A stretch of 64,000 nt of DNA. Origin: Colius striatus (Eukaryota; Chordata; Aves; Coliiformes; Coliidae). The position numbers and the translations under genes are program-made. Numbering within the stretch: position 1 is the first letter of the stretch; every line of letters begins with the position of its first letter. The stretch is taken from the NCBI RefSeq assembly GCF_028858725.1, contig NC_084773.1:4578350-4642349 (forward strand), written 5' to 3'. Under the pieces are notes generated by a model. That model was not told where the DNA came from, did no database searches, and saw only the letters and a list, made by a program, of their open reading frames with translations. Below are positions 1 through 64,000 of this stretch, piece after piece.

Positions 1-193
1 TCGGCGCCCGCGCTCGCCCCGCCTCCCCCGCCCGGGCCCCGCCCCCGGGGCCGCCCCAGGCCCCGCCCCCGCCGCGGCCCCGCCCCGCGCCCCGCGCGGC
101 CCCGCCGCCGGGTGGCCGCGGCCCCGCTTGGCCCCGCGCCCGGGGGCACGTATTTGCCCGTGGCCAGCGGCCCGGGGACGCGGGGCCGCCGCC
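1..193 (+). promoter_or_regulatory. MST1: MST1 promoter / CpG island and 5' UTR
   Basis: This stretch is almost pure G+C with many CpGs and repeated CCCCGCCC/GGGGCGG (Sp1-like) boxes, directly upstream of the MST1 start codon at 194. A short TATTT stretch near 151 is the only AT-rich point and could act as a weak TATA-like element. The transcription start is not visible. The promoter role is inferred from position and CpG density. Confidence 0.55.
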
Positions 194-4614
<4,421 letters not shown>

Positions 4615-4652
4615 GCGGGCTCAGCCCCGGCCTAGCACAGCCGCCGCCGCAG

Positions 4653-4658
4653 AATAAA
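4653..4658 (+). terminator. MST1: MST1 poly(A) signal
   Basis: AATAAA lies 39 nt after the MST1 stop codon, which makes a very short 3' UTR. Cleavage would be expected around 4670-4690, where the oppositely oriented APEH-like transcript should also end. Confidence 0.85.
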
Positions 4659-4705
4659 GGCCTGGCCGTGGCCACGGGGTTTGGCACTGCACAGGGCCTC
4701 ACACA

Positions 4706-4711
4706 TTTATT
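4706..4711 (-). terminator. APEH-like poly(A) signal
   Basis: TTTATT on the plus strand reads AATAAA on the minus strand, 122 nt beyond the APEH-like stop. It faces the MST1 signal at 4653-4658, about 48 bp away, so the two 3' ends should nearly touch or overlap. Confidence 0.8.
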
Positions 4712-4832
4712 TACCACCAAACCCCAACCCTTGTCCTGTCTCTCCCCAGCTCCATCCGCCTCTGGTCCTGCTGTGGTGCTCAGGGCCAGTGGCCACCCCA
4801 GGGACGGCACAGCTGCAGGGCCAGGGTGGGAG

Positions 4833-7800
4833 TTAAGGGCTGTGCCGGCCCGTCTCATCCCGCCGGGGCGGCCCCAGGTGCTGGAGGAGCCAGCGGGCAC
4901 AGTTCCCAAACACATCGGCCTCTGTCTCCACGCCAGCCAGTGCATGGCCGCCCTCCGGGTACCACAGCAGCCTGCGGGATGGGATGGGGGTGCTCAGCCA
5001 GCACCCCAGGCTTCGCTCCCCACTCCCGCCCCCCTGCACCTCACTCACCGCGCCGGCACCCCCCTGGCCCGCAGCACCCGGTACAGCTCCAGCGCCTGCG
5101 TCGGGCTGACGCGCCGGTCTCGGGCCCCCACACACAGCAGCACCGGTGTCTGCACCTGCGGCACAGCGGGTGGGTGCCCAGCCCCCTGCACCCAGCACCC
5201 TGCACCCATCCTGCCCCTGCCTTACCCGGTGTGCCTGGGCGATGGGCGAGCGCAGCAGCATGGTGGCCACGTCCTCGGCACGGGGCACCCGCTCGAAGGT
5301 GTAGGGCAGCCCCAGGGAGATGTAGCGCCTGCGGCACGGAGGCGCTGGTGGGTGCCGCGGGGACGTGGCAGGGTGGCACAGGGTGGGGGGTGGCACTCAC
5401 CAGTCCGGGATGTCGGAGGTGCCGAGCAGCGCAGGCAGGTTGCAGACGGGGCTGCGCAGGACACAGGCTCGGTAGCGCTCAGGCTCGCGGGTGAGGAGGT
5501 GGAGGGCGATGAAGGCTCCGTGGGAGCCAGCCAGCAGGGCCAGGCGGTGGGGGTCCAGGGGCTCGCTGCCCAGCGCCTGCTCCACTGCCAGCTGCGCCCA
5601 TGCAGCACCCACCATCAGCACCCAGCCAGTGGCACCCCCCAGCACCCCTGAGCCTCTTGCCCCTCACCTGGGTGTCTGCCACATCCTGCTCACCCACACG
5701 GGACAGCAAGGAGCTGATGCCAGCCTGGCCGAAGCCCAGGGAGCCACGGTAGTTCACTGAGGGGATGGAGGTTGTGGGTGCCCTGTCTCCAGAGGGGTAT
5801 GGGGGCCCAGCATCCCCTGACTCCCTGGCACTTACCCAGCAGCACGGCAAAGCCCAGCCGGCACAGTGCAGCCATGCCCGGGCGCCAGCGGGCGTCGAAG
5901 ACAGTGTGGGGGCCACCTGAGGCCAGCAGGGATGTCACTAGGGTGCCACCAGCACCGCTGGGCGATCCCTGCCAGCTCCTCACTCACCGTGGGGACACAC
6001 GACGAGAGGATGCGGGGCTGTGCCGTCCGGAGGGCTCAGCAGCAGGGCCTCGAAGGCCTGGGTACCTGTGCCAGGGAAGGGATCCTGCTCAGCACCCACC
6101 ACCCTGGGCAGCCAACACCCTGGCACCCTGCCCACCCCCTAGGGCCCCCAGGACCCAGGGGGCACCTAGGCACGACAGGGTCCCCTGGGTGCTCACCATC
6201 TGCGGCGGAACACTGCTCCCTGCAGGGTGGATGGACTGTCAGGGTCTTCCAGGTGACACCAGGCACTGTTGGGGCATCCTCCACCAGCACCCAGCGGAGA
6301 GGCAGCTCCTGGCCCGCCGGTGGCAGCAGCCCCACCACCTGCAGAGGGGCAGCGAGTAGCACCAGGTGCTGCCAGGCTGCGGTCAGCCACAGTGTGCCTG
6401 CAGTGCCAGTGCTCCAGGCTGCCATCTGTGCTGTGCCAGCCTGTGTCATGCCTGTCATGTCATGCTGGTCCTGGTCATACCGTTCCATGCCACGCCACAC
6501 TGTACCCAGCCCTGCCTTCCTGGGCCTTGCCAAGCTGTGCTGTGCTTGGCCATGCCACCCTCTGCCTTCCCACACTGGATCTGGCTGTGCCATGCTGTGC
6601 TGTGCAATACCACGCTGGGCAGTGCTGGGCCTGGCCCTACCATACTGCACCACACTGTGCCACACAGTGCAAGGGCTCTACTCACCAGGCTGGGGGGTCG
6701 GTGTGGGGCTGAGCAGGTGGCCACCAGCACGTCCCACTGGAGAGTGAGCAGCTCCCAGCACCCTTCAGGTGACCCTGAGGACAGAGAGCACATCAGCACT
6801 CATGGGTGTTCCCCGAGGCACCGCGGGCAGCCTGGTGCCACGTACCTGCCGTCAGGTTGGTGACGGTGGCTGCCTCCGTGTCCACGAGCAGCAGGTCCTG
6901 GGAGGGGGCAGAGCACCAGCAGCTGTGTCACCATGGGCTCACAGGGATCACGTCCCCGTGCCCGTGTCCCCAGGGCTCACCGTGCGGCTGCGCTGCGGAG
7001 TGCCCAGCACGGCTCGCCGGCTGTCGGCCGCCCAGCACCGTGGCGGCAGGGCTTCCCCGTACAACCCAGCAAAGGCTGGGAGCAGGACAGAGTGTGGGTG
7101 AGCTGGGCTGGGGGCTCCTGCATGCGGGGGCCCAGCCCCTCAGCGCCCAGCCCTGCCCGCTGCTCCGTGCTCACCCTCTGTGGGCTCCTGCACCACGTCC
7201 AGCACCGTCACCGTCTGCCTCGTCTGCCAGGTGAGCTGGGGAGAGCCAGTGGTCAGGGATGTGCCCCTGCCAGGGAAACTGAGGCAAGATGCTTGGGGAC
7301 TGAGCCCTGCTCCAGCCAGGCATTGCCAGAGGCTGTGACACAGTCGGCTGGGTCCCACAGCGGCAGCACAGCTGTGCCCGGCACCCACGGGGCCCTGCTC
7401 ACCATGCGCAGCCGCAGGCACTGCCGGTGGGGCCCCCCCAGGCCCCCCTCCAGGTAGAGCAGGCGGCGGCCATCAGGGCTGAGCCGGGGGCAGCAGGTGG
7501 CACCGTGCTCGGCCGACAGCAGCTCTGTGGGTGGCAGCGGGTCAGCACCCCGCGGACCCCCACGGTACCCCCCAGCCCCAGCACTCACCACAGCGCCCGC
7601 TGGCCAGGTCCAAGTGGAAAATCCCTGACCTGGAGAGGAGCTATGGGTCAGGCTGGAGCCCCACGGCCATGTTGAAGGCCATTGTGTCAACATGGCACAG
7701 GCATGCCGGCACAGCACCGGTGACCCACCTCCTGTTGGAGCAGGCTCTCAGCCCCAGGCGGAAGGGCTCATGCCACCAGCCCACAAACACCACACCGCAG

Positions 7801-9086
7801 TCATCTGGGGACCACAGGGCCTGTGAGACAGCCAGGCTTGTCCCATGGCCCCAGGCTGGCCACCCCGGGGCTCTCCCTGAACCCCGTCCTGACCTGGCCA
7901 GGAGAGAGGTGCGCCGGGATGCCCTCCAGCACTGAGACGCTGCAGCTCTCCAGGTCCAGGACACAGAGGACGGGCACGCTGCGGGTGCTCAGAGCTTCCC
8001 CCCAGTCCTCATGGTACAGGAACTGCTCACCCTGCAGCACAGCTCCATCGGCCCCCCAGCCCCCATGGGGCTCTGTGCATGGCACACTTACGGAGTATAT
8101 GGCATGCTCGGGGGGTGCACAGCACGCTCAGGGTGCACATGGCACTCACCTCCTCATCCTCGCTCTCCTCCGCCATCCTGGTTGCTCCTGGCACATCCCA
8201 GGGGCTGGGGGGCCGTGGTTTGGGGCGGCTCTTCTCAGCCACGTAGAGCAGCCGCATCTCTGAGTGGGACCAGGCCAGGCAGGCGAAGGGCCCTGGCACA
8301 GTAAGAGGGTGGCAAAGCCCAGCCGGGCACAGGCACAGCTGGGCAGGCACTGGGCTGCTGGCTGTGCCACCCTTGCCTGTGTTGCAGGCAGGTGCATGGG
8401 GCAGGAGCCTTACCCTCTGTGTAGACCTCCCCATGCTTCCCCAGTGCCGTGAGGTCTACGCTGTGGCTGCGCCCACTGCTGCCCCACACCTGGGAGACCA
8501 GGGCTCAGCACCCACCGCTGGCACTCCGGCCACCCTGGTGAGCCCCAGAGCCGCTGCGCCTGGCACAGCCCACACCTTACCTCCAGCAGCTCGTGGCACT
8601 GCCGTGGGCAGCGGCTGAGCACCACGCGGTGCTGCCCCGTGGGCGAGTCCTGGCTGAGGAGCCTGAGCGGGGGAGGGAGGGAGGCTGCAGGAGCAGCACG
8701 CTGTGCGTGGGCACCCGCCACACAGCAGGCATCGGCCGTGCCACCTCCTCCCTCAGCCCACCCGTGCCGTACTGGTTGTGGATCTCGGCGCTGAGCGCTG
8801 CCCGGCTGACGGCGAGGCCGCCATTGCCCGTGCACCGCAGGCTGTAGTGGCGGCTGAAGCGCAGGAGCCGGCGGCGCGGGGGGTCGGGGCGGCTGCACTC
8901 TGCGGGAGGCGGCCGTCAGTGGCACCGGCCCGGCACTGCGGCCCCAGCGCCGGGCGGCCCCAAGGGCAGCGACTCACCGGTGTGGAGCAAGAAGGACTGT
9001 GCCCCCAGGGTGGCCCCAAGGGCAGCGCGAGTGACGGCAGGGAACCGGCTCAGCTCCCTGTAGCAGGCGGCAGGGCCACTGGCTGC
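4833..9086 (-). CDS. Diverged tandem APEH paralogue (acylamino-acid-releasing enzyme-like), exons 2-22
   Basis: Prolyl-oligopeptidase-family peptidase related to APEH, which removes N-acylated residues from peptides in the cytosol. Exons in transcript order: 9086-8978, 8899-8773, 8662-8581, 8489-8414, 8292-8150, 8031-7894, 7820-7729, 7629-7589, 7524-7403, 7235-7175, 7075-6981, 6897-6846, 6774-6686, 6338-6197, 6065-5988, 5916-5836, 5756-5668, 5591-5401, 5328-5226, 5155-5049, 4971-4833. All phases equal those of the neighbouring APEH and the frame is open for 718 residues. Triad kept: Ser in AGSHGA (codon 5525-5523), Asp in GARDRR, His in GGHAL; the HGGP oxyanion motif is also present. The nucleophile elbow is AxSxG rather than GxSxG. 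Identity to the other copy is about 52% across the 64-residue catalytic-Ser exon (my count). The first exon is unclear. Conserved splicing and frame argue for a working gene rather than a pseudogene; whether it has peptidase activity is unknown. Confidence 0.9.
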
Positions 9087-9543
9087 CTGAGCCGGGGAAG
9101 AGACATGCTGGTGGGGGACAAGCTCATCCCTCTGTCTGTGCCCACCCTTGAAACAGGGCTGTGCCCACCCACGCAGCCCCCCTGGGCCCTCTTGCCCACC
9201 TCTGTGCCCTGCTGGGTCCCTGAGGCCATGGGGCCTTGCTCTGCTGCGCTGGGCCGCCGCCGTCTGCCGCTCGGCACTGGGCGGGCTGCCAAGGTGTGCG
9301 TGAGCTGCCTGGCACGAGGGGCCCGGCCAGTGCTAGCCCCGTGGCTGCCCCACGCTGCCACCCCACGTTGCCTGCCCCACATTGCCCACCAGGCCTGGGG
9401 CAGCCAGGCAGGGTCCACCCTCTGCTGTGGCACGGCACAAACGCCGATGCGGGAGGGAGGGAGTTCAGAGGCCATGAACAGGAGCAGCAGCGATGCTGGT
9501 GTGGGCAGCACCATGAGCCAGGGCAGGGGGCTGGGTGACACCG
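9087..9543 (-). promoter_or_regulatory. Putative first exon and promoter of the APEH-like gene
   Basis: Everything needed to start the APEH-like gene must lie here unless it is transcribed by read-through from APEH. One first exon would fit: ATG at 9475-9473 (begins MASELPPSR), 19 codons, donor AGG/GTGGAC at 9419/9418, phase 0 into exon 2 at 9086. The donor is mediocre and the peptide does not resemble the APEH N terminus, so this is only a candidate. No TATA box is seen. Confidence 0.35.
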
Positions 9544-9549
9544 TTTATT
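9544..9549 (-). terminator. APEH: APEH poly(A) signal
   Basis: TTTATT on the plus strand (AATAAA on the minus strand) starts 24 nt after the APEH stop codon at 9575-9573. The 3' UTR is therefore only a few dozen nucleotides long. Confidence 0.8.
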
Positions 9550-9572
9550 GAGGGCAGTGGGGGCAGGGGCCG

Positions 9573-12500
9573 TCAGCCCCGCAGGTGCTGCAGCAGCCAC
9601 AGCACCATGTTCATGAAGCTGTCGGCTTCGGCCTCGACGCCAGCCAGTGCGTGGTTGTTCCCTGGGTACCAAAGCAGCCTGGAGGGGACAGTGGGGTTAG
9701 CATCATACCCACAGCACCCCCCACCCCCCATCTAGGCACCCAGCACCCCACTCACCGTGTGGGGACCCTTCGGGCCTTGAGGGCACGGTAATACTCCAGC
9801 CCCTGCTTGGGGGGCACGCGCCGGTCATCCTCCCCCAGCATCAGCAGCACGGGTGCACGGACCTGCAGAGGGGCACAGACTCGGTGCTGGCACCGCCCCA
9901 GGGACAGGCACAGGGACAGGGATAGGGACATACCTGGTCGATGTAGCGCATGGGGGACTTATTCAGCATCTCTGCCCACTGGGCAGGGTCTGGGAGGGCG
10001 TCGGGTGTGTAGGGCAGCCCCGTCTCCGTCAGGCACCTGTGGGCGAGAGGCAGCGGGGTGTGTGTGGGGCCGGGGTGGTGTGGGGCCGGGGGACAGTGGC
10101 ACTCACCAGTCAGGGATGTCGGTGGTGGTCACCATGGAGGCGATGTTCACCACGGGGTTGCGGATGACGCCGGCGTGGTAGGTGTCCGGGAACTGTCCGA
10201 GGAGGTGGCACGCCAGGAAGCCCCCGTGCGAGCCGCCCACCAGTGCCACCCGGCTGGCATCCAGCGCCTCCTCCTGCAGCACTCGCTCCACGCAGAGCTG
10301 CCAGCAGCAGGGACACCCGCTGAGGCAGGCAGCCTTGCCTCCGCTCCTCGGGGGTACCCGCAGGAACACGGGGTGCCCCGGGGCCGTACCTGCACATCCA
10401 GCACGTCCTGCGTGCCCACATTGCCTGGGAGGGAGGCCACGCTGTCCTGGCCGAAGCCCAGCGAGCCACGGTAATTCACTGGGGAGAGAGCAGCATCAGA
10501 GCCTTGCCTCCCCCCATCCCTGCCCCATGGTGGGCACTGTGCTAGCCAGCAGCCCCGGTGCCCTGGCATTGCTCACCCAGCAGCACGGCGAAGCCCACGC
10601 GGCACAGTGCCGCCGGGTACAGCATCCACCCGGCCGTGAACACAGAGTGAGGACCCCCTGCAAAAGGCAAAGAGAAGGGGGGTGATGCAGCCCAGTCGGG
10701 GTGGGAGCACGGCAGAGGGCAAGCTCTTACCATGGGGCATCACGACCAGGGGAGGCTTCTGGGCAGCAGGGCCCTTGCTGGGGCGCAGCAGGATGGCATC
10801 GAAGTCCAGGCCCTCTGCAGAGGCGGAGTAGGGGGTGTCAGAGCTTGGCGGGAGGTGGCAGAGCCTGGCCCAGCCCCCCCTGGCACTCACTGTACTGGGG
10901 GTGCTCCTGCTCCGGCGGGGGCTGCAGGGTGCGGATGCCCCAGCTGATGCCCGGCACAGAGGGTGCATCCTGCAGGCAGACCCAGCGCACCTGCGCCTCC
11001 TGGCCCATGGCAGGCAGGACGGCCACGTTCTGCGTGGGGAGACACGTCAGTGACGGTGCTCGGTGGGGTGGTGGGCACTGGGGAGGGGGTGTCACCTTAC
11101 CAGCTTTGGGGGGCAATTAGGGGTGGAGAACCTGGCCACCAAGAGGTCCCGGTTGATGGTGAGGACGGACCAGCTTCCCTGGGGGGCATCTGGGGAGGCG
11201 GGTTGGTGCATCAGACCTGCAAGTGTGACCCCCTCCGAAACCCTGGCATGGCCCTGCCGGTCTGGCACTCACCAGCTGTCAGCGAGGTCGTGGCACCCGT
11301 TGCCGTATCAACCACAAACATGTCCTATGGGCAGGAGGGCAGAGTCCAGCACAGCCCTGATCTGGCTTGGCACACCACGTGCCCTCCTGCTGCCCCGGTC
11401 CCCCGTGTGCCCCCTGGTCCTCTGTGTGCCCCATGCCCCGCAGCCCTCACCTGCCGGCTGCGCTGGGCCGTGTCCAGCACCAGCCTGCGGCTGTCGGCTG
11501 CCCAGCACAGCCCCGGCAGAGCGCCGCAGTAGATGCCCGGGAAGGTGCCTGTAATGAGAGCAATGGTGCTCAGCTGCCCTCTGTGCCCCCCGTAGCCCCC
11601 CACGGCGGCACTCACCCCACCTCTGCCGCGGCACGGCCTCCAGCACCGTGCTGGTCTGCTTGGTGTACCAGTCATACTGCGGGAGACACGAGCTGGGATG
11701 AGTTTTGTGGGCTCTCATCCCGCGCAGCGCCGCTGCCCTCCCGCCAGCCCCTGCCCGGCTGTGCCTGCCAGTGCTGCTCACCATGCGCAGGCGGCCGCAC
11801 TGCTGGTGGGGGCCCAAGGCCTCGTTCTCCAGGTAGACAATGCGGCAGCGGTCGGGGCTGAGCCGCGGGGACCACACAGCCCTGGTGTCCTCAGACAGCA
11901 GCTCTGCACGGGCATGAGGGGACGGTGAGGGGCTGCGGAGAGCCGGGCTGTCGGCAGGGCAGGGGCACACGCCGCTCACCGCATTGCCCGCCCGTCAGGT
12001 CCACGTAGAAGAGAGCTGACCTGTCAGCAGAGATGGGTGTGAGACAGGGGCCGGGGGGCTGGCTGGGGGATGGGGTGTCCCATGAGGCACTCACCGGCGG
12101 TTGGTGCAGTGCCGCAGCCCCAGGCGGAAGGGCTCGTGCCACCAGCCCACAAACACCACACCGGTGTCACCGGGGGACCAGAAAGCCTGGGGGAGAGAGG
12201 GGGTGAGTGACTAAGCCCACTGTTGCCCTCCAAACTCCCCTGCTCTGCTTCCCCAGGGCTCCCCGTGCTGACCTGGCCGGGAGAGAGGTGCTCCGGGACA
12301 CCCTCCAGCACCGAGACACTGCTGCCCTCGATGTCCAGGACGCAGAGGACGGGCACACTGCGGGTGGTGAGCGTCTCGCCCCAGTCCTCGTGGTACACGA
12401 ACTGCTCACCCTGCGGCACAGCCCCATCAGCCCCACGGCTGCCTCACCAACCCCTACCTCTCCTGGGGTGAGGGGACCCCACCTTGAGGGGTGCATCCTC

Positions 12501-14365
12501 CTTCTTGGGGCACCCCACATCCTCGTCGGAAGTGCCCAGCTCAGGGGCTTTGCTCTGGAAAAAGGACTCGGCCTTGGGACGCTTCTTCTCCGCCACGTAG
12601 AGCAGGTGGGTCTCGGACTGTGACCAGGCCAGGCAGCCAAACTGGTCTGCAGGGGAGGATCAGTCCCGTCCTCCCAGGATCCCACAACCCCCCGCATCCC
12701 CTGGCCCCTCACCATCGTCGTAGACGCTGCCATGCTTGTCCAGCACCGCCAGGTCGATGCTCTTCACCTTGCGGTTCTGATCCCAGACCTGGGGGCAGAG
12801 ACACCGGTGTGGGCCTGAGCCTCAACATGGATCCAGCCCCGAATCCCATTGTGGATCCAGCTCCCCCTTCACCTCCAGGAACTGCTTCTCCTTCTCCTTC
12901 TCCTTCTCCTTGCCGGGGACCTTGCGCAGGACGGCCTTCAGTGCCCCACTGGGGGACTCCTGGCTCAGCAGCCTGCGGGCGTGTGGGCACCCGTCAGCCC
13001 CTGCCATGGGCACTTGAAGGGCAGGGGATGGGATGGGACGGGATGGGATGGGACGGGATGGGACGGGACTTACTCGTCCTTGATCTCAGAGCAGGTGCCC
13101 GTGGGCCCCGAGTAGACGATGGAGGCCCCGTCATGGAAGATCAGGTACTGGCGGCAGAACTTGATGTTCTCGGCCCGCAACAGGTCCCGCTGCGACCACT
13201 CTGCGAGGAGTGGGGTGAGGAAACCCACCATGCCCCTGCCAGGCAGGCAGAGACCCCCTGGACCCCCCTGGGCTCCCCCCCATCCCCGTACCGGTGTAGA
13301 GGCTGCAGTACTTGCCCCCGTACTGGGTGGTGACGTCGGGGCCGAGGCAGGCGGTGCTGAGCCCGGGGTGCCCGCTCAGCTCCCGGTACAGCTCCACCAT
13401 CTCCTCCACGTTTGGCAGCACCTGCGGGACGTGTTGGGGTGGCTGTGGGCACGGGGCTGTGATCACCAGGGGGTGATCACCAGGGATTGCCAGGGCACAG
13501 GGGGCAGTTACTGGGGCACCAGGGTACATGAGAGGTATCAGTAGAGTACCCAGGACCAGATACTGGAGCACCAGGGTGGAGAGTCAGGGCAGTTTGACTG
13601 GGGCACTGGCAGCACTGCCTGGAGGTGCAGAGCCAGGGCTGGTCTGGGGTGCAGGTGGGGTATGGGGGCAGTTACTGCAGATCTGGGGCAGTGCCTGGAG
13701 CAGCTTCTGGGAACGTGCTGGGGGCACTGGGGGTGCAGAGCTGAGGCAGTTCCTGAGCATGGGGGTGGTTCCTGGGGTACAGGGGTAGTTCCCGGGCACG
13801 GGGGCAGTTCCCAGGCATGGGGGCAGTTCCTGGGCATGGAGGCAGTTCACGGGCATGGGGGCAGTTCCTGGGCACAGGGGCGGTTCCTGGGCACGGGGGC
13901 AGTTCCCGGGCATGGGGGCAGTTCCCGGGCATGGGGGCAGTTCCCGGGCATGGGGGCAGTTCCTGGGCACAGGGGCGGTTCCTGGGCACGGGGGCAGTTC
14001 CCAGGCATGGGGGCAGTTCACGGGCATGGGGGCAGTTCACGGGCATGGGGGCAGTTCACGGGCACGGGGGCGATTCCCTGGGTACATGGGCAGTTACCGG
14101 GCACAGCGGCAGTTACAGGGCATGGGGGCAGTTCCTGGGGATGGGGGCAGTTCACGGGCACGGGGGCGGCTCCCGGGTACAGGGCAGTTCCCCGGCACAG
14201 GGGCAGTTCCTGGGGCGGCTCCCGGGGCACGGGGCAGTTCCAGGGGCACAGGGGCAGTTCCTGGGCACAGGGGCAGTTCCCGAGACACGGGGGCAGTTCC
14301 CAGGGCGGGCTCCCGGGGCCGTGACGTCACCCCCCCCCCCCGCAGCCCCTCACCGGCGGCTCCAT
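9573..14365 (-). CDS. APEH: Acylaminoacyl-peptide hydrolase, complete 22-exon gene
   Basis: Cytosolic serine peptidase that releases N-acetylated amino acids from peptide N termini. Exons in transcript order: 14365-14354, 13421-13292, 13200-13074, 12972-12873, 12788-12713, 12646-12483, 12410-12273, 12186-12095, 12020-11980, 11903-11782, 11676-11616, 11548-11451, 11324-11273, 11189-11101, 11029-10891, 10814-10731, 10657-10577, 10478-10390, 10297-10107, 10036-9934, 9862-9756, 9678-9573. These total 2202 nt, or 733 residues (human 732), with every phase matching. An N-terminal beta-propeller (to ~455) precedes an alpha/beta-hydrolase domain. The triad is Ser588 (GGSHGG), Asp676 (GEDDRR) and His708 (NNHAL), one position off human 587/675/707; the oxyanion motif HGGPHS is present. 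The first coding exon is only four codons (MEPP). Residues near 120 contain a [10 protein letters not shown] run from a hexanucleotide repeat. The paralogue lies downstream on the same strand. Confidence 0.97.
12884..12912 (-). repeat. APEH: Coding hexanucleotide (GAGAAG)n in APEH exon 4
   Basis: CTTCTC units on the plus strand are repeated about four to five times inside the exon. On the coding strand they give alternating Lys-Glu between VPG and QFLEV. The frame stays intact. Length polymorphism in steps of two residues would be expected. Confidence 0.8.
13020..13070. repeat. GGGATGGGAC-type repeat in APEH intron 3
   Basis: A simple tandem array of 5- and 10-bp units (GGGAT/GGGAC) sits directly next to the donor of APEH exon 3 at 13073. 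It is G-rich on the plus strand. Confidence 0.75.
13742..14312. repeat. 19-bp G-rich minisatellite in APEH intron 1
   Basis: About 570 bp of tandem copies of a 19-bp unit close to GGGCATGGGGGCAGTTCCC, with degenerate flanking copies back to about 13650. Because 19 is not a multiple of 3, all three frames stay open as one 19-residue repeat in different phase. This explains the long spurious open frames on both strands. It lies between exon 1 (ends 14354) and exon 2 (starts 13421), close to the APEH promoter. Confidence 0.9.
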
Positions 14366-14700
14366 GTCGTGGCGGCGCGCAGGGTCCCAGCGCCGGCGCT
14401 TCCGGGGCGGGGCCGGACACCGTGCGCCAGCCCGTGTTGGCTGTGGCGCTCGGGCCGCCGCCCGCGCTGCGGCGCCCCCCGGTGGGAGCGGGCGGTGCCG
14501 CTGCCGGAGGCGCCGAGGTTTGAGCCCGGGCCGGGTGGGCGGCGGCGGCGGCTCCCGCCCGGAGACATCGGCTCAGCCGCGGGCCTCCGTTTGCAGCCGT
14601 AGCCGAGGCGCAGAGCACGGCCCCGCAGCCGCGGTGCTGCCCTGGGGTAGTTTTTCCAACAGGGGGCTGCAGCAGAAGGGCTCCGTGTGCGGGCCGAGGG
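14366..14700 (-). promoter_or_regulatory. APEH: APEH promoter / CpG island
   Basis: A CpG-dense block with GGGGCGGGGC (Sp1-like) and CTTCCGGGG (ETS-like) boxes immediately upstream of the APEH start codon. It fills the gap to the BSN 3' end, which is about 0.5 kb away. A housekeeping CpG promoter fits APEH. The assignment is by position and composition. Confidence 0.6.
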
Positions 14701-14897
14701 GAATCCGGCCCTTGCGGGGGCACGCGGGGGCTGCCCTGCCCGGCAGCCCCGGGTGCGGGCAGCGGAGCCCGCAGGTGCGTGGTTGCCAAGCAGGCCCAGG
14801 GGGCTGCCGCTCGTGCCGTGCCGGGAGCCCAGCCTCCCCGCCCCCTCGCCGCAGGCAGGCAGGAATCGGGGCCAGTCCGTGCTTTGTGTCAAGTCCT

Positions 14898-14903
14898 TTT
14901 TAT
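14898..14903 (-). terminator. BSN: BSN poly(A) signal
   Basis: TTTATT on the plus strand gives AATAAA on the minus strand, followed downstream by the APEH promoter island. It is the only such hexamer I found between the BSN stop codon and APEH. Confidence 0.65.
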
Positions 14904-14968
14904 TCTGTTCCCACAGAAACACCTGGTGAGGGGGCAGCTTCTGGGAGGGAGTCACGACACAGCGGTGG

Positions 14969-15010
14969 GGCGGTACGGCACGGTACGGCACGGTACGGCA
15001 CGGTACGGGG
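14969..15010. repeat. GGTACGGCAC tandem repeat in BSN 3' UTR
   Basis: Four consecutive 10-bp units (the last imperfect) in the BSN 3' UTR, about 70-110 nt before its poly(A) signal on the transcript. Confidence 0.8.
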
Positions 15011-15299
15011 TCACTACGGGTGGCACAGAGCACAGCAGACACGCACACCGTCACAATGTTCAGAAGGAGCGCACCCGGCATCGCACTGACCGCTGGAAAC
15101 GGCGCCCGGCCGCGCTCGGCCCTTCGTCCCTGCCCGCTCCGCGCCCCCCGCCCCGGCCAGCTGAGCGCCGACGGTGCGGGCTGGGGGCCCGGGCGGCGGG
15201 GTGGGCGTCGTGCCCCCGCTCCCGGCAGGCACGGAGGCGAGGCGGCAGATGTGCTTGGGTGGCGAGACGAGCCTCGGCGGGGGTCTCGGTCCCACGTGC

Positions 15300-15326
15300 G
15301 ATTTACACACTGTACAAATATTTACA
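15300..15326 (-). promoter_or_regulatory. BSN: Pumilio response element pair in BSN 3' UTR
   Basis: On the transcript strand TGTAAATA (15326-15319) is a perfect Pumilio consensus (UGUANAUA). A second, relaxed copy TGTAAATC lies at 15307-15300. Pumilio proteins control many neuronal mRNAs, so a pair in a synaptic gene's UTR is plausible, but binding is not shown. Confidence 0.45.
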
Positions 15327-16261
15327 GCGCGAGGAGCGGCGGGGCCGGGGCCCGGAGGAGGCACCCTCAGGCTATGCACTTGTCATCGGCGGGGCCGGGG
15401 GTCTCCCCCCTCCACGGAAACACCGCGCTCGCTCCACGGCCGCCGGCCTCTCCCCCCCAGCCTTGGGCACAGGCAGAGCCCCCTGCCAGGGAGCCGCTGC
15501 GGAGCGCGGGCATCCCGTGTTGAGCGGGTCCTCGATAACAAGTGCATAAATCTGCTAAGAGCTTTTCAGTACAGTGATGGGACTGATGGAAAAGAAAAGA
15601 AATGAAAAGTCCAGGCAAAGAACAGCGAGCACTGAAAGGCAGGTGGAGCCGTGCAGAGAAGTAGCAAGCCATGCTCTACGACGGGACAGACGGTCACGGG
15701 CGCTAGGGCTGCCCTTTGGCAAAGTGGCCCTCTGTGGGTCGAACATGCCACGAATTCATACGCACGGGGTGGTTGGTAAAGAGTAGTTATCGGGTCGCTG
15801 GGCGGCAACGCTTTGCGATGAGACCCTTGGGCGCGACACTGAACCGATTAGCTATTCACAGGTCTTCTTCTGGAGTCGTGTTGTTTCGTTGCATAGAACA
15901 TCGGGCGGGTGAACGGGCCGCTGCCACCCGCCGCGGGGGCACCGGGACGCGGGCGGTGCGTGGCTGTACGCTGGCAACCCCTTCCCCTTCTCCTCGGGCT
16001 GCCTCCCCTCCCCCGGGGAACCCCCTCCTGGCAGGGCGAGTGGGCTTTGGCCGCCGGCCGCCGCGCCGGTCGTCCCCGCGAAATGGCTTGAGAAGGACTT
16101 GGATTGCACAGTAAGAGGAAGGATACTGCCGGAGGCAAAGCTCTCCTGATCTTGTTCCACGGGATTTGTGCTCTTTTGTAGCCTCCTGCGCTCTATTGCT
16201 TCTACAGACGACAGCCCGTGTGCTAACTCATCGCACAAAGCAAAGAGGGAAGAGGATTTGG

Positions 16262-16320
16262 TATAAAGTTTAGAAAAAAAAAACCAACCCAACCAAAACA
16301 AAAACCCAAACCCAAAAAGA
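16262..16320. repeat. A/C-rich (transcript U/G-rich) low-complexity tract
   Basis: Runs of A with AAACCC and AACC units on the plus strand; the BSN mRNA would carry U/G-rich TTTGGG repeats here. It could bind U/G-rich-element proteins such as CELF, which is inference only. Confidence 0.6.
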
Positions 16321-17490
16321 AAATGAGCCCAAAGAAACCAAGAGAAAAAGATCCCCCCTCGACGACGCCCCGTGCCCCCCCCCCCAGTGCGGATGAGGTA
16401 TACACAGAAATCAAAGTGGGATGATTAAGGCTGTTCTTGAAAGAAAAGGGGTGCCCGGCGGCGGGCGCGCTGGCTGAGTGGCGAGGGCGAGCGCGGCCCT
16501 TTCGATGCTTCCAATGGCTTGGGGCGGCACCGCGCGCCGGGACGCGCCCAGCCGCCGTCGGCAAAGGCCGGCCGCGCCGCCGGCAGAGTCCTATGGCCTC
16601 GGATTTCGGTAGTGAAACAGTGTTAGGTCCTAGCTGACGCGCTCCGGGGGCTCCCTGGGCGGGGAGCAGTGCAGGGGGGCGTGGGGACGGCCCCGGCGGG
16701 GCGGACGGGCTTGGGAAGGAGGAGCGGCGCCCGCGGCGCCCAGCCCTCGGCTCGTGTTGGGGAAAAACCTATGAAGAGGTCAGAGCTGGGGTTCGGAGGG
16801 AGCAACTCTGCGTATAATCTTGAGAAAGGGCCGCGGCCCATCTACGGGGCCTGACCCGACGGTCCAGATCAGGCCCGGCCCCTCGGGGCGGCTGCCGGGG
16901 CTCGCCGTGTGCCGCACCGGAGCTGCTCGCCAGGCGTGGGGAGTCGCCCGCCCCGGGGCGTCTGCCGGGCCCCTGCTCGGCCGCCGTTTGGTCCAGCATC
17001 CAGGGATCGCCCTGCTTTCAAAAGCTTGTGAGAGACAGAGAGAGAGGAGTTAGCCCGAGTGGCAACGTCCCCGCCGAGGAGACCGAGCGAAGGGGGCGGT
17101 CGGGAGCCAAGGGGAGCTGCCGGCGGAGCAGCTGCTGCCGCCCCCGTGCTGGACGGGCTCCCGGAGCAGAGCTCGGGCTGCCCAAACCTTCCTGCAAACC
17201 TGGGGTCTGTACCAGCATCCGCGTGGCGTCGGCCCACGCAGCGCTGCCGAGGCCAGGGAACGCGGCCAAGCCCCCACGCCTTGGCCTGGGGCCGGCGCTC
17301 GGGGCCGAGGGGATGGGGCTGCGGCGTGTCCTCAGTCTGGGGCTCAGCGGGTGCCAAGGGGGACGGCAGTGCTTTGGGAGCCCTGGCGATGGCACGGTGG
17401 AGGGAACCAGTGCGACGGAGAGGCCTGATGTGATGGAGGGGACCGGTGCAGCGGGGGGAACCGGTGCTTGGCTGTGCCCTGGACACTCAC

Positions 17491-17587
17491 CCTTATACTC
17501 AGAGTCTGGCGCCGTGTGCTGAATTCATTGGCTTCTTCATAGGTTTTTCCACTGCAACGACTCGATCTCCACTCGCTTCCCAAACTC
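17491..17587 (-). other. BSN: BSN internal 3' UTR exon
   Basis: A 97-nt block bounded by CAG (17590-17588) and a strong donor AAGG/GTGAGTG (GT at 17490-17489) on the minus strand, after the stop-containing exon. It has no continuing frame, since the stop codon lies upstream at 17699-17697. It would place an exon junction about 111 nt after the stop. Confidence 0.55.
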
Positions 17588-17696
17588 CTGCGGTGTGGGG
17601 AGCGAGAGGGAACAGGAAGGCTTCAGGCATGGCTGGGGCAGGGTGAGCCCGTGGCGCAGCACCCGGTGCTGGCTCCACTCACCTTGTGCCGTTCTC

Positions 17697-17737
17697 TCAC
17701 CAGAACGAAGTGAACTTCTTGCCAAAAGCCGACACCG
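17697..17737 (-). CDS. BSN: BSN last coding exon
   Basis: Acceptor CAG at 17740-17738, then 13 residues ending [10 protein letters not shown] and TGA at 17699-17697. This is the near-invariant bassoon C terminus. The exon continues 14 nt beyond the stop to a canonical donor AAG/GTGAGT at 17683/17682. Confidence 0.93.
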
Positions 17738-20700
17738 CTGCAGGGAAGCAGAGAGAGATGTCAGCACGGTGCAGTCACCCTGGCCCCCCATCTCCCCGAC
17801 CCTCCACCTCCCCAGGCCCCAAACTGCAGAACCAGTGCATCCCACTGCTGCACTTGGCTGCCCCATCGCTCCCAGCCCCGTCTTGGTGCAGAAAAGCACC
17901 AGAGCCCCATCCCCAGGTGACTGAACTCACCTTCAGTCAGTTTGCCTGCTTGTTCCGCTGCCCCCCCGGGCAGGATTTTGGAGAAAACACTCTCTCCTTC
18001 CCCGCCGGGCTGCCCCGTGGCCGTGCCGGCGGGACCACGCGTCCCCGCTGCCCTTGGAGCAGCCTTGCTGTCTGCTGGGGGACAAAAAGAGCCACCATGA
18101 GCGGGGGTGGGCCAGGCTGTGGGAGCTCAGCCGAGCTCCTGGGGTGCCAGGCAGCGGGCGTGGGGGAGATTGGCACCGTGCTGCCGAGCCCACTGACCTG
18201 CTGCTCCCAGGGGCTGTGCCGTGGGCGCTCTCCCCGGCTGCTGTGGCACTTTCGTTGCAAGTTTGGGTGCATCCGTCTGCTCTGCTTTAGGCTGGAATGG
18301 GGAAAACAGTGCTTAGGGCTCACCTTCCTGGCACAGCATGCTCCAGAGAGGGGAGGTGACACCAAAACTCCTAGATACTGCTTCACAGCTCCAAAAGAAG
18401 CAGCAAGGGATCCACGTTACAGAGTTGTCCCTTCCTGGGTCCCCTCGAGGGTATGGCTGCTCCCACGGCACCCGTGGTGGGCACAGTGGCGGGCTACGTC
18501 GTGCCCCATGGCTCCTATCCCCAACCCTTCCCCTGCTGTGGCCAGTGAGGCGGATCCCAGACAGAGCTGTGGGGTCAGGGGGCCTCTGAGCCCATACTTA
18601 CGGCCGGTGCTGGGTGCCCGCCTGGCTGTGCGTGGAGCGTGGCCGGCGCCTTTCCCGCCTGGGCTGGCCCCGGTTGCTGCTGCTGCTGCGGTGGCCGGGA
18701 CGCCGGGGGTCCCTGTGTCCTGCCCCTGGCCTCGGGCTGTGCCGGGGCCGCTGGCTGGGCAGCCTGTCGTGCCGCCGGCTGCTGCCGCGCTGCCTGCTGC
18801 CCTGCCTGCTGCTGCCTGCCCGCCGGCTGCTGCGGGTGTGCCACGGGCTCCGGCTTCGGCGCTGGGGTGGCCGGCCCGTGTGGCTGGGGAGGCTTCTGCG
18901 ACTTGGGGGTCTCGGCACCGTGGTGGTGAGCAGCAGGGCGGGATGACGGGCCGTACTCGGCAGAGCCGGGGCCGTAGGGCGCGGGCGCGCGGGGCTCGGG
19001 CTGCTGAGCCTTCTTGGAGGCGGCCGGCGGCCCGTGGCCACGGGGCTCATGGCGACCGGGCTCTCGCGGGTGCTGCTTGGCTGAGCGGCGCGGGGGCTCG
19101 TCGCCGGTGTGCCGGGAGGTGCCGGTGTGCCGCCCATACTCCCCGTGGTGCCGGTGCTCGCGGTGCTGGGGGTAGTCGTCGTGCTGCCACGGGTCCTCGT
19201 CGGGGGGCTCGTCGTAGTCGTGGTAGGTGTGCTTAACCGGGGGTCTCTTCTGCGAGGAAGAGTGGCCACCGTAGTGCCTGACCCTCTCCGCACGTGCCTC
19301 CCTGGGCTTATCAAACCAGTCTGTCTCCTCCTGACCCAAATGATAGGCTTCGGAAACCAAAAACAAACCCCAGTCAGTGTGTGGCTCGAGGCCACCCGGG
19401 CGGATGCCATGCAATGAGGTGGGAGCAGCAAGCAGCGGGCAACGCGCGCGGGGGACGGCCTGTGCCGGTGGGGACGGGACGCGGCGGGGCACCGTGCGGG
19501 ACCGGCCAACACCGAACACCCGGGGCAGGGGGGAGGAAGGCACGTGTCAAGCAAACTGAGGCGGTGAGAGTGTCTCTGGTTACGAGCGGACGGGCATGCC
19601 CCGGGGAAGCCATGCTCTGGGGTGGTCACCACAGGGAGCCGTTACCTTCGCTGTCCGAGACAACGCAATGGGCATCGTCCATGCCGTAGCCCTCCTCGTG
19701 CTTGTACGAGTGACTCCTTGGCACGTCTTTGATGTGCTTTTGCACGTCAGGCAACGAGTGGCTGGAGCAGAACGGGGAGCAGGGGTCCCCCGACGACTGG
19801 GGGCTGGGTCCCCCCACGGCACGCGACCCCCCCACCGTCTTCCCCAGGGGGCTGACGGGGCTCTCCTCCTCCGAGGGCTGCGTGCGGATGGGCGCTCGCC
19901 CGCGGCTCTGGCTCATGCCGAGGGAGGAGGGCTTGGAGCTGCCTTTCTGGGAGCGCTCCATACCCTCCCGCTCGTAGGACTTGCTCCGGCCACCCACGTC
20001 CCTGCCGGAGGTCTTTTCCACCCCGTAGCCAGAGGAGCGGGTTCTGCTGCTGGCAGAGTAGACCCGCTCCTCCTCATCCACCAGATCCCGGCTGGACACG
20101 CCATAGTACTTCTGCTGCTCGTAGACATTCTTCTTCAGGCCATAGGTGATCTCTTCCTGCAGCTTCTTGGCCCTGGAGGCCACGTTGCTGCTGCCGACCG
20201 AGGTCGTTGTTGTGTAGGAGGCCAGGTCCGACTCCACATCTTTGGCTTCTTCAATGGGGGAGAACTTGGAGATCTTCTGCTCCATGCCCTGCTTCCTGTG
20301 CTTGCTGCGCTTCGAGGAGACGACGGCGGGTGCCAGGTTCTTGGATGAATGTTTCGGTAGCGGTGCACCGGAGCTGTGCTTGTCTACCCGTGAGGAGTGC
20401 CGGTACTCACCGTCCCCGTAGTAGTAGGATGAGCCGGTGGAGCTCCCTGACATCCTGCCGTTGCTCTCCATGCCGCGGTGGTAGCTGTTCTTCCCTCGAT
20501 GGTCGGGGCCGTGGTGGTCATAGATGTCCTCCTCAGACTCCTCCTCAGCTTTGGTGTAGCAGCAGGGCCGGCTGGAGCTCTCAGTGTCCCCCAGCTCACT
20601 CTTCTCTCTGCCGTGGCGGCTGTCGGCACCACTGCCCACTGGTTCCGCTTTCTGCCCCTCCACTGCCGGGCTTTCCTTGGTGAGCTCGCTGATGTCTTCG

Positions 20701-23700
20701 ATCATCACGTAGTTACGGGGGATGTTCTGCTCCAGGCTGGTGTAGAGGGACTCAGAAGAGAAGCTGGCCGAGGGGCCCTGCGCCACGCTGGCTCTCTCAG
20801 CCGTCCGGGCCTCGGGAGCCTTGTACTGCTCGTAGCTGCCACTTGCCGGCGCAGCGCTGAAGGTGACGTCGGGAACGGCCGAGGAGCTGGTGGCCGCACT
20901 GATGACCTCGTAGTTGGTGGGGATCTTCTGCTCCAGGTCAGCCAGCGAGGTCTGCCGTGGCTTCTGGTGCCCACTGGCCATGTCCGCCGGGCTCTGGAAG
21001 AGGGTGGGCTGTGCCGCCGGCACGGTGGCCGCCCCAGCGAAGGCGCCTGGGGCTTGGTAGGGGTTTTGGGGCCGGAAGGCTGGCTGGCCTGGGGTGCCCA
21101 GCTCCGGGTATGCAGTGCCAGGGGCCGGGAAGGCGCCAGGAGAGGCGAAGGCGGGCAGCGGGGCCGCCGGCAAGCCGTCCTGCGAGGTGCTGGCAGCGGG
21201 GTACTGGGGGGGCTGCAGGCGTGCCGGCGGGAAGGCGGCGGGGCCCTGCGGGGCAGGGTACGAGTAGGCGCTGTAGGAGGCGGCGGGGGCAGCGAAGTCA
21301 GGGTACTGCCCGGTGGGCGCGGGACGCAGGCCAGCACCGTCGTAGGCGGCGAGGCGCAGGCTGTGCAGCTCGCTGTCCGACAGGTAGTCGCGGCGGTCCC
21401 CGGGGCAGCGCAGGTAGGGGTGGTCCCGCCCGGGCCCCCGCTCCTTCAGCAGCGACTCCTTGCGCTGGGTGATGCCCAGCTCCAGGTACTTCAGCTTGGC
21501 GTCGATCTCCTTCTCCTCCTCGTCCAGCTCCGCCTGCTTCTTCCTCAGCTTGGTGGCTTCATGCTCCACCAGCTTCAGGTCGCGGTCCAGCTCCTTCAGC
21601 AGGCTGGCCTTGGTGACTGGGGCGGTGGCCTTGGGGGCCAGGCTGCTCAGGTAGAGCTGGGAGGCGGCCGGGCTGGCCAGGGGCACGTGGGGCTCCTCGG
21701 GCGGCGGGCTGGGCAGTGTCCGCTTCACCTTGCGTGCCAGTGGGCTGGACTGCAGCCCCCCCACCTGCAGAGCCAAGGGACACCGGGTCAGGGGTGCTGG
21801 TGGGTGCCCCCCCACATCCCCTCCCACCGCGGAGCTCCTCTCTTGCCCCAGGGTTGTGGCGAGGTGGGCTCTGCCCTGCACGTGTTCCCCCACGCACCGA
21901 GGAAGCGGCGTTTATGTAAAAGCGCAATAACTAGGATGGAAGTAACAGGCAGGCACTTCCCGTGAGTAATTACCGGCGGTGGCAGGCGGCCAAGTGCCGG
22001 GCGGCCGTGTGCGCGCCGCTGCCTGCCGCAAACACCGTGCTCTGTCCTCGGACGCCGGGCAGCGGGGCTCGGGGGAGCGGCTGGTGGCTGCTGCCCCAGG
22101 AATTGCCCCAGGGCTCTTCGCTGGGCACTTGGTAGCCCAAGAACACCTCAGTGCATGAGGGCAAAGGTGGGAGCACAGTGGCCTCTCCTCGGGAGAGGAC
22201 CCCTCTGGAGTAGGGGACTGCGGACTGACTGTGCCACCCAGCAGCAGCTCCCACCCACTGATGGGCTTGTGCAGCCAAGACAGCTCCAGGGCCTCTGTCC
22301 AGCTGCCAGCTCCCGTGCACGGGCCCGTGCCCACTGGCTGCCAGCTCTGGTGCATGCACCCATGCCCACCGGCTGCCGCAGGGTGCTGCCCAAACATTCA
22401 CTGCTGTAGCAGTAATGAAACCGATGTGCCCCAAGGTGCCTCCTAGGGCTGTTCCCCGAGGGAAAGGTTGTTCCCTGCCCTGACCTACCTGGGTGCCAGG
22501 GAGCAACGGGTGCTGGTACAGGGAGAATCTGTCCTTGCCGGCCTCCTCAGCGGTGGGGCTGATGGGTTTGGGGTCAGAGAGGGAGCGCTGCATGGTCTTG
22601 ATGGGGCGCGGCAGCGTCTGCTGGCGCTGGGCCGAGTCGGCGGTGAAGTGCTTCTGCGGGGGCACGTGAGCCTTGTTCAGCCGCTCGCTGGTGGCGAAGG
22701 AGGACTCCAGGAGGCGGTGGGGGGACAGAGGGGAGACGGGGGAGTAGAGCACCTGGGGAGAGCGGGGCGGCTGGCGGGTCACCAGCTGGGAGAGGGACTC
22801 CGCTGGCAGGTGGGACTGGTAGCCGATTTCCAGGGGATCGGGCTTCTTCTTCTCAAATTTGCCCAGAGTCTGCTGCCGGACGGAATGTGGGTCCAGGGGC
22901 CCCGTGCTCACCATCTGGATGTTGGTGGAGTAGGGTGGGATAGTGGTTGGCACCGTCAGCTGGGGGACCACGACACCGGGCTGTGGGGCTGGCTCTGGCT
23001 CTGTCTGGCAGGCCAGGCTCTCACCCCGCTGCGTCTTCTCCGGGGCCGAGATGTACTTCACGATCTCCACCCGGGGGTCATGGGTGGTGATGTGGATGGA
23101 GGGGGAGACGCGGAGGAGCTGGTCGGGCTCCGTCTGCACCGAGCAGTCGCTGATGGTCTGGATGCCCACACTGGCCGTGCCGCGGGACACCCCCTCTGCC
23201 TTGCCCTCGGCGCCGGCCTCGGCATGCCGCGAGGGCCGGGAGCGCCGGCGGCGCACGGGCTGCTCCCACTCCTCGCTGTCCTCCTCATCTGTCTGCACGC
23301 TGCAGTCGGCACTGCGCCGCGCCCGCCGCCGCCGCGACAGCAGGTACCGCTCCTCACCGTCCTCCTCGTCTGTCTGCACGCTGCTGTCTGCCGTCTTCCT
23401 CCCCACAAAGGCCTCCCGGGACGTCTCCTTCTCGTAGGCGTCCCGCAGCCGTGGCATCGAGTTCCTCTTCTTGATGCCCCGGCCGGGCTCCCAGGACTCC
23501 TCGGCTTGTAGCGACATGTCTGAGGCCGAGCTGCTGAGCGGCCTCTGAGGTGCAGGGTAGCGGGGGCCGGCGGGCCCCTCTGGCGGCCCCTGGCTTGGAG
23601 GGGGCCATGGCTGCCCGTTGTGCGGCAGCCCCCGCGGCGCCTCGGCGGGCCCCTCGGGCGGGCGGGCGGGGGGCTCTGCGGGCGTGGGGAAGACGGTCTT

Positions 23701-26700
23701 CTGCCGCTTCTGCTCCTCCAGCTGCTGCTGCAGCTGGTGCTGCAGCTGGTGGATGTGCTCGAGCTGGAGGCGCTGCTGGGCGAGCTGCTCCCGCTGCAGT
23801 GCCAGCTGTGCGTGCCGCTCCTCTTGCTGCTGCTGCAGCACCTGCTGCTTGATGCACTGCAGCTCCTGCAGCTCCCGCTGCACCAGCAGCTGCTCCTTCT
23901 CCCGGTGCCGCTGCAGCTCCGCGCGCTCCCGCTCCAGCTCCTCCTGCAGCCGCAGCTGCCGCAGCTTCTCCAGCTCCACACGCTCCCGCTCCAGCTGCAG
24001 CACGTGCTCCTGCTGCTTGCGCTGCCGTTCCTCCTCCCGCTCCCGCTCCTCTCGCTGAGCCCCATCTGCTGGGGGCTTGGCCACTGTGGCCACCTGCCCG
24101 CTCTCCTTGCCAGCCGCAGGTGCTGCTGGCCCTTCGGCACGGGGAGCAGCTGCCGCAGGCTCCGCTCTCTGCAAGCCACTGGCGGGGGCGGCGGGGGCTT
24201 TGGGAGCGGGAGCAGCCCCCGTGGCTGCCGCTGCCGTGGTGATGGGCTTGCCAAGGTAGACGGGTGTCTCCATCAGCGAGGCTGCCGGGGCTGGGCGGCC
24301 GGGGGCCGGGTAGCGGTAGAGGCCCTGTGCTGCCAGCGGGACACGGGGGGTGACGACGGGCAGCCTGGCCAGGCTGGCCAGGGGCACGGCCGCCATGCCG
24401 CCCGGGCCGTAGGGCCTGTACAGCCCGCGCAGCATGGGCCGCAGCACCGAGGCCGGCTGGGTGGTGATGGGCAACGTGGAGGCGATGGGCGTGTTGATGG
24501 TGGAGTAGATCATGCCGTCGGCGGCCCGTACGGTGGCAGTGGAAGGGAACATCTGCCGGACGGCGCCCAGGCGGACGCTGGGGATGTTGTACTGCGACGG
24601 GCTGCCGAAGCCCTGCCGCCCCTCCGGGAACGTGGGGTTGTACATCCCGCCAGATTTGGGGGGTGCAGGGCCCTGCTGCTGAGCCACCAGCCCACCCGCA
24701 CCCGCCGGCCCAGCGCCGGGGCCGTAGGGCAGCATGTCGGGGCCGTTGGCATGCCGGCCCCCGTATTGGTCCATGGAGTTGAGGGCGGCACACATGCGGC
24801 TGATCTCGCGAGCCGTGGTGGCACTGTAGTGGGCCAGGCTGGACTCCTGGAAGCTGGCCAGGTCCCCCCGGTGTGAGAAGCGATAGTCGGAGTAGATGTT
24901 GGAGGCTGAGCTGTACCTCCGCATGGGGAGCGGGTGGCCCAGCAGCTCTGCCGGCTGACGGAGGTCTGAGAAGGAGCCATACTGCAGTCCCTGGCCCAGG
25001 TAACCCCCCTCGGCAAAGCCCACACTGTAGGAGTGCTTCATGGTGCTGAGGTCCACAGCAGCATCGCCCGCTGGGGAGGCGAAGGGCTGATCCCCCTTTG
25101 TGGGGTAGTAGCTCATCCCGATTTCAGAGAGGTTCGTGTCTGACATTGAGGAGTAGAGGCGGCCAAAGGTGCCGGTGGGGTAAAACTTCTGCTCCTCATA
25201 GAGCGCGGGCGCCGGGGCCGGCTGCTCCCGGTAAGGGAAAGTCTCCTGCAGCTCCGGCTCTCTGCTGCCGTAGAGGACTCCACTGGCTTTCCGGCCAACT
25301 GCTGCAGCCTCCCCGGCTTTCTTCTCTGGCATCTTGGAGGTGGGGTTGAAAGTCCCAGTGCAGCTGCCGCCAAAGGGGAATTTGTAGACCACGTCACAGC
25401 AGGCCACCTGGCTCTCCGGCTTCATGCCCGTGAGGTCCAGCACGTTGGCTGGTGGCTCCTCCTTCAGCACTTTGGTCACTGGGCCGGCTGCCACCTCGTC
25501 CATCTGCACCATCATCACCTGAGACTTCTTGCCACCCAAGGCAAGGAGAGGGCTCTGGCTCTTCAGCTCCACCGGCACTGCCCGGTACAGATCTGAGCCT
25601 GGCTCTGGGGGGAAGGGCTGCGGGAGGCCGCTGCTCTGTGCCCCGCCGGGCTGTGTGAGGAGCACGTCCTTCTTCACCCCCTGGCCTGCTATGCCGTACC
25701 TCGCAAACTTGCTCTGGGGGGCAGCGGCAGGCTCGGGCTTGCCGCCAGCCACCCCGCTGGCCCTCACAGCAGCTGTCTGCACTCCCTGCTCCACCTGCTT
25801 CGCCTGAGCCAGGCACACCGGGCTCCCGGTTCCCTGCCCAAAGTCCACCCGGCTCTGGAAAGGGTCTCCGTAGATCACAGGCTGCTTGGACTGCGAGAGG
25901 AGCATGGGGGAGGCGATGGCCAGGCCGGCGGTGCTGGCTGCTGCGATGATGGCGTGTGGCTGCTCCTGGGCATTGAGGTTGATGATCAAGGGCTGGATGG
26001 CCGTGGACTGCCGGCTGGGGATTTGGTCCAAGGTCAGGCAGTACTTCCTAGCCTCGGTGGCCAGGGAGGTGAGATCCATGCCTTGGTCCGTTATGATGAT
26101 GGGGGCGGATTTGAGCGCGGTCCGTAAGTCCACGGCGTTAGTGCTCGGCACTTTGGGCCCCGGCTCGACCCGGGACGTGCCGGGGATGGAGGAGATGCGG
26201 CAGAGGGAGATGTTTTCTGCAGGGAGTGCTCCCCAGCCGTACAGCCCTGCGATGCTGTCAGCGGCTGAAGTCACGGCGGGTGCCTTCTGCGTGTGCTCCT
26301 TCACCAGCTGAGCCCTGACGTAGGCGCCCGGTGGCTGCTCCGGCTCCGGCGTCTGGGTGTAGCCATGTGCCAGCAGCTGCCGGCTCGGCCTGGTAGGGGA
26401 CGAGGCGGGAGACGTTGAGGAGCCGGAGCTGGGCGGCTTGGTTTGGCTGGCAGCATCAGCTGCCAGCGTGATCAACATGAAAGGGGCGTCCTGTGAGGAG
26501 GATTGCCGGGTCAGGCGCGGCGAGCCCGCATGGTGTGGCGTCTGCGTGCCCTGGGCCACCATGGGGGAAGAGGTGGCAGGGCCGGCAGCGGCAGTATCCT
26601 CGTAGGGGAGGAGGGGGCTGTGTGTCTGCGTGGAGAACTCTGCTGTGGCCTTTGTGGTGTGAGTGGGACTCTGCGTGGGGGAGGTGGGTGAGAGCGGAGG

Positions 26701-29700
26701 GCTGGAGCTCTTGAAGAAGGGGTACGTCTTGGGCAGCGGGGCCTTGCCGTCGCTCGCGGACGGGAGCTTCTCCCTGGCTGTCTGCACGCTGATCTCCACC
26801 ACTGCCTTGCTCCTGCCAGTGTCCTCCGTCTGGGAGCCGTAGCTGACGGTGCTCTTCACCGGAGTGTAGCTTCTGCTGGCTACAGACACGGCCTCCGGAG
26901 CTGGGGAGCTGTAGCTCCGTGGCGCACTGCCGGGGCCGCCTGCCGCAGTCGTCACTGTGTTGGCACCTTTGCCGTAAGCGTAAGGAGTAGCAGCAGCCTT
27001 GGATGCCGGGACGGGCGCTGCCGGGGTGCTCTGGAGCTTGGCTGGGTCTTGTCCTTCTTTTGCAAAGTGCTGGGTGACCCGGACATCGGGGATGGCTTTG
27101 CCCGTGCTGCTGTCAGAGCTGGCAAAGGAGACGGGGGCGGAGAGCTGCGTGGGGCTGGTGCCAGGGGTGAGCGGGCCACCGTTCTGCTTCATCAGGTCAG
27201 CGTAGGCGCTCTCGGCGTTGAGGAAGTGCTTCTCCTGGTACGTTTCCTCCTGCCCCTTCACCTTCTCTCCCTGCTCGACGGCCAGGTCGAAGGAGGACTG
27301 GTGCATCCTGGAGATGCTCTGCGAGGTCTGCAGGATCTCCTCGTACACAGCTCCCGCTTTGGGCAGGGCACTGGGGTAACTGGGCTGGGAGGGGTGTGCG
27401 GGGCCGCTGTCATACCGGTACTCCTCGGCATACTGGTACTCAAAGCCGTTCTGGCTCTCGGTGCCGCGGTAGCCAACCTGCTGGTAGCTGCCACTGTAGG
27501 AAACAGTTGGCTGGGCTTGCTGGACCTGCTGCTTCTGCATCATTTCTGCCTTCCTCATCATCTCCTCGTAGGCTTCCTCGGCGCTCTTGAGGGGCTTGCT
27601 GGCAGGCTGGCTGGGGCCGCTCTCCCCCTTCTCTGTCGGGGAATACAGTGACATGAAAGTGGGCAGGTTGTACTCGCTGCCCGACTTGTACAGCTTGGAG
27701 GTCACGGCGTCAAAGCTCTCAGCCTCTGAGTCGATGGAAGGCGAGTACTCAGAGCAGGAGGAGCGGTGCAGCTCCTCCATCTCTGCTGCCTGTCGCAGCT
27801 CCTCGGTGGGGGAGGCGTCCTCGATGGGGGAGAGGTTGCTAGGGGGGGTTTTGGAGCGCTCCCTCCTCCGCTGGGCCCTCAGCTCCTCCTTGTCACGCTT
27901 GGTCTTGCGTGCTGTGCTCCGAATGCGCTGCTGCTCCACCTCCCGCATCTTCTCCTGCTCCCGCAGCAGCTCCTCTTCCTCCCGCAGCTCCTCCTCCTCG
28001 GATGAGTCCTCGATGGTGGGCAGCAAGGGGCCGTGCGAGCGGTGGCGAGCCTTCCTCTGCTGCTTCACCTCCTCCAGCCGCTGCCGGCGGCTGGGGCTGC
28101 TGTCGCTGTCCTCCTCCAGGGATGAGATGGAGGTGGGTGAGGTGCCCGAGGTGTAGCTGGGCGTCGTGGCCGGCAGGGTGGAAGAATACTCGCCGCGGGA
28201 GCGCTCCTCGGGGGAGCCCGTCAAGCTCTCCATCTCCAGCTCGGGCTCCCGGTCCAGGCTGGTGTCTGCCTCCTGGCCCATCTCCATCTCCCGGCCGTAG
28301 CCGGTCGTGCTGTTCAGCTCAATGGTTTTGAAGCGCCGTAGCCCGCCTTGGGCCGTGCTCAAGTCATCACCCTCTGCCGCCTCCAGCTCCTTCCTCTCCT
28401 CCTTGTAGAGGCCGCCGGGGCCCTGTGGCGGGCGCCGCTTGCCCGAGGCCGGCTCTTTGCCCTTCTCTGCCTCGGCCTTCTGCCCAGCTTTGGGGATGCC
28501 GTACTTGGCGCGCCCGTAGCCTTCCTCCTCCTCCTCGAGGTTGTCCTCCTCCGCGCTCATCTCCAGGATCTGCCTCCGCATGAACTCCTCGTCACTCGCC
28601 TCTGCCTCTTGTCCCTTGGGCCGGGGGGGCACCGGGGAGAAGCCCCCCCCCTCGCTGCTGTCCTCCACGTAGTCGTGCCGCAGCTTGCTGCCGAACTCGT
28701 CCGAGGACTCGGCGCTCTCCCGCCGCTCCCGCTGGTTCTCCCACTCCATCGAGTCCTCATCCTCCTCCAGGATGTCCTCCAGCTCCTCGTCTGAGTCAAA
28801 GGCTTCAGGGGTGATGGAGAGGTACCGTGGCCGCTGCCGCTGTCGCTGCTCCTCTCGCGACTCCGGGCCGCCCTTGCCGCGCTCAGTGGGCTCTGGAGGG
28901 GTGCCTCGGCCTTCCAGGAGGGGCCGCATGCTGCTCTCCAGCTTGGTAAGCTCGGAGGGGCTGGGGGGGCTCTGCCCGGCCAGCCCAGTGCCGCTCAGCT
29001 TCTCCTCCTCCTGCTGCACCAGGCCGGTGATCTCGCTCTGCGAGCTGGAGATGCCGTCGGAGGAGTAGCCGGTGTCGCTCAGGCTCTGGGGGCTGCGGGA
29101 CAGGTCCGGGGGGTAAGGCTTGCTCCCATCCTGCGGGTGAGGGAGAGCGCAGCGTCAGACCCAGGCAGCTCCACAGCTGCTTCCCCCTGAAATCCTCCCC
29201 TGGGGAGCACACTGAAGGTCTGGGCAGTGTTGGGAGCCAGCCCAGCACAAAGGCTGGGGGCTGTCCCGTGACCTCTCTCGTCAGCAACTTGTCTGTGTGC
29301 TAACAAAGGACGGCGATGGGGTGTACTACGAGCTGGGGATGGCACAGCAAACACCCCCTGGGGTGCAGGCACTGTGGGACTCATACATGTGTTTAAAATA
29401 CTGGGCCCCATCAGTGTCATCTCCCTGATCACTAACACCAGAAAGCTGTCTAATAGTGCAATCCTTGTATTTTTACTACCCACCACTTAGGTGGCTGAGC
29501 CCCAGGCGTAAGTAAGCCTCAGGGTACTGATGCACCCCTCCCTGCCTTCTGCACTCCCCAGGCTTTTAATGAACTTGAATTTCCCTGAGAGCCCTACAAA
29601 GCAGCCTTCAGAAGCAGGGTGGTCCCCAGGATCCTCATTAGATGCCAGCAGAAATAAACAGGCCCTTCAAACTGACATTCCAGTTGGGCAGTGTGAGGGA

Positions 29701-32700
29701 AAGCTCGGAAAGGTCCATCGTGCCTGGTCCTGGTGCTGCTGGTAGGGTCCCTCTTTCGCCAGCATGGAGGCACTGGGATTGTGTTTGATTTTTGAGGGCA
29801 CAAGGAGCTTCTCTGCTGGGGGCAGCTGTCCCCTCCCAGCTGATAGGGACCTCCCACCACATCCCATCCCTGTGAGGGGCTGTGCTGGCTGCTGGCTGGA
29901 GTGGCTGCTCACAGGGGAAAACCATCCCAATGCAGCCAAGCTTTGACCCCAAATTGTATTGTACTTATAAAAAGCTGGGACAAGGGGCTTGAGAACTGCC
30001 CACTGCTGCAGCAAGCAGTGCTGTGACATGAATTTGCCATTGAATGACAAAGTCAGCTGCCCTTACACTATTTTAAAACAAATCCAAAAAGCCAAAGCCA
30101 AGCTGAGCCACTGCACTGTGCCAAATTGACGTGATCATGCTAAAGAGAAGGCAAATACCAGCAGGCTGCTGCGGAGTGGTTTGGAAGGGCTGAGACAGCA
30201 GTGTCTTGAGCTCACTGTTTCCCAAAAGGCCATTTCCTGAGTCAGGCGGCCTCGATGGGATGATTTCTGCTCCGGCTCCACCTAACCCCCATTTCTGCAC
30301 ACGGCAGAGCAGGGCTCAGCGCCGTGCCAGCACATGGCAGGATGTGACCCCCAGGGATGCTCAGGGCTGGATGCACCCTGAGGGCTCACCTCGTGCTCCT
30401 TCGCCCGTGGCGCCTCCGTGGGTGCCCGGCTCTCCTTGCTCTCCACCTCCGGTTTGGAGGTCACGCTCTTGCCCTTGGGCACGGTGCTCTCAGGAGCTCT
30501 GGAAGGCTCCGGGGCAGCTTTGGGAAGTGCCTTTTCCTCTGCCGGCGCTGGAGGCTTCTTCTCCGTCGGAGCAGGGCTCGGGGTCCTGCCGTGCTCGGTG
30601 GCCCGGAGGCTCCGGGCAGGCGAGGGCTGCCGCTCGGGGGGTGCCGCCGGCTCGGCGGGTGCCGGCGCAGGTGCTCTGTGCTGCGGGCTGGCGGCCGGCA
30701 GCGCGTGCCGTGGGGAGCCCGAGGGCGGCTGCTTGGGGGCAGGCAGTGGCATGGGGGCAGGGTCGCCGAGGCTGCCTTCCAGCAGCCGCTGAGTTTGGCA
30801 GTTCAAGCACAGCCATTCGTTCTTCTGCAAAACAGAGAGAGGAGAAGGTTTGTTCAAACTCTGGGAGCTTGGTCCCAGCAGGGACCTCACTGAGAAGCAC
30901 AGCCAACGGGACACACGGTGATGGTGCAAAGGACTCAGCCTGCTCAAAACAAATACCTGGCTTTGGGGAGGCAGGCAAGCACCAAAACGCCATGGCGGGC
31001 TGCAGAGGGGTGTGCAGTGCTGGAGCCGTGCCCTGCAAACCATCTAGAAGAAGAGACTGACCATCCAGCTTCAGCCTACCCCTACCCTTGTGTGGCTCTC
31101 AGTGGTGTTCAGCCAGGGAGGCCATGGCTGCGACACAGATCTCACACTCTCCCCCACAACACCGCAGCACCACCGGCTCTTCTCATCTCGTCTCGCTGGT
31201 GTTTCGGTTTTGACTGAAATGCAACAGTGAAGGCAGCTTGCTGCCGTAGCTTAACACTGCTTGGGCTCCATGCAGCTCCTGTTTCACTCTGATTTGTTTT
31301 CCTCGATACAATAAAGGTTTAATAGCATAATCATAATACTTAAGGATCCTTTTTTTTCTAGGTTATCAGAAAATACCAGGTACGCAAGCATGCAAAAATC
31401 TCCCAAAGATACTACCCAAAGTACACGCTGTGAGGGAAAAGAACAAGACAATCTCGTCTAGTGAAATTCTCAGCAAGAGCTGGTGTTTTATGGCCTGGAA
31501 AAAGCCACTTGCAAGCGGGGCTGTGATGGCAGAGAGCCCGCAGGGCTACGGCAGGGGCTCTGCATTAAGAGATCAGAAGCACTTTCTCCCCCTGGGTCAT
31601 CCAAAGCGCTATTTTTACCCACCCAGAAATGTCCAGGAATAGAGGCCTTGACATTTCCTTCCCTTCTGATGTTTCATCATCTTTGGGTTTGCTGCTAACA
31701 GCCTGGTACCCTCCAAATCCTTTTTCCCCAGGCTTCTCTTTTGTGGATCTGTTGCTCCTGAAGCTCTGGGTGGCCAGCCTCAGGGGTGGCTGGCCCTGGA
31801 GGAGCTGTCTCGCTATTGGAGAGGTGGTCTTCAGCTAGAACAGACTAGGACTGGGGCTGCAAGCCAGCTGTGTCCCCTGGGGCCACAAGAGGCCTTAGTC
31901 TGCAGGAAGACAATGAGGTTCACCAAAATGATCTTGAGGAAACAGTGTCAAGTTGCACCAGGGGAAGTTCAGATTGGGCATTAGGAAATATTTCTTCACC
32001 AAAAAAGGTTATCGAGCACTGTCCCAGGCTGCCCAGGGAAGCAGTGGAGCCCCCATCCCTGGAGCAGTTTCAAAGATGTGAGGATGTGCTGCTGAGGGAC
32101 ATGGGTTGGTGCTGGATGTGGCAGCGTTAGGTTAACAGCTGCACTCGATCACCTTCAGGGTCTTGCCCAACCTAAGTGATTCTACGTTCCATCCTGTGAC
32201 TCTGAAGCTGTACCTGTGGGCCAGCAGCACTGCAGTGGGCTCAGCACTTACATCCCACACCCAGGAGTGCCCACATCCTCACAGGATGCTGGACATGCCC
32301 ATGTCCTCAGGGGATGATGGATGTGCCCAGGTCCTCAAGGGATGCTAGGTGTGCCTACTTCCTTAGGGGGTGCTGGACATGCCGTGCAGCTGGTGGTGGC
32401 CAGGAGCAGTGCACTGCTCCAGGGACACTGCCTTGCTCACACTGACCCAGACCAGCAGCAGCCCCCAGCCCAGGCTTTGCTGGGGGCAGAGGGGCAGGAG
32501 AGGTGCTTCTACAGGGCTGGGGCACACATGCAGCATCCTCCTCCCGCCCCCAACACCCTGCAGCAGCCCCTGCTCTTCATACAAACATCTTAGGAACACA
32601 TTAGGGCCATAAAAAATTTCCTTTCAGCATGGTGATATTAAATTACTGCTTAATCAAAGAGAAAGTCTAATTAAGGGGCAAGTGCAACCTATTGTATCTT

Positions 32701-35700
32701 AATGATTGCATTTGTCTTCTTTTATTTGAGAGCTCGCTCTCATCCTTGTGCCTCTGATTCAGACCTCGCCCCGCTCCGCTGGCTAATTATTCCAGACTGC
32801 AGAAGGGAAGGTGTGTGCGTGACACACGCTGGAGCTCTGCCTCATGCAAACACGCAGCCTTTCACTTGTCTTTCAGGAATCCCATTTTTCTTCCCCAGAG
32901 CTCCCTCCCCAATGCTAGCAGCAAGGGAGAAGCATGATGCAGAGAGGATGGGCTGGCTGTGCCAGGGCACAGCTCAGCTTCTGCCTGTCCAACTCTGCCA
33001 TGCCACCGTGCCAGCTCCCAGCTTGGTCCTGCAGGAACTGAGATCAGCCCACCTTGAAGTATGCAGCCTACCCAGTCCAGGCCCTCAACACATTCCCTTG
33101 ATGGGGCAGTGACCATGCTCGTGATGTCCTACCCTGTCAGACTGTGCTGCCTGGGAAGCTCTGGATGGAGGGGATGGGCACAGCTGCTTTTGCCCTTCTA
33201 GGGCAAAATTCAAGCCAAGGATGAACATGGAAGGCCAACGCTGGGCACAACGTGCCAACTGCAGATGCTGAGTGCCAATCAGGTCCCATCCAAAGAGGTG
33301 GCTCTTGTGCCTGTGAAAAGGCAGAGTCACACACCCTCTGGCCAGTGCCCTGCAGGGATAATCACCAAGGCAGGACAACCCTCCTGTAGCCTCCTAGATC
33401 AGTGCACTCCTTTGTCTAGGTTTGCCTGGGTATAGATGTATGTGCTTTGCAAGAGCAGAGGTTCAGGGTGGACATGACTTTAAGCAACCTGGTCTAGTGG
33501 AAGGTGTCCCTGTCCATGGCATGGGGATTGGAGCGAGATCTTGAAGGTCCCTTCCAGCCCAAACCATTCTGTGGTTCTATGATATTAGCAAAAGCCCCTG
33601 TGCTGAGGCAGTGGTGCAGCCTGGGGCAGTCACCATGGGGTCTCCATCCTTGGACGGGGTTCAAGATTTTGCTAGACTAAATCCCTTGTGTTGGTGCCTG
33701 CCCTGCTCTACATGGGAGGCTGGACTGGAGACTCCACTCTCCCCTACCAGCATCTCCCTGAGGCAAGAGCCACCACCTCTGTGTAAGGCAGGAGTCAGTG
33801 AAGAGGATCAGCTGGTGTTATCTCATCAGGATGAGGCTTAGGGTGAGTACAAGAGCAGGTGAGTACAAGACACAGGATTGGTCTGTGTCATGGGGACCTG
33901 ATGGCTCTGCAGATCGATCTGAGCATCCCCCCTCAGGTTCCTCCCAGCCACGGCTCCACAGCCATTCCTCTTGGCAGCTGCCCCAGTTTGAGCAGCTCAC
34001 CCTGCCATCCTGCTCTCACAGACCTGACAGCTCAACTTCATGGGACCGTGCTGGGAAGCGGGTAAGGGAAGGATGGCTGCTGAAAATAGCCCTGCCAAAA
34101 AGATTGTGGAGCTCCACTCTGAAATGCCCCTTGCCTTTCACAGCAGGCAGAGAGGCACAAGTACAGCGGGAAGGAAGGCAGAAACCAGGGAAGGTCTCAG
34201 GCAGAGCTGGCCCTTAGCCCTGCCAGCTGTGAGAGGTGCTGGCCAAGCTCCCAGAGACACCCAAGGTGAGACTGGCATATCTGAAGTTTGCATTTTCTCT
34301 GGCTTTTCGTTCAGCACTCCAGGAGTCTCCTGCACTGAGGAGACCTTGCTGACAGTCCAGCACCCTGCACTTTGGTCTGAACCTCTGTGGAGGAACCCCT
34401 GTGGTTACAGCCTTGGAAGGCAGAGAAGTTTCCTGAGCTGTGGGAGAGTGCCCAGCCCCATCAGCAGCCAGTGCCACGTGGACAGTGCGAGCACAGACCG
34501 TGCTGCAGCAACCAGCACAGCATCTGCCATCACATCCCGGCACCTGCTGCGGCAATTACCTCCAGCAGCAGGAGCTGCAGGCTGCCCGGCTCCTACACAC
34601 GCACGAGGGGGGCAAGAAATCCCGCAGCTGAGGGGGAGATGGAGGCAAGCACAGCCACCCACACCCAACAAGTACGCCTCTGGCAAACCTCTCCAAGCTC
34701 TCAGTCTCCATCTTTAAGACACCTCTGCAGCCCTATCGACACTGATACCTGTCGTGCTGCTGATGCTGAAAACCTGGGGTCAGGGAAGATGCTGCATGAG
34801 GTATTTCACAGCCCCGCACCAGCGCCGCTGTCAAACGAGCCATCCCTCTCCCGTGGGCCCACAGTGTGCTGGGCTCAGCGTTTGGCTGTCCCAGGGCACC
34901 TCTGCTCCCTGGCAGAGGGATCGGCCCCAGGGCAGCCGCCCCATACGCAGAGCTCGGCCCCACTAACGCAGCCAACGGGATTAAGCTGCTGCTGACAAAA
35001 ATGCAAACGTTCATGGGGCGGCTGATTTGCTAACAGCTTGTAAATCCCCATCCAGATTAACCAGATCCCATGAAGATAATAATAATTAGGCTGTATTTAG
35101 TGCTTTACATGTCCAGACCGTTGGGTGCCCAGGAAGTCAGGGTGCCCCTGGCTGTGGCGGTGTGGGTAAGGAGCTTACAGCAAAGGCACAGCAGCGCCTG
35201 TCTGAGTCTCGGTGCTTACAGATGCTGGAAATCTCAGCCCAGTCAGGATGGGGCGGGGGCCTTTCTGGAAGCCCAGGTTTGGTGCCTTGGGATGCACGGC
35301 AGTGCAAGCACAGGGAGTTTCACTGCATAGGGCACAGGCGCTGGGGAGCCAGGGCAGTAAGGACTGTGGCAATGCTGCATGGGATGCAGAGCGGGCTCCA
35401 GGCAAAGGAGAGCATCAATAATTAAAAAGAGGGATGAAACCAAAGTGTGCCCAAGATAACATCTTAAATGAAGAGGTGCTGGCACCACAGGGTGTGCTGG
35501 AAAGCAGCCAGTGGGCAGGCAGGAGGGCGAAGGCACCGGGGGCTGAGCAGCCCAACCGGGTTATCGGCTTACACCCCTGGGACAGTCATAGCCCTGAGCC
35601 CTCGAGCTCCAGGTCTTCCTCACTCCCAAACCAAGAGAGAGAAACATGGCCATTAGGGGCAGGATGGATCCCCAGGTGCAGGGTGGTCCTGGCCAGTGAT

Positions 35701-38700
35701 GGACAGCGGGTGGCTTTGTCCCAGGCATCACACCCAGGCCCTAACAACCCCATTTCTAACTGCACTGCGAGAGCAGTGCTTGGGGAAGCCAAGATGGGGG
35801 AGCTGCCTGCGCTCCCCGCTGGGACCAGGGAGGGTTTGCAGCAGCCCTGCTCCAGGGGAGCCCCAGAGCCAAGGAGGGTTTGCAGCAGCCCTGCTCCAAG
35901 GGAGCCCTGGGCCTGCCACCACAGTGCCCCAGAGGGATTCATGGGGGCTGTGCTGGCTCGTCCTGGGCCCTGGCAGCCACTGTCAGGTGGCCACAGCCAT
36001 GCTCATCAACCTCTGCTGGGTTTTACCCTGCAATTGTTTTCATTTACTAATGGGCAACAAGAAAACTGTAATTAACTAAAACAGAAGTCTTCTCGGGTAA
36101 TTTTGGTCAACGTTACCTCTTGGCAAGTTAATTAAATGCTGAATCCCCCAGCGCTGCTGGGACTTTTTTAAGGACGGCGCCAGTGAGCTTCAGCATCACA
36201 GTTTCACTTGAATTCCTCTTCAGTGACTCGGAGGTCTGAGAGCCTCAGAGAAAGCCAGTGGTGCCAGAGGCTTCCCAGGCTTCCTGGCTTCCCTGGTTAG
36301 CTCCTGGCTGCCAGTCTCACCATCCCTGTTCCCCTCAAGACCCTCACTGCAACCTCCTGGGCTTCTGGGAGACGCACAGCTGTGATCTTCATCCCAGCAC
36401 AAACTGCTCCCCACAATATCATCCCTAGCACTCTGCCCAGTTATTTGTGCTCTAGGGTATTATTTTACACAATCAAAACGATATCTATTAAAATAGCAGG
36501 ACAAAAATCTGTACAAAATAAGATAAGCAGCATGAGGGATAAGTATCTCGCAAGCCAGATCTCATCTCCCAGCATTAAATGCAGTGAATCTCACAAGAAT
36601 ATTTCATTTATTTGCTGACAAGTACTGTGCAGAGCTCATCACTGTGACAGATGGGTGCCTGGAAAATATGGAAAACACTTCTGGTATCTGAATCAAGATC
36701 CAAATTAACAACAAGAACCTCAGAAAAGCACTTTATGAGCATTCCTCTCAGCCCTACTTGCAGGAAACCTCCGGCTTAGGAGAGCTCCTGACATCCAGAC
36801 ACCTTCCACACAGCCTCCTGCAGCAGAAATGGGGCATCTCACCGTGTGACCCCATCTCCCAAGCACTCAGCATCCTTGTGCTAAGAACACCACAGCTCTG
36901 TCCATACTGGGGATGGATTTTAGCACAGTTGTAAAGGAAACATACTGAGTCACCATTGCTCATATGTTGCCAGGGTTGTTTCAGACCCACCTCGAGCAGT
37001 GCCTGGGGTCTGGCTGGCAGGTTGTCCATCCTCTATGTGTTCCTGTGCCCTCCTCCTCCCCTTGGCAGAAATGCTCTCTGCCAGCAGCCTCCTTGGGTGA
37101 ACCCTGGTGCTCATTCATTTCAGATGCTGTTGCTCAAGCACTGATGCTTGCTCCCCCTTGGTTTCAGCCCATTCTCTCCCAAGCCTCTCTAAATCTCCTC
37201 CCTGTGGCTCCAGGCACCACACACCTCTGCCAAACCCCTCTGACTAGAGGGAACAGGAGCGTGCTGACCCGTGCCAGCCAGCACTTCTCCAGGATGCTCG
37301 CCTACAGAGGGGAGGATGCACACCATGGGTTCAGCAAAGGCACGCTCACAAAGGGTGTTTTTAACCTCATGTGCCATCAGCAAATAACCACAAGCCTGGT
37401 TTTACCTCCACCCCAGCCCTTATCTCTCCTAGGAGGCTGAGGCAGTGATGGGATTTGAAATGAGAGCAAGGAAACGCAGCGACAGCGGAAGCACCAGAGA
37501 TCAGGAGGCGAGATGAAGCAAATACAGGAGATGCTTGTCAGAGCTGTGCCTGGCAGGGAAAGAGACCTGAGAGGATTGAGGTGGCCCCAGCACCAAGAGG
37601 GGACTGAGATCAAGGGGGACTGGAGGCAGGGGCAGCTGCGGTGGGCTGGGGGACAGACAGGGCTGTGCATGCACCTGTGTTCACACACACCATGGGACAG
37701 TCACCTCTGGGATGGGGCAGAAAGCACAGCATGTGCTGTTGCACCTCATCATGACTTTCTGCCCCCCAAAAAACCCTCAAAATCCCACCCAAGCTTGACA
37801 CAGAGCTGCCTGCAGTTATGAGCCAGCATTCCCCCAGCACAAAGGCCCCTGCTACCAGGACCATGCACAGGGAAAGGCAGCAAGGGGCCAGCACACGACA
37901 GGCTTCCCCCCACTGACTGCTCCATGCTAATTGACTCCATTGCCATCAGCTGGGCAAGTATTAGTGCAACCAGGGTTCACAGATCAGCCCAGCTGAAAAC
38001 CACCACAGTTATTTCAATCCCTTGCTAAATATAGCATTTGACTAAGCAACCCAGCATCAGCCTATTCTTATCTGTTCCCATGGCCTCTCCCAGGCGGATG
38101 GAGCCAACAGTCCCCCCTCAGCCCTGGTTTTGATGTGCGCGATGTATCGCTGGCCTTCGCACTGCAGTAACGTGATTAAAGCAGCACAGGGTAACGAGCT
38201 CGCTGGGATGAGCTGTGTCACAGGGCTTGTTTTCTGCCTCATATCTGCTCCACTCCGTCTCTCTTCCTTCTCTGTGTCCCAACCTCTCCCAGCTGGAAGA
38301 AAGACAGAGGAAGAGGAGCTGGGAGAAGCTGCACACAATAGCTGGGCACTGGGGCTGCCATCAGTATGTTGGGAGGGAAGGAGGTGGGCAGCGGCAGCTC
38401 CCAACCCTGACTCCACAGCAACTGCCTGCAGGGGAGACATCATACCTCACACCAACCAAAGCTCATTCCCCATATCAAATCCACCCGGGGGGAAACTGGA
38501 GCAGGAGCAGCAGCAGCTGCCCTTCCACCCATCCCCTTTACCGCTGCCACAGAGAGGAGAAGGCAGAGCAGAAAGAGCAGCTGGACAACACCCAGGAGTC
38601 TCCTCCTTCCTCTGCTCTCCCTTCTCCTTCTCCCTGCACATACCTCCCACTGGGGACTTTTCTCCTCCCTGCTCCAGGCCACAGCAGGGATGCATCAGCC

Positions 38701-41700
38701 CTCCATGGCACAGCCCAGGCGTCAGAGAAATAGCCCCTCAAGGCAGTCATGGCCTCTGGCCTCGCAGATCGATACACCACACACCCAGTGGAGGATTACT
38801 CCAGCTGAAAGTCTTTGACTGATGAACAACAGCAACGCTCCCCTCCGCTCGCCTTCAAGGAATAGCTGTGCTGGTGCCAAGTCCAGCTTATTGCGCCGCA
38901 CAGCCGATGTCCGGGCTGCTGCCACGGCCAGGAGGAAGAGGCACAAGCCTCGACACAAACACAGACACAAACGTGGCTTCTAGCAGCAGGGCTGGCCTGC
39001 AGCACTGGTGGCAAACCCAGCCCCTGGGTCCGGGCAGCTCCTCCTGCAGCAGAAGTGATCTGCAGAAATGGATGGGCACTCTGGGGCATACGCAGCTCTG
39101 CTGCCTCCTAAGCTGTGCCAGGGCTCCCAGCAAGGGCCCTTCCCAAGTTTGGTTTGCTAAGGGCTGAGGAAAAGGCCACCAACTCTTCCATGTTATTAGA
39201 GATTGCAGTGTTGGGGTCAAGATAGGCTGCTTTTTTATACTGTTATTTCACTGTTGGACCTCAATAATCTTATTCCATGGGGCTGGGAAAGAAGCTCACC
39301 TTGACTGACTCAAATGCCAAGCAACCAGTCGGACAACCAGTTTGGACTGTCTGGCTAGGACCCCAGAATAAGCCCCCTCAGCTCTGGCATCCAGCCAAAG
39401 CCCCTATGGGCAAGCAGCGAGTGGCAGAGCCCAGCTCCAGAACACCTCAGTACCTGCAGCCTTGTGCTCACCTAGCCACAGGCTGTGCTCCTCCAGCTCA
39501 TCCCTGCCCTCAGCCCATCTTCCACCATCTCCAAAATTAGGGCAGCTGCTGCAGCAGGAAGCACCTTCTGTATTTTTGGAATTTGAAAAAAAAATAAAAA
39601 CCCCACCAAACCCACAAAATCATCTTTTCGAATGGCAAGAATGTTTCTGAGTCAAAGGACTGAAAGTATTTTGCAATCAAGGAAGCGTATTTCCAAACCA
39701 GGCCGACTGAGAGAGCTTGGGTGCTGTGTGGGCTGTGTGAAGGGGCTGCTAAAAAAGGGTACACAGCTGTCCAAAATTTGGAAACTGGTACTTTTGCAGA
39801 ATATATATAGCCATCCCTCCCCACTCAACATATTTCCTTCCAGTTCATTAGATTAAATTACAAAAAAGAAAGAGAGAAGAAATTAAAGGATCGGTACGGC
39901 ATTGAGGAGAGCGCTCGGGTGCTCTGGGCTTGTCCAAAAGCCACTTTGCCTCGAGACGGTGAGGAGGCGAGACGTGGAGGCCACCCACTTGTAGGTGGGA
40001 CGTGCACCATCCCCTGCTTTGCTATTTGGAGAAGACTAGTTTGGGGGTCAGATGTGACTACCAGAAATGCCCATCCTCCCTTTGACTCGACAAGTTCACT
40101 CACCCCCTTCTGCACCAGGTCATCCCACAGCACTTCGGTTCAGATCAAACACTGCCATGATTTCACATGGTTGCCACCACTGGGCAGCAGCTGTGATTCT
40201 CGTTTATCTCTGTTGTTATTTTCAGCCTGGATGTGTTCCCTTTTTTCCCTGGCCATTGGCTACCACCACACATCTTTTGCTGCCTCGACTGTTACCTGCG
40301 TCCCCCTGCTGCAGTAAGTAGGTGGAGATAAAGCTGCCCCTGGCCTAGGACAGACTCAAGACAAAGCATCATTCCAAAGAAGTAGGAGACACAGCATGTC
40401 CAGGCTGGACCCCCGAAGGTGCCACTGCAGAAGGAGACACATGAGCACAGCTCTGCATATTCACCAGAAAAAGAGAGAATCACAAAGAGTAAGAAAAACA
40501 GGAGGAGCAAGACAGCAAGTCTCAGATGCTGAAAGGGCTTTTCGTTTTCCTTTTCACTGAACCTCGCCGTTTCTCTCTGTTTTATCTCAAAGAAAGAGCT
40601 AAATTAACTACCAGCTCAGTTCCGAGAGACTGGATCCAAATGGATGAAGAATTAAGAAGATTTTCTGCTCACAGTAAAATCCAGCCAGCGGTATTAGAAC
40701 AGCAGAGGGTTTGGTCTGCTTTTCAAAGATTAGCTATGGCTGTCCCAAGGTTGACGAGCTCCAGTTTTCCCATTTTGCTCCCACCTGACATTTATAAAGC
40801 TGTCTGGATCATTTACACTCCTTATAGACCAGCCTGTGACGACCATCATTCAACCACCTACACGAGTGGGACGATGCTCCCGTCCTGCACCGTGCCCCAG
40901 CTCCCCGTTGCCTCTCACCCACACACAGACCAGTTGCTCCCAGTGCACCCTCCCCGAGGACCCCACCAGGCTCCTGCTCTGGCACTGCCAGGGATGCACC
41001 CGCTGAGAAATGTCATCTTCCCCACCGGCTCTGCCGCTAACGTCACGCCACCGCTTCTCATGCAGCTCTAACACCCACCAGCACCCAGGCAGGAGTCTAT
41101 TTTTTCCCCTCCCGATAAAGAAGTAATATATTGTTCATTTTTGTTTGAATCGATCTGGCCATGCATTGTAATTTACTCTGTGATGTAGTACTCCTTAACG
41201 AGATTTATCAGCCTGCCAACCAGCCTTATCTTTAACAGGCCCCATTATCAGGATGTATTTCTCAGCCAAGGTTAACAGCAGCAGGAGGATCTCCGAACGC
41301 CGGCTGCATGAGAATCATCCTGCATCGAGCTCCTAACTCCCTTTGGTGCTCTGGCAAGGTGCTGCTCAGGGCCACGCTGCTCTTTCAGCATCTTGTTTGA
41401 GCTCCTGTCTTCAGGAGCTGTTTGAACCAGGATGTGGCAGATTTCAAGTTTGCAGCAAAATAGCGCTTGCAAAGGGAAAGCTGGCCAAACTCTGCTCAAA
41501 ACAAATACAACACTCTCTTTGGTTTCCCAGCAGAATGGAAGAAAACCTAAGAAAAGCTAAGTTTATCAGAGGAGTCTTATTTAATCAAACCCTTGTTTTT
41601 TTCATAGGCACTAGTGTTGACTAAAATATCCAGCCATCCAACTGGTAATTTTCTGCATCTGATAAAAGCAGATTCAAGCTGTCTGATTGCTCTCTTTTAA

Positions 41701-44700
41701 ATTGCAAAGAGTCCCAAGTGTCTATCAGGCAGCAACCACTCACTTCCAAGCCAGAAGAAAAATCTGCATTTTCAGGAGCTTCAGCTTCCTTCTCATCACG
41801 AGCTCTTCAGTCCCCAGTCCCCTCCCACCTCTAAACCAGTCTTACAGCAGCAAACAGGGTTTGAACCTACTTCATGATCATGACAGATCATTTGCAAAGC
41901 ATGTCGGGGAGCCATCAGTTGTATGGCCTGGAAGCTGAGGATATCACAAACCGATGTCCTGTGGTACCTGCACAGTCATATAATGCCTTCAAAATGTCAA
42001 AAATAATTGTACTGTTTTCCCAGGAAACAGCCCTACCTTGCCAGAGACCAAAAACCCCACACACAGGTGGCTGAGGGTACTCAGGGTTCTACTGCTTAGA
42101 CCTACCAATTCCATCTTCCCATGGTCCTTGCACTTTGGGTAGATGCACCCCAGGAAGAGACATCTGCTAAGAATTGTCCTCAGCTCTTTAGGCCCTGACA
42201 GAGAGTGGGACATAATCTTTGGGCTTTCTTGGCTGTTCAGCACCTGGAAAAGGGAGCATCAAAAGCCAAAGGCTTCACCTTTGGGTGGAGAGCAGTCAGA
42301 GCTGTGCAGACACTGGTAGACACCCTGGAGTAGCCCATGACCTCTCTGATTTCAGCCTTTTCCCATCCTTTCTTTCTCCATCCTGTTCTGTTTCTATTTC
42401 AATGGCTCACTCCAGGATTTTTGCCCTGAAATATGTGCCTTCCTACAATACAGGAAGCTTTGGCTTCTGTTTTACCCCATTCAACGACTGCTGCTACAAA
42501 AAAGCCCATATACCTTGTTCCAGGCTTCAAGATTGTGAGCCTTGATTTCAGCAACAGAAATATTTTAATTAAATAAACTACCTTTATGGAATAAATCAAG
42601 TGATAAGCTTTAAAAATTAACTCCTGTAATCTTTCATGCCTCTGTGCAAGTCAATAAACTATTACAGTAAAAGGCTGGGAAACATTCTAGAAACATGGGC
42701 TGCTTCAACGGAGACAGATGAGCCATTTCAGTCCCCAAATTACACACAGCAGCATCTTAGTGGAATACCTTCCACTAGATGAGGTTTCTCAAAGCCCCAT
42801 CCAACCTAGTCTTGAATACTTCCAGGGACAGGGCATCCACAGCCTCTCTGGGCAACCTGTGGTCGTGCCTCACACCCTCACAAGGAAGAACTTCCTAATG
42901 TCGAATCATCTTCAAGATATTTAAGCTTATTTTCAAAAAGCCCTTACTCAAACTGATTTTAGGTGACAGCCTCCCAACTGCCATGTGGTGATTTGACAGT
43001 GAGTCCAGACCTGGGTGATGTTCCCACCGGCAGGGCCAGGTCTCTCTGCAGATGGGAGGTGGGAACTGGCTACAGGCAGGAGCGGAAGAGTTGAGATTTT
43101 TCCATCTCAAGAGTAAATTCAGCAAGAATGAAACTGTGAACCAAAATGAAATGTTGAAGTCCACAGAAACTGATTACTTAAAAACAAAATAAAAAATGAC
43201 TATTTACTCAGCTCAACACACATCTGTGAAGGCATCTCCTTCCCCAGCTGCTCTTTTTGCAGAGACAGACAGATGCCTGTGGGACCTCTTGGCTGCCTGG
43301 AGCCGCGGGAGGAACCACCTCATATAAACCCTTTAAGTAATTTAAGAAGCTCCAATTGAAAGAGCACATTGGGGCCAGTGTGGAAACCTGCTCCTCTCAA
43401 AAGTGGCAACGCTCATCTGACTTCCAGCCTGAAGAGCTCCCGAGCTCTGTGAAACACGCCACTGCCTCGCTCCAGTTCGCCCTCCTTTTCCTGACGTCCC
43501 ATTTGCTCTCGGCAAACAGATGACTGTTGGTCATACTTCACAGCTCGGAGGCAAGCGGGGAATTATGTAAAGCTGGGAATTTCACAGCTCCTCTGCAGCC
43601 GAGCCCTGTGTGGGTGCTGTTCCCGGCAGCCCCTCACCCAGCGTGCTGCAGGCAGGCAGCGCCAGCCTGGCCCCGTGCCACGCTCATCCCCTGCGGCCTG
43701 GGATAGGCCAGAGCCCACATCTGCAGAGCCACGGGCAAACCCACAGCACGGGGATGGCTTCTACACTCACACTCATGTTTTCTGGAGCTACTCCTGACCC
43801 AATACCTCATTTTGTAGCCCAAAACAGGGGTATTTTTTAGAATATTTGCTCTCCCGAGCCAACCAAACCCCACTGGAATCAATGCTTTTCTGCTCCAGCA
43901 AGCTGTGCAGCCAGGTGGTCCTTGTGCTTCATACAATTAAAAATATCCTAACCAAAAAAACACCCCAAACTCATGTCAAAGATCAGAGACTGCCTGCTAC
44001 TTATCTCCTCATCATGGCACAAATAAAGACCAAAATCTTCCATCTGTGGGAAAATGTGAAGCATTCAGGGATGCAATCTGAAGATCCCAAAGCAGATCTC
44101 TAAATTAAAAGCCTTCTTATCACCCCTAAAGGTGCCTCCATTTCCCTTAAATCCTTCCTCTGGCTTCCAGCATTTTGTTATACTTTTTGCTTCAAGGAAC
44201 TCAGTGCAATGAGGTCTGCAGGCTAATTCTCCCAAATATCTCCTCCCCACTTCCTAACCTCACCGTTCTTCCTGTTTTTGTGTTCTGAGAAACATAAAAA
44301 TCAACCGCTCTGCAGTGCCACTTCTGCTGCACGGCACTGAGTGACCCCCGTCCCACCCTGTCCCAGGAGTTTGCTTTGTTGGGTGCAAAGGGCCTCTCCC
44401 TCTCAGAAAATCTACCTTTGAGATGCTTCATCATGTCAAAGAAAAGGGTGGTGAAGGTGGTCTCATGTCCACTCCCCTGTGGTTTTTCTTCTGCAAGGAG
44501 GCCACATCAACGGGGCACAGAGGGATGAGGAAGACATGAAGGACCTGGGCTGTTCTCCACTTAAGGTCTATTAAGGTTCATTTCATTAAAAGTTGGGCAA
44601 CTGGTCTCAACGAATCATCTGCTCCAGGCATAAGATGAGCATCTCCAAGATGGGGAGCCAAGACTCTTGCAAGGAGTCACCCTCAGTGACTACTCTCTCC

Positions 44701-47700
44701 ATCAGCGTGGAGAGATGTTTCCACTGCCAGCTCAGCCTGGATGCCAAACCTGCAGACACCTAAAACCTGAGGAAACAAACCCTACCTTCAGTGGCAACCA
44801 CAGCTTAGAATCACAGAGTGGTTTGGGTTGGAGGGGACCTTTAAAGGTGATCTAATCCAAACCTCCTGCAATGAGCAGGGACATCTTCAACTAGATCAGG
44901 TTGCTCCATCCAGCCTGACCTTGAATGTTTGCAGGGCTAGGGTACGTGCCACCTCTCTGGGCAACCTGTGACAGCGTTTCATCACTCTCATGGTGAAAAA
45001 TACTCTCCTTATATCTAGTCTGAATCTACCTCTTTTAATTCAAGCCCATTATCCCTTGCCCATTGCAACAGGCTCTGCTAAGTCTGTCATCTTTCTTATA
45101 ACCTCCCTTTAAATACTAAATAACGTCTCCCCAGAGCCTTCTCCCAGCTGAACAACCCCAACTCTCTCGGCCTTTTTTAACAGGAGAGGTACTCCAGCCC
45201 TGCCATCGTTTTTGATGACTGTTGTGGCCCTTCTCCCACAGGCCCTGCCTCCCCTGGGCCGCGGCAGCAGCAGCATCCCCATGGGAGGGCTGGCATGTGC
45301 CGCGGGCTCACGCCGAGCGGGCCGGGCAGCCTGGGCATGGCGGCGCGGGGCTCCCCGGGGGCAGCAGGCCGCGGCCGCAGCACGCTGCCTTATTTTAGCA
45401 GGCAGAGCAGATGGCAGTGGGAAGATACGGAGGCAAGGCAGAATCAAAGAGAACGCTTTTGCAATAAAGCCCTGTGCTCTGCGCCGGGGGGGTTTGGTGC
45501 ATTTTGTCAGTCGTAGCCAGCGTGAGCTTTGAGGCAGCTCAGAGGTTCGCTGGTGTGAGACCTACAGCCACAGAGAGCAGAGATGGGGAAAAGCCTGTTT
45601 TGGTTCCCAAATGCCACTTGGCAGGGACAGCTGGCCTTGGCTCAGCACAGTCTCAGTGAGGCACAAAGAGAACAGAAATAATCCTCAGCAACGGGAGGCA
45701 GAGCCCTTGCAGAGGCTTCCAGCCCTGGCGAGAAGGTGCCTCAGCTCGGTCGCCTCCTGCCCACGGGGCTGGGGGGAGCTGGCACCCTTCCTCTCCCTGA
45801 TGCAGCTGTGGGTTTCTGCATGGCTAGGCCTGAACATCTCTTAGGGCTGCCATCCAGGATCCTCCCTGGTCAAGGTACAGGGGATGCTCTAGAGACCACC
45901 CTAGTTTCGCCTCCTCTCCAAGCCTCTGCAGAGTAGGGGACCACAACAGCAGCATGCAGGGACTGGTCTAGCAGTGGCAGTCCTGAGCTGGGACTCCAGG
46001 GCACGTTGAGAAGGAGATTTATCCCATACCTGTGCTGTGCAGCCCCAGGCAACCGCACAGATACCACGCTCCACCAGCCCAGCTACCAAGATGCTCTGGC
46101 AGATGGTGCCAAAGGCTTTACAAGGCAGATGTCATCCATGTGGGACCTGGCAAGAGTCATCCTGCTGTCCCCTTTGCCTGGCTCTGTGTTCACTGTGACC
46201 AGCAAGACAAGGCACCGCAGGGTAGGGGAGTCCATCTGAACCACAGCCGTGTCCTCCCAGATCCCTGCCTGTGCCTTGCTCTCCAGCACACAAAATACAA
46301 CTCCAGCAGCCAAGCCTTTAAAATTGTTTCCCTTCCAAACACCCTGGAAAGTTGTTTAAGTTGTAAAGTATTACCTAGGGCTTTCGCATTGGGTTCTTAA
46401 TTAGCTGAAATGATTTGCTTTGTCGGGGAATTGTTTCCAGGGGCTCCTAAACAGCTTTTAATATCAGCTCTAGGAACAGCCTCAGAAGAGAAAAGCGTTT
46501 TGTCTGAGCAGTGAGTCAAGCACTGGACTACACCTCTGTCCCCTCCAGCAAATTTCTCCCTGGCTCACAAAGAAGGTAGATGATTTTTAATGATAAGTTC
46601 CATATTCCCTTCTGCCAGTGCAGGAGGTTCCCCAGGCTGAGCTTCACCAGATGCTACTTCCCTGGGTGCCCAAAGTGCAAGCAGGGGATATTTTGCTCCC
46701 AGTCCAAATGCTGCAGTGGAGTTGGCATCATCATTGTGAGAGGCCAGACCTCACAGTGCCAGAAATAACGTGTGGCAAAGGCAGAGACAAGAGGGGAGAC
46801 ACAGACTGCCCTGGCACCAAACAGGGGCATTGGATTGCAAGTGGCTGAGCCTTTCCACCCCCTTCACAGGAGCAGAAACGGGATAAAAATCAATGCTGGA
46901 ACAGAGCACAATCATTGCAGGATCAAGCATGAGCATCTATTTTAATGCCTCAGCTTATAATTACAATCACTTACGTTAATAACTGCACCTCCCAGCTAAT
47001 CCTCCCCACGCTTCTGATTACTGGAAAGGAGCTGGTTTGCAGCCTTATGTGAAAAATGAGACTAAGGAAGCATTGAGCTTGATAAGAAATCCTGTATCAG
47101 CACTAAGGAAGCTGCAGCACATGGCCTGCAGTCTGCCCAACAGAGCAGCTGCTGCTAGGCACATTCCATAGCCAGGAAATAAAGACACGTAGGGAAATGA
47201 AGCTGTTCCAGTTTAAATGGCAGGGGCAGAGATGATGTTCTGCACTGCAGGCTCACTGAAAGCTGGGAAATGAATGGGGAGTGGAAAATGCAGGGACGTG
47301 TCTCTCCCTCTTCTGCTCTGTGAATAAAATATGGGCAGGAGAAGGAAGCAGGGACTGGGGAGCCTGGTTGTCATGATGGCAAGAGTGTAAAAGCTTTTAA
47401 GCAGATGAAGAGGCAGGTAAATCCCCTAGGTGGGGGTCAAAGTGCCTGTAAAGGTTTGGTAACCCAACCCCTCAGCATGCCAGGATGCAGGTCTCCAGGA
47501 GCCAGCCCAAGAATTTCCTTTAGAAGAGCAAAAAATAAGTATAAATAAAACAAAATCAGAATGTAGTTTCTAGCATCTGGGGTTTTGGCAGTCAGCCCCT
47601 GCCCTGGGGTGCCATGCAGGCATCTGGCTTCTGCGAGGATCCCACACCTCCAGAAATCAAACCATCCCTGTGAAACGTCTCCCTGTCAACTAAGTAGCAA

Positions 47701-50700
47701 AAGTCAACCAAAAAGGTGTTTAATGATGTGCTTCCAGCCAGTTCCTGAGCCCTATGTCTGAAAAATTACCCAAAAGGCAGTCTTTATCCCTCTGCAACTC
47801 AGTCCTGGTTGTTAAAAGCAATTCCTGCCCTGAGAGGCTGAAGTTCAGAGGGCTGCAGGGTGGCCCTGGGCAATGCTAATAAGCCCACCACTGGAAATCA
47901 GCCTGGATAACATAAGAATGAAATGTTGCTCAAGATCTGCAGAGACCTGCAAGGGCTCAGAGCCTGGAGGGGCTTCAAAGAAAGAGCTTACTTTCATTTT
48001 CAATTTCACTTTTGCATTCATTTTTGGTGCAGGCTGGTGCCATCCCCCTTCCCCAGTTCATCAGCCCAGCAGCCAGGCCAGGAGGAAGAAGCAGGTAGCT
48101 ACTTGGTGCACCCCTTGCTGCATTCAGCTCTTTGGCTATTACTGTGCTTTGAAGCTTTATTTCTCTAAAGAAAAGGCTGAGGTGCCCTCTTGTGCTCCCT
48201 GCTGCTGCCCACATCACCTAGCGAGAGGTTCATCGTGTGCAGGGCACATTGCACCAGAGCTCTGCCAAGTCCCAGGGGCACAGCAGCAGTGCAGAACCCC
48301 AGTTCCTTGACAGTATTAACCCCAGGCAATACTACAGGCTTGGGGCAGAGAGGCTGGAAAGCTATCTGGCAGAAAAGGATATGGGAGTATTAATAGACAG
48401 CCAGCTCAACATGAGGCAGCAGTGTGCCCAGGTGGCCATGGAGACCAATGGCATCCTGGCTTGTATCAGAAACAGCGTGGCCAGTGGGATCAAAGAGGTG
48501 ATTGTCCCCCTGTACTGAGCACTGGTGAGGCTGCAGCTTGAGTGCTGTGTTCAGTTTTGGGCCTCTCACTACAAGACAGACACAGAGGTTCTGGAGTGTG
48601 TCCAGAGATGGGCAATGAAGCTGCTGCAGGGTCTGGAGCACAAGACTCAAGAGGAGCAGCTGAGGGAACTGCGGGTGTTCAACCTAGAGAAGAAGAGGCT
48701 GTGAGGAGACGTAATCATACTCTACATATACCTGAAATGGTGCTATAGTGAAGTTGGGGTCAGTGTCTTCTCTACAGTAATGAACTATAGGACACAAGGA
48801 GCTGAGTTCAAGTTGCATGAGGGAAAACTGGACGTTAGGAAGAAACCATTTCACTGAGAGGGTTGTTAAGCATTGGAAGAGGCTGCCCAGGGAGGTGGTG
48901 GAGTCACCACGTGGCAAAAAGACACATAGATGAGGTGCTGAGGGATAGGGTTTAGTTTAGTGAGGGGCTCAGGAGCGTTGGGTTAGTAGTTGGTCTGGAC
49001 CTTAAAGGTCTTTTCCAACCGTAATGATTCCATCCTTTTGACTGGGCAGAAAGGTCCTGTTTGATGAGAGACCAGAGTTAACGCCACGATGCAGAGACTT
49101 GAGGAGAGGAATGACGATGAGGGCTCAGCCCTCCATCCCACATGGCAGTGCCACCACTCTGATGAGATCAGGCTGTCCTTTCAGCAAAGCCCCACAGATC
49201 TTACAGTCCTCATTTCACATGGCTCACCCCAATAGATGCATCATCAGCAAAACAGGGCATCCCAGCACACAGCAAAGGCTGAACTACATGCAATGTGACA
49301 CATCATCAAACCAGAGCAGAACCCTGCAGTGGTTGAGTTATAGATACCATAAAATGGTCTTTCAGCTCCTGTTGGCCCCTTGGAGCAGGGGACAACCTTC
49401 ACTGGCATGTGCATGGATGATGAAGGTTTTAGCTTTCTTTGACCTGCCTGCAGCACCCAGAGGCTTCACTGCCCATGTGAGCTCACCCTGCCCTGGGGCT
49501 TCACCAACTTCAGTTTTGATGTAGGAGTCAAGGTAAGAGCCTGGCCTGAGCGAGCAATGCCCATCCCCAGCACACACACACACACACAGGGCTGCTGATA
49601 TTAGCAGCTTCGCCAGCACACCCACACATTTCACTGTCAGCAGCCCCTCTCCTCACTCTGATTTTGTTCAGGGACTTTTACAGATGCTAAAGACTGTGAG
49701 ATACAACTGAAAAACACCACAGGGTTTACCAGGAGAAATGCCACTGCTTTGGAAGGTGGATCAACACCAACAAAGTCTGTCTGAAATGCTCCCATCACAG
49801 CTGGAAAACTGAGCATATCCACTGCATCCCGGCCCTAGAGCTGCCTCCCCTGCAACCCACGCGGAAACCCAGTGTTACAAAGCAATTAAACGCTCGATTA
49901 ACTGTCCCAACATGTTCCCAAATAAAGTACTGACATAGCAGGCTATTTAAAAAAATAAGAAAGGAAGAAGAAAGCCAGCCCCAGGTTCTGTAATGGCCTG
50001 TGAGCACATCAGGATACGCTGTGCCTGCTCCCAGGGAGTGGAATCAGGAGTCGAACGGCCAAATCCCCTCGTCATCTCCAACAGAGATCTGCCCATCGCA
50101 CCTTCTGACCTGGACTCTGATTTACACGGTCCCACATCCTCACCAGCTGCTGCTAGTACCTGCCCTTGGGCCACACACTTCCTCCATCAGTCCCTGCGAT
50201 GCAGCTCAAAGGGCCCCTCCAGCCCTACTCCCTTCACAGAATTCTTGTCTTTGTAAGAACAGTGTCACGGCCACAGGCTGATGTTCTCCATTTCTACCAG
50301 CAGCTCCTGCCGTGGGCAGGGAAAAGCTCCCATGACACAGGAGACCACATGCCCAGTTGAGCAGCTTGGGTTGGATTCATGGCTACCTCATTGTGCCAGC
50401 CCACAGTGAGTCATCCCTGCAAGCTGAGCATCACAGACTGAGACAGAAGCCACTGTCCCTAATGCAGGAGGAGTCTGTCATCCTTCATAGAGTATTTAGA
50501 GGCCACCGAGTATCCCCAGCCCAGAGCCTCTGATCTCACCACTGCCTCTATCAGGGCAGAGATGGCAATAACCTGGCTGATTCACCAGAGACTGTGCTGC
50601 CATGCAGCAAGGGTTGGGCAGAGAGGAACTTCATGAGGTTCTACAAGGGCAAATGCAGAGTCCTGCATCTGGGAAGGAACAACCCCACACACCAGAACAG

Positions 50701-53700
50701 GCTGACCAAGAGTGACCTGCTGGAGAGCAGCTCCAGGAGAGGGATCTGGGGGTCCTGGTTGATAATAAACTGAACAAGAGCAGCAACATACCCTTGTGGG
50801 CAAGATGCCAATGGCATCCTGAGATGCATCAAGAAGAGTGTGGGCAGCAGGTCGAGGGAGGTTCTGCTCCTCCTCTACTCTGCCCTGCTGAGGCCTCACA
50901 TCTGGAGTCTTGTGTCCAGTTCTGGGCTCCCCAGCTCAAGAGAAACAGGGAACTGTGGAAGACAGGCCAGTGCAGGGCCACCAAGATGATCAAGGGACTG
51001 GAGCACCTTTCTTATAAGGAAAGGCTGCGGGACCTGGGGCTGTTTCACCTAGAAAAGAGAAGACTAAGGAGGGACCTCATTAAAACTGACAAATACTTAA
51101 AAGGTGTTTATCAAGAGGATGGGGTGACACCTTTTTTCTGTTGTCTCAAGTGACAGGACATGGGGTAATGAACTTGAGCTGGAACATAAAATGTTCCACT
51201 TCAACACAAGGGAAAACTTCTTTCCTGCAAGGGTGAGGGAGCCCTGGCCCAGGCTGCCCAGGGAGGGTGTTTGAGGCTCCTTCTCTGGAGGTTTTCAAAA
51301 CTTGCCTGGACAAGTTCCTGTGTGACCTGATCTAAGTGGTACCTGCTTTGGCAGGGGGGCTGGACTGGATGATCTCTACAGGTCCCTTCCAATCCCTACC
51401 ATCATCCTATGATTGTGTGATCACTCAATACAAGACACATCAGGAGGGTCCAGGCTATCACCATCCCACTGAGATTCCCCACACCTCCCCTGTAACACCA
51501 CACTCCTCCTTCCTTGTCTTCCTCCAGCATCTCTTGCTCTTTGCTGCATGTCACATCTGTAGGAGGGTGCCACAGGAACCTCTTGCTTTGTCTGCACAAC
51601 GTGTTTGCTGAGGTCTGCATCAGTTCCCTGCAAGTGAGACTCATATGATGAGCTACAAGGACATTTCTTGGGTTGGTCCTGAAGCAGACACTGCCCAAAT
51701 CAGCAGTCAGGCATGGAGCTCCAGGGCTGCCCCATGATCACAGCTGCTGCGTCTGACTTGAAGACCAAAGACAGCAAATCCTGTGCTAGAACCAGGTACA
51801 TCTGGATTTTGTGAGTGAAATGGGTTGAGGTTATTTTTCTGCTCTCCAGCACTTGTTTATAAAAACCTTTCTGATATCCATAAAGCATTCTGGAAGCTTT
51901 AGTTTATCCTGCATCCTCTCTGTGCTTCTACTTTGACTATTTTTGCTGCCTATTTTTCATGTGTGCAGCAGTAACTCTTTTCAAAGCTTCTCAAGGTCAA
52001 GAAAGTCCCTAACAAGGCGCGTCAGGGCAGTTATTGATCTTCTCTCAGACTTTCCCAGAGTGGCTCTGAACTGTGAAACCTCAGTCAGGAGATGGAAAAT
52101 TACTCAGGTCCTTCCCAGGCTGGTGAATTTTAATATTCATGGCATCTGACTCGTGAGAATATCAAATCCTCTCCCAGCGATAGCCTTGTATGTCTGTCTC
52201 TGTGTCTGCTGCAAGGTCGCAGTTCCCTCCCTGTCTACTCAAGGATGGCTTGAGCAGGTTTCTGAAAGATGAGTCTGTGCCACAAAAGTTTCATGGGCAG
52301 AATACCATCACCCCTTAGAAGCAGATTTGCAACACATACCAAAGTAAGTGTTTGCTGGGAAAAGCAATCAAAGCCTAGCAGGAGACAGGAGTTGGCATGA
52401 AGAGCCACCCATGTTATATGGACAAAAAGTGTTTTCCTACACTATTCCTTGGCACTTTCTAGGAAACATCACAATCAATACAGCACAGATGAAGTTTCAC
52501 CCATTAAAGCAAAACTAAATCCCCACTGCTGCCTAACGGGATGGTACCAGTCACCCTTCGCTTTCCCAGCCTGAACAGTGGCAGGAACTGGCAGAATCTC
52601 CCTTCCGTTGGCTGTGACCACTGGCCCAGCTCAGCAGAGCCCCAGCAGCCCCCCTTGCTCACAGTCACTGCCTGGTGCCCATCCACCCCCATCACTACCT
52701 TCTGCAGGGGCCACGGGCCGTGGTTGCACTAACGGCAGTGACTGACACTGCTGCAAGTCACAGCAAGGTGTCAGGCCCTGTGAGTTTGCCCACAGCAGCC
52801 TCTTGGAGAATGCTGACCCATGGTTCTTGTTCAGCCTGACTGGTTGTTGGGACAGTCAAGCAGCAGCTGGCACACAGGGGCTGTGAGAGGAGGCAGCAGT
52901 GTGGGTAGACACCCATCCCACAGTGAGCTGGTGGCTCCGAGAGCTGGTGTGGCAGCTGCCTGCACTCTTATGGGCTGTTCACAAAGACATTGACAAGAGA
53001 GACATAGGTATCACATCTGCCCTGGCACCCACCTGACCTCCAGCACCACAGGCAGCACTACTGATGTCCCAAAAACCAAAGGGCTCCCTGTTTTAAGCCT
53101 CAATCTGCCTGCCCTGTGGTGAGCACTCAGGCTTTGCTCTTGACATACTCACTGGCCTTCCCAGCAAGACAGCTCAGGGGAACAACCTTGGCACTGCTGG
53201 CCCAGGCAGCTCACTATCCCAGGAGCGCAGGGATACAACAGGCAGCAGCTCCAAGTCCGAGGGCACAGCAAACGTGCTCCGGAAAACCAGTTTGGTATGG
53301 GGAAAGCATCATTCACTTCAAATACATCTTCATTTAGAAGCAAGAAAGGCAGGAATCCCTCATCCTGCTCAGCCACTGTCACCACTATTGTTTGGTTGTA
53401 TGAACCATTGACAACAACCTGCAGGCACGGGCAGCGGTGCCCTCCCAACATCCATCAGCAGGGTTCACAGGCAGCTGACATTTGTCTGTTAATAACATAA
53501 TTGCATCTAAAAGAGGAAAGGAATCTGGAGGCCTGGGTTGGTTTCTTTTCCTGATTAAAGAAAGGAGCAGCTGTTCTTAAGATAATTTGCTAAGTGACAG
53601 CAGGCTCAGGAAGGCAGAGCCCAGCCTTTGGAGTAGACCTAGAACCTCCAAAGACATGCCCAGCAGCAGACACGGAGGTAACATCTACGGGGCTCTGAAG

Positions 53701-56700
53701 AAAACACAGCAGAGCGGTCCAGAGGGGCTGCTACAGCCCTAGAAACAAGGCTGGCACGGGTGGGACACCCGTGGACCCCACGCATCACCCATTTGATGGG
53801 ACTCCACTCTTAGCTCAGATCAGCCTGCCAGGTTGCACATCACCACTGACCCCCAGCCCCACTTCAGAGCCCCGTGCTTGCAGGAGGAGCCAGTGGGGAG
53901 CCTGGTGCTGCCCAGCAGCAGGAGCGGCTTAATTACAGCGGGTTAAGCAGCACAGAAAACTCCTGAGTCACAGCAAGCTGTTAATTACCAATCTGTAAAG
54001 GGATTTGAGGGCTCACATCGGTGAAGCCAACTTCATCTCGTGCTGTCATACGCAGCGCTCTCAGTCTGAGTTCAGTTTGTGTGACTGTCCTCAATAGTCA
54101 CACCCCTGGGGATGGGGTACTTCGTAAAGATCATGATTTCTTCACAAAAATTGAGGAGAAGCTCAGCGATTGCTGCACTTTTTGGCCAGCATCTCTGGCT
54201 GCCACTTCCTCCTGCAGGGAGCTCCAGGGTCTAACCCTCTGCCATAGCGCCTTGCTCCTGCTCCTGTCCCCAGAGCGGGGCCCCGGCTGTCTCAGCATCC
54301 AGCCGAGCCGGGGGGACCCTGCCAAGCTGTCACCACAGGATGGCCAGTTTCAGGGAAACCAGCCTCAAAGGGGTGACTGGCAACAGCTGCTCCCTGCTAC
54401 ATCAGGGGCTGCAGAGCGCATCCATCAGCACCCTTCATCCCTCTGAGCACAGTAGGAATAACAGGACCTGGATTCCTATCGAAACACAACACCTAGAAAC
54501 CCTGCCCGTCCCCCAGCCGCCCCGTCACCACGTGCAGGCAGGCAGCTCTAGGCCAGGCTCTCACACACAGGAGCAAGGACACAGGGCTTTCCAGGGCAGC
54601 AAGCTGCCATCTCCCAGCACAGGCACTGCCTGCGCTCCACATGACAAGAGGAAGTGTTTTCTCAAGTCATACCCTGATTTTCCCCCCTAGAATGAGACAG
54701 CAGGGCTGCCCAGGAGCCGTGCGTGGCCCCAGACGCCAGACTGGCCCTGGGACAGCGGTGAGCTGGAGGCACTCTCTTAACCCTGCTAATCCGCTTTGGC
54801 CCAGAGCTACTGGCTAATTACACTCCCAACGAGAGCAAGGGACCCTTGGGAAGGGGGCAGGGAGGCACGGGCTCATGGCTGCCAGCTCCCACCTGCAGCG
54901 AGGGCAGGTGAGGCAGGAGCCTGACCCTCCTCCCCACTCACTTTTTCCTCTTCTATGCACCAACACCAAAACAATTTCGGCACAAAACCCTTCTGCAACC
55001 CCCTTTCTCTAACCCATCCACCTGCTGCTGGCAGCGAGACCCTGTTCTGCACAAAGGCTGATCTCACAGAGCTTTTTCCATCTCACTGAACTCCCGTTTT
55101 TGCAGGCTCCCTCCCTTCAGCCAAGCACAGGAGCCACAGCAGTTGCTGCAAGTAGGGCAGGCTCAGCCCCATGCTCAGCATCTCAAACACAGCAGCCAGC
55201 ATCATATCCTGGAGAGCTGTTCTGCTTGGGGCCCAATTTTGCCCAGTGAGAGGTCTTGGAGCGTGACAGAAAGAGAGTCCCAGGGCTTCCCAGAGAGTGT
55301 TTGGTATGGTGATTCACAAGCTTTCTGCAAGAAATCCACCTGAACAGGCTCCTTTTACCTGGCTGCAGGTACAATGGGAGCAGCAGAAGGGGAGAGTGAC
55401 CCACAAAGGGCCCCAGCAAATGCTGCTCCTGTGTGTGGTTGGCTTGTGATATCACATCCAGGACCATGCATGGGACACAGATACATTACATTATATCTAA
55501 AGGTCCCTTCCAACCCTACCATTCTGTGATTCCATACACACATGTAACATGGAACCTACCGCAGAGACCAGCCAGAGAGATGGAGCAGCACGCCTAGGAC
55601 AACACAAGTGTTATAAAAACCCCCAAAAGGATGCCTGGGGAAAGCACAAAACCAAATGCAATGTGAGGATCTGGATGTGGTGTGGTGAGTGCCACAAACC
55701 AACGAGAGGAACCTGCTGAGGGTAAGGCACCTGTTGGAGGTCATGGCCTGGCACCCAGGGATCAGTAGCCTTCTTCAACCAAACTTGTCACCACTTCTGT
55801 TTCAGGCTGGTTAATTAGGCAAAGGGGCATCCTGCCATGCTTATTTAGTGACACTACATGCATAGTTCATTCAGTCCTTAATGCAAAACCCCTGAAGTCA
55901 ATTGGGGTCAGTCAGGGTTACCAGGAGAACACTGTGCAAGGGCAGCGCAATCATGTTGCAAGCCAGCTCTTGCCAGATCACTTGCTCCCTTAGCAGACTC
56001 TGCCATAAACAGGCACCTCTATATCTTAAATCTCCAGTGAAATGGCCTGGCACTTAAAGTCTTCCTGCAACAGAAACCTCTTTCCTGCCTGCGTGTCACC
56101 AGGCTGAGGCTGTAGGGAATTTGGGAGAGCCCCAAAGTGCTGGCTCTCTCTTAGTGAGAACAGCTCCTGGAGCCATTTCCAGGAGGCAGCTCCTGGAGGA
56201 GGTGTGATGAGGTGGGAGGAAGCTCCAGGCACCTGTACTTGTGGTAATTCACATAAACAACTTATTTAAAGCTGGGCAACGTGTATCATGGCCAGTATGA
56301 AGGAGTGCAGGCTAGGCACACTTTTTGTGTTTCCTCTCTCTGCTGGGCATCCACAGCTTCCAGAGCCACCAGCTACCACAGCCCACATGCTACCATAGCC
56401 CACATGCTTCTCCTGGGACGTGCTGCCAAAATATCAGGTTTGTTCCTGAACTCTTCAAGTTCCCTAGCTCCCAGGTCTCACCATCACTCTCTGACCACAA
56501 CCACCAAGACCCAGGGCCAAAGAAACACCAGTCTTGCTCATTGGATCTCTGGGTTTGAAGGCACTACCCAGCTGCTCTTGGAGCAGCCTCTGCTTGGACT
56601 GGACTACATGAGCACTGGGGCCACAGCAGTGCAGGGATAATGAGGGAAATGCAAGTCACCCATTTCTTTTGGTGGCTTGGCACCTGTGCAACTCAGCTGA

Positions 56701-59700
56701 ACTCAGTTCACAGGAAAGGAAAGAAAAAGCACTTTTAGTATTTTCTTCTCTTTTGCTAGGTTGGAGTGCACTTGGCTGAATGAAGCACTGGGGAGGAGGC
56801 AGCTCCTTGGATACCTCCCCAGGAGGCTGCAGAGGGTGGGAGAGGATGACAGGGACCTGGAGCCTCCGACTCCATCTTTAGATCAGGAGTGGGATGGAGA
56901 TGAAAATACCAGGGGTAAATAATAAGGCATCCTTCCAGGGAAATCAGAAGTTTCAAGGGGATGTGGAGGGGGGCAAAAGCTTTTACTGTTTGCTGCATTT
57001 CACTCAGTTTTCTTCTCCCCATTTCATAACCACTGTCAGACAGGAACACCTCCTGCCCCCCTGCTCCTGTGAGTGGCGCAAAGGTTGTCCCCTGATGTGG
57101 ACTGTGTCTCCAGACAGTTGGGACCTGTCACGTCCTGCCAGTTGTCCATCCACACAGCAGAAACACATGCAGACGTGCAGCAGAAGGTCTGTTTCCAGTA
57201 CTGTGCAGCAGCCTAATGCAGTCTCGCCTCCAATCAGCAAGCTAGGACATCTCAGGGGGTCTCTCTAAACATGTATCTCCTCCATATCTCCCTGTCTCCT
57301 TCCCCAGAGATCTGCCTTGGCCACATGCTCCTTCCAAAATCCACCTCAGCTACTTGTTCAGCTGTGATGAATTTGGAAGTCAGCACACGCTAAAGCGCCA
57401 GTGTTAGTGGGAGTTAAGGATGCTTTTCATCCCCAGAAACATCCCTAATCAGACAGAGTCCCCAGGGATGTGGTGCTGCCGGCATGCCCTTCAGCTCCCA
57501 TCATGCTACTGGGGACACCCAGCCCTCCAGCAAGTACCAGTTTCACTCTGAGATGCTGAGCTGTGCCAGCCCACACCAATACAGGGAGAGCAGTCTCCCT
57601 CAGAGCAAGCTCCTTAGTGCCTCACTGGCAGTGGGATGATCTGGTTAGCAAACATACTTGTCCTGTATGAGGATTCAAACATTATTTAGGGTTCTTTTTA
57701 TCCTCCCAAGACAGTCACATAGTTTTACTATGAAGCTATAATCACATGCAGCCCACCAACAGCACCGTGACAAAGCCTCAACTCCTTGCACTGATGATAC
57801 AACTTTGCTTGCAGAAAACCCCTTCTTGTACCACTGTTTTACTGAAAAACTCAAGCCTTCCTCCAAAAATCAGGCCACCATGGTCCAGGCCCCATCCCTC
57901 CCTGTGGCTCACACCGTTTGAACATGGGGTGAAGGCTTTACCCAGGCTCCAGCACTACATACAGAAGGTGCTGCCCGTCTCACCTGCAGCCCACACTCCT
58001 CTGCACATACCAGACCTGGGCTCAAATCTCCTCATTAGTTTTCACACAACTTCCAAAGGCAGCTTACAGTCAAGGTCCTAATTCATAAAGCAATTAATGG
58101 ATCAAGCCTCACTACTTCAAAGAGTGAGCTGTGGTATTTGTGTGAATCTCAGGGCTCGGGACAAGCTCCTGTGAGCTGCAGGCAAAAAAGAGGATCAGAC
58201 CACAGAGCAATTTTCTCAGAAGATAAGCAAACCCAAAGCCTGACAGAGCTAACAGATCTTGCAGTGTTTTCCTTTCCTCAAAAAGTCGTGTGAAGAACAT
58301 CCACAACCTAAACGGTGCACATTTCCCTCAGGTCCTAAAAACCCAAACCCCATAAACCAGCTCATCCATTCTGAGCTGTGGAGAACGATTCTGTGGGGAA
58401 GGAAACAAACCCCAGGACACCACAAAGCCCAGGTGGGACCTCACTGTGGGTCTTCACTCTGTGTGAAGGCACGTGGATACCACAGTGACGAGCAGCAGCA
58501 AGAAGCCCAAGTGGATGTGCAAGGGTGAGTTTGCCAAGGGTGTCTGAAGGCATTTACTCAGGAGCTGAGGGAACCAAGACAGAGCCCAGCCTCTAAACTC
58601 TGAAATGTAATGCCAGGTGTCAGCTAGTGACCCTGGAGACAAGCGCTGCGGAGAGGTCACCTTTCCGTTGTACCTGCAGACAGCACCATGTTACTGGGTA
58701 CAACCCAACCCCAAATTAATTCTCTAATTAATTAATTAACAGGCAAGCGCCAAGAGGAGCGTGTTCAAGCCGTTTCACCAACCTGCAAGCATTCTGAAGC
58801 CTGGAAAGACATCATTGCCCAAGGGCACACCAACACAGGGCTTCAGCTCTATCCAAGGGACTACACACTTGGCCACCTTTTTTCACCTAAGCCCTCAGGG
58901 CAGGCAGAAGCAGTGGCAGGAGCAACAAGCAGAGTGTTTCTGCTTTCAGCAGTACAAGGAGGGGGCCCCTGAGGAGTTTCCACCTCCAGGCATTGCACCG
59001 AGACAGAGGCTCTCCTCCACCACAAACATGAGAAGCAGCAGCTTCAAGGAGAAAAGAAAATTACTGGGGGTAATTGAAACTGCAGGGAGGAGCTAGGGAC
59101 AGAAGATGTAATTATCCACCATGGAATGAAGCCAAGATTAGCAATCCTACTTCTGGTCATTTAAAGTTGCCTTTAACTTTTCCATGTGCTGATGACACCA
59201 GTTTTGTGCCTTGCTGTCTGTGAGATGCAGCACTTGCAGAAGGCTGTGCCCAGGAGCTGGTGGCTTGAGTTAGCCAAGGTGTCTTTTTGGTGCCTGGGAA
59301 GATGGTCTGGGTGGGCATCACAGCAATTCAGAAACCTCCTTAACTACAGCTGGTAAGACTGGGTGGACCCCAGACCACCTCAACCTCCCTTCTCCTCTCT
59401 CAGCACTCCATCTCAGCAGGCTGGAAGACACACAGCTAATTCACATCCAAACAGCACTGTGGACATCACCACATCCATTCCCTGCTCAGCTCATCCCCCT
59501 GCCCTACACCCAGGCACAATAGAGTGGAGTCCTTGCTATCTGGAAGAGAGCAGCAGACCCCAACAGGCCATTACGTGCCCTCAGCTGATTCAAAATCCTC
59601 TTGTTGAGGTCTTGCCACTTTCCCTACACCTTCACCATCTGAGGATACAGCACGTCCTTCACCAGCCTCATCCCATCCACAGCAGCACCAGGAGGTGGGT

Positions 59701-60822
59701 GTTTGTCGGTGACTCCGACATCTGCATGACCTGTTTCTAGCCCTTGCACACCTTTGGGCATGGCTGGAGTGTCCCAAACAACAGCCACCCCTCGCTCTGC
59801 TCGGGGCACGAAACCAGCGTGAAATCAGTGTACACATGTGAAACCTGTATCTTTGTCAAGAGCTGCAGCGCCACGGCCTGCAGCCCTGGGGCTTCCCTCA
59901 CGAGGGACTTTGCTTCAGCAACTTCTTAGAGCCTTTTCAAAACACTTTTGAAGGAAAATGCCCCACCTTTTCTCCTTGTTAAGGCAGGAGAGAGCCCCCA
60001 GCCCCGGCGGGAAGGCGCCCGCCCCGCCAGCCCTCTTACCTCCAGCAGGTGAGGCGCGGGGTTGAAGCCGCACATGTTGCAGACCTGCTGCCGGCACGTC
60101 GTGCACGTGTTGTAGTTGGGGGGCTCTCCGGAGCCCACGTTGATCTCGGCCTTGCAGAGGGGGCACGAGGCCCTCGCTTTCGGCACTTCCTTTGGCTTGA
60201 CGTCCTGCTCCGGCTTGCCCGGCTTGGCGGCCGGCGCCGCACCGGCGCGGCCCTGTGCCCCCAGCCCTTTGGGACCAGCTTCTTTGCTGGCATCGCTGAA
60301 GACGATTTTTGGAGGCACTTTGCCAGGAGATGGTTGGCTCGGAGGGGGGGCCTCCGGCTGGACAGACATAAGCGTGCTCGCCTGGGTCAGGAGGGACGCC
60401 CCGAAGCCGAAGAGCTTCCCCGTGAGCCCCTCCTGGGGCTGCTCTTGCGCCCCAGTGCCGGGGGCAGCGGCGGCAGGCTTCACCCCCGCGTCTCCCGGCG
60501 GCTTTCTCTGCTCGGAGGAGGAAGGCTTGGCTTGCTGATGCTGCGGGGAGGACCTGGCTGCCTCCTGAGGTTTTGGCTGGCCTGGGCCGTGCGGTTCCCT
60601 CTGCGCTGTGGCGGGGTGAGGTTTGGGTGGCTCGGGCTGCACGGCACGGGCGGCTGCTGGGGATTTATCCGCAGCCGGGGCTGGTGGGTGCTTGGCTGGG
60701 GAGTGGGAAGGGGAGGGGGAAGGAGAGTGCAGCTGCTGCTGGCTCTTGGAGCGAGGAGCGGTGGTCATGTCCATCCCCAGCGCCCGCTGCATCTGGCAGT
60801 TCAAGCACAACCATTCCTTCAC
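17697..60822 (-). CDS. BSN: Bassoon, presynaptic cytomatrix scaffold (3' eight coding exons; N terminus outside window)
   Basis: Giant scaffold of the presynaptic active zone that tethers vesicles and binds Piccolo, ELKS/CAST and dynein light chain. Coding exons in transcript order: 60822-60040, 30824-30390, 29130-22489, 21764-19646, 19347-18602, 18291-18198, 18074-17931, 17737-17697. They sum to 11004 nt, or 3667 residues plus stop, with all phases consistent; human bassoon is 3926, so roughly the first 230 residues lie beyond 64000. Visible: the end of zinc finger 1 (WLCLNC), all of zinc finger 2 (four CxxC pairs over two exons), three long charged coiled coils, repeated SVQT light-chain sites, a Q/P/H-rich tail and the C terminus [10 protein letters not shown]. 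No frameshift or internal stop. Identified by recalled similarity to mammalian bassoon. Confidence 0.97.
17931..18074 (-). CDS. BSN: BSN exon encoding the [16 protein letters not shown] block
   Basis: A 144-nt exon, phase 1 to phase 1, translating to [10 protein letters not shown]... and then [20 protein letters not shown], a stretch strongly conserved at the bassoon C terminus. Two overlapping acceptors (18077-18075 and 18074-18072, CAGCAG) could start it at 18074 or 18071, adding or dropping one residue. Other frames hit stops. Confidence 0.92.
18198..18291 (-). CDS. BSN: BSN 94-nt exon
   Basis: Found by phase: exon 19347-18602 ends in phase 0 but exon 18074-17931 needs phase 1, so a linker of length 1 mod 3 is required. 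A 94-nt block with a good acceptor (TTTTCCCCATTCCAG) and donor CAG/GTCAGT translates to [20 protein letters not shown]... and fits exactly. Its Pro/Ala/Gln-rich composition matches the low-complexity bassoon tail. Confidence 0.82.
18602..19347 (-). CDS. BSN: BSN exon for the His/Pro/Gln-rich C-terminal region
   Basis: A 746-nt exon beginning (A)[16 protein letters not shown], a well-conserved bassoon block. It runs through a His/Arg-rich stretch ([12 protein letters not shown]) and then a Gln/Ala/Pro-rich tail with CAG- and GCC-type codon runs. The acceptor CCGAAG (at 19350-19348) is chosen over the later CAG at 19331 because only it keeps AYHLGQ and the phase. Donor GCC/GTAAGT at 18602/18601. 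Confidence 0.94.
19646..21764 (-). CDS. BSN: BSN exon 6-type: third coiled coil and Piccolo-like region
   Basis: A 2119-nt exon starting [20 protein letters not shown]. It carries the highly conserved helix at 21620-21440 ([20 protein letters not shown], then [20 protein letters not shown]), the region that in mammals binds ELKS/CAST. Further on are two related motifs, [16 protein letters not shown] and [16 protein letters not shown], then [20 protein letters not shown]. It ends CVVSDSE in phase 1. Confidence 0.96.
21765..22488 (-). other. BSN intron between giant exon and exon 6
   Basis: A 724-bp intron. The giant-exon frame stays open for about 520 nt into it, but without bassoon-like sequence. 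The frame also differs from that of the next exon, so retention would truncate the protein. No repeat or RNA gene is seen. Confidence 0.7.
22489..29130 (-). CDS. BSN: BSN giant exon (2214 codons)
   Basis: A single 6642-nt exon, phase 0 at both ends, starting [20 protein letters not shown] and ending with [12 protein letters not shown]. It encodes acidic segments ([20 protein letters not shown]), an acidic/basic coil at about 28010-27860, Ser/Pro/Thr-rich disordered stretches, the long Gln/Glu/Arg coiled coil at about 24055-23700, and three SVQT sites at about 23390, 23305 and 23145. The large-exon architecture is typical of BSN and PCLO. Antisense open frames (23620-24876, 20478-21965 and others) mirror its biased codons. 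Confidence 0.97.
29131..30389 (-). other. BSN intron between exons 30824-30390 and 29130-22489
   Basis: A 1259-bp intron with no coding frame of interest and no recognised repeat. Its composition is less GC-rich than the exons. Confidence 0.6.
30390..30824 (-). CDS. BSN: BSN exon with second half of zinc finger 2
   Basis: A 435-nt exon, phase 0 at both ends, starting [20 protein letters not shown]. The two cysteines complete the finger begun 29 kb upstream on the transcript. The remainder is Pro/Ala/Lys-rich linker ([20 protein letters not shown]), ending RAKEHE at donor GAG/GTGAGC. Confidence 0.95.
30825..31900 (-). other. Start of 29-kb BSN intron (genomic left end)
   Basis: Unique-looking sequence. 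The AT-rich stretch 31280-31400 has no recognised element. No gene seen. Confidence 0.5.
31900..32200 (+). mobile_element. CR1 LINE 3' fragment
   Basis: Shows the typical CR1 3'-end text: CAAGTTGCACCAGGGGAAGT, then AGGCTGCCCAGGGAAGCAGT, then a decayed GATTCTACG end near 32190. It is 5'-truncated and diverged. Plain non-LTR retrotransposon, inactive. Confidence 0.85.
32262..32385. repeat. ~30-bp degenerate minisatellite
   Basis: About four imperfect units around GGATGCTGGACATGCCCATG with TCCTCAGGG spacers. It lies just after the CR1 fragment in the BSN intron. Confidence 0.6.
32386..33470. other. BSN intron, unique sequence with AT-rich island
   Basis: Contains an AT-rich block at 32600-32830 rich in TAATTA/CTAATTA homeodomain-type cores, standing out from its GC-rich flanks. 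Otherwise nothing recognised. Confidence 0.45.
33470..33590 (+). mobile_element. CR1 LINE 3'-terminal fragment
   Basis: Short CR1 end with GAAGGTCCCTTCCAGCCCAA and CATTCTGTGGTTCTATGATA, the characteristic CR1 3' terminus. 5'-truncated. Confidence 0.85.
33591..42729. other. Central BSN intron, mostly unique sequence
   Basis: About 9 kb with no gene I can support; its open frames are short and unlike known proteins. It contains a 44-bp tandem duplication (35827-35912) and candidate conserved AT-rich islands at 34990-35110, 36050-36150, 40520-40700 and 41095-41280. No LTR element, tRNA or DNA transposon seen. Confidence 0.5.
35827..35912. repeat. 44-bp tandem duplication
   Basis: Two adjacent copies of a unit starting GGAGGGTTTGCAGCAGCCCT, with a few differences between them. 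It is a local duplication in the BSN intron. Confidence 0.8.
42730..42930 (-). mobile_element. CR1 LINE fragment, minus orientation
   Basis: Reads as the complement of CR1 3' sequence: ACTAGATGAGGTTTCTCAAA, CATCCACAGCCTCTCTGGGC, AAGAACTTCCTAATGTC. Diverged and truncated at both ends. Confidence 0.8.
42931..44805. other. BSN intron, unique sequence
   Basis: No gene, RNA or repeat recognised. Confidence 0.45.
44806..45195 (-). mobile_element. CR1 LINE 3' fragment, minus orientation
   Basis: Begins AGAATCACAGAGTGGTTTGG (complement of the CR1 terminus). It continues with CATCTTCAACTAGATCAGGT and CTCTGGGCAACCTGTGACAG to about 45190, where the consensus-like text stops in a GC-rich flank. Confidence 0.9.
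45196..48289. other. BSN intron, unique sequence with CpG-rich patch
   Basis: 45230-45400 is unusually CpG-rich for this intron and might be a small regulatory or promoter island. 46930-47120 is AT-rich and looks like a candidate conserved element. No coding gene seen. Confidence 0.45.
48290..49040 (+). mobile_element. CR1 LINE, 750-bp 3' portion
   Basis: Reads like the CR1 consensus from the end of the reverse-transcriptase frame to the terminus: GAGTATTAATAGACAGCCAG, GTGTGCCCAGGTGGCCATGG, ACCTTAAAGGTCTTTTCCAA. It is moderately diverged with several indels, and 5'-truncated. Confidence 0.92.
49041..50589. other. BSN intron, unique sequence with (CA)n
   Basis: A short (AC)9-10 microsatellite lies at 49569-49588. 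No gene recognised. Confidence 0.45.
50590..51425 (+). mobile_element. CR1 LINE, 830-bp 3' portion
   Basis: CR1 text of a different subfamily from the copy at 48290: GGCAAATGCAGAGTCCTGCA, CTGGACTGGATGATCTCTAC and an end CATCCTATGATTGTGTG. 5'-truncated, no intact frame. Confidence 0.92.
51426..55480. other. BSN intron, unique sequence
   Basis: No gene supported. TAATTA-rich islands at 53920-54010 and 54770-54835 are candidate conserved elements. Confidence 0.45.
55485..55540 (+). mobile_element. CR1 LINE terminal scrap
   Basis: About 55 bp of CR1 terminus (AAGGTCCCTTCCAACCCTAC, CATTCTGTGATTCCATAC). It is a very short 5'-truncated insertion. Confidence 0.75.
55541..60039. other. BSN intron up to exon 60822-60040
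   Basis: No gene supported; open frames are short and compositionally ordinary. An AT-rich run at 58715-58745 (tandem TTAA/ATTA) and a faintly LINE-like stretch near 58030-58130 are the only oddities. Confidence 0.45.
60040..60822 (-). CDS. BSN: BSN exon with end of zinc finger 1 and start of zinc finger 2
   Basis: A 783-nt exon, phase 0 at both ends. It starts [20 protein letters not shown] (last CxxC pair of finger 1), passes a Pro/Gln/Ser linker and the conserved [20 protein letters not shown] block, and ends with finger 2: CPLC, then YNTCTTC, then [14 protein letters not shown]. Donor GAG/GTAAGA at 60040/60039. The upstream exons with the N-terminal part of finger 1 are not in this window. 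Confidence 0.96.
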
Positions 60823-63790
60823 CTGTGAGACAAGGAGAGGACACGGGCAGTGAGTAGTTATCTGCAAGACCCCATCTGTCACAAGTACCCACAGCACAAC
60901 CTGCCAGTGCAAAAGCAAGCTTCAATTAGCCTTGGTTTGCTTCCAAGGCTTCTGGCTGCTGTAAAGCTCCTGCTAGCCACGAGGCTCTGCCTTCAGGCAG
61001 CACGTTTCATGCCTCTCCCAGTGACAGAGGAGCCTTTCTGAGGGCTCCTGACCCCTCCATCTCCCTAAAGCCCATTTTTTTCCCCCTCCCACTTAGTGAT
61101 CAGAGCTAGCACAGAAAACAGGCCCTCAGACAGGAGCAGAGGGCTGGCAGGAGCTCCAGTGCAGCTCTACAGCGAGCTGCTGCTGTAATGCACATCTACA
61201 GCTGCAGCACTCTCCAGCCCAGCACGCTGCTGGCCACACCGGGCACCATACAGGGCAACAACCCCTGACACGGCAGAGATGGCTTTTCTGGAATCAGTGC
61301 AGTGGTTGTCATATCCCCCCTCAAAACTGGGCCCTGCAGCCCACAGGGGACAGCAGGGAATGGTTCTCCTGCCACGATGCATCTGCCCAGCAGTGACAAA
61401 TGGGGAATAAACGGTTAACTCTCACTCTCGCCACAATGAGCTTTTGGATGCAAACAAAAAATATGATGCTCCCTGGCTAAGTGGTGATAAATGAAAGACT
61501 TCCCCCCTCGAGAGACATTCCCTGCGACACACTAATGTCTGAATTAAGTTAATTAAAGAGGCTGTATGAAAGCTGTGAGCCTTCCCCTACGAGGAATCCC
61601 CAGGATGCTCAGCGGCTCGGAAAAGATTCACGTATAGCACAGTCAGCGGGACAACTGGGTCTGTCAGCAAAAGATTTCTCTGAGACAGGCAACCAAGTTG
61701 GCAAAAAGGACCAGAGCATTCCCCAAAACCACAGCAGCATCCAGGACAAGTGGACTCAGGGCTGCTGCACACAGAGCACCTGACAAATAATAAACAGAGG
61801 CAATCCCGATCAACCAGGAAAGGTGGATTAAAATTAAAGGGAGGTGCATGAACAAGCCTCCACCCGCCCACTATGGCTCTTCCACTCTCTGCCCAGCACC
61901 TGGCTGGCTCATTGGGTTGCAGAGAGCTCTGTGTTGCCTCTTGGTCTCCAGCAAAGCTCTCTCCACCACCTCAGAAGCCTGGCTGCACAGCAGCTCTGTG
62001 CTCTTCTCAGCCTTTGCTGTGCGTGCTGAGCTCCTGCACCACTATCCCCACCAGCCTCTGCTCGAGCCCAGTGAAAAGCAGCCTCAATTTTTCCCCAGCC
62101 ATCTTGCCTTACATTGTTATTTCTCCAAGCTGTTCCAAATGAGACACATTATATTTAGTACCTGAAAACATTGCTTTAGTTTTTATGGTTTCTTATGGTC
62201 TCACTGTCTCCCTTCTAACACACAGAATTCCTCGTGTTATTTTTGCTTTCACACCCTCTGGAATTTCTTCCCACTACTCTATTTCAGGAGAGCAGCTCCC
62301 CAAATCCTGTCAGCTTTGCCCATCATCCCCATCCGCTCTGGTTAAGGAAGAACCAATCCTTTCTGTTCAGGTTCTCTCTCCTCACAAAGTTCCCAGTATC
62401 TGAGAAATGCAAATCTCCTCTCTCCTCCTAATCTCCTTACCCATGCTTTAAGACCCTCCAAGCGAGGTGGGAACTGGGGGAAGAGGAGATATTCCCAGAC
62501 CTATTGTTAGGGCTGTTTGCATCTAGATTTTAAGAGACCACAACCACAAGGTATGAGGTGAAGGACACACACAACACACGACCAGCGTAGCGTGTATTTA
62601 GTGGAGCCTGGCACAAGGTTCAGCTTATTTTCTGGACATGAAAAATACTTTGCCACTCTCCTGCATAAACTTCCAAACAATCAAACAAAATGTTGAGGGA
62701 ACTCAATTGATTGCTCTGGACTGGCTGCCAGCTTGAATGAGAAGCACTGCTGGTGAACGCCAAACAGCTCGTGGCTCTGGTTGTGCTGGTTCAGCCCCTG
62801 GCCAAGGCTGGTGCAGCAGATCTTCTCCCTGGGCACCAGCAGGTACCAGCCCCAGGTCCCATAGCCATGCAAGCTGCACACACATGGACGAGTCTGAGCT
62901 TCCTGAGCCCAGGGCTGAGGAACAACGTGATTATTGGAGCTTTCTGCCCTTCCACAACAAAGCTGGCTTACACTACCGACCAAGATGGACAAAAGCCCAG
63001 GGGCTTGCAGATGGGATAGGAACCATCAAATTGCTCTGGGTGGCTTGGTGAGCAACTGCTGAGGAAGGTCTGTCCCAGAGCAGGAGAAAGCTGCAGGGAA
63101 TGCAGAGGGGTGGCAGGCTCCCAGAGCGAGCATTTGAAATGTAAATGTAGTTGGGATTATCTCAAATTGCCTGACTGGCCTCTGCTGATGCAACCAAAGG
63201 CACAGATCAAACACGACTTAAAGGATCCTGGAGGGAAGAGAGAAAAGAGAAAGGGCCAAGTCATCTTGGCAAAGATCCTTCCCTGAAAAAAGAGAGAGGA
63301 GGACAGAAATCTTTACTAATCCAACCCCTGGAAGTTTTGATTTGGTGGAAATCTGGGCAAATAAAGACACAGAAACAGATGAAACAGACTATTTGGTTGA
63401 CTTGCACTGTCATCCTCTAAACATCCCTCTTCCAGCCTGCAGACTCCTCCTGCAAGGGGAAAACACTCCAAAAACAGTAGAGAAAATATTAAAATAGAAG
63501 ATATGAATAGTGGATATGCTAAATGGATTTCAGACCAGTCACTTGGTTGACTGGGGAGACAACAAGGATTCACCACTGCTTAGGCACCTCTCTAGTAAGG
63601 TCTTCATTTCACTATGGCTAACACCAGTCACACAACAAATATTGATAAAATGAAAAACATTGATGAAGCCAAGCCTCTGCTGCCTGGCAAAGCTGCTCCT
63701 GCTCCATGCACGAAGCCCAGAGCTGCAGCAGGAGTGAGGAGGTGGCTCAGCCTTCTCTTCCAGCACCCAGGGACTCCTTCCAGAGCCCTC
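60823..63790 (-). other. Next upstream BSN intron (incomplete)
   Basis: This sequence lies upstream, on the transcript, of the exon starting at 60822, so it is intron running beyond the window. A TTAAGTTAATTAAAG-type AT-rich island lies at 61490-61570. No N-terminal BSN exon (finger 1 start, MGNEA-type leader) was found here. Confidence 0.6.
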
Positions 63791-63799
63791 AATGGTTCC

Positions 63800-64000
63800 A
63801 CACCGACATTTTAAGGAGATTAGTAAAACACTGCAGGAGATACAGCCCAGATCTGTGAGAGCAATTCTAGGGATGCAGAAAATGTCTGAAATGAGAGAAT
63901 TCAAGAGGTTGATCTTTTTCGTTTATCAAAGAGTAGATTAAGAAGTGACTTGATTACGATATAGCAGCACATTCAGGGGAAACAATATCAGGTACTAAAA
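63800..64000 (+). mobile_element. Older CR1-like LINE fragment at window edge
   Basis: Text such as GTTTATCAAAGAGTAGATTA and AGAAGTGACTTGATTACGAT resembles the 3' part of ancient reptile-type CR1 elements rather than the younger avian ones elsewhere in the window. It is cut off by the window end. Confidence 0.6.

What the first reader, a model, noticed from the sequence alone, without database searches (positions are those of the whole stretch)
4833..14365. Tandem, deeply diverged second APEH gene between MST1 and BSN
Human has one APEH here; this locus has two head-to-tail copies. The inner copy shares all 21 matching exons and every intron phase with the outer one, and is open throughout 2157 nt. 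In the 64-residue catalytic-Ser exon the copies are only about 52% identical, while the outer copy is clearly closer to human. At YRACV and GTSDIPDW the inner copy resembles human where the outer copy has changed, so the duplication looks old rather than recent. An intact but fast-evolving copy suggests a new or narrowed substrate range.
Basis: partly seen in the sequence, partly recalled or inferred. Interest (0 to 1): 0.78.

Follow-up and report, generated by a model that had tools for sequence, protein, structure and literature searches.

The report
Bird's second, diverged APEH protease gene
This bird genome carries two intact neighbouring genes for the protein-recycling enzyme APEH, one of them old and fast-changing; a second APEH in birds was already in print, so this is mostly ordinary, with one testable hint that the second copy admits bulkier, damaged proteins.

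Summary
Two head-to-tail APEH genes lie on the minus strand at 4833-14365, each with 22 coding exons, 21 of 21 GT-AG introns and identical phases. They are 52% identical (372 of 713). The outer copy is nearer pig APEH (476 of 724) than the inner is (341 of 706). Both keep the triad, oxyanion loop and substrate Arg-Asp pair. No third copy was found. As a pair they show strong purifying selection.

It is not new in kind. PMC4422685 (2015) reports two APEHs in chicken and an APEH-2 in zebra finch, grouped with fish APEH-2, the form that cuts oxidised proteins. The inner copy shares APEH-2's positive charge (His counted) and shorter propeller, but I had no fish sequence for a tree.

Near-saturated synonymous sites and mostly unalignable introns do suggest great age.

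What may be new: two loops called gatekeepers in pig APEH are trimmed in the inner copy, while the outer copy's first carries a charged KE repeat. Function remains inferred.

The parts
4833..9229 (-). inner APEH gene (APEH-2-like), 22 coding exons, 728 aa
   Evidence: gene model, 21 of 21 GT-AG, open; Pfam APEH_N 113 bits and Peptidase_S9 93.8 bits
9573..14365 (-). outer APEH gene (APEH-1), 22 coding exons, 733 aa
   Evidence: gene model; Pfam APEH_N and Peptidase_S9; best PDB hit 7px8 at 1138 bits for the draft protein
9200..9229 (-). proposed first coding exon of the inner gene (MASGTQQGTE), least certain exon
   Evidence: ATG, GT donor, phase 0 as in the outer gene
5401..5591 (-). inner exon 19 with nucleophile Ser572 (AGSHGAF)
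   Evidence: aligned to pig Ser587
5049..5155 (-). inner exon 21 with Asp660 and Arg662 (pig Asp675, Arg677)
4833..4971 (-). inner exon 22 with His692 (pig His707) and a short C-terminal extension
10107..10297 (-). outer exon 19 with nucleophile Ser588 (GGSHGGF)
8581..8662 (-). inner exon 4: first gatekeeper loop (pig 110-115) shortened, pig 112-115 without counterpart; exon 18 nt shorter than outer
   Evidence: loop named in PMC12514842
8150..8292 (-). inner exon 6: second gatekeeper loop (pig 182-192) shortened, pig 188-191 without counterpart; exon 21 nt shorter than outer
   Evidence: loop named in PMC12514842
12873..12972 (-). outer exon 4: first gatekeeper loop with a KEKEKEKEK run coded by a hexanucleotide repeat (12885-12911)
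7729..8031 (-). inner exons 7-8, unusually like outer exons 7-8 (64 of 77 residues), candidate old gene conversion
12095..12410 (-). outer exons 7-8, partner of the above
4706..4711 (-). AATAAA downstream of the inner gene
9544..9549 (-). AATAAA downstream of the outer gene, about 315 bp before the inner ATG
194..4614 (+). neighbour: MST1-like kringle gene, tail to tail with the inner APEH

Best explanation
The inner gene is the avian APEH-2, an old tandem paralogue of APEH kept intact by purifying selection. It encodes an S9-family serine hydrolase with a beta-propeller lid and an alpha/beta-hydrolase domain. Shown here: both genes are intact, the mapped triad, oxyanion and substrate residues are kept in both, the inner copy evolves faster, its propeller part is shorter and its charge more positive, and two loops called gatekeepers in pig APEH are trimmed in it. 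Inferred: chemistry is unchanged (Ser572-His692-Asp660, oxyanion loop PHGGPH, Arg662-Asp609 for the acyl or P2 group). The two copies divide labour by access. The outer APEH-1 keeps long charged gates and trims small N-acyl peptides. The inner APEH-2, with shorter gates and positive surface, admits larger or oxidised polypeptides, as fish APEH-2 does. Likelihoods: second functional APEH gene about 0.95; same lineage as published avian APEH-2 about 0.85; the access model about 0.3.
For: Gene models, phases and GT-AG sites; Pfam and PDB matches; pig Pro506, loop 508-511, Ser587, His588, Asp624, Asp675, Arg677 and His707 are all identical in the inner copy (roles from PMC12514842 passages). Purifying selection on the pair: lnL -4787.89 against -4928.44 at omega = 1; only 13 of 1200 neutral runs (300 at each of four divergences) kept an open frame. 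Net charge counting His: inner +21 (+10 propeller, +13 hydrolase), outer +1, pig -4, against fish APEH-2 +14 and +16 and fish APEH-1 -1 and -9. Ser position 572 against 588, the same direction as fish 555 against 585. PMC4422685: two APEHs in chicken, APEH-2 in zebra finch; of the fish enzymes tested only APEH-2 cut oxidised BSA.
Against: No fish, chicken or finch APEH-2 sequence was available, so no tree placed the inner copy in cluster 2. Site patterns lean to inner+outer (72 against 42), and an outgroup tree of the hydrolase domain could not decide (AU 0.82, 0.27, 0.14). The positive charge vanishes if His is not counted (-5). Mammalian APEH, with both gates, is itself described as degrading oxidised proteins (PMC12514842 passages; abstract start of PMC9312705), so trimmed gates are not needed for that activity. 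Loops tolerate indels, so the trimming may be drift. The passages I saw do not say outright that the gatekeeper segments are the pore loops; I join the two. Two glycines beside the nucleophile are Ala in the inner copy (pig 585 and 590), and both bird copies have Leu at pig Thr541, where a natural variant is suspected of reducing activity. The inner start lacks the CpG-rich promoter of the outer (CpG o/e 0.46 against 0.86), so its expression may be restricted or weak.
Confidence: 0.6

Rival explanations
1. The pair arose inside the sauropsid line after the split from mammals; the inner copy only looks ancient because it evolves fast. Likeness to fish APEH-2 is convergence or long-branch attraction.
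For: 72 inner=outer against 42 inner=pig sites, P = 0.006. Synonymous identity outside exons 7-8 is still above chance: 182 of 294 against 155 expected, z 3.4. Intron 21 (z 4.2) and intron 12 (z 3.3) of 21 introns keep some likeness.
Against: The excess fades without exons 7, 8 and 22 (53 against 40, P = 0.21). Pig may be the faster line: the outgroup shares the outer state at 20 sites and the pig state at 12. A published tree groups bird and fish APEH-2. dS is at the boundary of estimation for exons 1-6 and 16-22. The residual likeness is patchy, which gene conversion would also give.
Confidence: 0.3
2. The inner copy is a decaying, relaxed gene on its way to loss, without a function of its own.
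For: Four times as many inner-only as outer-only changes (168 against 42); two changed glycines flanking the nucleophile motif (AGSHGAF against GGSHGGF); no CpG-rich start.
Against: Open frame, 21 of 21 GT-AG introns, no frameshift, mapped catalytic residues kept, omega = 1 strongly rejected for the pair. The omega test is pairwise and cannot be assigned to the inner branch alone.
Confidence: 0.1
3. The inner copy has lost peptidase work and acts as a subunit that modifies mixed tetramers with the outer copy, or as an esterase-like detoxifying hydrolase.
For: Pig and fish APEHs are tetramers (PMC12514842, PMC4422685 passages), so mixed assembly is possible in principle; pig APEH binds organophosphates and carbapenems.
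Against: Triad and mapped substrate residues are kept; nothing specific points to mixed assembly.
Confidence: 0.08

Closest known systems
Bird APEH-2 (Gallus gallus, Taeniopygia guttata) and teleost APEH-2, cluster C2 of PMC4422685
   Same: second APEH beside APEH-1; positive net charge with His counted; nucleophile nearer the N-terminus than in APEH-1. The spacing Ser+88 Asp, Ser+120 His also agrees with C. hamatus APEH-2 (555/643/675), but APEH-1 has the same spacing, so it does not discriminate
Mammalian APEH (pig, PDB 7px8)
   Same: outer copy 66% and inner copy 48% identical; triad, oxyanion loop and Arg677-Asp624 pair identical in both copies
   Different: inner lacks counterparts of pig 112-115 and 188-191; outer lengthens the first gate with a KE repeat
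Lineage-specific AARE duplications in mosses (Funariaceae) and rice (PMC9845386)
   Same: APEH/AARE family expanded by gene duplication
   Different: separate events; that paper's tree did not resolve subfamilies across kingdoms

Membership tests
APEH / acylamino-acid-releasing enzyme (peptidase family S9) | APEH_N propeller plus Peptidase_S9 domain | tested here: met
   both copies above Pfam cut-offs
APEH / acylamino-acid-releasing enzyme (peptidase family S9) | Ser-Asp-His triad, oxyanion loop, substrate Arg and its Asp partner | tested here: met
   inner S572, D660, H692, P491-H496, R662, D609; S1 pocket residues were not mapped
APEH / acylamino-acid-releasing enzyme (peptidase family S9) | N-acyl peptide hydrolysis and tetramer | not testable with these tools
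   needs protein
APEH-2 (cluster C2 of PMC4422685) | groups with fish, chicken and zebra finch APEH-2 in a tree | not testable with these tools
   no sequences of that cluster could be fetched; the genome-contig scan gave one bacterial relative and the viral-contig scan none
APEH-2 (cluster C2 of PMC4422685) | net positive charge in both domains, counted as D+E against H+K+R | tested here: met
   +10 and +13, whole +21; outer -2 and +4, whole +1; without His the inner whole is -5
APEH-2 (cluster C2 of PMC4422685) | propeller part shorter than APEH-1 | tested here: met
   Ser572 against Ser588; fish 555 against 585; the shortening is smaller here (16 against 30 residues)
APEH-2 (cluster C2 of PMC4422685) | cuts oxidised proteins | not testable with these tools
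   needs assay

The most novel reading that the evidence does not exclude
APEH-2 is an ancient vertebrate enzyme, kept in birds and fish and lost in mammals, whose switch from exopeptidase to oxidised-protein endoprotease was made by trimming the two gatekeeper loops of the tetramer, while APEH-1 in birds lengthened its gate with a repeat-coded charged run: one fold, two access rules, side by side.
Probability: 0.13. Interest if true: 0.5.

Novelty: new member of a known kind. Interest (0 to 1): 0.28.

Why it matters
Mammals are said (recalled, and in line with PMC4422685) to have one APEH, and how it handles both small acyl peptides and oxidised proteins is not settled. If birds keep two copies that split these tasks, the pair offers a natural experiment: compare two enzymes of one animal that differ at the gate loops but share the active site. 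It also warns that 'APEH' in bird data sets may mix two genes.

Tried and rejected
Assembly duplicate or haplotig: rejected, since the copies differ at 48% of residues and lie about 340 bp apart on one contig. Pseudogene: rejected on frame, splice sites and catalytic residues. Recent tandem duplication: rejected; of nine blastn hits between the two genes seven lie on one exon, alone or with some flanking intron bases, and two run through a short intron (introns 7 and 21); against shuffles 2 of 21 introns exceed z 3 (introns 12 and 21). My first wording, that introns do not align at all, was too strong and was corrected. A third copy: none found. Prokaryotic and viral scans for closer relatives: one distant Clostridiales relative (23% identity) and none. 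Tree with three prokaryotic hydrolase domains as outgroup: undecided. Biopython YN00 failed with a domain error. A bacterial-type promoter scan between the genes found nothing and is not informative here.

Literature, eight searches: APEH+birds+duplication (3 papers), APEH-1/APEH-2, 'acylamino-acid-releasing enzyme-like'+bird, acylaminoacyl-peptidase/chicken/APEH (37 papers of which 15 were listed), APEH+BSN+MST1+chicken, acylpeptide hydrolase+gene duplication+vertebrate, APEH+zebra finch, acylpeptide hydrolase/Trematomus bernacchii/oxidised proteins. One paper, PMC4422685, reports two bird APEHs. I saw no paper on the tandem arrangement, but apart from three papers I saw only titles and abstract starts. 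Opened: PMC4422685 (passages, section 28), PMC12514842 (passages), PMC9845386 (passages). The 2022 cryo-EM paper (doi 10.1039/D2SC02276A) is not held. Supplements had a cap of zero.

The coincidence of inner deletions with the gatekeeper loops was not tested statistically; loops gain and lose residues easily. The odds of the access model were lowered slightly (0.35 to 0.3, and the novel case 0.15 to 0.13) after re-reading that mammalian APEH is also described as degrading oxidised proteins.
Full report
What is there. The outer gene runs 14365 to 9573, the inner 9229 to 4833. A spliced alignment and hand-set splice sites gave 22 coding exons each, 2202 and 2187 nt. All 21 introns of each are GT-AG, all phases agree, and all exon length differences are multiples of three. 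Both proteins match Pfam APEH_N and Peptidase_S9 above cut-off, and pig APEH 7px8 is the best solved structure for both. Each gene has its own AATAAA downstream. The name BSN was not verified: the 2394-residue open frame at 21970-29154 matched no Pfam family. The whole-genome searches found no further copy: 2 of 2 APEH_N matches and 26 of 26 matches to the inner protein lie in this pair, with the tool's caveat that only the best candidates are scored. An earlier Peptidase_S9 search gave 13 matches, one of them in the window (outer exon 19) and 12 on other contigs that I did not pursue; the family is wider than APEH.

How they differ. Inner and outer are identical at 372 of 713 aligned residues, inner and pig at 341 of 706, outer and pig at 476 of 724. 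With pig as reference, 168 changes are unique to the inner copy and 42 to the outer; part of the 168 may lie on the stem of outer plus pig. Codon positions differ at 256, 202 and 337 of 713. A codon model rejects omega = 1 for the pair (lnL -4787.89 against -4928.44); dS ran to the limit of the search for the whole, for exons 1-6 and for exons 16-22, and was 0.83 for exons 7-8 and 4.0 for exons 9-15. Simpler counts give dN 0.44 and dS 0.79 (NG86), which ignores the strong GC bias (84 and 88% GC at third positions). Against each copy's own codon usage, identical codons outside exons 7-8 number 182 of 294 where 155 are expected by chance, and 44 of 60 in exons 7-8 where 33 are expected. So synonymous sites are close to saturated but not wholly, and exons 7-8 less so; four-fold sites agree at 27 of 34 there against 108 of 198 elsewhere (Fisher P = 0.008). 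Old gene conversion of exons 7-8 is the simplest reading, but strong conservation of that stretch is not excluded, and the contrast in site patterns alone is not significant (11:2 in exon 7 against 61:40, P = 0.13). Introns are mostly no more alike than shuffled ones; introns 12 (z 3.3) and 21 (z 4.2) of 21 are exceptions. Intron 21 lies between exons 21 and 22, and exon 22 has 6 inner=outer against 0 inner=pig sites, so a second converted patch is possible.

Age. Over the whole alignment, sites where inner equals pig but not outer number 42, and sites where inner equals outer but not pig number 72 (P = 0.006). Without exons 7, 8 and 22 it is 40 and 53 (P = 0.21). The outgroup test on the hydrolase domain prefers inner outside outer plus pig but rejects nothing (AU 0.82, 0.27, 0.14), and hints that pig is the faster line (20 against 12 sites). 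The best evidence of great age is the near-saturation of synonymous sites, the mostly unalignable introns, and the published tree.

What is known. PMC4422685 (passages read; section 28) states that single APEH chains were found in all organisms analysed except teleosts and Gallus gallus, which have APEH-1 and APEH-2, and that cluster 2 holds APEH-2 of teleosts, Gallus gallus and Taeniopygia guttata. In that paper's fish only APEH-2 hydrolysed oxidised BSA, and the isoforms it purified were tetramers. The same paper gives net charges: APEH-2 +16 and +14, APEH-1 -9 and -1. By the same count the inner copy is +21 (+10 propeller, +13 hydrolase), the outer +1 and pig -4; without histidine the values are -5, -16 and -20, so the sign depends on the convention while the order does not. 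The inner nucleophile is residue 572 against 588 in the outer; fish 555 against 585.

Mechanism. PMC12514842 (passages) maps the pig active site: oxyanion loop 508-511, Pro506, Ser587, His588, Asp675, His707, and Arg677 with Asp624 for the acyl or P2 group. Each of these is identical in both bird copies. Next to them, pig Gly585 and Gly590 are Ala in the inner copy, and pig Thr541 is Leu in both bird copies; the paper suspects a natural T541M variant of reducing activity. S1 pocket residues were not mapped. The same paper names gatekeeper segments 110-115 and 182-192 and says that charged flexible loops set the size of the tetramer's entrance pore; that these are the same loops is my reading. 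In the inner copy pig 112-115 and 188-191 have no counterpart; in the outer copy the first loop is longer and reads KEKEKEKEK, coded by a hexanucleotide repeat at 12885-12911. I infer that the copies differ in what may enter, not in chemistry: the outer a gated exopeptidase, the inner more open to bulky or oxidised chains.

Verdict. A correct observation of a real, functional-looking gene pair, of a kind already reported in birds. The gate-loop difference is the part worth a bench test.

Noticed in passing
window 13745-14306: First intron of the outer APEH is largely a 19-bp minisatellite (about 30 copies, 79% matches).
   Followed up: partly
window 12885-12911: A (CTTCTC)4.5 repeat inside outer exon 4 codes the KEKEKEKEK run in a gatekeeper loop, so its length may vary between individuals.
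   Followed up: partly
window 9230-9540: The stretch upstream of the inner ATG has CpG o/e 0.46, against 0.86 around the outer ATG, so the two genes may be regulated differently.
   Followed up: partly
window 4653-4711: The AATAAA of the kringle gene (+, 4653) and of the inner APEH (-, 4706) lie about 50 bp apart, so the two 3' ends nearly meet or overlap.
   Followed up: no
window 4453-4470: The protease-like domain of the kringle gene reads GDYGGP by eye (position) where an active serine protease has GDSGGP, as expected (recalled) for MST1, a non-catalytic growth factor.
   Followed up: no
window 3697-3941: 45-bp and 17-bp tandem repeats in an intron of the kringle gene.
   Followed up: no
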